Shown here: positions 1-46,347 of the stretch, one piece after another
How the letters are laid out: each line of letters begins with the position of its first letter
How positions within the stretch are numbered: the stretch's first letter is position 1
Assembly: GCA_003931895.1 (NCBI GenBank)
Contig: RRZV01000065.1
Span: 1 to 46,347, forward strand
DNA: 46,347 nt
Reading direction: 5' to 3'
Origin: Mesohalobacter salilacus
GTDB taxonomy: Bacteria > Bacteroidota > Bacteroidia > Flavobacteriales > Flavobacteriaceae
The notes under the pieces: model-generated
What the model saw: the letters and a program-made list of their open reading frames with translations, nothing else
What the model was told of the DNA's origin: nothing
The model's database searches: none
Made by a program: the position numbers and the translations under genes

Positions 1-63
1 GTATTCAGTTATCAGTATTCAGTTATCAGTATTCAGTTATCAGTATTCAGTTATCAGTATTCA
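1..63. repeat. 14-bp tandem minisatellite at the window edge
   Basis: Four and a half head-to-tail copies of GTATTCAGTTATCA. The reverse complement of this unit differs by one base from the unit repeated at 46271-46347, so the window is flanked by inverted copies of one minisatellite. It has no coding capacity. Confidence 0.95.
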
Positions 64-97
64 TTTTATTATAAGCTTATACAATGACTGCCCACTT

Positions 98-472
98 TTA
101 ATCAATATTTTTCACTCCAAATTTAGTTGGATTTTTTATCATATTATTAATTAGTTTCCCAACTTCTATATTTCTCTTGTCTAAGTCGTTATAAATATCT
201 TTACTTATATATTGGCATTCTAAAGCAAATTCTATCCACACACTTGTTTCTGAATTTTCAGCATCAGAATCAGTAAGTTTACTTGTAAAGTGTTTAGGGT
301 ATCTTCTTTTTCTATAAGCTTCAGCCATATTTGAACACACAGACCTTGAACATCTTCTTATTTGGTCAGTTAGGGAGTAAGTTTCAGATTTTGGAAAAGA
401 TTTTGAAATTTCAAAAATTATCATAGAAAGCTCAAAAGCCTTTTTATAAGCTAACAATTTTTTAAAACCCAT
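98..472 (-). CDS. Four-helix-bundle protein (23S rRNA intervening-sequence protein family)
   Basis: A 124-residue protein that fits the family of small four-helix-bundle proteins first found in the intervening sequences of 23S rRNA genes. The N-terminal part has the usual pattern: a K-L-x-A-Y-x-K-A-F-E-L helix, then SLTDQIRRCSRSVCSNMAEAY at about residues 33-53, where family members typically read Q-I-x-R-A-x-x-S-x-x-x-N-I-A-E. Length is normal. The biochemical role of the family is unknown, and in Bacteroidota it is scattered through accessory DNA. There is no rRNA gene here. It stands alone between two repeat tracts (1-63 and 530-652), which agrees with arrival as a single mobile gene. Confidence 0.8.
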   Translation of the reverse strand: MGFKKLLAYKKAFELSMIIFEISKSFPKSETYSLTDQIRRCSRSVCSNMAEAYRKRRYPKHFTSKLTDSDAENSETSVWIEFALECQYISKDIYNDLDKRNIEVGKLINNMIKNPTKFGVKNID

Positions 473-529
473 TATTTTAAATTTTCAAACTAAAATTATA
501 CTATTACAGACTAATGCTAACTATTACTA

Positions 530-652
530 ATAATAACTGCCCACTGTAGACTGCTCACTGCCAAATGCCCACTGTAAACTGCTTACTGCCCACTGCCAAC
601 TGCCAACTCTCCAATGTTCACTTCTCAAATAGCTCACAACTCACAGCTCACT
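530..652. repeat. Degenerate ACTGCCCACTG-type low-complexity tract
   Basis: A run of irregular near-repeats built from ACTGCCCACTG, ACTGCTCACTG and CAACTGCC, lying between the four-helix-bundle gene and ffh. The complement of the same word family (CAGTGGGCAGT-like) forms the tract at 46130-46262. No ORF, tRNA or promoter is seen in it. Confidence 0.85.
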
Positions 653-658
653 AAAATA

Positions 659-1987
659 CTACTTCATCTGATTCATCATTTGCATGAGTTGTTTGCCACC
701 ACCACCTTGCATCATTTTCATCATTTTACTCATTTGTCCAAACTGTTTTAAAAGTTGATTAACCTCCTGAACACTGGTTCCAGAACCTTTTGCAATTCTT
801 CTTTTTCTACTGGCGTTGAAAAGTTTAGGGCTTTGGCGTTCTTCAGGTGTCATGGAATTGATAATAGCTTCAATACCCTTAAACGCATCATCGTCAATAT
901 CTACGTCTTTCATCATTTTGCCAGCGCCAGGAATCATACCCATGAGGTCTTTCATATTACCCATTTTCTTAACCTGCTGTATTTGCTTTAGAAAATCATC
1001 AAAGCCAAATTTATTTTTGGCGATTTTTTTCTGCATTTTACGGGCTTCTTCTTCATCGTATTGTTCTTGCGCACGTTCTACCAAAGAAACGACGTCACCC
1101 ATTCCCAAAATTCTGTCGGCCATACGCGAAGGGTAGAAAACATCTATAGCTTCCATTTTTTCTCCTGTACCAATAAATTTTAAAGGTTTGTCCACAACAG
1201 ATTTAATAGAAATAGCAGCACCACCACGAGTATCGCCATCCAACTTGGTTAAAACTACTCCATCGTAGTCCAAAACATCGTTAAATGCTTTTGCTGTATT
1301 TACAGCATCTTGTCCCGTCATCGCATCAACGACAAAAAGGGTCTCATTTGGTTTTACGGTGTTGTGAATACTTGAAATTTCTTTCATCAGGACTTCATCA
1401 ATAGCCAATCGCCCTGCAGTATCAATAATGACCACATCAAAGCCGTTGGCTTTAGCATGAGCAATAGCTCGTTCTGAAATTTTGACAGGATTTTTTTCTT
1501 CTTTATCGGAAAAGACTTCTACGCCAATTTGTTCACCAACAACATGAAGTTGGTCTATAGCAGCTGGTCTATATACATCGCCTGCAACGAGCAAAGGATT
1601 TTTTGCCTTTTTATTTTTAAGGAAGTTTGCTAATTTACCTGAAAATGTAGTTTTACCACTACCTTGCAAACCTGACATTAAAATAACACTTGGATTGCCA
1701 GATAAATCTAAACCTGCAGCATCGCCACCCATAAGTTCGGTCAATTCGTCTTTAACGATTTTGACCAAGAGCTCCCCTGGCTTAAGCGTTTTTAAAACAT
1801 TTTGCCCTAAAGCTTTCTCCTTAACGGTATTAGTAAAATTTTTGGCAATTTTGAAATTGACGTCGGCATCGACCAAGGCACGTCTAACTTCTTTTAAAGT
1901 TTCAGCAACATTGACTTCTGTGATTTGCCCATGACCTTTGAGCAGATGTAGAGCATTATCTAATTTATCACTTAAATTATCAAACAT
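659..1987 (-). CDS. ffh: Signal recognition particle protein Ffh
   Basis: Cytoplasmic GTPase that binds 4.5S RNA and hydrophobic signal sequences and delivers ribosomes to FtsY at the membrane. The 442 residues contain an N-terminal helical N domain, the GTPase G domain with P-loop GLQGSGKTT (106-114), DTAGR (189-193) and TKLDGD (247-252), and a methionine-rich M domain from about residue 300 that ends in a dense Met/Gln tail. Length and motif order are normal. The chosen ATG starts the NG domain correctly and lies about 23 bp downstream of a good Bacteroidota promoter at 2010-2041. It is probably monocistronic, since a gap of more than 180 bp follows before the next gene downstream. Confidence 0.98.
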   Translation of the reverse strand: MFDNLSDKLDNALHLLKGHGQITEVNVAETLKEVRRALVDADVNFKIAKNFTNTVKEKALGQNVLKTLKPGELLVKIVKDELTELMGGDAAGLDLSGNPSVILMSGLQGSGKTTFSGKLANFLKNKKAKNPLLVAGDVYRPAAIDQLHVVGEQIGVEVFSDKEEKNPVKISERAIAHAKANGFDVVIIDTAGRLAIDEVLMKEISSIHNTVKPNETLFVVDAMTGQDAVNTAKAFNDVLDYDGVVLTKLDGDTRGGAAISIKSVVDKPLKFIGTGEKMEAIDVFYPSRMADRILGMGDVVSLVERAQEQYDEEEARKMQKKIAKNKFGFDDFLKQIQQVKKMGNMKDLMGMIPGAGKMMKDVDIDDDAFKGIEAIINSMTPEERQSPKLFNASRKRRIAKGSGTSVQEVNQLLKQFGQMSKMMKMMQGGGGKQLMQMMNQMK

Positions 1988-2009
1988 AGTCTTTCAAAAT
2001 TTTAAGCTA

Positions 2010-2041
2010 CAAATTTAAGGAATTGAATTGGTTATGGACAA
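2010..2041 (-). promoter_or_regulatory. Bacteroidota-type promoter for ffh
   Basis: On the minus strand, TTG (2041-2039) is followed after 21 bp by TAAATTTG (2017-2010). This matches the TTG / TAnnTTTG consensus of Bacteroidota primary promoters and lies just upstream of the ffh start codon. Confidence 0.7.
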
Positions 2042-2202
2042 GTTTCATCCATATAAATAAAACTGGATGTTGATTCTTTTTGGTTTATATATGAGTGTGC
2101 TTTTTTTGATTTCTTAAGTGTGTGTAACTAATGATTCAACTTTTAGTTAGCTGTTCCTGAGAAAATTTATCTTTAATTTTTTAAAAAGTTGTGGGATTAA
2201 GT

Positions 2203-3918
2203 TTAGCCTAAACCTAATTCTTTTTCAATTTCAGCAATTTTATTATCTAATGCTATTGATTTTTTTTGAAAATCCTCAACTTTATCTAATGTCGTATTCA
2301 CACTAATATAAAACTTAATTTTAGGCTCTGTTCCGCTTGGTCTGGCCGCAACTTTAGTTCCATTTTCAGTATAATAAATTAGTACGTTGGATTGGGGAAT
2401 ATCTAGTTTTAAAGTTTCATGATTTTGAAGATTTTTAGCCGTTGAGTTTTGGTAGTCTTCAACTAAAACCACTTTTTCACCATAAATTTCTTTTAAAGGA
2501 AGATTCCTGAGGTCTTTCATTTTTTGTTGGATTTCCTTTTGCCCCTGAATTCCTTTTTTAACTAAGGCGACTAATTTTTCTTTATAAAGCCCATGCTCAG
2601 TATAAAGTTCAATTAGTTTTTTATATAAAGAAGAGTTTTTGGATTTTAAATGAGCTGCAATTTCACAAATAAGTAGAGTAGAGGTAACGGCATCTTTGTC
2701 TCGTACAAAATCGCCAACCATAAACCCAAAGCTTTCTTCTCCACCACCTATAAAATTTTTGTCTGGATTGGTTTTTATCAAATCAGCAATCCACTTAAAA
2801 CCTGTTAAGGTTTCCTTGTATTCAACACCATAGTTTTCTGTCAAGACGCGCATCATAGGCGTAGAAACTATTGTAGATGCAACAAATTCATTACCCTTTA
2901 AATTAACTTTGCATTCTTCTAATAGAAACCAAGTCATCAAAACCATAGTTTGATTACCGTTTAGCAACATCATGTTTTGGTCGTTATCTCTTACTGCAAC
3001 ACCTAAGCGGTCGCCATCAGGATCAGTACCAATAACAATGTCGCTATCATTTTTATCTGCAAGTTCCAAAGCCATTTTAAGCGCCTCAGGCTCTTCAGGA
3101 TTAGGAGACTTTACGGTTGGGAAATCGCCATTAGGTTCAGCCTGTTCCTTAACAATTTCAACTTGAGTATAGCCAGCTTGTGATAAAGTATCTGGAATTA
3201 ATTTTATAGAAGTTCCGTGTATTGAAGTGAATACAATTTTTAAATCTTCTCGAGCAGATTGAGAAATGTTTTTTTGACCGTTTTTTATAGAATCCTTAAT
3301 GAATTTTTCATCAATATCTTTTCCTATAAAAGAAATTAGCTCGTCATTAGGTTGAAACGAAATATCTTTAAACTGTAAACTATTTATTTCCTCTATAATC
3401 TCTTGGTCTTGTGGTGGCACCAATTGACCGCCATCTTCCCAATATACTTTATAGCCGTTGTATTCTGGCGGATTGTGACTTGCAGTTAACACAATTCCAC
3501 ATTGGCAATCTAGTTGTTTAAGTGCGTAAGATAACTCAGGTGTAGGTCTTAAATCTTCAAAGAGAAACACTTTGACTCCATTAGAAGAAAACACATCAGC
3601 TACAATTTTAGCAAGACTTTGACTGTTATGTCTGCAATCGTATGCTATTGCTACTTTGTGTTGCTCATTAGGAAAGACTTTCTTTAAGTAATTAGATATA
3701 CCTTGTGTGTTTTTTCCTAAAGTATATTTATTGATTCGGTTAGTTCCAACACCCATAATACCACGCATTCCACCAGTTCCGAAGTTGATATTTGTATAGA
3801 AAGCATCTTCTAATGTTGGTAAATCGTTTTCGATAAGATGTTGAACAGATTTTTGAGTGTCTATATCAAATGGCTGAGACAACCATTCTTGAGCTTTTTC
3901 TATAATTTCTTGTTTCAT
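2203..3918 (-). CDS. Phospho-sugar mutase (phosphoglucomutase/phosphomannomutase family)
   Basis: A 571-residue alpha-D-phosphohexomutase, probably interconverting hexose 1- and 6-phosphates for glycan or glycogen metabolism. All four family motifs are present: the phosphoserine loop TASHNP (145-150, active Ser147), the Mg-binding DPDGDR (299-304), the sugar-binding GGEESFG (392-398) and the phosphate-binding RPSGTEPK (526-533). Length matches the larger PgcA-like branch rather than the 450-residue ManB or GlmM type. The start is 2 bp after the stop of the upstream glycosyltransferase gene, so the two are co-transcribed. Whether glucose or mannose phosphate is preferred cannot be read from the sequence. 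Confidence 0.93.
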   Translation of the reverse strand: MKQEIIEKAQEWLSQPFDIDTQKSVQHLIENDLPTLEDAFYTNINFGTGGMRGIMGVGTNRINKYTLGKNTQGISNYLKKVFPNEQHKVAIAYDCRHNSQSLAKIVADVFSSNGVKVFLFEDLRPTPELSYALKQLDCQCGIVLTASHNPPEYNGYKVYWEDGGQLVPPQDQEIIEEINSLQFKDISFQPNDELISFIGKDIDEKFIKDSIKNGQKNISQSAREDLKIVFTSIHGTSIKLIPDTLSQAGYTQVEIVKEQAEPNGDFPTVKSPNPEEPEALKMALELADKNDSDIVIGTDPDGDRLGVAVRDNDQNMMLLNGNQTMVLMTWFLLEECKVNLKGNEFVASTIVSTPMMRVLTENYGVEYKETLTGFKWIADLIKTNPDKNFIGGGEESFGFMVGDFVRDKDAVTSTLLICEIAAHLKSKNSSLYKKLIELYTEHGLYKEKLVALVKKGIQGQKEIQQKMKDLRNLPLKEIYGEKVVLVEDYQNSTAKNLQNHETLKLDIPQSNVLIYYTENGTKVAARPSGTEPKIKFYISVNTTLDKVEDFQKKSIALDNKIAEIEKELGLG

Positions 3919-3920
3919 TA

Positions 3921-4871
3921 TTAAATTTTTTCTGAAATATTATATCTGAATTTTGTAGATTGGTTATTTAAAATCAGCTCGCCAATAAAACCAGCTAAGA
4001 ATAATTGTACACCAATAATCATACTGGCTAATGCAATATAAAAAAACGGATTATCGACGACCAAGATATTAGGCAGACCATTATAAAGTTTATAAAGTTT
4101 TGAGGCACCAATATAAATTGCTGAAAGCAAACCAATCACAAACATTAAAACACCGAGTGCACCAAAAAAATGCATAGGACGTTTGCCAAACCTTGAAAAA
4201 AACCAAAGCGAAACCAAATCTAAAAAACCATTGATAAATCGTTCGGCTCCAAATTTAGTCTGTCCAAATTTCCGGGCTTGATGCTTAACAGGTTTTTCAT
4301 CAATGCGTGTAAAACCTTCATTTTTTGCTAAAACCGGAATATAACGATGCATTTCACCTTTAACATCTATAGATTTTATAACATCTTTCCTGTAAGCTTT
4401 TAATCCACAATTAAAATCGTGTAGTTTTAATCCAGAAGTTTTTCTTGCGGCGTAATTAAAGAGCTTAGAAGGTAAATTTTTAAATAAAATAGAGTCGTAG
4501 CGTTTCTTTTTCCAGCCTGATAAAATATCGAGCTTATTTTTTTCTAAAATATTTATCATTTCAGGAATTTCTTCAGGACTATCTTGAAGGTCAGCATCCA
4601 TTGTAAAAACAATATCGCCTTCAGCAATATTAAAACCAGCGTGTAGAGCTTGAGATTTACCGTAATTTTTTGAAAATCGAATCGCTTTTATTTCGGGATT
4701 ATTTTTCTTTAATTTTTTAATGATAGTCCAAGAATTGTCTGAACTGCCATCATCTATAAAAATAATCTCGTAATTAAATTTGTTGTCATCTAAAACTTTT
4801 TTTAACCAAGCATGTAACTCAGGTAGTGACTCAGCTTCATTTAGTAAAGGAATGACAATGGAAATTTGCAT
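3921..4871 (-). CDS. Family 2 glycosyltransferase with two C-terminal membrane helices
   Basis: A 316-residue GT2 enzyme of the polyprenyl-phosphate sugar synthase (DPM1/GtrB-like) type. The GT-A fold starts at residue 1 with ISIVIPLLNEAESL. DDGSSD lies at 40-45 and the metal-binding DAD at 92-94, followed by LQDSPEEIP, which is typical of dolichyl- or undecaprenyl-phosphate glycosyltransferases. Two membrane helices at about 233-255 and 276-300 hold it in the inner membrane. It probably loads a hexose onto a lipid carrier. It lies between DUF4199 and the phosphosugar mutase with 2-3 bp gaps, so nucleotide-sugar supply and lipid glycosylation may be linked. The sugar is unknown. Confidence 0.92.
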   Translation of the reverse strand: MQISIVIPLLNEAESLPELHAWLKKVLDDNKFNYEIIFIDDGSSDNSWTIIKKLKKNNPEIKAIRFSKNYGKSQALHAGFNIAEGDIVFTMDADLQDSPEEIPEMINILEKNKLDILSGWKKKRYDSILFKNLPSKLFNYAARKTSGLKLHDFNCGLKAYRKDVIKSIDVKGEMHRYIPVLAKNEGFTRIDEKPVKHQARKFGQTKFGAERFINGFLDLVSLWFFSRFGKRPMHFFGALGVLMFVIGLLSAIYIGASKLYKLYNGLPNILVVDNPFFYIALASMIIGVQLFLAGFIGELILNNQSTKFRYNISEKI

Positions 4872-4874
4872 GAA

Positions 4875-5381
4875 TTAATTTTTCTTAATCAAACCGACAA
4901 TTAAACTTATAATAAAAGACTTGAAGAGTAAATTAAATAAAGCAAATGTAGCTAAAGTAAAAGGAGCAAGCATAGTCTCAATCATTTGTTTAGACTGCTC
5001 AAACTGATTTTTAGGCATATTACTACTTGCTTGTTCTAAGGCGATTTTGCTTTCTTCTATTTGTTTTGGAATGAATTCGATATCTACAGACTTATAATGT
5101 AAATAGGTATATATAGCATAAATTAAACCGCTAATTAAGCCTACAATTAAACCAATTTTTAAGGCTTGACTTAGTTTTAGAATATTATTGTTAGCTATTT
5201 TATACTGATGTATAGGTACAAAAACTAATAATACTGCAACTGATACAGAAATTATAGACATAAGTAAATTACTTTCAAAATTAAACTTGAAACTAAGCCA
5301 TAATAATACAGACGAGTACAATCCAAAAATGATTCCGTAGTTAATACTTTGTTTTTTATAATCTGAGTTTTGGTTTTCCAT
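4875..5381 (-). CDS. DUF4199 membrane protein
   Basis: A 168-residue inner membrane protein of the Bacteroidota DUF4199 family, of unknown function. Hydrophobic segments lie at about residues 14-30, 34-52, 68-90 and near the C-terminus (FALFNLLFKSFIISLIVGLI), with a charged glutamine- and lysine-rich loop between the third and fourth, as usual in this family. I start it at the Met of MENQNSDYKK (5381), not at the longer ATG at 5435, because a TATATTTG promoter box at 5405-5398 lies inside the longer version and its first 18 residues look untranslated. It is the first gene of an operon with the glycosyltransferase and mutase. Confidence 0.85.
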   Translation of the reverse strand: MENQNSDYKKQSINYGIIFGLYSSVLLWLSFKFNFESNLLMSIISVSVAVLLVFVPIHQYKIANNNILKLSQALKIGLIVGLISGLIYAIYTYLHYKSVDIEFIPKQIEESKIALEQASSNMPKNQFEQSKQMIETMLAPFTLATFALFNLLFKSFIISLIVGLIKKN

Positions 5382-5397
5382 AGATTTAAAATCTAAG

Positions 5398-5405
5398 CAA
5401 ATATA
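5398..5405 (-). promoter_or_regulatory. Candidate -7 box for the DUF4199 operon
   Basis: TATATTTG on the minus strand (TAnnTTTG consensus), 17 bp upstream of the chosen ATG. No well-spaced TTG partner is seen. Confidence 0.4.
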
Positions 5406-5525
5406 AAACAAATCAATTGAGCAGAATTGACTCAAATTAAATATTAAACGAGGATTATTGAGATTTAGAGAAAAAATAAAATTAATAATAATGTATTTAT
5501 TAATTTTTTATATCCAAAAAAATAT

Positions 5526-5533
5526 TAATTTTG
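5526..5533 (+). promoter_or_regulatory. Candidate -7 box for the tRNA-Arg cluster
   Basis: TAATTTTG fits TAnnTTTG and ends 36 bp before the first tRNA-like copy at 5569. No TTG is found at the right distance upstream. Confidence 0.4.
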
Positions 5534-5568
5534 CAACCCAAATAAATTAAACCGTTATTAAGTTTATC

Positions 5569-5624
5569 GGTCGCGTAGCTCAGCTGGATAGAGCATTCCG
5601 ACGTCAAAGTCGGAACGGTCACAG
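5569..5624 (+). pseudogene. tRNA-Arg-like pseudogene, copy 1 (3' end missing)
   Basis: The first 26 bases match the intact tRNA-Arg at 5678 exactly (acceptor 5' strand and D arm). Then the anticodon arm is replaced by a 20-nt hairpin (TTCCGAC, 6-nt loop, GTCGGAA) in place of the normal 17 nt. The sequence leaves tRNA homology in the T arm after CGGTCACAG, so the T loop and 3' acceptor strand are absent. It cannot make a normal tRNA. Confidence 0.85.
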
Positions 5625-5677
5625 TTTTTTGAAATATTGAAATAAATTTTTATACTATTTAATTTAGAAATTAAAAA

Positions 5678-5751
5678 GGTCGCGTAGCTCAGCTGGATAG
5701 AGCATTTGCCTTCTAAGCAAACGGTCACAGGTTCGAATCCTGTCGCGATCA
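5678..5751 (+). tRNA. tRNA-Arg (anticodon TCT)
   Basis: A complete 74-nt cloverleaf: acceptor GGTCGCG pairs with CGCGATC (one G-U pair), D arm GCTC/GAGC, anticodon stem TTTGC/GCAAA with loop CTTCTAA (anticodon TCT at 5712-5714, reads AGA), T arm ACAGG-TTCGAAT-CCTGT, discriminator A. CCA is not encoded. A strong terminator follows directly. It is the only intact member of a four-copy array (5569, 5678, 6026, 6223). Confidence 0.96.
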
Positions 5752-5752
5752 C

Positions 5753-6092
<340 letters not shown>

Positions 6093-6096
6093 CTTT

Positions 6097-6123
6097 AAAA
6101 CCTCGCATTCGCGAGGTTTTTTT
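6097..6123 (+). terminator. Rho-independent terminator after tRNA-like copy 3
   Basis: AAAACCTCGC - ATTC - GCGAGGTTTT is a perfect 10-bp stem followed by more T residues. It is placed after the copy exactly as the terminator at 5753 follows the true tRNA, but its stem sequence is different. Confidence 0.88.
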
Positions 6124-6130
6124 GTTTTTA

Positions 6131-6216
6131 TAAAGTATACAGTATACCCTTCACAGAGTGAAGTTATGGAAAAGGAAAGAGAGGTTAAGTCTAAAAAACA
6201 CCCAAAAACTTGTTAA
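6131..6216 (+). pseudogene. Internally deleted second GIY-YIG copy
   Basis: In one open frame the translation reads YTVYPSQSEVMEKEREVKSK and stops at TAA 6214. It joins the N-terminal signature (compare YTYILYS) directly to the C-terminal EREIKSKK region of the gene at 5790, so the nuclease core is missing. After a frame change the sequence runs into the same KLIAG/D-arm junction. Like the intact copy it is followed by a tRNA-like sequence. Confidence 0.65.
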
Positions 6217-6222
6217 AAAATT

Positions 6223-6276
6223 GATAGCTGGATAGAGCATCCCGACAGTTAAGTCGGGACGGTCACAGGTTCGAAT
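6223..6276 (+). pseudogene. tRNA-Arg-like pseudogene, copy 4 (both ends missing)
   Basis: It runs from GATAGCTGGATAGAGC through the hairpin TCCCGAC-AGTTAA-GTCGGGA to CGGTCACAGGTTCGAAT and then loses homology, so both acceptor strands are absent. Its hairpin differs from copy 3 only in the loop. Confidence 0.8.
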
Positions 6277-6754
6277 TTAGGATGTATGGAACAGATTATA
6301 AGACCTCTTACAATTTCATGATTTTGGGTTATTTGAATCAGATAGTCTTCAGCAAACATTCTTAAATAAAGTAAAATAATATACTTTTAAAATTCACTTA
6401 ATGAGTGATTTATGCAAACATTTCCAATAATTGTGTAACTCACCAATCTATGCTATACCTTACTTTGGTCAAAGTTCAAAAATGTCATTTAAAAAATTTT
6501 GGCTTAGTCAATCCGAGCCAATAAATTGAAGTATGTTTTTGGAAATACTTTCAAAATAGTAAAGGAACGCCCTTTAGTAAAATACATTTAAAATTTTCAC
6601 CAGATATCTATTCAAGCAAACAATCCTCTATTTTGTAAAGTTTAGAAAGAAAAAATAAGTTTTCGGGATGTTATAGAAACTAAAAGCAGAAAAATGATTG
6701 ATTTAATTATAAATCATTAGAACCGCCTTGCTAACAAGAAAAAATTTAAAAATA
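6277..6754. other. Gene-poor stretch before the MscS gene
   Basis: About 480 bp with no convincing gene. A 27-codon frame begins at the ATG of AGGATGTATGGA (about 6282) but has no recognisable similarity. No tRNA, terminator or TAnnTTTG promoter stands out. It may be decayed sequence left by the tRNA / GIY-YIG array. Confidence 0.5.
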
Positions 6755-7678
6755 ATGAATCAAGACATAAAAACACAAATGAAAGCCCCTGTAGAAACGG
6801 TCATAGAAAAATTAGAAGGTTGGCTCGATACCTTTATAAATATGATTCCTAACATGGCGGTGGCCTTGTTGCTATTAATCATCTTTCTTGTTGTAGCCAG
6901 ACTAGGAAGTAAACTATTTATAAAAGTGTACACCAAAGCCTCAAAAAATGAATCTTTAGGGCATTTATTTTCCACTTTCGTTTATGCAATAATCTTGGGT
7001 ATTGGTTTAATTATTATGCTTGGTGTGCTCGGACTAGATAAGGCATTAACCTCAGTCATCGCAGGGATAGGTGTTTTAGGTTTAGTATTGGGTTTTGCTT
7101 TTCAGGATATCGCTGCAGATTTTATTTCAGGAGCTATACTGGCCTTTAGGAGACCTTTTAAAATTGGGGATATTATTGAAGTAAAAGATACTATGGGCAT
7201 AGTAAGTAGAACTGACTTACGGGTTACAGTGGTTGAGACCTTTAAGGGCCAAGAAGTTTACATTCCAAATAAAGACATCTTACAAAGTGCCATTTACAAT
7301 TTTTCAACCCTAGCAAAAAGGCGAATTGATATCACCGTAGGAGTTTCTTACGCAGAAGATCTGGATACAGTTGAAAAGATTGTGTTAAGTACCATAAAAG
7401 ATTTAGACGGAGTGATTAATAAAGAATTGATTGTTTTTGACTATGCTGAATTTGACTCCAGTTCAATCAATTTTAATATTCGATTTTGGATAGAATATCC
7501 CGGAGAGCCCACCTACTTCAAGATGAAAAATAAAGCCATTAAAGCTATTAAAAGTGCATTTAATGAACATGGTATTACGATTCCTTTTCCAATTCGCACA
7601 CTGGATTTTGGAATTAAAGGGGGACAAAAACTCTCCCAAATGGAATTGAATGGAGCTAAAGAATTGACTAACAAATAG
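6755..7678 (+). CDS. Small-conductance mechanosensitive channel, MscS family
   Basis: A 307-residue inner-membrane channel that opens under membrane tension to release osmolytes after hypo-osmotic shock. Helices lie at about 33-55 and 72-95, and a glycine/alanine-rich pore helix at about 100-125 (VIAGIGVLGLVLGFAFQDIA) lines the channel. The beta domain follows (RPFKIGDIIEV, then VYIPNKDI), and the alpha/beta vestibule extends to the C-terminus. Length is close to E. coli MscS (286). I start at the ATG at 6755, preceded by an A-rich leader; an in-frame TTG at 6728 would add nine unlikely residues. It is first in a run of plus-strand stress-related genes. Confidence 0.95.
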   Translation: MNQDIKTQMKAPVETVIEKLEGWLDTFINMIPNMAVALLLLIIFLVVARLGSKLFIKVYTKASKNESLGHLFSTFVYAIILGIGLIIMLGVLGLDKALTSVIAGIGVLGLVLGFAFQDIAADFISGAILAFRRPFKIGDIIEVKDTMGIVSRTDLRVTVVETFKGQEVYIPNKDILQSAIYNFSTLAKRRIDITVGVSYAEDLDTVEKIVLSTIKDLDGVINKELIVFDYAEFDSSSINFNIRFWIEYPGEPTYFKMKNKAIKAIKSAFNEHGITIPFPIRTLDFGIKGGQKLSQMELNGAKELTNK

Positions 7679-7782
7679 ATTAATAGATCTAAAGTTTTTG
7701 AAGTTTTTCAGATCAATTTCAACCTTTAGAGGAATTAAAGTAGACAGATACTCTTTAATTAAATAATTAAAATATAAAATAC

Positions 7783-8552
7783 ATGAAACAAAGTGTTAAA
7801 AGTCTCATCGGTTTCACAATAGGAGCAACTGATGGCGTGATAGGAAAAGTAAAAGAACTTTACTTTGATGATGAAACATGGGTGGTACGCTACCTGATTG
7901 TAGATACAGGCAATTGGCTCTCCGGACGAGTAGTACTTATTTCTACTGAAGCTATTGTAAATACTGATTGGGACGGCAGAATATTTTCAGTTAATCTCAC
8001 CAAATTACAAATTAAAAATAGTCCCAATATAGATACAGATCTTCCCGTTTCACGGCAACAAGAGATTCAATTGCAAAAGTATTATCCTTGGGTGAAGTAT
8101 TGGGGTGCAGGATATTATGGAGGAACCAGTGGCGAAATGGCTGTTAGCCCGGGTCCATTAGCAATGGGTCTGCCCAGAACTAATTTCACCGAAGAAAAAA
8201 CTGAGCAAGAAAAGAATGCAGATATCCATTTACGAAGTACTAATAAAGTAATGGATTATAACATTAAAGCAACTGATGGAGAAATTGGTGATGTGGAAGA
8301 TTTTATACTGAACCAAACCAAATGGGAGATTAGTTTTTTGATAGTTAATACTGGTAATTGGTTACCGGTAAAAAAGTATTGATCTCGCCAAAGTTAATCA
8401 ATGCGATTGATTGGGAAAATGCGAATGTAAGTGTTGATACTTCGGTAGCCTACATAAAAGGCAGTCCTGAATATGACCCTGCTCAATTGATAAAAGTTAT
8501 TAAACATGATAAGCTTAACCAACATTATGTTGACTTAACATCCCATAGCTAA
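7783..8552 (+). pseudogene. Two-domain PRC-barrel protein, frameshifted
   Basis: Two PRC-barrel repeats in tandem. Repeat 1 starts at about residue 7 (SLIGFTIGATDGVIGKVKE) and contains YLIVDTGNWLSGRVVLIS. Repeat 2 starts at about 148 (DYNIKATDGEIGDVEDF) and contains FLIVNTGNWLP. At 8364-8370 the reading CCGGTAAAAAAG breaks the frame and the first ORF ends in VKKY; adding one G restores GKKVLISPKLINAIDW in the next frame, to a stop at 8552. Family members are about 250 residues, so one base is missing. This is a true one-base deletion or a sequencing error. PRC-barrel proteins of this type often sit in stress clusters in Bacteroidota; their ligand is unknown. Confidence 0.88.
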
Positions 8553-8712
8553 ATCATGCTATTTACGATGAGTGCACAATACAAGTTGAAACTTAACTAT
8601 ATGAACATTCAATTTTTTACTACAAATACAAATAAAACAGATCTGCTATCTTAATAAATGACAGCGTTTCGTTTTGGTGGAACAGCTAATTAATACCATG
8701 TAGAACACTACC

Positions 8713-9138
8713 ATGAAAAAAGAAGTTAACATCTCTAAAACCCAAAATATTTTTAAGATATTATTAGCTATCTTCATGATCTATGCTGGATTTAGTCATC
8801 TTACTTTTAATAGTGTCGATTTCCAGGCTCAAGTTCCGGATTGGGTTCCAATGAGCAAAGATTTAGTGGTGGTATTATCTGGTATTGTTGAAATATCATT
8901 AGGACTCATTTTACTCTTCTGGGAAAAGCAACGCGTGAATATTGGGTGGGGTTTAGCCCTGTTCTTTATCTTGGTTTTTCCAGGCAATGTAGCCCAATAC
9001 CTTGATGAGAAAGATGCTTTTGGAGTTTTAAACTTTGATACTGCCAGACTAATAAGACTTTTCTTTCAGCCGGTTCTTATCGTTTGGGCGCTTTGGTCGT
9101 CCGGTGCATGGCAGGCATGGAGAAAATCTAGTCAATAA
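8713..9138 (+). CDS. DoxX-like membrane protein
   Basis: A 141-residue integral membrane protein resembling the DoxX/COG4270 group. Helices lie at about 13-30, 47-68 (VVVLSGIVEISLGLILLFW), 75-92 (IGWGLALFFILVFPGNVAQY) and 108-130. The conserved features are the early Y-A-G-F-S-H-L motif and the F-P-G-N-V-A-Q-Y segment. DoxX-like proteins are linked to redox or thiol stress in other bacteria, but the function here is unproven. It is 23 bp upstream of an NAD(P)-binding protein gene, which suggests co-transcription and a redox role. Confidence 0.8.
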   Translation: MKKEVNISKTQNIFKILLAIFMIYAGFSHLTFNSVDFQAQVPDWVPMSKDLVVVLSGIVEISLGLILLFWEKQRVNIGWGLALFFILVFPGNVAQYLDEKDAFGVLNFDTARLIRLFFQPVLIVWALWSSGAWQAWRKSSQ

Positions 9139-9161
9139 ATAATAAACATAATAAAAAAACA

Positions 9162-9797
9162 ATGCGTAAAAGAAAAAAAGTATTAGTAGCTGGTGCTAAC
9201 GGAACCACTGGGAAAATTATCATCGATTTATTAAAAGAATCGGAAGTGCACCAACCAATAGCGATGGTCAGAAAGCAAAATCAAAAAGATCATATTGAAA
9301 AGCAAGGCGTAACTACTGTACTTGCTGATTTAGAAAAAGATTTAAGCCAGGCTGTAAAAGATACAGATAAAGTAATTTTTGCAGCTGGATCTAAAGGTAA
9401 AAATATAATAGATGTAGATCAGGAAGGAGCAAAAAATCTAATAGATGCTACTAAGGAGGCAGGTCTCGAGAAGTTTGTGATGTTAAGTACTATGGGAGCA
9501 GAGAATCCAGCTAAAGGTGGTGATCTCAAAGATTATTTAAGAGCAAAGCAAAATGCAGATGATTATCTAAAAGCCAGCGGTTTGAACCATAGCATTGTTA
9601 GACCTGGTCGATTAACAGACGAGGATGGAACAGATAAAATACAAATCAATAAGAAACTAGGAGTTCAAGGAAGCATTTCAAGAACAGATGTCGCTAGAAC
9701 ATTAGTTGAAGCTTTGGATGATGATATCGTTCAAAATGGAGTATTTGAAATTACTGCTGGCAATAAGACTATTAAAAAAGCAGTTCGTTCTGTTTAA
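9162..9797 (+). CDS. Atypical short-chain dehydrogenase-like NAD(P)-binding protein
   Basis: 211 residues with one Rossmann fold. The dinucleotide-binding glycine motif is G-A-N-G-T-T-G (11-17). Further landmarks are the Asp of VLADLEKD, FAAGSKGKN, the MLSTMGAENP segment replacing the classical catalytic Ser-Tyr-Lys region, and RPGRLTDEDG. This matches the NAD(P)H-binding atypical SDRs (YwnB/YhfK-like), which act as NmrA-like sensors or reductases. Substrate is unknown. It lies between the DoxX gene (23 bp upstream) and an MDR oxidoreductase gene (60 bp downstream) on the same strand, probably one redox-related transcription unit. Confidence 0.88.
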   Translation: MRKRKKVLVAGANGTTGKIIIDLLKESEVHQPIAMVRKQNQKDHIEKQGVTTVLADLEKDLSQAVKDTDKVIFAAGSKGKNIIDVDQEGAKNLIDATKEAGLEKFVMLSTMGAENPAKGGDLKDYLRAKQNADDYLKASGLNHSIVRPGRLTDEDGTDKIQINKKLGVQGSISRTDVARTLVEALDDDIVQNGVFEITAGNKTIKKAVRSV

Positions 9798-9857
9798 AAA
9801 TTGTATATTAAAATAACATGTTTATAATTTCATTTTTACTTAAAAAAGAATAAAACT

Positions 9858-10862
9858 ATGAATACAACAAAAACTATCAATTTAAAGAATAGACCCGAAG
9901 GAAAACCTGAGTTAACAGACTTTGAATTCACTACTTCAGAAATCCCTGGACTACTGGAAGGCGAAGTTTTACTTTCTACAAAATTTGTTTCAGTAGATCC
10001 TTATTTAAGAGGTAGAATGAGCGATGCCCCATCCTATATTGAGCCCTTTAAACTCAATAAGCCAATTGTATCTGGCATTGTAGCCGAAGTTTTAGAATCA
10101 AAGCATTCTAAATTCAACAAAGGAAATCATGTCTCCGGGATGTTGCAGTGGAAAGAAACACAAGTAGCAAAAGCCGATAGTCTTATTAAGGTAGATCCTG
10201 GTAAAGCTCCACTTTCAGCATATCTAGGGATTTTAGGTATGACTGGGCTTACGGCGTATCTGGGACTAACGGAAATAGGTAAACCGAAAAAAGGAGAGAC
10301 TCTGCTTGTCTCTGGTGCAGCGGGAGCTGTGGGAAGCGTAGTCGGGCAAATAGGTAAGATAAAAGGCTTACAAGTCTTAGGTATTGCGGGAACAGATGAA
10401 AAAATAGAAATCCTAAAATCTGAATTTGGTTTTGATGAAGGCATCAATTACAACACCACCGAAAATATGTCCGAAGCCATTGCTAAAGCATGTCCTGAAG
10501 GGGTAGATGTATATTTTGATAATGTTGGTGGCGAAATCTCAGATGCTGTTTTTACCCACATTAATAAAGGGGCGCGGATTATTATCTGCGGACAAATAGC
10601 ACTATACAATAAAACGGAAACGCCACTTGGACCTCGTCCACAGCCCATTATTTTAAAGAAAAGTGCTTTAATGCAAGGCTTTATTGTAGGTGATTATTCC
10701 TCTCGATTTTCTGAAGCAGTCAAGCAACTTGCAAAATGGCTTGAAGAAGACAAATTAACATATAATGAAACCATTATCAAGGGCTTTGACAACATTCCTG
10801 AAGCCTTTATTGGTCTATTTGATGGTAAAAACAAAGGAAAAATGCTTGTTGAAATAGAGTAA
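9858..10862 (+). CDS. Zinc-free medium-chain NADP-dependent oxidoreductase (CurA/leukotriene B4 dehydrogenase-like)
   Basis: A 334-residue member of the MDR superfamily that reduces alpha,beta-unsaturated ketones or quinones with NADPH. The N-terminal GroES-like domain carries VDPYLRGRM (47-55), diagnostic for the prostaglandin/leukotriene reductase branch, and lacks zinc ligands. The Rossmann domain has AAGAVG (154-159), and YFDNVGG follows at about 219-225. Length matches E. coli CurA (about 345). The last of three closely spaced redox genes; the next gene starts 162 bp downstream. Likely role is detoxification of reactive carbonyls; the physiological substrate is not known. Confidence 0.93.
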   Translation: MNTTKTINLKNRPEGKPELTDFEFTTSEIPGLLEGEVLLSTKFVSVDPYLRGRMSDAPSYIEPFKLNKPIVSGIVAEVLESKHSKFNKGNHVSGMLQWKETQVAKADSLIKVDPGKAPLSAYLGILGMTGLTAYLGLTEIGKPKKGETLLVSGAAGAVGSVVGQIGKIKGLQVLGIAGTDEKIEILKSEFGFDEGINYNTTENMSEAIAKACPEGVDVYFDNVGGEISDAVFTHINKGARIIICGQIALYNKTETPLGPRPQPIILKKSALMQGFIVGDYSSRFSEAVKQLAKWLEEDKLTYNETIIKGFDNIPEAFIGLFDGKNKGKMLVEIE

Positions 10863-11024
10863 TTTTTTGGCTTTATTAAAAACAGATAGGCAAAAATCAA
10901 TAAAATAGACTTTAAAGCCATATATGCTTTTGCTGAGCATAAAAAAACAGCACCAATCTGCTTAACAAAGGTTTTTCTGCTTTTTAGAGTAGAAAAAAAT
11001 AATAACTTTTAAAAATAAAATAAA

Positions 11025-11339
11025 ATGAAAATTCAATTTAATTCAGATAAAAATGTAAGTATAGGCGAAGATCAAATAGATTATTTTACGCCTTTAATCA
11101 CAGAAAAAATTGGTCGGTTCAGTGCTCAGATATCCCGTTTAGAAATTCACCTGTCTGACGAAAATGCCAGTAAAGATGCACTTAACGATAAGCGATGTAT
11201 GATTGAAGCTCGTCTTGAAGGCATGCAACCCATTGCTGTAACAGAACAAGCCAATACTCCCGAACAGGCCATTTTTGGTGCAATTGATAAACTTAATGCT
11301 TCTCTGAGAACTATTACCGGACGTATAAAGGATCATTAA
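11025..11339 (+). CDS. HPF/RaiA-like ribosome-associated protein
   Basis: 104 residues. The pattern fits the small ribosome hibernation/S30AE domain: a first strand MKIQFNSDKNV, the Y-F-x-P-L-I-x-E-K-I-G-R-F helix, RLEIHLSDENA, then CMIEARLEGMQPIAV and a C-terminal helix AIDKLNASLRTITGR. Such proteins bind the 30S decoding region and inactivate ribosomes in stationary phase. The charged positions of classical HPF are only partly kept, so it may be a divergent HPF paralogue that binds ribosomes in stress. It follows oxidoreductase genes on the same strand and is followed by degenerate DNA. Confidence 0.75.
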   Translation: MKIQFNSDKNVSIGEDQIDYFTPLITEKIGRFSAQISRLEIHLSDENASKDALNDKRCMIEARLEGMQPIAVTEQANTPEQAIFGAIDKLNASLRTITGRIKDH

Positions 11340-11348
11340 GAACCAAGT

Positions 11349-11480
11349 CTAAATAGAGACTTCATCATATCCACTTTTAATGAGGCTAGAAATGATTTTA
11401 AACCTCATGTTCGCCTTAATAACATTGCTGGAATGTGCGCGGGATAACGATTGATGCTCCATTGTGAAGTGAATGTGATT
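11349..11480 (-). pseudogene. Decayed copy of a cupin gene 3' end
   Basis: The minus-strand sequence ends FKIIS-x-LIKSGYDEVSI-stop, almost identical to the C-terminus of the intact cupin gene at 14106-14543, and nucleotide identity is high over about 130 bp. Further upstream it has stops and frameshifts in what would be IIIPAHSSNIIKA. It is a partial duplication left 2.6 kb from the intact gene, with the same orientation. Confidence 0.8.
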
Positions 11481-11566
11481 TCTTGAGTATTGTTAAAAAT
11501 AATTTTTAATGTAACCGTAATTGGTAATGCCACATTCATACCAGTGAATCCCGAAGCATCGAAAAA

Positions 11567-11770
11567 CTATAAACGATAGTATACAGTTAACGTATTAATA
11601 ATAACTCTAGAACCAGCTATTTTTGGCAAAATGAAATTGCCTTCTAAAAATTGTATAAAACCAAATGTGGTAATAACAACAAAAGCATAACTAGCACTAT
11701 CTTTTGCAGTCAGAGCAATTATTACTGAAATAAGAGAGCCAATAATAATCCGTACCCAGGGAATAAACAA
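11567..11770 (-). pseudogene. Fragment of an AI-2E family transporter
   Basis: A 67-codon minus-strand frame whose translation contains IIIGSLISVIIALTAKDSA and FIQFLEGNFILPKIAGSRV, matching the late membrane region of AI-2E/PerM family transporters (normally about 350 residues). The N-terminal two thirds and the last helices are missing. No other part of the transporter is visible nearby, so this is a gene remnant. The ORF may be translatable but would not make a functional transporter. Confidence 0.75.
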
Positions 11771-11834
11771 TAAAAGGTCGAAGAGAGTTTAATTTACACT
11801 TCCGTTAACACCCACCTATTATAAATGAATTGCA

Positions 11835-12212
11835 TTAATTGCGGGCAGTATATCTTCTTTTACAATACTTAAATAATTTTTGTAGCTTCATGAAAATAGT
11901 TGTCACGCCATTAAATGAACTTATATCTCTGATTTTTGATGTTTCAATGGCTTTAAAACGATCAAATAATTCTTGATTTCCTAAACCTATTATTGAAAGT
12001 CGCTTTAGTCTTATAATTGATTCATTATGTAATTTGGCAATGGCATTGACACCGGCACTATCAATCTTTTCTAAATTAACAATGCTTAAAATAAGATCAC
12101 TTTTAGTATTGAAAATATTTTGAAATTTATTTTGGAATACATGCACATTTAATTTATTAAGTGAACCCTCTAAATCATATACATTATTGCTTTTTTTAAT
12201 TATAAGTGTCAT
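11835..12212 (-). CDS. STAS-domain protein (anti-sigma factor antagonist-like)
   Basis: 125 residues with one STAS fold: strand LIIKKSNNVYDLEGSLN, helix HVFQNKFQNIF, strand DLILSIVNLEKIDSAGVNAIAKLH and strand LSIIGLGNQELFDRFKAIE. In SpoIIAA/RsbV-type proteins the phosphorylated serine sits in D-S-x-G; here the motif is I-D-S-A-G-V at about residues 51-56, so the Ser is kept. That suggests regulation by a serine kinase in a partner-switching system, but no kinase or anti-sigma factor gene lies in the window. Many flavobacterial stress clusters hold such solitary STAS genes. Confidence 0.8.
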   Translation of the reverse strand: MTLIIKKSNNVYDLEGSLNKLNVHVFQNKFQNIFNTKSDLILSIVNLEKIDSAGVNAIAKLHNESIIRLKRLSIIGLGNQELFDRFKAIETSKIRDISSFNGVTTIFMKLQKLFKYCKRRYTARN

Positions 12213-12403
12213 GGTGATATTTTTATGGTTTCTTGTGATTCAGTTTTCTTTCTCAAATATTTTATTGACGGCATTGTATTTTCATAGGTCAAATGAAATT
12301 TTTCTGGCTTGAAAAATTGTTAATACTACAGGGATTACAGTTATGACTAATAAGTTATTCATTAAGCATTCAAAATTGAATTCTATAAAACCAATTACTC
12401 GAG

Positions 12404-12619
12404 CTATTTTTTTCTGTTGATGGCTAAAATTGCAATTCCACCAACCAGCAGTATTACACCAACAATTGGTGACCATTGTACGGGATTATTTTTTTCAACA
12501 ATCATTTCCAAAGGACCAATGTCAACTACTTTTTCTTTGGTGACGTAATTGAACCCCGTATATATTATCATTAGTATTCCTATTATGAGAATTCCGATTC
12601 CTACATATTTTGTTTTCAT
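12404..12619 (-). CDS. Small two-helix membrane protein
   Basis: 71 residues: a short basic start (MKTK), a first membrane helix YVGIGILIIGILMIIYTGF (5-23), a polar stretch with KEKVVDIGPLEMIVEKNNPVQW, and a second helix IVGVILLVGGIAILAI ending in RKK. The motif NYVTxEKVVDIGP is common to small uncharacterised membrane proteins found in Bacteroidota and other bacteria near stress genes. No function is known. It lies between the STAS and OmpA lipoprotein genes on the same strand. The overlapping frame 12282-12476 is not coding. Confidence 0.8.
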   Translation of the reverse strand: MKTKYVGIGILIIGILMIIYTGFNYVTKEKVVDIGPLEMIVEKNNPVQWSPIVGVILLVGGIAILAINRKK

Positions 12620-12731
12620 TATTTTATGTTTTTAAATTAATCTGAATCCTATTTGTAATTAACTCGATAATTATAATCCATCAATTAGGCAGTACAACTA
12701 CCTTTGATTGTTAACTATTTATGAAGAACAA

Positions 12732-13436
12732 TTAATATCCAGCTTGGTTTTGAGCATCATCAATCATTGTCTGATTAGGTAAAATAGCCACATTTACTCT
12801 CCTGTTTTGAGCACGACCAGTAGCTGTTGAGTTGTTATGCATTGGCTGAGATTCACCAAACCAATTGGTTGTGAAACGTTCAGAACTTAATCCTTTACTT
12901 GTTAAAAAATTAGTTACAGCGTATGCTCTATTTTTTGAAAGTATCATATTATAATCTTCAGAACCAACACTATCTGTATGTCCAACAACAAGAATATTAG
13001 TGTCTTGAAATTCTTTAAAAACACTGGCTAATTTATTTAGTGCTTCTTGTGATATGCTATTGATATTGTACTTTTCAGTATCAAAATAAACACCGCTATT
13101 TTCGTCAAAAGTGACAACAATGCCATCGTCTATACGTTCAACTTTTGCACCTGGAATTTCTTCTTCAATTTTTTGTGCTTGCTTGTCCATTTTGTTTCCA
13201 ATGAGTACACCTGCAGTTCCTCCAACAACTCCACCAATGACAGCACCTAATTCTCCATTTCCGCCTTCCCCAACATTATTTCCTATAATAGCGCCTAAAA
13301 TAGCACCTCCTGTGGCACCAATGACGGTTCCTTTTTGTTTGTTGTTTGCATTATCGACAGCCTTACAGCTAGTAATGCCCAAGGTAATGCCAAGCGCTAA
13401 TATTAGAATTCCTAATTTGTTTAGTATTGTTTTCAT
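12732..13436 (-). CDS. OmpA-family lipoprotein with glycine-zipper segment
   Basis: A 234-residue outer-membrane lipoprotein. The signal peptide ends in the lipobox GITSC (Cys24). Residues 37-82 form a glycine-zipper region (GTVIGATGGAILGAIIG..GGVVGGTAGVLIG) that can associate with membrane. From about 112 comes an OmpA_C peptidoglycan-binding domain with GHTDSVGS (152-159), SKNRAYAV (167-174) and the closing TGRAQNRRVNVAI. It links outer membrane to peptidoglycan, like YiaD or Pal-type proteins. On the same strand as the neighbouring small envelope genes, so it probably belongs to an envelope-stress set. Confidence 0.93.
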   Translation of the reverse strand: MKTILNKLGILILALGITLGITSCKAVDNANNKQKGTVIGATGGAILGAIIGNNVGEGGNGELGAVIGGVVGGTAGVLIGNKMDKQAQKIEEEIPGAKVERIDDGIVVTFDENSGVYFDTEKYNINSISQEALNKLASVFKEFQDTNILVVGHTDSVGSEDYNMILSKNRAYAVTNFLTSKGLSSERFTTNWFGESQPMHNNSTATGRAQNRRVNVAILPNQTMIDDAQNQAGY

Positions 13437-13529
13437 GTATTTATATTTAATGTTTTATAATGAACACATGCTGTTCGCAAATAACCATTCTTTTGGGTGA
13501 TCATAGTTTTAGCATGCTCGATTAATGAT

Positions 13530-14000
13530 TTAAAGTTTTGTAAAATTCATATGTATTAAAAAAGGTAATCCGTCTGCTGATACCGTTTGTTCCCATTGCA
13601 TATCTGTTTCAGATAGTGATGATAATTTTAGTCTAAAACCTTGATTGTTTTCAGATTGATTTTTTTCGTCAGTAGGTTTTAATAAAAAGTCATAATACCC
13701 ATTTTCGGCGTTTACTTCTTTAATGGTAAATGCAAAGTTTCTAAGACCTGTAGAACACGAAGACTCATTGATAGTGTAAGTTCCAGTATTGTTATTCGGA
13801 ATAAACGTCCAAGTACTTCCTTCAAAGCAATCTTTCGAGGTGTCGTTAAGCAATGTGACATTGTATTTTCCGGTTTTACTGTAGGTTATTGTAGTTAATG
13901 TCCAATCTCCTTTAATTGCTTTTTTGGAATCTCTTACGGTTTTTGAGGAACCACAACTTAAAATAAGAATTGTCAGACATATTAAAATTATTTTTTTCAT
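13530..14000 (-). CDS. Lipocalin-like lipoprotein
   Basis: 156 residues with a signal peptide ending in ILSC (lipid-anchored Cys16). The mature part begins KAIKGDWTLTTITY, then STWTFIPNNNTGTYTINESSC and a series of alternating beta strands to MQWEQTVSADGLPFLIHMNFTKL. This is the layout of the small lipocalin-like domain proteins of Bacteroidota, which have a short barrel with a conserved G-x-W near the start. Ligand unknown. The upstream region (14025-14036) shares a 12-bp word with the region upstream of the lmo0937-type gene, a possible common promoter element. Confidence 0.82.
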   Translation of the reverse strand: MKKIILICLTILILSCGSSKTVRDSKKAIKGDWTLTTITYSKTGKYNVTLLNDTSKDCFEGSTWTFIPNNNTGTYTINESSCSTGLRNFAFTIKEVNAENGYYDFLLKPTDEKNQSENNQGFRLKLSSLSETDMQWEQTVSADGLPFLIHMNFTKL

Positions 14001-14105
14001 AATGAGTAGGTGTTGTTTTGCTTTACAAAGGTGAGTCTGTTTTTGATCTTTTCGTTTTGATTACTTATGGTCTAAATTCTTTATTGTATTATACGTTGTA
14101 TAATG

Positions 14106-14543
14106 TTAAATAGAGACTTCATCATATCCACTTTTAATGACGGTAGAAATGATTTTAAATCTCGTATTCGCCTTTATAATATTGCTGGAATGAGCGGGTA
14201 TAATAATTGATTCTCCTGTGTTGAGTATATGCGATTGTCCGTTTATAACAATTTCAGCTTTCCCATCAATGACTTGAATAAAAGTGTCGAAAGGAGACGT
14301 TTTTTCAGTTAGTGCTTCCCCCGAATCAAACGAGGATACGGTCACATTTCCAGTGGTTTTTTTAATAATGGTCTTGATGACAACCGAATTTGGGATATAC
14401 TCAATAATCTCTAAAATGATAAAGGTTGCATTCTTTTCTTGTTCTAAACTTTTTGTATTTAAGCTTGGAGCTAGTTTATCTTTCAACATTTTTGATATAT
14501 CTGATTTATCTGATTTGGCATTGGCTTTTTTTTCTTTCGACAT
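14106..14543 (-). CDS. Cupin-domain protein
   Basis: 145 residues. The first 30 are lysine- and serine-rich and probably disordered. The cupin barrel covers about 55-140: PFDTFIQVIDGKAEIVINGQ is motif 1 and LNTGESIIIPAHSSNIIKA is motif 2, but the metal-binding histidines of motif 1 are mostly lost, so an enzyme role is doubtful. Small cupins of this kind are frequent in bacterial stress clusters. The gene's 3' end is duplicated, in decayed form, at 11349-11480. It lies 105 bp upstream of the lipocalin gene on the same strand. Confidence 0.85.
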   Translation of the reverse strand: MSKEKKANAKSDKSDISKMLKDKLAPSLNTKSLEQEKNATFIILEIIEYIPNSVVIKTIIKKTTGNVTVSSFDSGEALTEKTSPFDTFIQVIDGKAEIVINGQSHILNTGESIIIPAHSSNIIKANTRFKIISTVIKSGYDEVSI

Positions 14544-14748
14544 AATCTTTAATATTTTAAATTATTAACTATTAGCATACTAACTAAAGTGCAGTGGTTT
14601 ATTTGATTAGACAAATACAATATTATGACGAATCAAAATTTTCTGATAAAATAAAAGCAGACTTTTGTCTGCATTTATTGCCTAATGATGATATTTATAT
14701 AGGATTTTCACTAACTATTTTTAGCAGTTAATGTAGTGTTTGTTTAAT

Positions 14749-15240
14749 TTAAAACTGATACCTGATCCCGAAGGCAATGTCAAAATCTAAATCATTGTTA
14801 TCATAAGCTTTATCACCAAAACCTAATTCTGGTCTAAAGTCTAAAGAGATTAGTAGAGGAAAATCAAAATTGTATTCAATACCAATATCTCCAGCGGCAA
14901 ACACAAAAGTATCGTTGGAATCATTTCTATTATTATCATTAAAGTCATAAGACCCTAAGCCACCACCTACACCGGCATACCAGTTAAAACCCGCTTCTAT
15001 ATTCCAAACCCATTAGTATATACCAGCCAGCTTAAACCCGTCATAATTTTTGCCATCTCTCCAACCTAGGTCCAACTCTAATCTGTTGTTTTCACCTAAA
15101 CCTCTTTGATAGGATATTTCTGTTCCAAACCCATCGCTATCTCCTATTCTTAAACCTATGGCATTTTTTGAAATATTTTGAGCTTCCACTGTAAACCCGA
15201 ATAGCAACATTATTATGCTTGCAATTATTGTATTTTTCAT
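14749..15240 (-). pseudogene. Outer-membrane beta-barrel protein with one nonsense codon
   Basis: The first 75 codons encode a signal peptide ending at VEAQ and strands such as GLRIGDSDGFGTEISYQRGLG. A TAA at 15013-15015 then interrupts the frame. Directly after it the same frame continues with WVWNIEAGFNWYAGVGGGLG, FAAGDIGIEYNF and LDFRPELGFGD, and ends with IAFGIRYQF-stop, the aromatic C-terminus expected of a barrel. With the stop read as a residue (CAA to TAA is the simplest change) the protein is 163 residues, a normal length for small flavobacterial barrels. Either a recent mutation or a sequencing error. Confidence 0.9.
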
Positions 15241-15261
15241 GTTCTTAGTTTTTATCTATAA

Positions 15262-15921
15262 TTAATGTTTTGCTTTCGCATTTTCTTCTGATTTTGCGCC
15301 CATTCTATTTAAAGTGTACATGGGTGCAAATTTTAATTTTAATCCCGCAATACTCCTGTTATCAGAACCTGTAAGACCTTCATTTTCAACTGTGTTTTTT
15401 CTTGTATCTATAGCCTCGTACAATAATTTAATTTCATCCCAATCTTCTCTGGAATAAGTGTCTTTATTAGTTACAACGGTATCTACAAAGTTTTGGTAAA
15501 CACTTAAGATATTGTCTTTGTTTATCCATGTAAACTTCATGTCATCATCTAAATAGTTTTCCCCTAAAAGAGACATTCTAAAGGTGTTTTTTTGTTTTTG
15601 AATGTCTTGACGTTTGTTTTCAGCTAGCTCTATTTTAAAGTCTTCAAATTTTTGAGTGGCTTCATCTATTTCATTACTTAGGTCTGCACTTGCCTTCATG
15701 TCTATTATGTTTGCTTTGGCAGTTGCTTTATTACTGTTGTAAGCCTTTTCAATATTCTCCCAATTAGAGTTGGCTTTTGCAAGTTCTAACCTTGATATAG
15801 AATCTACGTAGGTTGTGTAATCTTCTACGTTTTGTTTGGCGGCATCCATTTTTGGATCATTACAGGATGTAAAAACCAAGCATACTGTGCATAGCAGGAT
15901 TGTAAATTTTATTGATTTCAT
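15262..15921 (-). CDS. Predicted lipoprotein, coiled-coil, unknown function
   Basis: 219 residues. The signal peptide has the lipobox CLVFTSC (Cys20). Residues 25-110 are helical and rich in K, E and A (NVEDYTTYVDSISRLELAKANSNWENIEKAY), suggesting coiled coil. The second half has WINKDNILSVYQNFVDTVVTNKDTYSREDWDEIKLLYEAIDTRKN. It resembles an uncharacterised Flavobacteriaceae family (possibly DUF6565), often near YtxH and lmo0937-type genes, as here. It may sit at the inner face of the outer membrane. It ends 22 bp after the start of the barrel gene region, so the two may be co-transcribed. Confidence 0.7.
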   Translation of the reverse strand: MKSIKFTILLCTVCLVFTSCNDPKMDAAKQNVEDYTTYVDSISRLELAKANSNWENIEKAYNSNKATAKANIIDMKASADLSNEIDEATQKFEDFKIELAENKRQDIQKQKNTFRMSLLGENYLDDDMKFTWINKDNILSVYQNFVDTVVTNKDTYSREDWDEIKLLYEAIDTRKNTVENEGLTGSDNRSIAGLKLKFAPMYTLNRMGAKSEENAKAKH

Positions 15922-16119
15922 AATTTTACTTTTTTTAAATTATTTTTTTGATACTATTCGATTAGAACTGTAATGATGACTAGTTGCGATTTTGAACTGA
16001 AATGTTACCATGAGCCTTTCGGCTTTATTTCGACTTGACTCAATAAGCAGGTGAAGACAGGCTTTTGTCGAATGGTCTATATTTCACTTCGACAGCGCTA
16101 AGTCTGAGATGTCTACTTT

Positions 16120-16347
16120 CTATTTGTGTAGCATTTCTTTACCCTGACGTTTTAAAGTGTCGTATTTTTCTGAAGCTGTATCTAAAAGATCATCAAAACC
16201 CTCCGTTAGTTTGTCTTTAGTTTCCTTTGTTTTTGATACTATTTTCTTTCTTGTTTTTGACCCTTTATCTGGAGCCAATAAAACACCTATTGTTGCACCT
16301 ATGGCTAAACCGCCAAGTAGACCTGATAATATGTTACTTAATTTCAT
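16120..16347 (-). CDS. YtxH-domain protein
   Basis: 75 residues. Near the N-terminus a glycine-rich membrane helix LSGLLGGLAIGATIGVLLAPDKG (7-29) is followed by the basic turn SKTRKKI and a long amphipathic helix (KTKETKDKLTEGFDDLLDTASEKYDTLKRQGKEML). The A-P-x-x-G-x-x-x-R-x-x-I signature is diagnostic of YtxH, a stress-induced family in Bacillus and Bacteroidota. Function is unknown; it is thought to be membrane-bound. It is next to the lmo0937-type gene on the same strand with 41 bp between. Confidence 0.88.
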   Translation of the reverse strand: MKLSNILSGLLGGLAIGATIGVLLAPDKGSKTRKKIVSKTKETKDKLTEGFDDLLDTASEKYDTLKRQGKEMLHK

Positions 16348-16388
16348 TTCTTTTTATGTTATTAATTGTTTATTAATCTCTTTTGTTG

Positions 16389-16541
16389 CTAAATTCTTTT
16401 TCCGCCTATTAGTCTAAACAGAACTGCTATAGCGGCTATGACTAATAATATGTGTATTAATCCGCCTGCGCTATAGACGAAAAAACCAAATACCCAACCT
16501 ATGACAAGAATAACAGCGACGATGTATAATAAATCTCTCAT
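16389..16541 (-). CDS. lmo0937-type 50-residue membrane peptide
   Basis: Too short for most gene callers. The minus-strand frame from ATG at 16541 to TAG at 16389 gives 50 residues: MRDLLYIVAVILVIGWVFGF, then FVYSAGGLIHILLVIAAIAV and a basic tail RLIGGKRI. Two membrane helices separated by the S-A-G-G motif match the lmo0937 family of small membrane proteins. Its function is unknown; the family occurs widely in stress and phage-shock-like contexts. It is followed on the same strand by YtxH and the lipoprotein gene. A CACCTTTG element on the minus strand lies upstream, at 16684-16677. Confidence 0.88.
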   Translation of the reverse strand: MRDLLYIVAVILVIGWVFGFFVYSAGGLIHILLVIAAIAVLFRLIGGKRI

Positions 16542-16734
16542 TTTTATTTTTTTTAAATTGTTAAATTATTAGCCCGGCTAATTAGTAGAGGTCATGAAAT
16601 AAAATTTGAAGGCTTTTGCTTTTTATTGTCAAAGGCTTTTTTCGTTTGGAATTGTCCTGACTAAACAGCTTACAACAAAGGTGAGTAATTAAATAGCTAA
16701 TTAGTTATATAGTAATAATGTAGGTTTACATATT

Positions 16735-17295
16735 TCACAGATGCTCTAAATTCTTTTTTCTTTTTTGGCCTATTTTTTTATAAAAGGAAGGAGATTGCCC
16801 GGTTACTTTTTTGAATTGATTGGACAAATGGGCTACACTGCTATAGTGCAACCGATAGGCTATTTCTGTGAGATCCAGTTCATCATAGAGGATGAGTTCT
16901 TTGGCTCTTTCAATTTTATGATTGATGATAAAATGTTGTATGGTGATGCCTTTAACTTCGGAAAACAAATTGGACAAATAGGTGTAATCATAATCCAACT
17001 TTTCACTAATGAAATCTGAATAGTTCACCTTTGGAACTTCATCAGAGTAGTGTATCATTTCACTAATCACATTTTTTATTTTATCGACGAGTATACTTTT
17101 TTGGTCGTCTAATAATTCTAATCCAGACACCGCTAAGTTTGTTTTCAGTTGTTGCTTTAGCTCATTGGTAATGTTCTCTTTTATTTCAATCATGCCCATT
17201 TCGATACTCGTATAGTGCAAGTCTAGTTTTTCTAATTCTGACTTAACCATGAGCTTACACCTTAAGCTGACCATATATTTAATGTAGAGTTTCAT
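16735..17295 (-). CDS. AraC-family transcriptional regulator
   Basis: 186 residues. The last 100 form the double helix-turn-helix domain: SDFISEKLDYDYTYLSNLFSEVKGITIQHFIINHKIERAKEL is helix set 1, and LDLTEIAYRLHYSSVAHLSNQFKKVTGQSPSFYKK is helix set 2 with the conserved A-x-x-x-x-Y-x-S and F-K-x-x-x-G-x-x-P signature. The N-terminal 80 residues are short and contain no known ligand domain. The exact start is uncertain: Met8 or Met16 (MVKSELEKL) would also do. It lies just upstream of the small stress genes and is a plausible regulator of them; no operator was identified. Confidence 0.88.
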   Translation of the reverse strand: MKLYIKYMVSLRCKLMVKSELEKLDLHYTSIEMGMIEIKENITNELKQQLKTNLAVSGLELLDDQKSILVDKIKNVISEMIHYSDEVPKVNYSDFISEKLDYDYTYLSNLFSEVKGITIQHFIINHKIERAKELILYDELDLTEIAYRLHYSSVAHLSNQFKKVTGQSPSFYKKIGQKRKKNLEHL

Positions 17296-17711
17296 TATCT
17301 GTTATGAGATTTATAAAAAGGCATTAATTCTAAAGATAAGCTATTAAAGGACATAAAGTGTAAAATAAGGTAGAAATAAAAAATCTTAACAAAACCTATT
17401 TTAAGTCATGTCAGAAGAAAAAATCCAACAGGAACAGAAAAAAAGTTTCAACCAAGTTATCATAATTAGCTTAGATTCACGTCCCACTTTAGAAAAAGCC
17501 CTATGGGTAGATCGATTTTAAGATAGTGTTATTTGACAATGTTTTTTGAGATTGTAGTAAGACGAGTTTGTTTTTTGATTTATTTCCTTGTTCATAAAGT
17601 ATTTGGCTTTGTTATGTAGATTAATCATTATAATCCAAAACGAAAAATCAATTTTACTTTCTTCCCGGGGTTTAAGACTTAAATAGGTATAAATATTCTT
17701 ATATGTGTACT
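17296..17711. other. Intergenic region with a 37-codon ORF
   Basis: Between the AraC and FUSC genes. One small plus-strand frame (17408-17521) encodes a polar 37-residue peptide starting MSEEKIQQEQKKSFNQ, with no similarity I can name; it may be a gene remnant. Nothing else is supported before the promoter at 17712. Confidence 0.45.
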
Positions 17712-17739
17712 TTGCTCGGCTTCTTTTAAGCTAAATTTG
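17712..17739 (+). promoter_or_regulatory. Bacteroidota-type promoter for the FUSC gene
   Basis: TTG at 17712-17714 and TAAATTTG at 17732-17739, 17 bp apart, match the consensus. The expected start of transcription, about 7 bp further on, leaves a leader of only about 10-15 nt before the TTG start codon at 17759. Confidence 0.68.
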
Positions 17740-17758
17740 CAGTATAACACATCATGAC

Positions 17759-20011
17759 TTGAAAGAAGCACTCAAAGACCTGGAATTATTTTTAAAAAGC
17801 ACCAACTTCGATCGTGGCATTCGTCTTGGTGTTGGTATTGCAGCGCCTTTTGCCTTCCTTTATTTTATAGATTATTTTGAATATGCTCCTGCTGCGGCTT
17901 TAGGTGCTTTTTTAAATGCACCAGGAGACGTAGCCGGAAGTACAAAAAGAAAAGCGAATGCCATTTTGATCAGCATTGGACTTACCATGCTGATTACGGC
18001 TATTATTTTATTTACAAAACCCTACTTGCCTGTCTTATTGCTGGCACTTAGCCTCATTACATTTGTGGTTTCACTTATTTCGGTGTACGGCTTTAGGGCT
18101 TCTTTGGTTTCATTCTCTGGTTTATTGGCTATGGTAATAGCCCTTGCTATTGAAAAAAATTCGGCTCAGGACATTCTAATTCAGGTCGTTTTAATGGGTA
18201 TTGGTGGGTTGTGGTATTTAGTGGTTTCTCTTTTATTTGAAAGACTTTCACCTAAAAAAGACGAGAACCAATTATTGTCTGATACCCTTTTGCTGATTGG
18301 CAATTACTTAAATATCCGTGCTGAATTATTAACTAAGCAAGAAAATCGAGAGGATAAATTGAAGCAAGTTTTTGTTCTTCAAAATCAAATTAATCAAAAA
18401 CACGAAACCTTAAGGGAATCTTTACTTACAGCAAGAAAACGTTCTGGACGTTCCCGTTACGAAGAAAAACAACTCCTCATTTTTCTTTCCTCGATAAAAA
18501 TATTCGAGTTAATAGAAGCCAAGCATCTTGATTACAAATTGATGGATAAGATTTTTGGCCATAGAAAAGAATTTTTAAGCGCTTCTAAGAAACTTAACAA
18601 AACTATGGGGAATCACCTCATTCGTTTATCAGAGTTATTGATTCAAAAAGACAAAATTCCAAATAAAGACGAGTTGTTGGAGGCCTTATCCAAAGCCAAC
18701 GAAACTATTGGTAATTACATCCAGACCGTAAAGTTACCCGAAGCGAGGGAAGGTGCGCTGGTGCTAAAAACACTATACGATTACCAAGAACAGTTGCTAA
18801 AAGAAATCAGAGTCATCAGGAGAGTGATGGCTAATGTAAAAGAAGCGTCCAAAGTTTCATTTAAAAGAGAAGACTCAAGCCAGTTTTTAACGCTTCAAGA
18901 ATACAGATGGAATGTTTTGTTTGAAAATTTAAGTTTCAATTCCACCTTATTCAGGCATGCCTTACGTTTAACTATTGCAGTAGTATTCGCTTATTTATTA
19001 GGCTTTGTTTTGGATATTCAAAATACGTATTGGATTTTACTGACCATTATAGTGATCATGAGACCCAGCTATGGTTTAACTAAAGAACGCTCCAAAGACC
19101 GGATTCTAGGTACACTGATTGGTGCGGCAGTAGCTGTTGGTGTTGTATTGCTTACTCAAAATGTTATTGTTTACGGAGTTTTGGCTTTTGTAAGCCTTAT
19201 TTTGGCATTTACGTTAATTCAGCAAAACTATAAATCTGCCGCTGCCTTAATTACCATCAGTATTGTTTTTGTATATTCCTTTATTAATCCCAATGCCTTC
19301 GAGGTCATTCAATTTCGGGTCTTAGACACGGGCATTGGCTCTGTCATTGCTATTGTTGCCAATTACGCTCTTCTACCAACTTGGGAAGTAAACAATTTAA
19401 AGCAGGTACTTTTAAAGGCCATAAAAATGAATAGAACTTATTTATTAGCTGTACAAGGCTTGTACAAAGATCCTTTACATCAAAAACTGACTTACAACGT
19501 GGCCAGGAAAGAAGCCTTTTTGGCAATTAGTAATTTAAATGCTGCTTTTCAGCGTGTAACCCAGGATCCAAAATCGAAACAAAAAGAATTTCAACTCATT
19601 TACGAAATAGTCACCCTTAACCAAACCATGATTTCTGCAATAGCTTCTATCGGAAATTTTTTAATGAATCACCAAACCTCACCCGTTTCCAGAGAATTTA
19701 ATGTACTCATAAAAAGCATAGCCAACACCTTACAAGAAACCTGTAATAGTTTAGAAAATGACCAGCCCTCTTCAAAAGTAACCCAAAAAGGTACCTCAAT
19801 TGCACAAGATAAACTGCAGGACAAATACCAGGAATTATCCAATCTGCGTGATAAGAACATCAACCAAGGCAATCCGAAACTAGATACAGAAACACTGCAT
19901 AGATTACAAGAAGCATTTTTAATAGCAAATCATATAAATTGGCTAAAAAGCCTTTCGGATAATCTTGAGGCCGCCACAAAACGCTATCGTACAACTTTAA
20001 TTGAAGAATAA
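17759..20011 (+). CDS. FUSC-family inner membrane protein (YccS-like)
   Basis: 750 residues. Membrane block 1 covers about 17-160 and starts FDRGIRLGVGIAAPFAFLYF; a long soluble region with coiled-coil character follows (about 165-385); membrane block 2 (about 395-545) includes TYWILLTIIVIMRPSYGLTKERSKDRILGTLIGA, the FUSC-like signature shared with YccS, YhfK and AaeB; the C-terminal 200 residues are soluble. Relatives export aromatic acids or have unknown roles. The start is TTG: the ATG at 17754 is followed after one codon by a stop, and the promoter leaves no room for another start. No partner periplasmic adaptor gene is adjacent, so an efflux role is inference only. Confidence 0.9.
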   Translation: MKEALKDLELFLKSTNFDRGIRLGVGIAAPFAFLYFIDYFEYAPAAALGAFLNAPGDVAGSTKRKANAILISIGLTMLITAIILFTKPYLPVLLLALSLITFVVSLISVYGFRASLVSFSGLLAMVIALAIEKNSAQDILIQVVLMGIGGLWYLVVSLLFERLSPKKDENQLLSDTLLLIGNYLNIRAELLTKQENREDKLKQVFVLQNQINQKHETLRESLLTARKRSGRSRYEEKQLLIFLSSIKIFELIEAKHLDYKLMDKIFGHRKEFLSASKKLNKTMGNHLIRLSELLIQKDKIPNKDELLEALSKANETIGNYIQTVKLPEAREGALVLKTLYDYQEQLLKEIRVIRRVMANVKEASKVSFKREDSSQFLTLQEYRWNVLFENLSFNSTLFRHALRLTIAVVFAYLLGFVLDIQNTYWILLTIIVIMRPSYGLTKERSKDRILGTLIGAAVAVGVVLLTQNVIVYGVLAFVSLILAFTLIQQNYKSAAALITISIVFVYSFINPNAFEVIQFRVLDTGIGSVIAIVANYALLPTWEVNNLKQVLLKAIKMNRTYLLAVQGLYKDPLHQKLTYNVARKEAFLAISNLNAAFQRVTQDPKSKQKEFQLIYEIVTLNQTMISAIASIGNFLMNHQTSPVSREFNVLIKSIANTLQETCNSLENDQPSSKVTQKGTSIAQDKLQDKYQELSNLRDKNINQGNPKLDTETLHRLQEAFLIANHINWLKSLSDNLEAATKRYRTTLIEE

Positions 20012-20059
20012 AAAAGTTACCGTTTTTAGAATTAAAAGGCAGATTTCGCTCAAGCCTAT

Positions 20060-20322
20060 TCTTATACAGAATTTTATGAAAATGCACTAGAAAAGTAAAA
20101 TCTAACCAAAAAGTAATCGAAATACTCGGCAAAATAGAACCTATTAACAAATTCACCATTCTGGAAGGTGAAGTTCATCACACCAATTAAAGGCAAACGC
20201 TTAACTCAACCATACGCATAAAAGGAACAAATGGAAATGCAAGAATGGACATGACAGCTGACAGAATTAATAACAAATGGAATTATAAGAAAATTAACAT
20301 CCGAATCACAAAACCACCCTGA
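20060..20322 (+). pseudogene. Decayed Coa1-like gene fragment
   Basis: Conceptual translation gives YTEFYENALEK, then, after a frame change, VKSNQKVIEILGKIEPINKF, a stop, and GTNGNARMDMTADRINNKWN followed by YKKINIRI. This is the layout of the cytochrome-oxidase-assembly factor Coa1-like domain of Bacteroidota (E-N-A-L-x-x-V-K-S-N...G-x-x-G-x-A...W-x-Y). At least one frameshift and one in-frame stop are present and the N-terminal membrane anchor is missing. It directly follows the FUSC gene. Confidence 0.65.
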
Positions 20323-20512
20323 CAATTTCGTTAGGATTTTTTTTATACCAACGTTAAAAGCAAAAGCTTTATTAAGTGCAGGAAAGACCCAAAAAAGTTG
20401 TGAGAGAAGTAGTTTTGTATTTCTAGTAGTGAATGCAGTCAGTGTAATTAATCTAGTATAATTACTGTAAGTAACCTTATAAATATTCGACATATTAAAA
20501 AAAATATAATTT

Positions 20513-21067
20513 ATGTCAACATTCAAATTAAAGACTATCGATAATGCCGACGAAAAGGCAAAACCAATTTTACAATCTGCAAAAGATAATATGGGTATGG
20601 TGCCCAATTTATTTGCGGTTATGGCCAACAACCCATCTTTATTAAAAGCTTACACATCTGCTGATGAAACGTTCAGACAAGATTCTGGATTCTCTTCAGT
20701 TGAGCAAGAAGTGTTATTGCTGAGTATTGCTGTGGAAAATGGCTGTACCTACTGTGTAGCAGCGCATTCATTTATCGCAGATAACCAAAGTAATGTTCCT
20801 GAAGAAATCACCAATGCCATTAGAGAGGGTAAGGAAATTCCAGACGCAAAACTTCAAAAATTAAGCACTTATGCTAAAGAAGTTGTAAAAACAAGAGGTT
20901 ATCCATCTGAAGATGCTACTAAAGCACTTAAGGATGCTGGATATACTGATAAGCACATTGCAGGCGTAATTACTGCTGTAGGTATGAAAACATTTTCCAA
21001 TTATATCAACCACATTGCAAACACACCTTTAGACCAAGCATTTGAAGGTCGAAAGTGGGATAAATAG
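20513..21067 (+). CDS. AhpD-like / carboxymuconolactone decarboxylase family protein
   Basis: 184 residues, all helical. The redox motif is ENGCTYCVAAH with Cys78, Cys81 and His85, the C-x-x-C-x-x-x-H of AhpD-type peroxidases, which reduce peroxides using a thiol reductant. The N-terminal half (AKPILQSAKDNMGMVPNLFAVMANNP) is typical of the peroxidase-related CMD branch. It probably acts as a cytoplasmic hydroperoxide reductase. It has its own terminator at 21092 and stands apart from the following membrane genes. Confidence 0.92.
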   Translation: MSTFKLKTIDNADEKAKPILQSAKDNMGMVPNLFAVMANNPSLLKAYTSADETFRQDSGFSSVEQEVLLLSIAVENGCTYCVAAHSFIADNQSNVPEEITNAIREGKEIPDAKLQKLSTYAKEVVKTRGYPSEDATKALKDAGYTDKHIAGVITAVGMKTFSNYINHIANTPLDQAFEGRKWDK

Positions 21068-21091
21068 TAGTTTTTCATGATTGATTGGAAG

Positions 21092-21122
21092 CCCTGCAAG
21101 ATTCGTTCTGCAGGGTTTTTTT
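21092..21122 (+). terminator. Rho-independent terminator after the AhpD-like gene
   Basis: CCCTGCA / TGCAGGG stem (7 bp) with a 10-nt loop, followed by seven T residues. Confidence 0.88.
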
Positions 21123-21194
21123 ATGAAAAGATTATTAGTATTTAAAACTTAAAAAAACTTTTAAATATTTTATTTCGCAGTTTTAATTTTTGAC

Positions 21195-21581
21195 ATGAAA
21201 ATGATATTAAGAATAGCTGCCTTTTATAATATTGTATGGGGCTTGTGGGTCGGTGTATTTCCCAATCAATTCTTTGAGCTGGTTGACATGGCTTTACCTA
21301 CACATACCATGATTTGGCAAGGCATGGGCATGGTGATTGGTGTTTATGGTCTTGGCTATTGGTGGGCATCCTTCAGTCCATTAAGGCATTGGCCAATTGT
21401 CGCGGTTGGATTTTTAGGTAAAGTATTTGGCCCCTTAGGATTTTTTATTCAATATCTTAGAGGTGAAATTCCTTTTGAATTCTTTTATACTTTAATTACC
21501 AATGATTTTATTTGGTGGATTCCATTTGGATACATCTTATGGAAAGTCCATAAAGACTATCAATGGAAACTAACAGAATAA
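21195..21581 (+). CDS. Four-helix membrane protein of unknown function
   Basis: 128 residues with membrane segments at about 5-22, 40-60 (WQGMGMVIGVYGLGYWWA), 68-88 (WPIVAVGFLGKVFGPLGFFIQYL) and 98-116. Sequence features are the early AAFYNIVWGLWVGVFPNQFF, the pair G-Y-W-W-A-S and the final W-K-V-H-K-D-Y-Q-W. It resembles a family of small membrane proteins seen in Flavobacteria, sometimes misnamed as alkyl hydroperoxide reductase; I cannot assign a function. It shares an operon with the next gene, 2 bp away. Confidence 0.78.
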   Translation: MKMILRIAAFYNIVWGLWVGVFPNQFFELVDMALPTHTMIWQGMGMVIGVYGLGYWWASFSPLRHWPIVAVGFLGKVFGPLGFFIQYLRGEIPFEFFYTLITNDFIWWIPFGYILWKVHKDYQWKLTE

Positions 21582-21583
21582 TT

Positions 21584-22009
21584 ATGCGACCAGACCAATT
21601 TTTATTAGTTAAGCTTATATCTGATATTGGATTATTGGTTTTAATTTGGCTGGTACAACTGGTCATTTATCCGAGTTTTAAATATTATAAAACAATAGAC
21701 TTAAAAGTATGGCATAGGTTTTACACAAAAAGGATTACAATAGTCGTTTTACCTTTGATGCTGAGTCAACTTGTATTGAGTATTACTTTATTATTCATCT
21801 CAAATTGGTCTACATATCACATACTAGATATTTGTTTAGTATTATTAACATGGGTTTTGACGTTTGCCATTTTTGTTCCACTTCATCAAAAGATAGATAA
21901 ATCTCAAAATATTTCTGAGAGTGTTTATAAATTAGTAAAATACAATTGGATTAGAACATTTTTATGGTCGGCTATAGCTATTTTTAGTTTATATAATACA
22001 TTGTTTTAA
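21584..22009 (+). CDS. Four-helix membrane protein of unknown function
   Basis: 141 residues from the ATG at 21584 (MRPDQFLL), two bases after the stop of the upstream gene; an ATG at 21563 overlaps the upstream gene and would add METNRII. Helices lie at about 5-24, 48-70, 78-96 and 120-138. A cytoplasmic W-H-R-F-Y-T-K-R-I segment precedes the second helix, and F-V-P-L-H-Q-K-I follows the third, resembling small DUF1772-like membrane proteins. No function is known. Tight coupling to the upstream membrane gene suggests the two products work together. Confidence 0.78.
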   Translation: MRPDQFLLVKLISDIGLLVLIWLVQLVIYPSFKYYKTIDLKVWHRFYTKRITIVVLPLMLSQLVLSITLLFISNWSTYHILDICLVLLTWVLTFAIFVPLHQKIDKSQNISESVYKLVKYNWIRTFLWSAIAIFSLYNTLF

Positions 22010-22118
22010 AGACAATTGTAGATTTCATCTACTTAAATATTATTAATTTATTAAATATTATTTGGTCATGTTAAATAAAAAACATATTATGTCAGACTAA
22101 ATTAATCATAACACATAC

Positions 22119-22985
22119 ATGAGACAGTTAAAGATAACAAAGCAAGTTACCAACAGAGAGTCTAAATCTTTAGACAAGTATTTACAAGACATCAGTAAGG
22201 TTGATCTTATTACCGCAGAAGAAGAGGTAGAGTTAGCTCAACGAATTAGGGAAGGTGACCAAGTGGCTTTAGAAAAGTTAACCAATGCCAATCTCCGTTT
22301 TGTGGTGTCTGTGGCTAAACAATACCAAAATCAAGGCTTGAAATTACCAGATTTAATCAATGAAGGTAATGTAGGTTTAGTTAAAGCTGCTAAGCGTTTT
22401 GACGAAACTCGTGGATTTAAATTTATCTCTTACGCCGTATGGTGGATTAGACAATCTATTCTTCAAGCTTTAGCTGAACAGTCTAGAGTTGTTCGGTTAC
22501 CGCTTAACAAAATTGGTGTGATTAATAAAATCAATAAAACCTTTTCGCATTTAGAGCAAATTAATGAGCGTCCACCTTCTGCAATTGAAATCGCCAAAGA
22601 GCTCGATATGTCTGAATCTCAGGTAAAAGTTGCGCTTAAAAATTCTGGCCGTCATTTATCTATGGATGCGCCTTTTAAGGAAGGCGAAAACGACTCTAAC
22701 CTTTACGATGTATTGAGTTCTGCGGAGTCGCCTAACCCAGACGATCAATTGATGAAAGATTCGTTAAGCGTAGAAATTAATCGCGCTTTAGATACACTTT
22801 CTCAACGTGAAGCTGATGTCATTCGATTGAATTATGGTATTGGAAATCAACCGGCTATGACGCTCCAAGAAATTGGAGATATGTTCGACTTAAGCCGCGA
22901 ACGTGTTCGTCAAATTCGCGAAAAAGGCATTAGACGACTTAAACATCAATCTAAAAACAAAATGCTTAAAAAGTATTTGGGATAA
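22119..22985 (+). CDS. rpoD: Primary RNA polymerase sigma factor, RpoD/SigA family
   Basis: 288 residues: the short primary sigma of Bacteroidota, without the large region 1.1 of proteobacteria. Region 1.2 begins [20 protein letters not shown]. Region 2 contains [30 protein letters not shown] and the -10-reading helix [20 protein letters not shown]. Region 3 is at about 125-190. Region 4 ends with [20 protein letters not shown], the helix-turn-helix that contacts the upstream promoter element. This sigma recognises the TTG / TAnnTTTG promoters seen in the window. It is monocistronic between unrelated genes. Confidence 0.97.
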
Positions 22986-23126
22986 AGCAATTTTTTTATT
23001 ATCCCTATTGAAAGTCTCAAAACTCGTATTTGTCAATCTGAACCCGTTTTAGATTTTAAATAGGAGTTTTTTTACTATTGATTAATAAATTTATAAGAAC
23101 TCAAAACTTTAATGATAAGAAATATG

Positions 23127-23945
23127 TCAATATTGCTCATCTTCATTTGGAAAATCATTTGACTTTACATCGTCGTTATAGGTTTCAATAGCTTCGCTCA
23201 TAATTTTGTGTAAGTCGGCGTAACGTCTTAAAAAACGTGGACTGAAAGACTTGTCCATACCCAACATATCTGTTATAACCAAAACTTGCCCATCAACGCC
23301 ATTACCAGCACCAATACCGATTACGGGAATTGATATACTTTCAGCCACTTCTTTAGCTAAATGCGCAGGGACTTTCTCTAATACTAAAGCAAAACAACCT
23401 AATTTTTCAAGCATAAGAGCATCAGCTTTTAACTTTTCGGCTTCTGCATCTTCTTTAGCTCTCACCGTATAAGTGCCAAATTTATAAATAGATTGTGGCG
23501 TTAAACCCAAATGACCCATTACTGGAATTCCTGCTTTTAGAATGCGTTTTATGGAGTCTTTTACCTCGCTGCCACCCTCCATTTTTACAGCATGTCCGCC
23601 GCTTTCTTTCATTATTCGAATTGCTGAGCGCAAGGCTTCTTTCGGGTCACTTTGGTAGCTGCCAAATGGCAAATCTACAACAACCAAAGAACGTTTTATT
23701 GCACGAACCACGCTTGAAGCATGGTAAATCATTTGATCTAAAGTAATAGGTAGTGTGGTTTCGTGACCAGCCATAACATTTGAGGCTGAGTCACCAACCA
23801 ATATCACGTCTGTACCTGCGCTATCTACTATTTTTGCTGTGGTAAAATCATAGGCAGTCAGCATACTTATTTTTTCACCTCGACGCTTCATATCTACCAA
23901 AGTCTTAACTGTTATGCGCTTATAATCTTTTTTGGCAACGGACAT
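23127..23945 (-). CDS. panB: 3-methyl-2-oxobutanoate hydroxymethyltransferase (PanB)
   Basis: 272-residue enzyme of the first pantothenate-specific step: it adds a hydroxymethyl group from methylene-tetrahydrofolate to alpha-ketoisovalerate to give ketopantoate. The TIM barrel shows the metal-site motif [20 protein letters not shown], the Lys-containing [23 protein letters not shown], and the late [20 protein letters not shown]. Length and motifs are standard. It is transcribed opposite to and converging with rpoD; no other pantothenate gene is adjacent. A TATATTTG box lies at 23979-23972, 27 bp upstream. Confidence 0.97.
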
Positions 23946-23971
23946 AATTTATATTTTTAAAAATTCAAAAA

Positions 23972-23979
23972 CAAATATA
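23972..23979 (-). promoter_or_regulatory. Candidate -7 box for panB
   Basis: TATATTTG on the minus strand fits TAnnTTTG. No well-placed TTG is seen upstream. Confidence 0.35.
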
Positions 23980-24054
23980 AGGTTTTCGTGATGATGCTAA
24001 GGGCTTGGAAATTATTATTGTAAAATTATTTTTTAGTAGTTTGCCAACCTAGCT

Positions 24055-24195
24055 TAGGGATTGAAGCGGCATCTTTTTTGTGGTTTGTCTTAGCGAAGTT
24101 GTGTTTTAAGTGGGCCTTTTTAAGGCACATTTAAAACACTTATGTAGACTTGACAAACCACAAAAAAATATAGCGGAAAGCCCGTTAAAAGCCCC
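24055..24195. repeat. Long nested-hairpin intergenic element
   Basis: A perfect 16-bp inverted repeat (24074-24089 with 24152-24167, TTTTTTGTGGTTTGTC) encloses a second inverted repeat (24101-24109 with 24131-24139, GTGTTTTAA) and an inner GTG..CCTT / AAGGCAC stem. It is flanked by GGATTGAAGCGGC and TATAGCGGAAAGCCC. As RNA it would fold into one stem of about 95 nt. It lies between panB and the epimerase gene and may be a dispersed repeat or a structured RNA; similar flanks are familiar in Flavobacteria but I cannot check copy number. Confidence 0.7.
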
Positions 24196-24221
24196 TACTA
24201 AAAAGTACAAAATTTGTGATT

Positions 24222-25100
24222 TTAGCTTAAATCTATCGTCCAAGTTTCAGTTTTAATTTCATTAGGTTTTAAAATCTGAATGCCTTTTTTATGATTAAAA
24301 CTATCCGATATTCCTGTCATAGGTTCAATGGCTAGTCTCTTTTCGCCAGGCGGCGCATAGATTTGTAGAAAATCAGATTTTGGACGCCCTGTAATTGTGG
24401 CTTTGTAATGGTCTGTATAAAATTCAACAGCCTTGTCTGATAATACAAAACAATCATCTAAGGTTTTGTTTTTTAAAGAGTAAGGGTTTGCGATTAAGGC
24501 TTTTGCAGTGCCTAAAGCTATCATCTTGTCATTAAAAATAACTTGTTTATCAGTTTTAAAACCCAAAAAATCAGTATCGAAATTACTGACGCAAAAATAA
24601 GGATGCCAGCCTGTATTGAATAAAAATGGGGTTTTGTCTATATTTTTCACTTCTAACTTTAAACTAAGTGACGCTTCAGTCAGGGTGTAAGTCAAATTAA
24701 TTTTATACTGAAACGGAAAACCCTGAGGTGGATCTTTTTCGATATAAGATAATTTAACTTTAGCATAATCTGACTTTTCTTCAGTCTCTTCAATTTCAAA
24801 GGTTTTGTTAAACACCAATCCGTGTATGGCATTACCACAACCAGGTTCGTTACATTCTAATTGATAGCTTTGTCCTGCAAAATCATATTGGCCTTCTTTT
24901 ATTCTATTCACAAAAGGAAAGAGAATAGCGCCTGCATGGCTTTTATCGTAAGTCTTGTTTTCTAAATCGTCGATAATTGGCGTATCCTTAAAGCTTAAAC
25001 ACTTAAGCCTTCCACCTTGATGTGTTAAACCAATCTTGGCTTGTATTTTAGGGGCTTTCGATAGCACAAGCTCATCGGTAAAATGTTGAATTTTAAACAT
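24222..25100 (-). CDS. Aldose 1-epimerase family protein
   Basis: 292 residues with the galactose mutarotase-like beta-sandwich. Landmarks are IGLTHQGGRLKCLSF at about 22-36, HAGAILFPFVNRIKEGQYDF at about 55-74, NAIHGLVFNKTFEIEE with the catalytic-site His near 93, FNTGWHPYFCVSNFD with a second His near 166, and PMTGISDSFNHKKGIQIL. The enzyme class interconverts alpha- and beta-anomers of free or phosphorylated hexoses; the substrate cannot be assigned. It stands alone, with the long hairpin element downstream. Confidence 0.9.
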   Translation of the reverse strand: MFKIQHFTDELVLSKAPKIQAKIGLTHQGGRLKCLSFKDTPIIDDLENKTYDKSHAGAILFPFVNRIKEGQYDFAGQSYQLECNEPGCGNAIHGLVFNKTFEIEETEEKSDYAKVKLSYIEKDPPQGFPFQYKINLTYTLTEASLSLKLEVKNIDKTPFLFNTGWHPYFCVSNFDTDFLGFKTDKQVIFNDKMIALGTAKALIANPYSLKNKTLDDCFVLSDKAVEFYTDHYKATITGRPKSDFLQIYAPPGEKRLAIEPMTGISDSFNHKKGIQILKPNEIKTETWTIDLS

Positions 25101-25246
25101 AAATTAAGAATTTAAGCCAATTAAAAAAATATTACCCTCAAAGTTATTACTTAATTAGATAACCTATTATAATTAAATGATAAATATTGTTTAACTAAAA
25201 TAAAAGTTTGTTATGCGACCTTTTCGTCTTTAGGTTTGATAAAAAT

Positions 25247-26578
25247 TCACAATAAACCTCTCGCCTTAATCTCCAAATATTTATTGATGGTATTAATACT
25301 TAAATTTTTTGGTTTGGTCAAAATGGCTTGAATACTATTTTTTTCAAGTTCTTTGACCATCAGGCGTTTGTTGTAAGCAAAATCTGTGGCGATGGTTTTT
25401 TGATAAATACTTTGTAAATCTTCTGTTTCAGTATGTATAAGTTGGTCTAACTCTGTGTTTTCAAAAAAGATAACCACTAACACGTGCTGTCTCGAAATCG
25501 CTTTGAGATAAGGGAGTTGACGCTCAAGTGCAGAGATATGTTCAAAATTAGTAAACAGAAAAATTAAGCTGCGTTGAGTTACTTTTCGTTTCAAATGTGC
25601 ATAAAGCAAACCAAAATCACTGACTTTAAAGTCGGTTTTAATGTTGTACAGAGCTTCGGATAAGACATTGATTTGTGAAAGCCTGGATTGGGCTTTTCTG
25701 AAATTGTCAATAGTATTGGAGTAGGTGAGCATCCCAACTTTATCATTTTTCTTCAAAGCAATATTAGAAAAAGCTAAAGCTGAATTAATGGCATAATCTA
25801 ATAAACTGAGTTGTTCAAAAGGCATTTTCATCACGCGGCCTTTGTCAATGATGTTATAAATAGGTTGTGATTTTTCATCCTGAAACTGATTGACCATCAA
25901 CTGGTTGTGTTTAGCTGTGGATTTCCAATTGATGTCTCTAATGTCATCACCTTTCACATATTCCTTGATTTGCTCAAATTCCATACTGTGACCGATACGT
26001 CTAATTTTTTTCATCCCAAAATCCCGAGATTGTCTGTCTAAAGCCAGGAAATCGTATTTTTTCATTTGAATAAATGACGGATAAACCTTGACCATTTGCT
26101 CGTTTTGAAATTTATAACGGCGTTTAGTTAAATTAAATGGAGAAGACACATAGCAATTTAAGTTGCCAAAATAATATTCACCGCGTTGTGTAGGCTTGAG
26201 TTGGTAGTCGTAAGATTTTTGTTTTTTAGCGTCAACTTGAAGTGTTTTTAGAAAATCTCGTTTTTGAAACTGCACAGGTATTTCATCTATAACTTGAAAT
26301 TGAATTTTAAAATTGTATCCGTTTTCAAAATTGAGCATCACCACATTATCATCACTGTTTGAAAACTTATCAGGTAATAACCGTTCTGCAAAGAAACCTT
26401 TTACACGAAATAATGCTGCAATATCAATGATAACTAAAACCAATAAGGCATAAAATAACATAGCCGCTATCGTAAAAAGCACAGTGAACCAATACGATAA
26501 AAAGAATAGCAAGGCTATACTGATTAAAGCTGAAAAAAAACGCCGTGTAAAATATAAAGGTTTGAGCAGTTTAAACAC
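25247..26578 (-). CDS. DUF58 domain protein (MoxR-associated vWA-like)
   Basis: 443 residues. Two membrane helices lie near the N-terminus (about 14-55). An Ig-like or beta-rich region follows, then the DUF58 core with EYVKGDDIRDINWKSTAKHNQ (about 208-228) and a von-Willebrand-like fold with YNIIDKGRVM (the first loop, where the metal-binding D is partly changed). Proteins of this type pair with MoxR AAA ATPases. The start is GTG: the last base of its start codon complement at 26578 is shared with the MoxR stop (TAGTG overlap). Last gene of a six-gene membrane operon. Confidence 0.92.
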   Translation of the reverse strand: MFKLLKPLYFTRRFFSALISIALLFFLSYWFTVLFTIAAMLFYALLVLVIIDIAALFRVKGFFAERLLPDKFSNSDDNVVMLNFENGYNFKIQFQVIDEIPVQFQKRDFLKTLQVDAKKQKSYDYQLKPTQRGEYYFGNLNCYVSSPFNLTKRRYKFQNEQMVKVYPSFIQMKKYDFLALDRQSRDFGMKKIRRIGHSMEFEQIKEYVKGDDIRDINWKSTAKHNQLMVNQFQDEKSQPIYNIIDKGRVMKMPFEQLSLLDYAINSALAFSNIALKKNDKVGMLTYSNTIDNFRKAQSRLSQINVLSEALYNIKTDFKVSDFGLLYAHLKRKVTQRSLIFLFTNFEHISALERQLPYLKAISRQHVLVVIFFENTELDQLIHTETEDLQSIYQKTIATDFAYNKRLMVKELEKNSIQAILTKPKNLSINTINKYLEIKARGLL

Positions 26579-27627
26579 TATCTTGGAATTTCAATAGATT
26601 TCACAATCATATCTACGACGTCTTCGGTGGTCATCCCTTCCATTTCACGTTCAGGTGACAAGACAATCCTGTGATTTAGTACAGGTTTTAAACTGCGTTT
26701 GACATCATCAGGCGTTACAAAATCACGGCCATTTAAAATTGCAAAAGCCTTAGCTGTTAACATGATCGCAACAGAAGCTCTTGGTGATGCGCCTAACAAT
26801 AAATGCGGATGCTGACGTGTATTATGAACAATTTCAGCAATATAAGACATAATTTTAGGCTCAATATTGACCTTATGGATATCTGCTTTGAATTGGCTAA
26901 CATTTTCTTTGCTAATTACAGTTTCAATTTGCTGAAGAAAATTTTGAGCTTTGTTTTGGTGATGCTTGTCTATAATTTTAACTTCCTCTTCAAGGTTTGG
27001 ATAGCTGAGTTTTATTTTAAAAATAAACCGATCGAGTTGAGCTTCGGGTAGGGCATAAGTGCCTTCTTGCTCAATTGGATTTTGGGTAGCTAAAACCATA
27101 AATGGTGCTTCCATATCATATTGATGACCATCGATAGTGACTTGTTTTTCTTCCATCACTTCAAACAGAGCCGATTGGGTTTTGGCAGGCGCACGGTTGA
27201 TTTCATCAATCAAAACCATATTGGAAAAAATTGGACCAGCTTTAAATTCAAATTCGGCTTTTTCGGCATTAAATACTGAAGTGCCGAGTACATCACTTGG
27301 CATTAAATCTGGCGTGAACTGAATTCGACTAAAATCGGCGTTGATGCTTTTTGCAAAAAGTTTAGCAGTAAGTGTTTTAGCAATTCCTGGCACGCCTTCT
27401 ATTAAAACGTGCCCGTTGGTTAACAGACTCACTAAAAGCAATTCAATAAAATCATTTTGGCCTACAATGACTTTAGCAAGCTGAGCCTTTAAATCTTCAG
27501 CCATCTTTTGATATTCATTTAAAGGTGATGTTGCCGTATCTTCAGATGAAGATGCTTGCGCAGATTTGTTTTCTGATTTTGAGTTAACATCAGATTGTTC
27601 AGACGGATTTATATTTTGATTTTCCAT
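26578..27627 (-). CDS. MoxR-family AAA+ ATPase
   Basis: 349 residues. After a disordered 35-residue Ser/Asn-rich start comes the AAA_3 module: Walker A GVPGIAKT (78-85), Walker B with VLIDEINRAP (138-147), sensor-1 ATQNPIEQEGTYALPEAQLD, and the C-terminal lid with ASPRASVAIMLTAKAFAI. MoxR ATPases act as chaperones that load or activate vWA-domain partners; the DUF58 gene directly downstream (1-bp overlap) is the expected partner. The operon also has DUF4350, DUF4129, an integral membrane protein and SpoIIM, so the ATPase probably remodels an inner-membrane complex. Confidence 0.95.
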   Translation of the reverse strand: MENQNINPSEQSDVNSKSENKSAQASSSEDTATSPLNEYQKMAEDLKAQLAKVIVGQNDFIELLLVSLLTNGHVLIEGVPGIAKTLTAKLFAKSINADFSRIQFTPDLMPSDVLGTSVFNAEKAEFEFKAGPIFSNMVLIDEINRAPAKTQSALFEVMEEKQVTIDGHQYDMEAPFMVLATQNPIEQEGTYALPEAQLDRFIFKIKLSYPNLEEEVKIIDKHHQNKAQNFLQQIETVISKENVSQFKADIHKVNIEPKIMSYIAEIVHNTRQHPHLLLGASPRASVAIMLTAKAFAILNGRDFVTPDDVKRSLKPVLNHRIVLSPEREMEGMTTEDVVDMIVKSIEIPR

Positions 27628-27631
27628 AGAC

Positions 27632-28825
27632 TTAATTTTTAAGATTTGATAGCTGTTTTTCTAATTTAAGCAATTGTTCTTTTGATATTGATTTCTGACT
27701 TTCAATACTTTTGATATATTTTAATATAGATTTGATATCTTGTTGTGTTTTGCCTGATTTTGAAGCTAATTGAGCTACAAATTCATCGTTTAAATTTGCT
27801 GTTGAAATATTGTATTGCGTCCTAATAAAATCATAGAAATGTTCGATTTGTTTAGTCGCAATGCTTTTGTGGTCTTTTTTGCGATAATACATCTCGGCGA
27901 TGGTTTGGGTAAACGCATAGGTTTTATTTTCGTAAGCTTGAACGACTTTAATGGGTTTTTGTTTGCGTTTGCCTTCAAAAAAGATATAAATTACCGCTAA
28001 AAGCAAAAGCAAATAATACGCCCACCTCAAATGTTTATTGGCCACGAGATATTGCAATAATTGAGGCTGTTGAACCACACGTTGAGCTTTGTAATATTCA
28101 TCTACAATTAATGATTCATCATAATTTAATCTTGATAAAACCTGCTCGGTATAATTGGCATTATTGCTATTAACTAAAAAATAATTGGTAAACGCTTTTG
28201 GAAAAAGATGCAGGTAAAGTTCGCCACGCCCAAAACTTGCTTTGATGAAATTTGGCAAGTATTTAGTTGTAGTACTGTCATCATTAATGACTTTAGAATA
28301 CCCTAAAACCTTATGGTTTAAAGTATCGGTATTGGTGAAATACTGAACGTTTAAGTTTCTTTTAAAATTGTAAACATCTTTTTGAGTAGTGGTGTCAAAA
28401 ACAACATTAGGTTGATAGGAAAATTGATCATCAAACACAAACTTCTGTTTTTTTAGATTTAAAGTGTCTAAAATGGTCTTTGGAAAATATTCTGCCGACA
28501 TTAAAACCGTATTGCCATTTTCAATCCAGCATAGTAATTCTTTAATGTCGTATTCACCAAAACCCAAACTGCCATTAAAGAAGAGATAATTGCCTATTTT
28601 ATATTCTTCAGTCAACACTTCATAAACGGATTGGTCAGTTTCTTCACTCTGCTCGATATGTTCTGTAAAAATTTGATGAAAAATTTCAGCGCCAAAGGGT
28701 TTAGAATGGTTTTTCCAATAACTCTCAGACCAGTCTAATGGCTCTTTAGCTGTAGATTCTAAAAATACATAAGAACCAAACAGCACTAAAACCAAAATCA
28801 AAATGTAGTTTTTAGGCTTGAGCAT
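27632..28825 (-). CDS. DUF4350 domain membrane protein
   Basis: 397 residues with a signal-anchor helix at about 5-22 and a second membrane helix at about 270-287 (WAYYLLLLLAVIYIFFEG). Between them is the periplasmic DUF4350 domain, starting SKPFGAEIFHQIF and containing LLCWIENGNTVLMSAEYFP, a Rossmann-like GATase fold without catalytic residues. The cytoplasmic tail is helical (MYYRKKDHKSIATKQIEHFYDF). It overlaps the upstream DUF4129 gene by 14 bp and lies 4 bp from moxR. It is a conserved companion of MoxR/DUF58 in Bacteroidota; its role is unknown. Confidence 0.88.
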   Translation of the reverse strand: MLKPKNYILILVLVLFGSYVFLESTAKEPLDWSESYWKNHSKPFGAEIFHQIFTEHIEQSEETDQSVYEVLTEEYKIGNYLFFNGSLGFGEYDIKELLCWIENGNTVLMSAEYFPKTILDTLNLKKQKFVFDDQFSYQPNVVFDTTTQKDVYNFKRNLNVQYFTNTDTLNHKVLGYSKVINDDSTTTKYLPNFIKASFGRGELYLHLFPKAFTNYFLVNSNNANYTEQVLSRLNYDESLIVDEYYKAQRVVQQPQLLQYLVANKHLRWAYYLLLLLAVIYIFFEGKRKQKPIKVVQAYENKTYAFTQTIAEMYYRKKDHKSIATKQIEHFYDFIRTQYNISTANLNDEFVAQLASKSGKTQQDIKSILKYIKSIESQKSISKEQLLKLEKQLSNLKN

Positions 28826-29558
28826 ATTGTTTTTGGTCTAAATGTTTGTGAAACGTTTCGTATTGCTGTTGAAGGTTTTGAAAATACACCTCATCAAACT
28901 GCATTTGGCCATACCATGTTTGCTCGTAGGCTATGGTTAAGTGTTTAAAAATCTTTGAAAGCTCCTTAAACTCAATTTCTTTTAAGTATTCAAAATTAGT
29001 TTTATCGTTAGCGTATTTAATGATGTCTTTTAAGTCTAAACGTTTGATGGAATTGAGGTATAGATATCGAATCGCCAAACGAAATTGTTGGTTTTCAATG
29101 GCTTCATCTGCCATTTTTTCAAGATTTCGGGTCATCAATAATTCCTCTTCTTCCGTTATGGTCACTTTAGAAGCATCATGCTGACGCATAATTTGATTTC
29201 CCGGATTAGACCGCGCTATGAACCAAACAATAAAAATCAGAGCTGCCCCGAGAATTAAATAGGGTAGGACTTTAAATATAAAAAACCAAAAGCTGGAATC
29301 TAAACTATCCCCAAACAAATTTCGCCATTTTGTGGCTATCCAATCTTTAAATGTTGTCCACCAATTCGTTTGAGATTCTTCAATGCTGTAATCGTAGTCA
29401 TCGTCAGCTTTTAGTTCATCTAATTTTTCTTTATCAAAAATACCTTTGTCTTGATTAACAAAACTTGACAAGATAAAATTTGGATTATCAACTGAATTGA
29501 AACAAAAGCTAAAATGAAGGCTACAAACAGTAAATAAAAACAGCAATGATTTGCTCAT
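28812..29558 (-). CDS. DUF4129 domain membrane protein
   Basis: 248 residues: a signal-like N-terminus to about 19, an acidic periplasmic stretch, a membrane helix at about 89-110 (FWFFIFKVLPYLILGAALIFIVWFI), and a cytoplasmic helical domain with FRLAIRYLYLNSIKRLD and AYEQTWYGQM, where the DUF4129 signature (R-x-x-Y-x-x-x-L and W-Y-G) lies. DUF4129 proteins occur with MoxR/DUF58 or transglutaminase-like genes and are poorly understood. It overlaps the next operon gene by 14 bp, a sign of translational coupling. Confidence 0.88.
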   Translation of the reverse strand: MSKSLLFLFTVCSLHFSFCFNSVDNPNFILSSFVNQDKGIFDKEKLDELKADDDYDYSIEESQTNWWTTFKDWIATKWRNLFGDSLDSSFWFFIFKVLPYLILGAALIFIVWFIARSNPGNQIMRQHDASKVTITEEEELLMTRNLEKMADEAIENQQFRLAIRYLYLNSIKRLDLKDIIKYANDKTNFEYLKEIEFKELSKIFKHLTIAYEQTWYGQMQFDEVYFQNLQQQYETFHKHLDQKQYAQA

Positions 29559-29563
29559 ACAAT

Positions 29564-30460
29564 TTAATTTCCGATTTGGTCAATTTGCTCGTAAGTGCCA
29601 GTAAACTCTTGTTTTTCAGAAAGATTGAAATAGACTAAAGCAACCATAATAACCGTAAAAATGCTAAGAAATAATTGCCCAAGACTACCAATAGCGGTAA
29701 ATAACAGATATACCCAATTTTGGTAGATATCTGTTATTGCACTGGGGTCAGAAGATTTTTGCACAGCTGTAAAACTTTCAACAATCGTATAAATAAATGC
29801 TGGCAATTGAAAAACAAAACCTAAAATAGCAATAAGAATTATAAACACTAAAAATGTAGCAAATGTAATCCACCAGTTATTTTTAATAAGAGTAAAAGAT
29901 TTCGTAAAGGCTTCAGAAACCGATTCATTTTCCATGATTAATATGCCAATACCAGGAGCTAAAACTATTGCAAGGTAAATTCCTGGTAAAAAACAAATAG
30001 CAAAGCCAATTATAGTCACTAAACTCACTAAAAATAAGTACCCAAACAATTTCCAAAAATCGTTTTTTAAGCCTTGAGAGATATCTCCTTCAACAATTTC
30101 TCCACTATTATTCATATAAGATTTAATAATGTGTAAAACCGTACCATACAAAATAATATTTGTAGCTACCGAGGTGATTATCAGTAAAATAATGACCCAT
30201 GAATTTTCGGCAAAGGCAGAAACGAGTATGTCTGGTGATGCAAAAGCTGTGACATCAGATAGCAAAGCACCAACTTTGTATTGGTAAAAAGTCGTTGCGA
30301 TGACACTTAACAAAATAAACGGACCGACAAACTTTAAAAATATGTTTAAAATACTTTTGTAATTCTGCGTGAAGAAACTAAAGCTGTCGCTGATAATTTC
30401 GCCGAATTCGCGCTCTTTTCTAAAGACAAATTGCGGTTGAGTTGGGTTATTGTTTTCCAT
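29564..30460 (-). CDS. Polytopic membrane protein of the MoxR operon
   Basis: 298 residues with six or more membrane helices (about 38-60, 88-108, 130-152, 160-180, 190-215 and 248-275). The cytoplasmic N-terminus reads FRKEREFGEIISDSFSFFTQNY, typical of the glycerophosphoryl-diester-phosphodiesterase membrane-domain-like or DUF975-like families, which carry no catalytic part. Function is unknown; in flavobacteria the gene regularly sits between SpoIIM and DUF4129 genes, and it overlaps the SpoIIM gene by 14 bp here. It probably forms a membrane complex with its neighbours. Confidence 0.8.
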   Translation of the reverse strand: MENNNPTQPQFVFRKEREFGEIISDSFSFFTQNYKSILNIFLKFVGPFILLSVIATTFYQYKVGALLSDVTAFASPDILVSAFAENSWVIILLIITSVATNIILYGTVLHIIKSYMNNSGEIVEGDISQGLKNDFWKLFGYLFLVSLVTIIGFAICFLPGIYLAIVLAPGIGILIMENESVSEAFTKSFTLIKNNWWITFATFLVFIILIAILGFVFQLPAFIYTIVESFTAVQKSSDPSAITDIYQNWVYLLFTAIGSLGQLFLSIFTVIMVALVYFNLSEKQEFTGTYEQIDQIGN

Positions 30461-31415
30461 GTTGTTGGTTTTTATGAAGTTTGAATGGTAAAAATACGTA
30501 ATAAAATAAAATTAAAGCCAATGAGCCACCAATGATAACTATAGCCAGAGCATCAGGCATTTCAGTATGTCTTGTTACAAAGCCTTCTAAAAACCCTGCA
30601 ATAATAAAAAACGGCACGGTGCTTAAAACAATTTTTAGACCTGCTTTTGCACTACGGGCAAACGACTCTAATCGGGTAAAGGTTTTAGGAAACATAATGC
30701 CATTGCCAGCCACTAAGCCCGCACAAATACAGACAATAATTACTGAAATTTCAATCGTGCCGTGAATCCATATCGTTCTTACTGATTCCCATAACAAGCC
30801 TTTTTCAGCAAAAAAATATTGAAAAGACCCCAACATAACGGCATTTTGCATACCTATAAACAAAGCTCCTATACCAAATAAAAATCCAAAAATGTATGAG
30901 AGAAACCCCACTCTAACATTATTAATTGTAATGCCGATAAACATGTCGGTTTCGTTAGCTTTTTTATACACCGCCATCGGGTCGTTATTGTTGATATTCT
31001 CTAAAGTCATATTGACATAATAATCTCCTAAAATCATTCTGACAAAATCTTGGTCTGTCGCAGCAGAATACGCCCCAACTATACTAAAAAACAAAAACAC
31101 TAAAAACGCCAGTAAAAACTGATAGCGGTAATGGTAAAACATCAACGGAAATTCTTTGGCATAAAACTTCACAATTTTATTGCCCGATGTTTTTTGTGTT
31201 TTATAAATTTTTTGATGCGCTTTAACCGAAATTTGATTCAAATACTTGGTTGTATTACTATTAGGAAAAAAAGTTTGCGCATAGCTTAAGTCATCGGTAA
31301 TTTCGATGTATAGATTAGAAAGGTCATCAGGAGAATATTGAGCATTATCTCTCAAATAGCTTTCAAATTTGAACCATTTGTTTTTATTTTGCTTAACAAA
31401 AGCTGCCTCGCGCAT
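30447..31415 (-). CDS. Stage II sporulation protein M (SpoIIM) family membrane protein
   Basis: 322 residues: an N-terminal soluble helical part (MREAAFVKQNKNKWFKFESY) and about six membrane helices from 98 on. The SpoIIM signature includes FIGITINNVRVGFLSYIFGF, then FGIGALFIGMQNAVMLGSFQ and EKGLLWESVRTIWIHGTIEI. In Bacillus SpoIIM drives cell-wall hydrolysis during engulfment; in non-sporulating Bacteroidota its relatives pair with RDD and MoxR genes and have no known role. First gene of the minus-strand operon; promoter at 31435-31467. Divergent from the RDD gene 37 bp away. Confidence 0.9.
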   Translation of the reverse strand: MREAAFVKQNKNKWFKFESYLRDNAQYSPDDLSNLYIEITDDLSYAQTFFPNSNTTKYLNQISVKAHQKIYKTQKTSGNKIVKFYAKEFPLMFYHYRYQFLLAFLVFLFFSIVGAYSAATDQDFVRMILGDYYVNMTLENINNNDPMAVYKKANETDMFIGITINNVRVGFLSYIFGFLFGIGALFIGMQNAVMLGSFQYFFAEKGLLWESVRTIWIHGTIEISVIIVCICAGLVAGNGIMFPKTFTRLESFARSAKAGLKIVLSTVPFFIIAGFLEGFVTRHTEMPDALAIVIIGGSLALILFYYVFLPFKLHKNQQHGKQ

Positions 31416-31434
31416 AGTTTTTTAAAATAAACTT

Positions 31435-31467
31435 CAAATCTAATAAATTTTAATGGATAATTTTCAA
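31435..31467 (-). promoter_or_regulatory. Bacteroidota-type promoter for the SpoIIM-MoxR operon
   Basis: On the minus strand, TTG (31467-31465) and TAGATTTG (31442-31435) are 22 bp apart. It overlaps the start of the divergent RDD gene, so the two transcription units may affect each other. Confidence 0.6.
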
Positions 31468-32157
31468 ATTCAAACGGCTCAAAATGTCACCATAGACCAA
31501 AATTTGGCTAACTATTTTGAGCGGGCAGCAGCTTTTTTTATTGATATTCTTATTCTTTTGGCTTATTTATTTTTAGTCGGTTTTATTTTTCCCTTGTTAG
31601 GCGCTTCAAGCTTTGCAGTTAGTATGGTCGTAACTTTGCCTTTACTGCTTTATCATTTAGTAATGGAATTAGCTATGAATGGACAAAGTGTAGGTAAAGC
31701 GGCAATGAAAATCAGAGTGGTTTGCGTCGATGGTTCAAAGCCTAAAGCCGGTCATTATCTCATTCGATGGTGTTTACGATTAATAGATATTTCTATTTCT
31801 TTTGGTTCTGTGGCCAGTTTATTCATCTTGTTTGGTGGTAAAGGTCAACGCCTTGGAGATTTAGCTGCTAAAACTACAGTCATTTCAGAAAGAAACCGAG
31901 TAGATTTCACCCAAACTATCATTATGGATGTGCCAGAAAATTATCAACCTAAATATCCTCAGGTCACCATTTTTAGCGATGAAGATATGCGGCAAACCAA
32001 AGCCATATATATGAAAGCTAAACGACAAAGAGAATATCACCTGATCAACAAATTGCATCAACAATTAATGAGTAAAATGGAAGTTCAACCACAAGAAAAA
32101 TCTCTACAATTTGTTGAAACCGTTTTACGAGACTATAACTATTACACTCAGCGCTAA
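31453..32157 (+). CDS. RDD-family membrane protein
   Basis: 234 residues. The RDD motif lies near the first helix (YFERAAAFFIDILILLAYLF, with the A-A-x-x-D pattern), and two more helices follow at about 52-70 and 110-128. GQSVGKAAMKIRVV is the second conserved element. The C-terminal 90 residues are cytoplasmic and helical. RDD proteins have been proposed as transporters or Na+/H+ antiporters, but here the constant genomic company is SpoIIM and MoxR, divergent and 37 bp away. It overlaps the next gene by one base (TAATG). Confidence 0.9.
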   Translation: MDNFQIQTAQNVTIDQNLANYFERAAAFFIDILILLAYLFLVGFIFPLLGASSFAVSMVVTLPLLLYHLVMELAMNGQSVGKAAMKIRVVCVDGSKPKAGHYLIRWCLRLIDISISFGSVASLFILFGGKGQRLGDLAAKTTVISERNRVDFTQTIIMDVPENYQPKYPQVTIFSDEDMRQTKAIYMKAKRQREYHLINKLHQQLMSKMEVQPQEKSLQFVETVLRDYNYYTQR

Positions 32158-32756
32158 TGGATTTTATTTTTGTTTTAGATATTCTTGGCGTTGTGGCCTT
32201 TTCTATTTCTGGGGTTTTAGCCGCTATGCGCAAAGGCCTTGATGCTTTTGGTATTCTGATTATTGCTTTTGTAACTTCAGTTGGTGGTGGAACTTTACGC
32301 GATGTCTTGATAAAAGCCGATGTCAGTTGGTTGAATAATATGACTTATGTTTATGTGATTATAGTGACCACAATATTTGCAATCGCATTACGCAATAAAA
32401 TCAATTATTTACGTAAATCTTTATTTCTGTTTGATACTTTTGGAATTGGTCTTTACACGGTTGTTGGTGTAGAAAAAGCTATTTCAGCAGGATTGCCACC
32501 TTTAATTTGCGTTGCTTTTGGCACGATGAGTGCCTGTTTTGGTGGCGTGATTAGAGATATATTGTGTAATGATATTCCCGTTATTTTTCATAAAGAGATA
32601 TATGCTACAGCTTGTATTCTTGGTGGTTTTTCATATTTCGCCTTAACTTATTTTAATTTGCCCCAGGATTTAATTTTTATCATTTCAGGGATTGTTGTTA
32701 TTGCTGTTAGAATTTCGGCCGTGGTCTTTAAGATTTCTTTGCCTAAGGTGTATTGA
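32157..32756 (+). CDS. TRIC/YicG-type membrane protein (UPF0126)
   Basis: 199 residues made of two homologous halves, each with three membrane helices. Half 1 has FSISGVLAAMRKGLDAFGIL and TSVGGGTLRDVLI; half 2 has YTVVGVEKAISAGLPPLICV and FGGVIRDIL. The repeated G-G-x-x-R-D motif marks the trimeric intracellular cation channel-like fold; bacterial members are K+-permeable channels or glycine transporters. The ATG is shared with the stop of the RDD gene (TAATG), so translation is coupled. Confidence 0.93.
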   Translation: MDFIFVLDILGVVAFSISGVLAAMRKGLDAFGILIIAFVTSVGGGTLRDVLIKADVSWLNNMTYVYVIIVTTIFAIALRNKINYLRKSLFLFDTFGIGLYTVVGVEKAISAGLPPLICVAFGTMSACFGGVIRDILCNDIPVIFHKEIYATACILGGFSYFALTYFNLPQDLIFIISGIVVIAVRISAVVFKISLPKVY

Positions 32757-32908
32757 AATATTTAAAACTATATTTTTATTTTCTGACCTATATTTTAAAT
32801 TCTCAAAACAGCTTAAAAAATATTCTTTACCATAATATGAATATTAAACATTTTCTTCATTATAAAAACTAAAAACGCTTCTTGTATTTAAATCATTTCG
32901 CGAATAAA

Positions 32909-33038
32909 CGTTATTAAACCAGTAATGAGAATTTATGTCACACTGAGCATTCTAAGTGAAAAAGTGACCATTCGTCTGCGATCATGGAGACATTTTAGCT
33001 TAAGATATAGAGTAATCATTATTACTGGTTTAATAGCG
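32909..33038. mobile_element. 130-bp element with 18-bp terminal inverted repeats (MITE-like)
   Basis: CGTTATTAAACCAGTAAT (32909-32926) and its inverse at 33021-33038 match at 17 of 18 positions. The interior has no ORF. The interval 32757-33129 otherwise holds no gene. No target-site duplication is visible around the ends. It could be a non-autonomous mobile element or a large hairpin with a regulatory role upstream of the endonuclease gene. Confidence 0.55.
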
Positions 33039-33129
33039 TAGAAACAATATCATTTTTTATAATTATTAATTAACCTGATTAATGCTAAATTTATTTTCAT
33101 AAACCTTAGTTTTGAAAAAATTAAAATTT

Positions 33130-35091
33130 ATGAAATATATTTTTACTTTATTATTGAGTTTTTGCTTTTTAAACCTCATTGCTCAAAACCCTACAATCAA
33201 TGAACTTGATGCCGATACAGACGGCGTTGATACTAAAGAATTTATTGAAATTAAAACCGATAATCCATTTTCACCTTTAGATGGTTATCTGCTTGTCTTG
33301 TTTAATGGGTCGAGTAGTGGTGGCGATTTGAGTTATTTTAACCTTGATTTAGATGGATTTACAACTGATATCAACGGACTTTTTGTTTTAGGCGCTTCTG
33401 AAGTTTCGCCTATACCTGATTTTGAATTACAATTAAATACTATACAAAATGGTGCTGATGCTGTGGCAATTTATCAAGCTAACGAATCTGATATGCCTAT
33501 TGGCACTTTAGCCACAACCACAAATTTAGTCGATGCTTTGGTTTATGGCACTAACGATGCTGATGATACGGGTTTACTTAACTTATTAGGACTACAACAA
33601 CAAATTGATGAAAGCGCAAATGGCAATAAAGACTTTGAATCGATTCAACGTGCAAATGACGGCAGTTGGTTTGTAGATACACCAACACCAAAACAACTCA
33701 ATGACGGTTCAGGTGTAATTCTTAATGGCATTACTATTTCTACTAATCAAGAGGTTTTTGATGAAGGAGAAACTGTTATAATTACATTAACTACAGAAGA
33801 TCCAGTAGTCAATGATATTACTTTTAACTTAGATTTAAACAATGGCGATTTTAATAATGCCGATTATACTGGAGATGCGTTTATAGACTTTCAAACTGGC
33901 GATACCACAGGTCAAACTCAAATCAATATTTTGGCCGATGGTGTAGCCGAAGAAGATGAATTTATGGAAATCAATATATCAAATCTTCCACCTGAATTTA
34001 TTTCAAATAATAATAATGTTAGCATAATTATCATTGACGCTGATTTTACCACCTCTAATTTTGGCTCACCGCTAAATCCTACATTTGATAATGTAGCAAG
34101 TAATGCACCAAGTGATTATTATGACAACCTAGACGGATTAGCAGGTAATGCGTTGATACAAGGTATTCAAAACTTAGTATCTGAAAATAGTGTTGTCAGA
34201 ACTCACACTTACACCGATATTATTGATATTTTAAAAGAAGCCGATCAAAATCCAGACAATAACAATCAAGTTTGGTTAGTTTACACCGAACAGCCTAGAG
34301 CAAAGTTTTTATTTCAAACCGGATCTTCAAGTATTGGTAAGTGGAATAGAGAACACACTTTTCCACGTTCAAGAGGTGGTTTTTCAAGTATTGAAGATGA
34401 TGATATAGCCGATGGTATTAATGTGTGGTGGGAAACCAACGCCGATTCACTAAGGCATGCCAATTCCGACGCTCATGGTTTACGTGCAGCTGACGCTGGT
34501 GAAAACTCTAGTCGAGGAAATCAACATTACGGACAGTATATTGGCCCACCATCAAATACAGGAAGCTTTAAAGGCGATGTCGCTCGTGGGGTTTTCTTTT
34601 TAGCTATACGTTACAACGACTTAGATGTTGTAAACGGTTTTCCATCAGTTACAGGTGAACTTGGCGATTTAGCAACCTTACTCAACTGGCATCAACAAGA
34701 TCCGCCAGATGATTTTGAAATGAATAGAAATAATGTCATATACAACTGGCAAAAAAACCGCAATCCATTTATTGATTTCCCTAATCTCGTCGATTTTATT
34801 TGGGGAACTGAATTTGGTAACCCTTGGAATCAAAATTTAAGCATAGATGAAAAAAGTATTGATGACATTGTTGTATTTCCAAATCCAGTCATAAACGAAA
34901 ACATACAAATTAAAGGCCTTAATCCATCAGAAACTTATCAGTTTAAGCTTCTTGATATTTCGGGTAAAACCATTTGGTCTAATTCTCAACAAGGAAATTC
35001 TGAGATACCTATTACGGTCAAGTCTGGTCTTTATTTTCTGAGTATTTCTGATACGAAATCAACACAGGTTGAGCGAATTATTGTGAGGTGA
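33130..35091 (+). CDS. Secreted endonuclease I with lamin-tail and Calx-beta-like domains and T9SS sorting signal
   Basis: 653 residues from the ATG at 33130 (an in-frame TTG at 33112 would only lengthen the signal peptide). Order: signal peptide 1-19; lamin-tail-like domain about 20-190 (INELDADTDGVDTKEFIEI); Calx-beta-like domain about 198-303; endonuclease I (EndA/NucM) domain about 328-560 with the metal-site motif WNREHTFPRS (405-414); C-terminal type IX secretion sorting domain from about 578 (VVFPNPV... ending LYFLSISDTK and VERIIVR). It probably degrades extracellular DNA for phosphate and nucleosides. A TAGTTTTG box lies at 33107-33114. Its last 25 bp are part of the 44-bp direct repeat copied at 42327. 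Confidence 0.95.
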   Translation: MKYIFTLLLSFCFLNLIAQNPTINELDADTDGVDTKEFIEIKTDNPFSPLDGYLLVLFNGSSSGGDLSYFNLDLDGFTTDINGLFVLGASEVSPIPDFELQLNTIQNGADAVAIYQANESDMPIGTLATTTNLVDALVYGTNDADDTGLLNLLGLQQQIDESANGNKDFESIQRANDGSWFVDTPTPKQLNDGSGVILNGITISTNQEVFDEGETVIITLTTEDPVVNDITFNLDLNNGDFNNADYTGDAFIDFQTGDTTGQTQINILADGVAEEDEFMEINISNLPPEFISNNNNVSIIIIDADFTTSNFGSPLNPTFDNVASNAPSDYYDNLDGLAGNALIQGIQNLVSENSVVRTHTYTDIIDILKEADQNPDNNNQVWLVYTEQPRAKFLFQTGSSSIGKWNREHTFPRSRGGFSSIEDDDIADGINVWWETNADSLRHANSDAHGLRAADAGENSSRGNQHYGQYIGPPSNTGSFKGDVARGVFFLAIRYNDLDVVNGFPSVTGELGDLATLLNWHQQDPPDDFEMNRNNVIYNWQKNRNPFIDFPNLVDFIWGTEFGNPWNQNLSIDEKSIDDIVVFPNPVINENIQIKGLNPSETYQFKLLDISGKTIWSNSQQGNSEIPITVKSGLYFLSISDTKSTQVERIIVR

Positions 35092-35110
35092 TAGATTCTG
35101 ATTCTGACCC
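35067..35110. repeat. 44-bp direct repeat, left copy
   Basis: It covers the last 25 bp of the endonuclease gene, including the stop, and the next 19 bp. Identical to 42327-42370 at all 44 positions, with mismatches directly outside on both sides. Confidence 0.95.
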
Positions 35111-35160
35111 CGATGGCGCTTGACTTTGACGAGTGCTAAAGTGCTAAAAATCATATTATT

Positions 35161-35255
35161 TTACCAAACCATAAACCCAGCATCATTAAATTATAAAAAG
35201 AATGATTGTCTTGAAAACTTCTAGCACTAGAATATTTCCAATCCAAAAATAGATT
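35161..35255 (-). pseudogene. RAYT transposase 3'-end remnant
   Basis: The translation gives KYSSARSFQDNHS and, after a one-base frame change, DDAGFMVW-stop, matching KYSSARNFQDDHS...DDAGFMGW-stop of the RAYT fragment at 36364-36708. The flanking GAGTGCTAAA..TCATATT is shared too. It lies at the inner edge of the left direct repeat; the RAYT N-terminus is at the inner side of the right one. Confidence 0.85.
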
Positions 35256-35282
35256 GACTATAACCTTACACAAAACTAATAT

Positions 35283-35310
35283 GGCACGGACTACAAGTCC
35301 ACACTATCGG
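35283..35310. repeat. REP-like hairpin (GGACT-ACA-AGTCC type)
   Basis: GGACT/AGTCC with a 3-nt loop (35288-35300) followed by CTATCGGG. Related forms are GGATTGCAAGTCTGC near 36271 and GGACTGCAAGTC at 39649-39660. It lies just downstream of the ParE toxin gene and could also stop its transcript. Confidence 0.55.
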
Positions 35311-35335
35311 GATTATTTTTGTGCGGTTGGGTTGT

Positions 35336-35638
35336 TTAGTATTCTAATGGACTTCTTTTAATATGTCGAACCCTCACAATAACAATTTCTTTTTCCTTTA
35401 CCTGATAGGCTACTCTTAAACTATATTTCTCAAAGGCTCTAATATCACCTTTATTGTTTTTACGGTATTTGTCTAAAGGATAACGTGTTGGTACTTTTGA
35501 GAGTGTTTTGGTAATTCCTAATATTTCAGACTTTACTTTTTTAGCTGATTTTAAGGAGTCTTCTTTGATGTAATTGTAGTGTTTTTCTAAAGCTTTTTGA
35601 GCTGTTTTACTCCAAACCACCTTTAATTCTTCTACCAT
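35336..35638 (-). CDS. RelE/ParE-family toxin
   Basis: 100 residues with the ParE fold pattern: an early VVWSKTAQKALEKHYNYI helix, SAKKVKSEILGITKTLSKVPTRYPLD, then FEKYSLRVAYQVKEKEIVIV and RVRHIKRSPLEY. The C-terminal Arg/His-rich strand is typical. Such toxins inhibit gyrase or cleave mRNA and are neutralised by a co-encoded antitoxin. The start overlaps the antitoxin stop by 7 bp, the usual layout of antitoxin then toxin. It sits near the left edge of the island and may help to maintain it. Confidence 0.9.
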   Translation of the reverse strand: MVEELKVVWSKTAQKALEKHYNYIKEDSLKSAKKVKSEILGITKTLSKVPTRYPLDKYRKNNKGDIRAFEKYSLRVAYQVKEKEIVIVRVRHIKRSPLEY

Positions 35639-35862
35639 TCTTTGGCCATTTTTTCTACTTCTTCTTGTGTATAAAATTCGCCTCTCTCAACTTCGGCAAT
35701 AGCCTGATCAATCTCTTTATTATATTGTTCTATTGTATCTCGCTCTAAAACTTCTTCTTCGCTGTAGGATGATGCCATAGCTTTTACCAGTTTTAAAAAC
35801 CGATAATCTGCTTTGTTCTTAATATACTCTAATACGCTTTGTCTTAAATCTAATGCTTCCAT
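35632..35862 (-). CDS. Antitoxin of the ParE-type module
   Basis: 76 residues, acidic and helical: MEALDLRQSVLEYIKNKADY, then AMASSYSEEEVLERDTIEQY and EIDQAIAEVERGEFYTQEEV. The last motif (E-x-x-x-G-x-x-x-T-x-E-E) is common in antitoxins paired with ParE/RelE toxins in Bacteroidota. The expected role is to bind and mask the toxin and repress the operon through its N-terminus. First gene of the pair. No operator palindrome was recognised upstream. Confidence 0.88.
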   Translation of the reverse strand: MEALDLRQSVLEYIKNKADYRFLKLVKAMASSYSEEEVLERDTIEQYNKEIDQAIAEVERGEFYTQEEVEKMAKEW

Positions 35863-35902
35863 AACTCAAAAAATTTATACCGTAAAATTACAAATAATCT
35901 TC

Positions 35903-36088
35903 TTAACTAAACGGATGAAAATTATTAATCGTATCATGCAGGCTTTCTAAATCGTCTTGCTGGCATCTATCAGTAGAACTGATGTATTTGTGTCCTGCTA
36001 AGTATTGGCTTCTTCGTAGTCTGTGAATTTTTAACCAATGAACAATCACACTTGTTTGTATCTGCTTTACTGGTTTAACCCAATCCCT
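35903..36088 (-). pseudogene. C-terminal tail of a tyrosine recombinase, catalytic Tyr changed to Cys
   Basis: An open frame of 61 codons whose translation includes QTSVIVHWLKIHRLRRSQYL and AGHKYISSTDRCQQDD, ending NNFHPFS-stop. It matches the last 60 residues of Bacteroidota tyrosine recombinases (V-I-x-x-W-L-K...A-G-H-x-Y-x-S-S-T-E-x-Y). The second catalytic His is present in A-G-H; the nucleophile position reads Cys. Upstream the frame is closed by TAA, so the N-terminal region is gone. It may be what is left of the integrase that moved the island. Confidence 0.8.
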
Positions 36089-36207
36089 TTATCTATAGGC
36101 GTTGTTCCATCTCCTGTGCTGAACCAAGCCGAAGCATTGGAACATTTTCCCGCCTGATCGGACGGGCAAGTGTCGCAGTTTTCCCGAGTTGTAAAGACTA
36201 CAAAACA
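36083..36207. repeat. Dispersed island repeat, copy 1 (copy 2 at 37925-38015)
   Basis: Shared words in the same order: CCCTTTATC, AGGCGTTGT, GGAACA, GTCGC, TTTTCCCGAGTTGTAA and a GTAGTC/AGACTAC end. Copy 1 is longer by two blocks, one being an imperfect 18-bp palindrome (36149-36166, CCCGCCTGATCGGACGGG). Non-coding as far as I can see. Confidence 0.7.
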
Positions 36208-36231
36208 AAAAAAACTTATGCCTCATAAAAC

Positions 36232-36257
36232 AAAAAAAACACCTAATCTCTTAAGTG
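36232..36257 (-). terminator. Rho-independent terminator on the minus strand
   Basis: Minus-strand CACTTAA - GAGA - TTAGGTG (7 pairs, one G-U) followed by eight T residues. It is related to the elements at 37880 and 39583, and lies after the RAYT pieces. Confidence 0.75.
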
Positions 36258-36312
36258 GCTATACTTGGCACGGATTGCAAGTCTGCAATATCTTGTTTTT
36301 TTGGTTTGTATA

Positions 36313-36340
36313 GCACTCGTTGCAAACGAGCACTAGCGGG
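36313..36340. repeat. REP-like hairpin, copy A
   Basis: CTCGTT - GCA - AACGAG (36316-36330) followed by CACTAGCGGG. Two close relatives lie at 37067-37094 and 42299-42326. All three are next to RAYT gene ends, as expected for REP sequences mobilised by RAYT. Confidence 0.75.
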
Positions 36341-36741
36341 GGAGTGCTAAAACTCATATTTTTTTACCAACCCATAAACCCAGCATCATCTATTTTTAAA
36401 ACAGAATGATCATCTTGAAAGTTTCTAGCACTAGAATATTTGCAATCTATTGGGTTTGTGACAAAACCACTTTTTACCGGATTGGCATGAATATAATCTA
36501 TTTTTTGTTTGATGACCTTGTCGCTCCATAATTCAACGGGCTTGTTGTGATGTTGCCAAAATTGGTAAGTATTGACATTACTTTTCTTTTGTCCTGCACG
36601 TTTAAACATATAAAGCAACCATTCTTTTCTGCTTTCTTGTGAATTATTCTCAATAGCTTGTATGACTTTTTTTGATGTAAATTTCTTATAATCTCGTAAA
36701 AGCTCCATAGGCTGGTCTTTTGCTGACCTAAAAATGAACTA

Positions 36742-36893
36742 CCCCGAGGCAGAGCCATCAGGGTATCTAATAAGAATAATTTTTAATATTTCGACGCTGA
36801 GCGTCAGGGTATTGAATCCAAAATCCCGCTGAAATAGCGGGATTAGTTCAACTAACAACTTTGAATTAATAGCTTCGCTATTTTTCAAAGTTG
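36742..36893. mobile_element. About 150-bp hairpin-rich insertion within the RAYT gene
   Basis: It contains four inverted repeats in a row: TACCCCGAGGC..ATCAGGGTA (about 36751), GACGC-TGA-GCGTC (36793-36805), AATCCCGCT-GAAAT-AGCGGGATT (36822-36844) and CAACTTTGA..AATAGC-TTC-GCTATT..TCAAAGTTG (about 36857-36894). The RAYT coding sequence resumes on both sides, with CATTTT at each junction. Confidence 0.75.
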
Positions 36894-37066
36894 AGTTTCA
36901 CTAATAAAATGGCAGTGGCTTGGCATAAAGCAATAACAATACAATTCCATGCCTTTGTGTTCTCTACAGTAATCTATACTACTTGCTAATATTTTCAAAT
37001 ACTTATGCCTTATAAAAACATCTATCCAATATACTGTAGCAAAACTAACAAAGTATAACACTCTTT

Positions 37067-37094
37067 GGACTCGTTGTAAACGAGCGCTAGCGGG
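37067..37094. repeat. REP-like hairpin, copy B
   Basis: CTCGTT - GTA - AACGAG (37070-37084) followed by CGCTAGCGGGG. It directly abuts the start of RAYT homology in the split gene. Confidence 0.75.
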
Positions 37095-37127
37095 GTTCCA
37101 AAACCCAGCCATTGAAGATAAATATTA

Positions 37128-37298
37128 TTAGCTGTAGTGTTCAGTCATCCATTGTTTAGGTAAACCAGTACTTTTCAACATTTTATTTGCTTTATCTTGT
37201 TTTTCAGGAAACTGTATTCTTTCATCAAATTCGTTTAATCTTTTGTCAATACTTACTATTGGTATTTTCCTTTTTTTTAATTCGTCGGTAATCTTCAT
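37128..37298 (-). CDS. 56-residue partner of the DUF6934 protein
   Basis: A small gene, ATG at 37298 and TAA at 37128: MKITDELKKRKIPIVSIDKR, then NEFDERIQFPEKQDKANKML, and an end GLPKQWMTEHYS. It is charged and probably helical. It lies 29 bp after the DUF6934 gene on the same strand. Similar short ORFs seem to accompany DUF6934 genes in other Bacteroidota (recollection, not checked). The layout of a small charged protein plus a 150-residue protein resembles toxin-antitoxin modules, but no toxicity is known. Confidence 0.65.
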   Translation of the reverse strand: MKITDELKKRKIPIVSIDKRLNEFDERIQFPEKQDKANKMLKSTGLPKQWMTEHYS

Positions 37299-37327
37299 GA
37301 TTTTAATATTTATATAAAGTTACAAAT

Positions 37328-37771
37328 TTATTTTTTTCTACGAATCAAAAACCCTTGATATTCAACATCCTTTTGAAAATCTTCCCATTCACCATTTATT
37401 TCACCTAAGATTTCAAAATCAGCAATTACTTCATCTATAAATTTTGTAATTCCAATACGATAAAGTCTTGTTCTCGATTTTGTACTTCCAGTAGCATAAA
37501 TTAATGCATTAGGATATTTGTCTGTAAAGGCATATACTGTTGCTACTACCGTTGCCAAAACTTTTTTGCTATCACCATTATTTGAAATAACTTTATCATT
37601 TATATCACCTGTAAGTTTATCTTTATCACCAAAGGCAAGATTATAAAGTCCATTTAAGTTTGTTGGTTGAAATCTTACAAGTTTATGAATCAGTCCTTTT
37701 TCACCCTCGCTTGTAAATTCAAAAGTTGTCATTTTTTCACTTGATGACAGCGGGTATTTAGGTAAGTTCAT
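37328..37771 (-). CDS. DUF6934 family protein
   Basis: 147 residues. Core features are TTFEFTSEGEKGLIHKLVRF, YNLAFGDKDKLTGDINDKVI, SNNGDSKKVLATVVATVYAF and YATGSTKSRTRLYRIGITKF, which match the DUF6934 family of Bacteroidota. The G-S-T-x-S-R-T-R-L-Y motif is the most conserved part and could bind nucleic acid or nucleotide, which is inference. Length is normal. First gene of a two-gene unit with the 56-residue partner, within the island, and preceded by the minus-strand terminator at 37880. Families with this genome distribution are often toxin-antitoxin or defence related. Confidence 0.8.
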   Translation of the reverse strand: MNLPKYPLSSSEKMTTFEFTSEGEKGLIHKLVRFQPTNLNGLYNLAFGDKDKLTGDINDKVISNNGDSKKVLATVVATVYAFTDKYPNALIYATGSTKSRTRLYRIGITKFIDEVIADFEILGEINGEWEDFQKDVEYQGFLIRRKK

Positions 37772-37879
37772 TTCATGAATTTTTTATAATGCAATTTGCG
37801 TTTTTTACTTTCACATCACAGCTAACTTGTAAATATAGCAATTTTAAATAATTGATGCTTTTGTTAGAGACTATTACAC

Positions 37880-37910
37880 AAAAAACCACCCGAAATCAAA
37901 CTTGAGTGGC
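37880..37910 (-). terminator. Rho-independent terminator after the Rhs tip / membrane protein pair
   Basis: Minus-strand CCACTC / GGGTGG stem (one G-U pair), 12-nt loop, then six T residues. The surrounding 75 bp (37829-37905) are repeated at 39527-39605, again after an Rhs-associated gene. Confidence 0.7.
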
Positions 37911-38055
37911 TCATACCTTCATAACCAAAAAACCCTTTATCCGCAGGCGTTGTCCCAAATTTGGAACACTTTTGTCGCGTTTTTCCCGAGTTGTAACTGG
38001 CTTTGTAGTCTTATAATCTAAGCACTTTTACTGTGTTTTTTCTAATTTGCATTAA

Positions 38056-38433
38056 TTAGTTTTTACACCCTGGAAACTTTTCCCATACTTTACCTTTATC
38101 TGATTTTGATAGCTTACAACCACACATTAATTCTGAAAATTCGATATCTTCATTAAACTTTGCCAAATATATATCTCCAATATTCATATTATTTAATTCA
38201 GATGAACCACAAACCTCTTTCTCTTTATATTGTTTGTTAATGTATTTAAAAACAAAATCTGCTGAACTTATCCTGCCATATCTTATTTTTGAAATGGTAA
38301 CTGCTATATAAATATGATTCTCATCAAGATGATCTTCACTAATTTTTCTTTCAATGAATTTATAAATAGCGTATGATATAAATATTATAATAAGTGAAAT
38401 GAAAAATATTTCTTTTTTTCTTTTAGCAGTCAT
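38056..38433 (-). CDS. Membrane-anchored candidate immunity protein for the upstream Rhs tip
   Basis: 125 residues from the ATG at 38433 (an ATG at 38445 adds MIVV). One membrane helix, IFFISLIIIFISYAIYKFIE, lies near residues 8-27; the rest is an outward domain with DENHIYIAVTISKIRYGRIS and two Cys-containing segments (KEVCGSS and ELMCGCKLSK, plus a final PGCKN). I do not recognise the family. It overlaps the stop of the Rhs tip gene by 11 bp (ATGACTGCTAA), the usual position of the immunity gene in Rhs/polymorphic toxin loci. The assignment as immunity protein rests on position only. Confidence 0.6.
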   Translation of the reverse strand: MTAKRKKEIFFISLIIIFISYAIYKFIERKISEDHLDENHIYIAVTISKIRYGRISSADFVFKYINKQYKEKEVCGSSELNNMNIGDIYLAKFNEDIEFSELMCGCKLSKSDKGKVWEKFPGCKN

Positions 38434-39265
38434 CACCACAATCATTTTGAGTATTATCTTTAGAGATATTTTCTTTTTTCATTTGTTCATTTACAGCCTT
38501 TTCTGTTGTAGAAATTACACTTTCGTATATTACATCAAAAAGTACTTTAGCATTTTTGTCTAAATCCTTTGTATCTATTAGAGATGTATTTTTTAACTCA
38601 ATACCTTTAGCTATCAAACCTGTTGTTAAATCAATAGCAACATCTCTATCTTCCTTGTTTATTCCGACAATGAGCATCTTACCTTCAGATAAATTAAAAT
38701 CAACAAAACCTCCAACAACCTCACCAGCTCCATTAATCAATACCCCATCGAACATTACATCGGCTACATCAACATCACCTGTAATTGCCATTTGAGTACT
38801 AGCACTAATAATCATTTTTGTAGCTATCACTTCACCACTAGCTGTCGTAAATACAAGAGGAGCTATTTCAACGGCTATTGGTGCAAAAAGCATAGCTCCT
38901 GCTGCTCCAGCCAAGTATTTTGCACCTGTCTCTAATTCATGAGTAGCTTCTTCTACTCTTTTTATTGCTTTATCTTGTTGCTCTTTAAATTCCGTCATTT
39001 GCTTAGTAGTACCCCCTGGAAAAGCAGGATCAACTTTGTCTATCCCTGACCATTTCCCGAACCAATCTGTTAAAAAATGGAATTCACTTCTTAAGTCAAA
39101 TTTTTCTTCCTCTTCATTAGCATTTAAATTGTCTAAATTTTCTAGACCTTCTAATTCAATTGAATGGATTACTTGATTTGCAGAAAACTGATAAGATGAA
39201 TAAAAAGGATATTCCCTAAACAACGGATCCACAGCAAAGAACCTCCCCAATCTCGGATCATGCAT
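38423..39265 (-). CDS. Rhs C-terminal tip (orphan), putative toxin
   Basis: 280 codons from MHDPRLGRFFAVDPLFREYP, which is the end of the Rhs repeat-associated core (R-M-H-D-P-R-L-G-R-F-x-x-x-D-P-L). After SSYQFSANQVIHSIELEGLE comes the variable tip: an acidic linker, a helical stretch with EFKEQQDKAIKRVEEATHEL, a hydrophobic segment YLAGAAGAMLFAPIAVEIAP that could insert in membranes, and an Asp/Lys-rich end. The listed Met lies inside the core; the real upstream part (39266-39440) is broken by short insertions. It could act as a reservoir cassette for recombination with a complete Rhs gene. Toxin activity is inferred. Confidence 0.75.
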   Translation of the reverse strand: MHDPRLGRFFAVDPLFREYPFYSSYQFSANQVIHSIELEGLENLDNLNANEEEEKFDLRSEFHFLTDWFGKWSGIDKVDPAFPGGTTKQMTEFKEQQDKAIKRVEEATHELETGAKYLAGAAGAMLFAPIAVEIAPLVFTTASGEVIATKMIISASTQMAITGDVDVADVMFDGVLINGAGEVVGGFVDFNLSEGKMLIVGINKEDRDVAIDLTTGLIAKGIELKNTSLIDTKDLDKNAKVLFDVIYESVISTTEKAVNEQMKKENISKDNTQNDCGDDC

Positions 39266-39333
39266 CCTAAATTTATAGTTTATAGAATTCCCTTCCCCTT
39301 TAATCTCGTCGTCTTTTTCTTGGCCTTGGAAGC

Positions 39334-39353
39334 CCTGCCTGCCGTCAGGCAGG
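39334..39353. repeat. 20-bp perfect palindromic insertion in an Rhs core
   Basis: CCTGCCTG-CCGT-CAGGCAGG. The sequence on each side aligns without gap to the paralogue at 41361-41392, so a 20-bp unit was inserted (or lost there); it shifts the reading frame. Confidence 0.88.
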
Positions 39354-39398
39354 CGTAACGGTAAGAATCTACACTACCATGACGGTTGGGTAGGAGCA

Positions 39399-39423
39399 CT
39401 TCGACTACGCTCAGTGCAGCGCA
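39399..39423. repeat. 25-bp insertion with CACTTCGACTACGCTCAGTG word
   Basis: Between GGGTAGGAGCA and TGCCATA, which are contiguous in the paralogue at 41407-41424. The inserted word, with short inverted ends CACT/AGTG, is of a type often dispersed in flavobacterial intergenic DNA. Confidence 0.85.
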
Positions 39424-39582
39424 TGCCATAGGAAAACTAATCTTATGCATTTTTTTGCCCGATTGCCTTTTTTTGATAGAGCCTTATTTCAGGTATTTTT
39501 AAAAGAACGTGTTATGTCTCTCTTAGACCTTGTAAATATAGTGATTTTAAATAATTGATGCTTTTGTAAGAGACTATTACAT

Positions 39583-39629
39583 AAAAAAAAACCACCTAAA
39601 CCTGTCCGCCTATGGAGGATTTGAGTGGC
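39583..39629 (-). terminator. Rho-independent terminator after the lipoprotein gene
   Basis: Minus-strand CCACTCAAATCC...GGTTTAGGTGG pairing, followed by nine T residues. The loop holds the palindrome-like TCCGCCTATGGAGGA, absent from the related terminator at 37880. Confidence 0.65.
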
Positions 39630-39672
39630 TTTATACTTTCTTAATCTCGGACTGCAAGTCAGTACGATTAGC

Positions 39673-40380
39673 TCACCAATTAACATACTGATTAACTTGA
39701 ATATATTTAACTGCTTTTTCATTATCTACAATACTGTCAGTATGAATAAAAACATTTTCTTCAATTATAGCTTTGCTTGAACCGATATAATAACCATTTT
39801 CAATTTGACTATTATTCTTAAAGTAAATTTCATTTTTAAGACTATCGTATTCTGTGAAAATTTTTAATACAATAAATCTAGTTTCACCTAATTTCAAATC
39901 TTTACTATCATAAGGCGAGTAGTATTTTAATTTACCATTATTTATTACATGAAAACAACTTTTAGAATATTCAATGTTACCATTAGTTACTTTGATTTTT
40001 TGATTTAAAATATTTAAAGTGTCAATTAAAAGATATTGTTCTTTCTTTGATAGCATTCCATTTTTATCATAATAAAACCACCAATCAATTTTTTTATTAT
40101 AAAAACTATAACCTGTAGATTTAACTTTACCATTTAGATGATAATATATATTTTTTAATGAGTCTCCATTTTTAATTATTTCAAGTTTCTTTACATTACC
40201 ATCCTTGAAATATTTTATAATAGTATCAATTTTTTTTCCTTTTCGATAAACACCCTTTTCTTTAATCTCCCCTGACTCATAATAAGATTTATATTTACCA
40301 TTAGGTAATTTTTTTTTATGTTTTGTATTACAGGAGTACACAATAAGTAAAAAGCAATAAATTAATATTAATCTATTCAT
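39673..40380 (-). CDS. Lipoprotein with MORN-like repeats, candidate immunity protein
   Basis: 235 residues. The signal peptide ends at LIVYSC (Cys17), so the mature protein is lipid-anchored. Residues 25-115 contain repeats of the form G-x-x-K-x-Y-Y-x-x-G (NGKYKSYYESGEIKEKGVYR; KYFKDGNVKKLEII; YYHLNGKVKSTGYS; FYYDKNGMLSKKEQ), as in YwqK/MORN-type proteins. The C-terminal half is different and unknown. It overlaps the stop of the large Rhs ORF by 8 bp (ATGAATAG), the canonical immunity-gene position; MORN-like proteins are often found beside toxin genes. It would protect the periplasmic side. Position-based inference. Confidence 0.7.
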   Translation of the reverse strand: MNRLILIYCFLLIVYSCNTKHKKKLPNGKYKSYYESGEIKEKGVYRKGKKIDTIIKYFKDGNVKKLEIIKNGDSLKNIYYHLNGKVKSTGYSFYNKKIDWWFYYDKNGMLSKKEQYLLIDTLNILNQKIKVTNGNIEYSKSCFHVINNGKLKYYSPYDSKDLKLGETRFIVLKIFTEYDSLKNEIYFKNNSQIENGYYIGSSKAIIEENVFIHTDSIVDNEKAVKYIQVNQYVNW

Positions 40381-42238
40381 TTGTTGTATTCTTTAAACTA
40401 TCAGCATCACTTTCATATTGTTCTTTAAATTGCTTTTGCAATTTCTGAAATTGACTCTCAGGGACATAGATTTCTTGCATGATATATTCAACATTTATGG
40501 ACTTTGTAGGTGAAAGATAATGTCCTCCACGTGAGATATTAATACCTGTTGCTTTCTTATATCTTAATTTAACTTTTGGTTCACCATTATTTTCTATTGA
40601 CACTATACCTTCGCGTATATCTATTGAAGTATTTTCAATGCCAGCATCTTTAAGTACTTTTGTTATAAAACTCTTTGTAAAGCTTGCAACTTCCTTTGGT
40701 CCAATTTTATTCGGTTTAAACTTAGTTCTATTTTTTGCTAAAAGTGTTAATAACATAACGCCCTCTGCGTCTTTTTCATCGATTTCAGCATTTGATGTTT
40801 TATCTTTTTTGTTAGGTCGTGCCAAGCCATCTTTACCGCCAGGGGTTGTGAATATATAGCCATCTTTTACAGTCATAGCTGGAGCGTCACCTTCCAAGTC
40901 TATATTAGGAATATAAGGAACCCAATCAAAAAATTTCGATCTTGTATATTTTGTAACATAATTAATAGTTTCAGGTTTAGTCTCAATACTACCGTCTTCA
41001 TTTATTGTAATCACTTGAGTTCGAACTTTATCTCTGAACTCCCAAAATTCCACGCCATAACCTCCATCATTTAGCCTATGACTCAGTTTTTTGTCTAATT
41101 TATCTTCGTCAACAACAGCTATCATAGTGTGAGTTTCATTAGTTTTATAATTAACTATTGTTATTATTAACCATTCTGTGTTACCATCTGGATCAACGTA
41201 TAGATTCGTATTGTTATTAAATGCTTTATACGGTGATTTACTTGGTTGCTTAAAAAATTTTAAATCTGGGGAAAACCATCTTCCAATTCTTGGATCATAC
41301 ATTCTCGCCCCAAAATCATAACTACTACCATCTATTCCCTTAACTTCATCATCTTTCTCCATTCCATTAAACCCATACCGGTAAGAATCCACACTACCAT
41401 GACGGTTGGGTAGGAGCATGCCATAAGGATAGTAATCATTATATGAAAGAACGTCTGGTACAAAGGTACCAAAAAAATCGATTTGGTTGCCGGTTTGCGC
41501 TATTTCTGTGACATCGGCTATGCTAAAGTTGGATATGGTAAAGGTTTCTACTTGGCTAAAGTCACTGCCTGTTATTATATGTACAGTGTATTCTCCACTT
41601 TCACTGCTGGTAAATGTGGTGGCAATGGTTTGAGTATTGTTGGCTGCAGTGCTATATATCGTTTGACCGCTTGGGCTTAAAAGATATATTCTTAGACTTG
41701 TAGTAAAGTTATCACGATCAAGGTCAAACTGTAAAGTGTATTGGCGTCCGGCTTCGAGTGGGTAAGTGCCGACAGCGCCAGACTCACGGTTGTAACAAGT
41801 GACGTCTATACTAAAGTCTTCATTATATCTAATGGACGCTTCTCCTGTTCTGCTCCAGTATTCTGTAATCTCTTCGTTAGTACCAAACCATTTTGTGCCT
41901 ACAAATTTGGCAGGAAGTTTTCTGTCACTTATTACAGAAAGCACATTGCCAAGGTGGTTAGAGAGTTCGTATTTTTTGTCGCCTACTATACGGTTTATTT
42001 TATTCAAGTTAATGTTACCCGGTACGTTAGGGTCATTGTCTTGGGCGTCTAAGAAATCTGGGTGGCCGTCGCTATCGGTGTCATCGTTTGTTATATCTCC
42101 ATCTCCGTTTTCGTCTTCTTCGTAAGTGAGGTAGCCGTCATTGTCATCGTCTATATCAACAAAGTTGGGCATACCGTCGTTGTAGAAACTTACAAAGTAT
42201 AACCCAATCTTGTTATGAAATTTATATTTTCTACTCAC
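40373..42238 (-). CDS. Chimeric Rhs-type protein with C-terminal putative toxin tip
   Basis: 621 codons, GTG start. Residues 1-18 (MSRKYKFHNKIGLYFVSF) are the N-terminus of a RAYT transposase, not a signal peptide. Residues 21-72 form an Asp-rich thrombospondin-3-like calcium-binding stretch. Residues 82-265 are Rhs-type with YELSNHLGNVLSVISDRKLP and a carbohydrate-binding-like beta domain. Residues 266-355 are the Rhs core (YYPYGMLLPNRHGSVDSYRY ... ARMYDPRIGRWFSPDL). From 356 on is a unique 266-residue tip with no family I know. Without a secretion signal and most YD repeats it may be a displaced tip rather than a working effector. It overlaps the lipoprotein gene. Confidence 0.8.
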   Translation of the reverse strand: MSRKYKFHNKIGLYFVSFYNDGMPNFVDIDDDNDGYLTYEEDENGDGDITNDDTDSDGHPDFLDAQDNDPNVPGNINLNKINRIVGDKKYELSNHLGNVLSVISDRKLPAKFVGTKWFGTNEEITEYWSRTGEASIRYNEDFSIDVTCYNRESGAVGTYPLEAGRQYTLQFDLDRDNFTTSLRIYLLSPSGQTIYSTAANNTQTIATTFTSSESGEYTVHIITGSDFSQVETFTISNFSIADVTEIAQTGNQIDFFGTFVPDVLSYNDYYPYGMLLPNRHGSVDSYRYGFNGMEKDDEVKGIDGSSYDFGARMYDPRIGRWFSPDLKFFKQPSKSPYKAFNNNTNLYVDPDGNTEWLIITIVNYKTNETHTMIAVVDEDKLDKKLSHRLNDGGYGVEFWEFRDKVRTQVITINEDGSIETKPETINYVTKYTRSKFFDWVPYIPNIDLEGDAPAMTVKDGYIFTTPGGKDGLARPNKKDKTSNAEIDEKDAEGVMLLTLLAKNRTKFKPNKIGPKEVASFTKSFITKVLKDAGIENTSIDIREGIVSIENNGEPKVKLRYKKATGINISRGGHYLSPTKSINVEYIMQEIYVPESQFQKLQKQFKEQYESDADSLKNTTNE

Positions 42239-42298
42239 TTTGCTAAAATAATAAAAGACTGCATAATGACACTCTTTTTTTCTGAAAACTTACTCTTT

Positions 42299-42326
42299 GC
42301 ACTCGTTGCAAATGAGCGCTAGCGAG
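42299..42326. repeat. REP-like hairpin, copy C
   Basis: CTCGTT - GCA - AATGAG (42302-42316; one G-U pair on the RNA level) followed by CGCTAGCGAG. It touches the right 44-bp direct repeat and lies upstream of the RAYT N-terminal fragment at 42185-42238. Confidence 0.75.
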
Positions 42327-42370
42327 GGTTGAGCGAATTATTGTGAGGTGATAGATTCTGATTCTGACCC
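42327..42370. repeat. 44-bp direct repeat, right copy
   Basis: Identical to 35067-35110, at an offset of exactly 7,260 bp. It carries a detached 25-bp copy of the endonuclease gene end. Confidence 0.95.
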
Positions 42371-42408
42371 TAAAACAAGTTCAAAGAGTGACAGGTTTAT
42401 GACCTGTA

Positions 42409-43128
42409 TTACTCAGGATTAATTGACTGTGTTTTACGTTTAGTTTTAAACGGAATTAAATAGCTGAGGGAATAACCCCAACCTGCACCGATTGAGCTAA
42501 AATCATTTGTGATGTTAAAACCAGGAATAAAAATATTATCGAAATTTTGCAGTTCCGTTTCACTGACTAAAAATTTAAGTTGCACATGGGCTGCAGCGTA
42601 AACGTTTTTAAACAACTCCACTTTAAACCCAAATTGAAATTCAGACCAAATGGCCGATAAATTGTTGAATTCACGACTTACAACTTGAGTATCAGGTTCA
42701 AAAGTATTGTCAGTAGTAAAAAAATTAAATTCTTTTAATGTTTGTGAATAGGAGGACAATCCAATTCTAAAGCCGCCATAGATTTGGTTTTGCATTCCAA
42801 TCCAGTTTTTGTAGAAATTATAATTCGCTCCTAATTTAATGTAACTGCCATCAGAGTCCACCACAAGATTGCTTTCGTCAAATGTATATTGGTCATTTCC
42901 TAATTCCGCAGCGAGGTAAATTTCGTCAGTAAATCTATAGTCAGCATTAACTTCAAAACCCGTATAATTATCGTCAAAAGCGGTTCGGGAAAGTTTAAAC
43001 AAATCTACACCAAATGAAGCGCCATATCGTTCTTTATAGACAAGACTATCATTCTGAGCAAAACTTTGGTTTATTGTTGAAAATAAACAAAAGCTAATGC
43101 AAAATAAAAACGTGTGTATTTTGTTCAT
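42409..43128 (-). CDS. DUF6048 family outer-membrane beta-barrel protein
   Basis: 239 residues with a signal peptide ending at SFAQ (about 25). The mature part is a series of amphipathic strands: RYGASFGVDLFKLSRTAFDD, GFEVNADYRFTDEIYLAAEL, YIKLGANYNFYKNW, YGGFRIGLSSYSQ, WSEFQFGFKVELFKNVYAAA and GWGYSLSYLIPF near the end, as in small outer-membrane barrels. It matches DUF6048, a flavobacterial family that regularly follows DUF6452 and rlmD. Its start overlaps the upstream gene by 35 bp, so translation is coupled. Function unknown. Confidence 0.85.
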   Translation of the reverse strand: MNKIHTFLFCISFCLFSTINQSFAQNDSLVYKERYGASFGVDLFKLSRTAFDDNYTGFEVNADYRFTDEIYLAAELGNDQYTFDESNLVVDSDGSYIKLGANYNFYKNWIGMQNQIYGGFRIGLSSYSQTLKEFNFFTTDNTFEPDTQVVSREFNNLSAIWSEFQFGFKVELFKNVYAAAHVQLKFLVSETELQNFDNIFIPGFNITNDFSSIGAGWGYSLSYLIPFKTKRKTQSINPE

Positions 43129-43597
43129 TCTCTACATTAAGTTGTTCTGTTCTAATACTTCGTATCCAGTTATTTGAAGCAGGGTCTTCTATAGATCTGA
43201 TGGCGCTTAAATCTCTAAACACAGCTTTAAAACCACAAGCTCTATTGACAAAGACTTCACCAATTTCGTATATAAATGTTATGGTATCTGTATTCTCAAA
43301 CTCCTCGTCGCCTGTATTACTAAGAAGTTGAAATTGTGTCGTATTTTGGTTGGTATTTAAAGGTAAAGCAATAGAATCCGTTGTGCCTAAAGCTATAGTG
43401 TCGGTTGAATTTTCTGCTATATAGCTTAAGCCCTGAACGTTTTTGTTTTGGTCGTCTTCAGCAACATCAAAAAATTCAATAATCAAAAACGGGGTTGTAG
43501 GGGTTGAAGCAGGACAGATATCGTCACGCTCACAAGATATAAACAGGAGGAAGATTCCAACAGTAAAAAAAAGATATTTTAAAAACCGCTTTATCAT
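43094..43597 (-). CDS. DUF6452 family lipoprotein
   Basis: 167 residues. The signal peptide ends in FLLFISC (Cys22), so it is a lipoprotein. It continues ERDDICPASTPTTPFLIIEF and YIAENSTDTIALGTTDSIAL, then QFLLSNTGDEEFENTDTITF-like strands and VFVNRACGFKAVFRDL. This matches DUF6452 of Flavobacteriaceae. Its ATG overlaps the end of rlmD by 4 bp (ATGA) and its own end overlaps DUF6048 by 35 bp. The two envelope proteins may act together; why they are coupled to an rRNA methylase is unknown. Confidence 0.85.
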   Translation of the reverse strand: MIKRFLKYLFFTVGIFLLFISCERDDICPASTPTTPFLIIEFFDVAEDDQNKNVQGLSYIAENSTDTIALGTTDSIALPLNTNQNTTQFQLLSNTGDEEFENTDTITFIYEIGEVFVNRACGFKAVFRDLSAIRSIEDPASNNWIRSIRTEQLNVENEQNTHVFILH

Positions 43598-45006
43598 AAT
43601 TTCAATTCTAAAGCTACAACATTTTCTACGTGATGCGTTTGCGGAAACATATCAACGGGTTTGACTTGGGTAATCTTATAATTTTCACTTAAAATTTCTA
43701 AGTCTCTCGCTTGTGTAGCTGAATTACAACTCACATAAACTATACGTTGAGGTTTTAAATCTAATAAAACCTTTACCACATCTTTGTGCATACCTTCTCG
43801 TGGTGGGTCGGTGATAATCAAATCTGGTTGACCGTGCTTCGCTACAAATGCTTTTGTAAACACTTTTTTCATATCGCCAGCCACAAACTCACAATTGTCA
43901 ATTTGATTGGTTTTGGCGTTCTCTTTAGCTTTTTCAATGGCTTCAGGGACAGCTTCAACACCGATAACTTTTTTGACTGTTTTGGCAATAAATTGGGCAA
44001 TGGTTCCTGTGCCAGTATATAAATCATAAACCACTTCGTGGCCTTGAATTTCAGCAAAATCTCTTGTGATTTTATAGAGTTCGTAGGCTTGTTTAGAATT
44101 AGTTTGGTAAAAAGACTTTGCATCAATTTTAAACTTCAAACTTTCCATCACTTCTGTAATAAATTCTTCGCCGTGATAACAAATTACTTCTTGATCGTAA
44201 ATGGTATCATTAGCTTTTTGATTGATGACATAAAGTAAAGCTGTGATTTCAGGAAAACTCTGTTTGAGATGCTCAAGTATAAGTTCACGTTCATCGGGCT
44301 TATCATCATAAAATTGAATGAGTACCATAACTCCACCTGAAGAAGTCGTGCGAATCATTAGTGTTCTGAGTAAACCTGTTTGTTGTCTGACATCAAAGAA
44401 ACTCAAGTTATTATCAATAGCAAAACGCTTCACTTCATTTCTTATCGCATTACTTGGGTCTTGTTGTAAATGACACGTGTTGAGGTCTAAAATTTTGTCC
44501 CACATGCCAGGAATATGAAAGCCTAAAGCGTTTTTTTCTTGAATTTTGTTGTCGCTTTCAATTTCTTCCTGAGTTAACCAGCGGTTATTACTAAAGGAAA
44601 ATTCCATTTTATTGCGGTAAAAGTAAATGTCTTCGCTGGCTTTAATTTCTGAAATAGGAGGTAAGTCTAAATGACCGATGCGTTTTAAATTTTCTTCAAC
44701 TGATTTTTGCTTGTAAAACAGTTGTTGCTCATATTTCATATTTTGCCATTTGCATCCACCGCAAGTGCCAAAGTGTTCGCAAACTGGCTCGGTTCTATGT
44801 TCAGAAAGCTTAACAAACTCTAAAGGTTTGGCTTGATAATAACGGCGTCTTTTTTTGTAAGACTTGGCGTGAACAATATCACCTGGAACGGCATTATCTA
44901 CAAACACCACTTGACCATCAGAGGTTTTTGCCACAGCTTTACCTTTATGGCCAGTATCTATGACTTCAAGGTTTTCAAAAGTTTTATGCCTGTTGCGTCT
45001 GCCCAT
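43594..45006 (-). CDS. rlmD: 23S rRNA (uracil-5-)-methyltransferase, RlmD/RumA family
   Basis: 470 residues. An N-terminal TRAM RNA-binding domain (about 10-66, GHKGKAVAKTSDGQVVFVDNAVPGD) is followed by the [4Fe-4S] cysteines Cys76, Cys82, Cys85 and Cys178, then the SAM-dependent domain with DLYTGTGT (328-335), DPPREGM (400-406) and catalytic Cys427 in YVSCNSA. It methylates C5 of U1939 (E. coli numbering) or a close site in 23S rRNA, using S-adenosylmethionine. The ATG lies directly after the DUF5606 stop (45007), so the four genes 45420-42409 form one operon. Confidence 0.95.
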   Translation of the reverse strand: MGRRNRHKTFENLEVIDTGHKGKAVAKTSDGQVVFVDNAVPGDIVHAKSYKKRRRYYQAKPLEFVKLSEHRTEPVCEHFGTCGGCKWQNMKYEQQLFYKQKSVEENLKRIGHLDLPPISEIKASEDIYFYRNKMEFSFSNNRWLTQEEIESDNKIQEKNALGFHIPGMWDKILDLNTCHLQQDPSNAIRNEVKRFAIDNNLSFFDVRQQTGLLRTLMIRTTSSGGVMVLIQFYDDKPDERELILEHLKQSFPEITALLYVINQKANDTIYDQEVICYHGEEFITEVMESLKFKIDAKSFYQTNSKQAYELYKITRDFAEIQGHEVVYDLYTGTGTIAQFIAKTVKKVIGVEAVPEAIEKAKENAKTNQIDNCEFVAGDMKKVFTKAFVAKHGQPDLIITDPPREGMHKDVVKVLLDLKPQRIVYVSCNSATQARDLEILSENYKITQVKPVDMFPQTHHVENVVALELKL

Positions 45007-45420
45007 TTATTCTTCTTCGTCAGATTTTTCTTTATCTTGAAAATCGGTAAAATCATTTTCAATTAAAATGTTATACCACTGAATCACTTTTTTGATATCA
45101 CTTTGGTAAACTCTATCTTCGTCGTATTCTGGTAATATTTCTCTAAAATAAGATTCCAATTCCCTTTTAGGGCTTTTGTGATCAATGCTTTTTTGACCAT
45201 CTGTTTTTTGATAAATCTTATAAAAAACTTCTTTTAGTGATATTTCATCAGCATAAGTATAAATTGATATTTCTGATAAAATACTGATGTTGTTTCTGAG
45301 ATTAACCTGTATTTTTCTACCGTCAACTAAGGACTGTGCCAACACGCCGGCTCGAGTTTGGGTTTTGAGTTCATACAGACCTGGTTTTCCAGATACAGAA
45401 AGGATTTTGTCAAATTCCAT
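45007..45420 (-). CDS. DUF5606 domain protein
   Basis: 137 residues beginning MEFDKILSVSGKPGLYELKT, an SH3-like beta start, then RAGVLAQSLVDGRKIQVNLR and ISILSEISIYTYADEISLKE, followed by a helical part with YFREILPEYDEDRVYQSDIK and VIQWYNILIEND. It fits DUF5606 of Bacteroidota, almost always next to peptide deformylase, as here (53 bp from def). Family function is unknown. It ends exactly where rlmD begins. Confidence 0.9.
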   Translation of the reverse strand: MEFDKILSVSGKPGLYELKTQTRAGVLAQSLVDGRKIQVNLRNNISILSEISIYTYADEISLKEVFYKIYQKTDGQKSIDHKSPKRELESYFREILPEYDEDRVYQSDIKKVIQWYNILIENDFTDFQDKEKSDEEE

Positions 45421-45472
45421 ACATTATTTTTTAGCTCGCAAATATGCGATGATAGGATGATTTATCAAGGGT

Positions 45473-46063
45473 TTATCTGCTTTTTTTTAGTTTTGGAAAA
45501 CGCATGCGATATTCTATATCTATTTTCCCTTTAGCAATACTATTGAGCTTACCTTTTATTAAACGTTTTTTAAGTCCAGAAAGTTTATCGGTAAATAAAA
45601 TACCTTCAATATGGTCGTATTCGTGTTGCACCACTCGGGCAAATAAACCATCAAGTGTTTTGTGCTTCAAGTTGAAGTCGCGATCGTAATATTCAATTTC
45701 TATTTTAGGCTTTCTAAACACGTCTTCTCGCACTTCAGGAATACTCAAACAACCTTCATTAAAATCCCATTCATCGCCTTGTTCTTCAATGATTATAGGA
45801 TTAATAAAGACTTCTTTAGCTTCTTTAAGTTCTTCTTTTTCTTCTTCAGAAATATTGTCGTCTTCAGCAAAAGGTGAAGCATCGACAATAAAGAGGCGCA
45901 AAGATTTTCCAATTTGAGGAGCCGCCAAACCGACGCCATGAGCATTATACATGGTTTCAAACATATTGTCTATAAGCTGTTGTAGATCTGGATAATCTTT
46001 AGGAACGTCTTTAGCTTTGCGTTTTAAAACTGGATCGCCATAAGCCACAATAGGTAAAATCAT
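45473..46063 (-). CDS. def: Peptide deformylase
   Basis: 196-residue metalloenzyme that removes the formyl group from the N-terminal Met of nascent proteins at the ribosome exit. All three motifs are complete: GVGLAAPQ (43-50), EGCLS (103-107, metal ligand Cys105) and HEYDH (147-151, two His ligands and the catalytic Glu). An acidic insertion (FAEDDNISEEEKEELKEAKE, about 65-84) is normal for Bacteroidota. It is followed by DUF5606 on the same strand. A TAACTTTG box is at 46096-46089, 26 bp upstream. Confidence 0.97.
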   Translation of the reverse strand: MILPIVAYGDPVLKRKAKDVPKDYPDLQQLIDNMFETMYNAHGVGLAAPQIGKSLRLFIVDASPFAEDDNISEEEKEELKEAKEVFINPIIIEEQGDEWDFNEGCLSIPEVREDVFRKPKIEIEYYDRDFNLKHKTLDGLFARVVQHEYDHIEGILFTDKLSGLKKRLIKGKLNSIAKGKIDIEYRMRFPKLKKSR

Positions 46064-46088
46064 TTTAAAGCTTTTTTATAAAGTTTTG

Positions 46089-46096
46089 CAAAGTTA
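46089..46096 (-). promoter_or_regulatory. Candidate -7 box for def
   Basis: TAACTTTG on the minus strand fits TAnnTTTG and lies 26 bp upstream of the ATG. The nearest TTG is only 14 bp further upstream, shorter than usual. Confidence 0.4.
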
Positions 46097-46129
46097 AGCA
46101 TTCTTTGAGACAATTGGTTATTAGAAATT

Positions 46130-46262
46130 TTGAGGTGAGTAGTGAGTAGTGAGCATTGGGCAGTGAACAGTTGACAGTGAGCAGTTAGCAGTGTGCAGTG
46201 TGCAGTGGACAGTTGACAGTGGACAGTGAGTAGTAAGCAGTGAGCAGAGGGCGGTGAATTGT
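46130..46262. repeat. Degenerate CAGTGGGCAGT-type low-complexity tract
   Basis: Irregular tandem words such as GTAGTGAGCA, GGGCAGTGAACAGTTGACAGT and AGCAGTGTGCAGTG. It is the complement type of the tract at 530-652, so these tracts face each other at the two window ends. Confidence 0.85.
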
Positions 46263-46270
46263 AAAATGAA

Positions 46271-46347
46271 GACTGAAAACTGAAAACTGAAAACTGATAA
46301 CTGAAAACTGATAACTGAAAACTGATAACTGAAAACTGATAACTGAA
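46271..46347. repeat. 14-bp tandem minisatellite at the window edge (inverse of 1-63)
   Basis: After three ACTGAAA units comes the 14-bp unit ACTGATAACTGAAA in tandem to the last base. The start-of-window unit, reversed and complemented, is ACTGATAACTGAAT, one base different. The repeat runs off the window. Confidence 0.92.

Follow-up and report, generated by a model that had tools for sequence, protein, structure and literature searches.

An Rhs cassette island with REP-like ends between two 44-bp direct repeats at the 3' end of an endonuclease gene in Mesohalobacter salilacus

Rhs arrays carry displaced C-terminal toxin/immunity cassettes. Genes of the REP-associated tyrosine transposases (RAYT, TnpAREP) are described as always flanked by two inverted REPs (PMC2817692), RAYT subclasses 2.4 and 2.6 have been placed in Bacteroidetes (PMC6006769), and REPtrons, it is said, do not seem to move as one unit. 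IS200/IS605 elements are described as lacking larger target duplications (PMC2817692), and under the single-strand model no duplication of the target is expected; the movement of REPs, and the capacity of RAYTs beyond a REP doublet, appear as unsettled in the literature consulted (PMC2817692, PMC6006769, PMC3116915). REP-bounded cargo with long target duplications is not reported in the titles and abstracts of the literature searched.

The island described here lies in a 46,347-nucleotide stretch of Mesohalobacter salilacus DNA (hereafter the window) and has something in common with each of these systems. With RAYT elements and REPINs it shares pieces of a RAYT gene and inverted REP hairpins at both borders, with G-rich feet outward; it differs in that its RAYT is split by ~6.9 kb of cargo and that 44-bp direct repeats, of a kind present at 0 of 48 measured RAYT loci, stand outside. 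With the single-strand transposons of the IS200/IS605 type it shares a related Y1 transposase family, and differs by the 44-bp duplication at its site. The TIGR03696 core, the serial cassettes and a close homology to the Rhs array of another genome of the genus (G010) are those of an Rhs array, whereas the set is truncated and, with REPs as its borders, occupies a new locus. What recalls an integrase-type island with attL and attR is the presence of direct repeats at a gene 3' end, an integrase remnant and a toxin-antitoxin pair, but REP feet form the edges, the remnant of the recombinase lies within the cargo and the repeated core is species-specific. The island works in the manner of a composite element whose ends are REPs: its membership of the RAYT elements is not proven, since the gene is split and the insertion, with its 44-bp repeats, differs from a clean one lacking long direct repeats; it is not an IS200/IS605 element, because of the duplication; and by its edges it is not an integrase island. 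The features, in window coordinates and with strand, are:

33112..35091, +, secreted endonuclease I gene with T9SS sorting tail (Pfam PF04231, PF18962; TIGR04183)
35067..35110, +, left 44-bp repeat copy, contiguous with the endonuclease gene
35108..35136, -, left REP-like hairpin, diverged, whose outer foot CATCGGGG adjoins the left repeat (by-eye comparison with RAYT 3' REPs)
35137..35250, -, 3' tail of a RAYT gene (88% identity to the tail of the inner RAYT remnant, 59 + 49 nt)
35336..35638, -, ParE-type toxin of a toxin-antitoxin pair (PF05016, E 1.8e-12)
35632..35862, -, probable antitoxin (weak match to NF050811, E 0.0023, below cut-off)
35906..36088, -, C-terminal remnant of a tyrosine recombinase, Tyr -> Cys (61% to a 295-aa protein of genome G019, query residues 6-61 of 61)
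36315..36341, +, internal REP
36364..37112, -, second, broken RAYT remnant (frames 36364-36708 and 36885-37112; NF047646, E 7.4e-10, below cut-off)
37069..37095, +, internal REP
37328..37771, -, DUF6934 protein (PF22028, E 3.6e-57)
38056..39442, -, Rhs-type C-terminal cassette 2 (frame 38423-39265, core remnant to ~39442; core motif MHDPRLGRFFAVDP, DNA homology to the G010 array)
38056-38445, -, short gene, by its position the putative partner of Rhs cassette 2
39673..40380, -, MORN_2-repeat lipoprotein-like gene behind Rhs cassette 1, by its position the probable partner (PF07661, E 1.7e-4, below cut-off)
40373..42187, -, Rhs core and C-terminal cassette 1 (TIGR03696, E 2.4e-11, above cut-off)
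42187..42238, -, RAYT N-terminus of 17 aa, in frame with the Rhs protein
42301..42327, +, right REP (1 mismatch to the search pattern), whose outer foot GCTAGCGAGG adjoins the right repeat
42327..42370, +, right 44-bp repeat copy, contiguous with the native terminator-like hairpin before DUF6048
42409..43128, -, DUF6048 gene, second native neighbour of the island (PF19515, E 1.7e-76)

The two 44-bp copies (35067-35110 and 42327-42370, spacing 7260) are 100% identical, and outside them the sequences mismatch at once: the bases immediately 5' read AACACA on the left and GCTAGCGA on the right, those immediately 3' CGATGG and TAAAAC, respectively. With up to 3 mismatches allowed, the 2.84-Mb draft genome contains exactly two occurrences of the 44-mer (control 0) and none besides, and the longest exact direct repeat arising by chance in 50 third-order Markov copies of the window measures 19 bp. 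Five further exact repeat pairs of at least 30 bp are present within the window, none of which (0/5) flanks the island. The endonuclease frame stops at 35091, which places 25 bp including the stop codon inside the left copy. An earlier note on this DNA had described two identical copies with mismatched surroundings, the left one containing the last 25 bp of the endonuclease gene and the right one a detached duplicate; all of this holds, and the endonuclease retains its own end. GG and CCC at the ends of the repeat can be assigned either to the target or to the REP foot, so that the duplicated target is 39-44 bp long. The right joint of the island has an AGG microhomology.

A DUF6048 protein search over 80 genomes matched 60, the own genome among them, and 37 DUF6048 loci (L009-L045) from 29 other genomes were inspected, eight of these loci being longer stretches of genomes already included. 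Endonuclease and DUF6048 genes are adjacent and convergent in 3 of the 29 (G010, G011 and G026), with a short gap in G010 and G011 and a gap of ~0.6 kb in G026, the latter carrying, on our own reading, an outer-membrane-protein-like frame. The island is absent from this junction in all three. In the stretches of the remaining 26 genomes, mostly 1.5 kb per side, the endonuclease was not found. The DUF6048 proteins most similar to that of the window in the protein search are those of G010 (88%) and G011 (85%), both of the same genus, and the junctions of these two genomes possess a single diverged repeat copy and no island, the copy differing from the 44-mer at 9 of 44 aligned positions in G011 and 15 of 44 in G010. 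Because of this single copy without island, and judged from these junctions, the island is an insertion in the lineage of the window and the repeat is its duplicated target, the second copy being contemporaneous with the insertion or later. This supports the claim of the earlier note that an accessory island has been inserted at a gene 3' end, and the comparison of the endonuclease-DUF6048 region across related genomes, which that note had proposed, returned the islandless single copy in G010 and G011.

RAYT genes of Flavobacteriaceae are commonly located between two inverted REPs with G-rich feet outward, in the usual arrangement CCCCGCTAGCGC..RAYT..GCGCTAGCGGGG. The inner edges of both 44-bp repeats adjoin REP feet, and the two REPs are likewise inverted with their feet outward, the right one with 1 mismatch to the search pattern, the left one a diverged variant that the pattern missed and that was recognised by eye only. 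The middle of the RAYT is absent at the borders, where 17 N-terminal residues and ~110 bp of 3' tail are all that remains. Since both halves lie on the minus strand and in the right order, the island ends read as two halves of one RAYT element split by ~6.9 kb. The RAYT family search of the own genome gave two broken pieces only, both in the island (E up to 1e-20); the inner RAYT remnant is in two parts, which have 88% and 75% identity to the RAYT of G010 and a stop in each. A lone RAYT 3' tail with a REP-like end is present at L046:1430-1508 (G000:C30) and is 98% identical to the left end of the island over 41 bp.

By its predicted genes the cargo is a decaying Rhs cassette array. It possesses an Rhs core with variable C-terminus and small partner gene, TIGR03696 scoring above cut-off (40373-42238); cassette 2 is recognised via homology alone and has no family match of its own in the Pfam and NCBIfam scans. 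The DNA of the Rhs core and cassette 1 is 91-93% identical to two places of the G010 array, and the scan of genome contigs found no relative of the Rhs piece. A DDE composite transposon was rejected, with no DDE transposase match among 8 island proteins in Pfam or 8 in NCBIfam and with a repeat of 44 bp. Sequence searches did not find the island in phages, and 7 plasmid records match it, covering at most 9% of the query among the 6 matches listed.

The G010 array is of like kind, ~25 kb long, and has the same REP-RAYT-Rhs edge as the right part of the island, with 89-93% identity over ~0.9 kb. Its flanks are, on our own reading of the frames, glpD-like and pccB-like genes. The G010 border retains ~124 RAYT residues, against 17 in the window, where we infer the RAYT-Rhs fusion to be like a 490-bp deletion derivative of the G010 border. 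The glpD-pccB-like locus is empty in G011, and apparently also in the present genome, because its contigs C64 and C70, with one of the flanking genes each, overlap by 57 bp. As the G010 array stands at this locus, apparently empty here, the composite is taken to occupy separate loci in related species, with the same REP at its border, and the island suggests a route by which orphan Rhs cassettes may travel between loci. Only one border is common to both, the far border of the G010 array lying near a microsatellite and without an outward REP. This degenerate AACAACAG/AACAATAG microsatellite (L055:14895-15060) is located at the pccB-side border of the array; a shorter stretch is present on the glpD side, and similar stretches occur elsewhere in these genomes.

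Duplication of the target by RAYT elements was measured at loci from genome contigs, comprising the best 80 of 531 relatives, of which 79 offered room for the test; in 48 an inverted arm pair could be measured (45 REP-like, 46 without stop). A flanking repeat beyond the shuffled control occurs at none of these 48 loci, also with 20-bp slack. The longest edge-anchored repeats are 8 bp (L154 and L156, the REP sequence itself), then 6 bp, within the shuffled range; with slack the longest is 10 bp (L217, REP-like), then 8 bp, with a control of up to 8. The test reaches 20 bp from the arms, and the arms of L180, L215 and L220 are not clearly REP and thus little informative. As edge repeats stay within the chance range at all 48 loci, ordinary RAYT elements do not generate duplications of this sort; ordinary RAYT target duplication is rejected as the source of the 44 bp, which is an outlier. 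A second non-REP repeat of at least 13 bp with REP motifs at both inner edges is absent from 135 partly overlapping regions (2.4 Mb). Several candidates for a second example were discarded: L186 consists of REP-on-REP matches, and the 14-bp match of L128, from an earlier both-edge search that missed the window's own pair, overlaps the REP foot itself. On our own reading, L136, with a 26-bp repeat on either side of a RAYT, resembles a diverged tandem gene end, L112 resembles tandem paralogues and L210 a repeated promoter region; in L122 a terminator repeat, exact over 46 bp and longer if mismatches are allowed, surrounds an Rhs/RAYT/toxin-antitoxin region, and L140 contains repeated helix-turn-helix gene ends. 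A single REP on contig C19 has no readable duplication; G011 has the REP there, and G010 and G026 fail to align across it.

REP ends coincide with the edges of local duplications in 11 of 184 cases, against a mean of 1.08 and maximum of 4 for nearby control points (200 draws), in regions picked for RAYTs or REPs, with the prompting window among the eleven, and with REP-motif matches, matches below 25 bp or 85% identity and 14 of 127 regions (as overlapping) left out. L106 contributes two of the eleven from one duplication, the REP of the L056 case is probably Rhs coding sequence, and both REP edges of L172 are probably Rhs core pieces. At L215 the flank of the other copy is taken up again past the RAYT gene, which is what plain insertion into a paralogue would give; this was not seen in the remaining 10 cases, of which L056 and L172 contain additional Rhs copies. 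A cruder count, with a detector that missed the window's own right REP, places 39 of 323 REP ends and 13 of 323 random positions at duplication edges. The clearest such duplication (L106:9471-9735 and 11698-11962, genome G296) is a 265-bp gene-start segment, 96% identical and 2.2 kb apart, one copy of which lies exactly between a REPIN foot and the foot of a RAYT 5' REP. In a Winogradskyella MAG (L153:9583-10920, filtered out of the 11/184 count) the last 34 bp of a gene recur twice beyond a RAYT element, each time right behind REP feet and at a distance of 113 bp from one another.

The earlier note had also placed a recombinase tail with a mutated nucleophile inside the left end. The tail is real: the G019 recombinase reads SSTERYLQDDLE where the window has SSTDRCQQDDLE at the aligned position, and the Tyr replaced by Cys is presumably the nucleophile of tyrosine recombinases. 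Relatives are present in 7 of 27 genomes of the genus, the own included. In G019 the full-length gene stands in tandem with a second recombinase-like gene, next to genes for a 509-aa protein and a helix-turn-helix protein; the set may be a module for cassette shuffling, and a similar module is found at L140. The G019 Rhs array (L238:4798-17634) has a 6.5-kb, 99% identical tandem duplication that contains this module. Because the remnant is internal to the RAYT tail and its full-length relatives stand inside an Rhs array, it looks like array cargo and not a border gene. That the repeats are attL and attR of a tyrosine-recombinase element which entered the gene 3' end, its integrase now a dead remnant, is improbable in our estimation, even with the perfect 44-bp repeat at a gene 3' end, the single copy at the empty site, the recombinase tail 0.8 kb inside the left end, the toxin-antitoxin pair in the cargo and the absence of the cargo from relatives at this site all pointing that way. 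Both edges are outer REP feet of the split RAYT element, the place of a complete integrase near one end is taken by a 61-aa open tail with Tyr -> Cys, merely 61 recombinase residues remaining, and full-length relatives belong to the two-recombinase module inside an Rhs array (L238; similar L140). The 44 bp are, moreover, species-specific, with 9/44 (G011) and 15/44 (G010) positions different, and an attP core would need to hold 44 bp of the species' own gene end and 3' UTR; neither a circular form nor a second element came to light. The attL/attR-like ends proposed in the earlier note are not supported by these data; its second option, a duplication by recombination, may be the origin of the repeat.

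The reading we prefer, to which we allow about an even chance, is a one-step staggered join, in which an Rhs array bounded by the REP ends of a split RAYT entered a terminator-like hairpin and duplicated 39-44 nt. The insertion point would be the terminator-like hairpin in the endonuclease-DUF6048 intergenic region. The 3' foot of each outward REP would be connected to target DNA at a G|T step, the top-strand join following CACAGG and preceding TTGAG, the bottom-strand join following TTTTAGGG and preceding TCAGAATC. Because the two joins would lie 39-44 nt apart on opposite strands, gap filling would duplicate the gene 3' end and UTR as a direct repeat. A single event would have made both, the agent being either a RAYT supplied in trans or the repair of breaks that arose at the REP hairpins. 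Such a repeat is expected from two strand transfers of the Y1 type, one for each REP, but also from break repair at two hairpins or from a later template switch; the Y1-type transfer would require a RAYT in trans, because the family search of this genome yielded no RAYT sequence beyond two broken pieces. In favour of the one-step join are the site's single copy in two relatives, the presence of just two 44-mer copies in the genome, edges made of REP and RAYT sequence, the REP-RAYT-Rhs edge common with G010 and the excess of REP feet at edges of local duplications; the absence of edge repeats at 48 RAYT loci, the lack of a second both-edge case, the diverged left REP, the broken own RAYTs, the far border of the G010 array without outward REP and the lack of larger target duplications in IS200/IS605 elements count against it. 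Alternatively, in a course of events we regard as possible but rather unlikely, a RAYT element, later loaded with Rhs genes, inserted cleanly behind GACCC, and the 44 bp were then copied to the far side by a template switch or an illegitimate crossover between its right REP hairpin and the gene end carried by a sister chromosome or an incoming one. The measured RAYT loci as a rule show clean insertion, L153 has its gene-end 34 bp repeated directly behind REP feet, with the last two copies 113 bp apart, and the AGG microhomology at the right joint and the enrichment of REP ends at duplication edges point in the same direction; such a second event must, however, start exactly at the REP foot and rejoin native sequence exactly at the first insertion point. 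A false joining of the island into the endonuclease-DUF6048 gap during assembly is highly improbable: the draft genome has 106 contigs and the cargo is repeat-rich, but the exact 57-bp overlap of C64 and C70, a single overlap, suggests an assembly word longer than the 44-bp repeat, so that both junctions would have needed spanning words, and a false join leaves the precise duplication ending at REP feet unexplained.

If the one-step join extends to other Flavobacteriaceae, their REP/RAYT system would not be confined to spreading short hairpins: pairs of REP feet could form the ends of multi-kb cargo, especially Rhs cassettes, and be joined to opposite target strands at points some tens of nucleotides apart, with a long duplication of the target as the outcome. 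This wider claim is doubtful and is offered tentatively; the window would be the first clean double-ended case, and L106, L153, L132, L138 and L218 would be one-ended products. Should a RAYT have moved the island, the statement that REPtrons do not appear to transpose as a unit would need an exception. The empty site in relatives, the REP feet at both edges and the 44-bp duplication together provide a concrete test substrate for the movement of cargo by RAYTs.

Two shorter repeats are located in other parts of the window. An exact 34-bp direct repeat (11350-11383 and 14107-14140) has one of its copies at the 3' end of a cupin-like gene (14106-14543, minus strand); the likeness continues beyond the 34 bp in diverged form, and the sequence from 11350 onward looks like a decayed paralogue. 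A 32-bp repeat (5721-5752 and 6062-6093) looks like the 3' ends of neighbouring tRNA genes.
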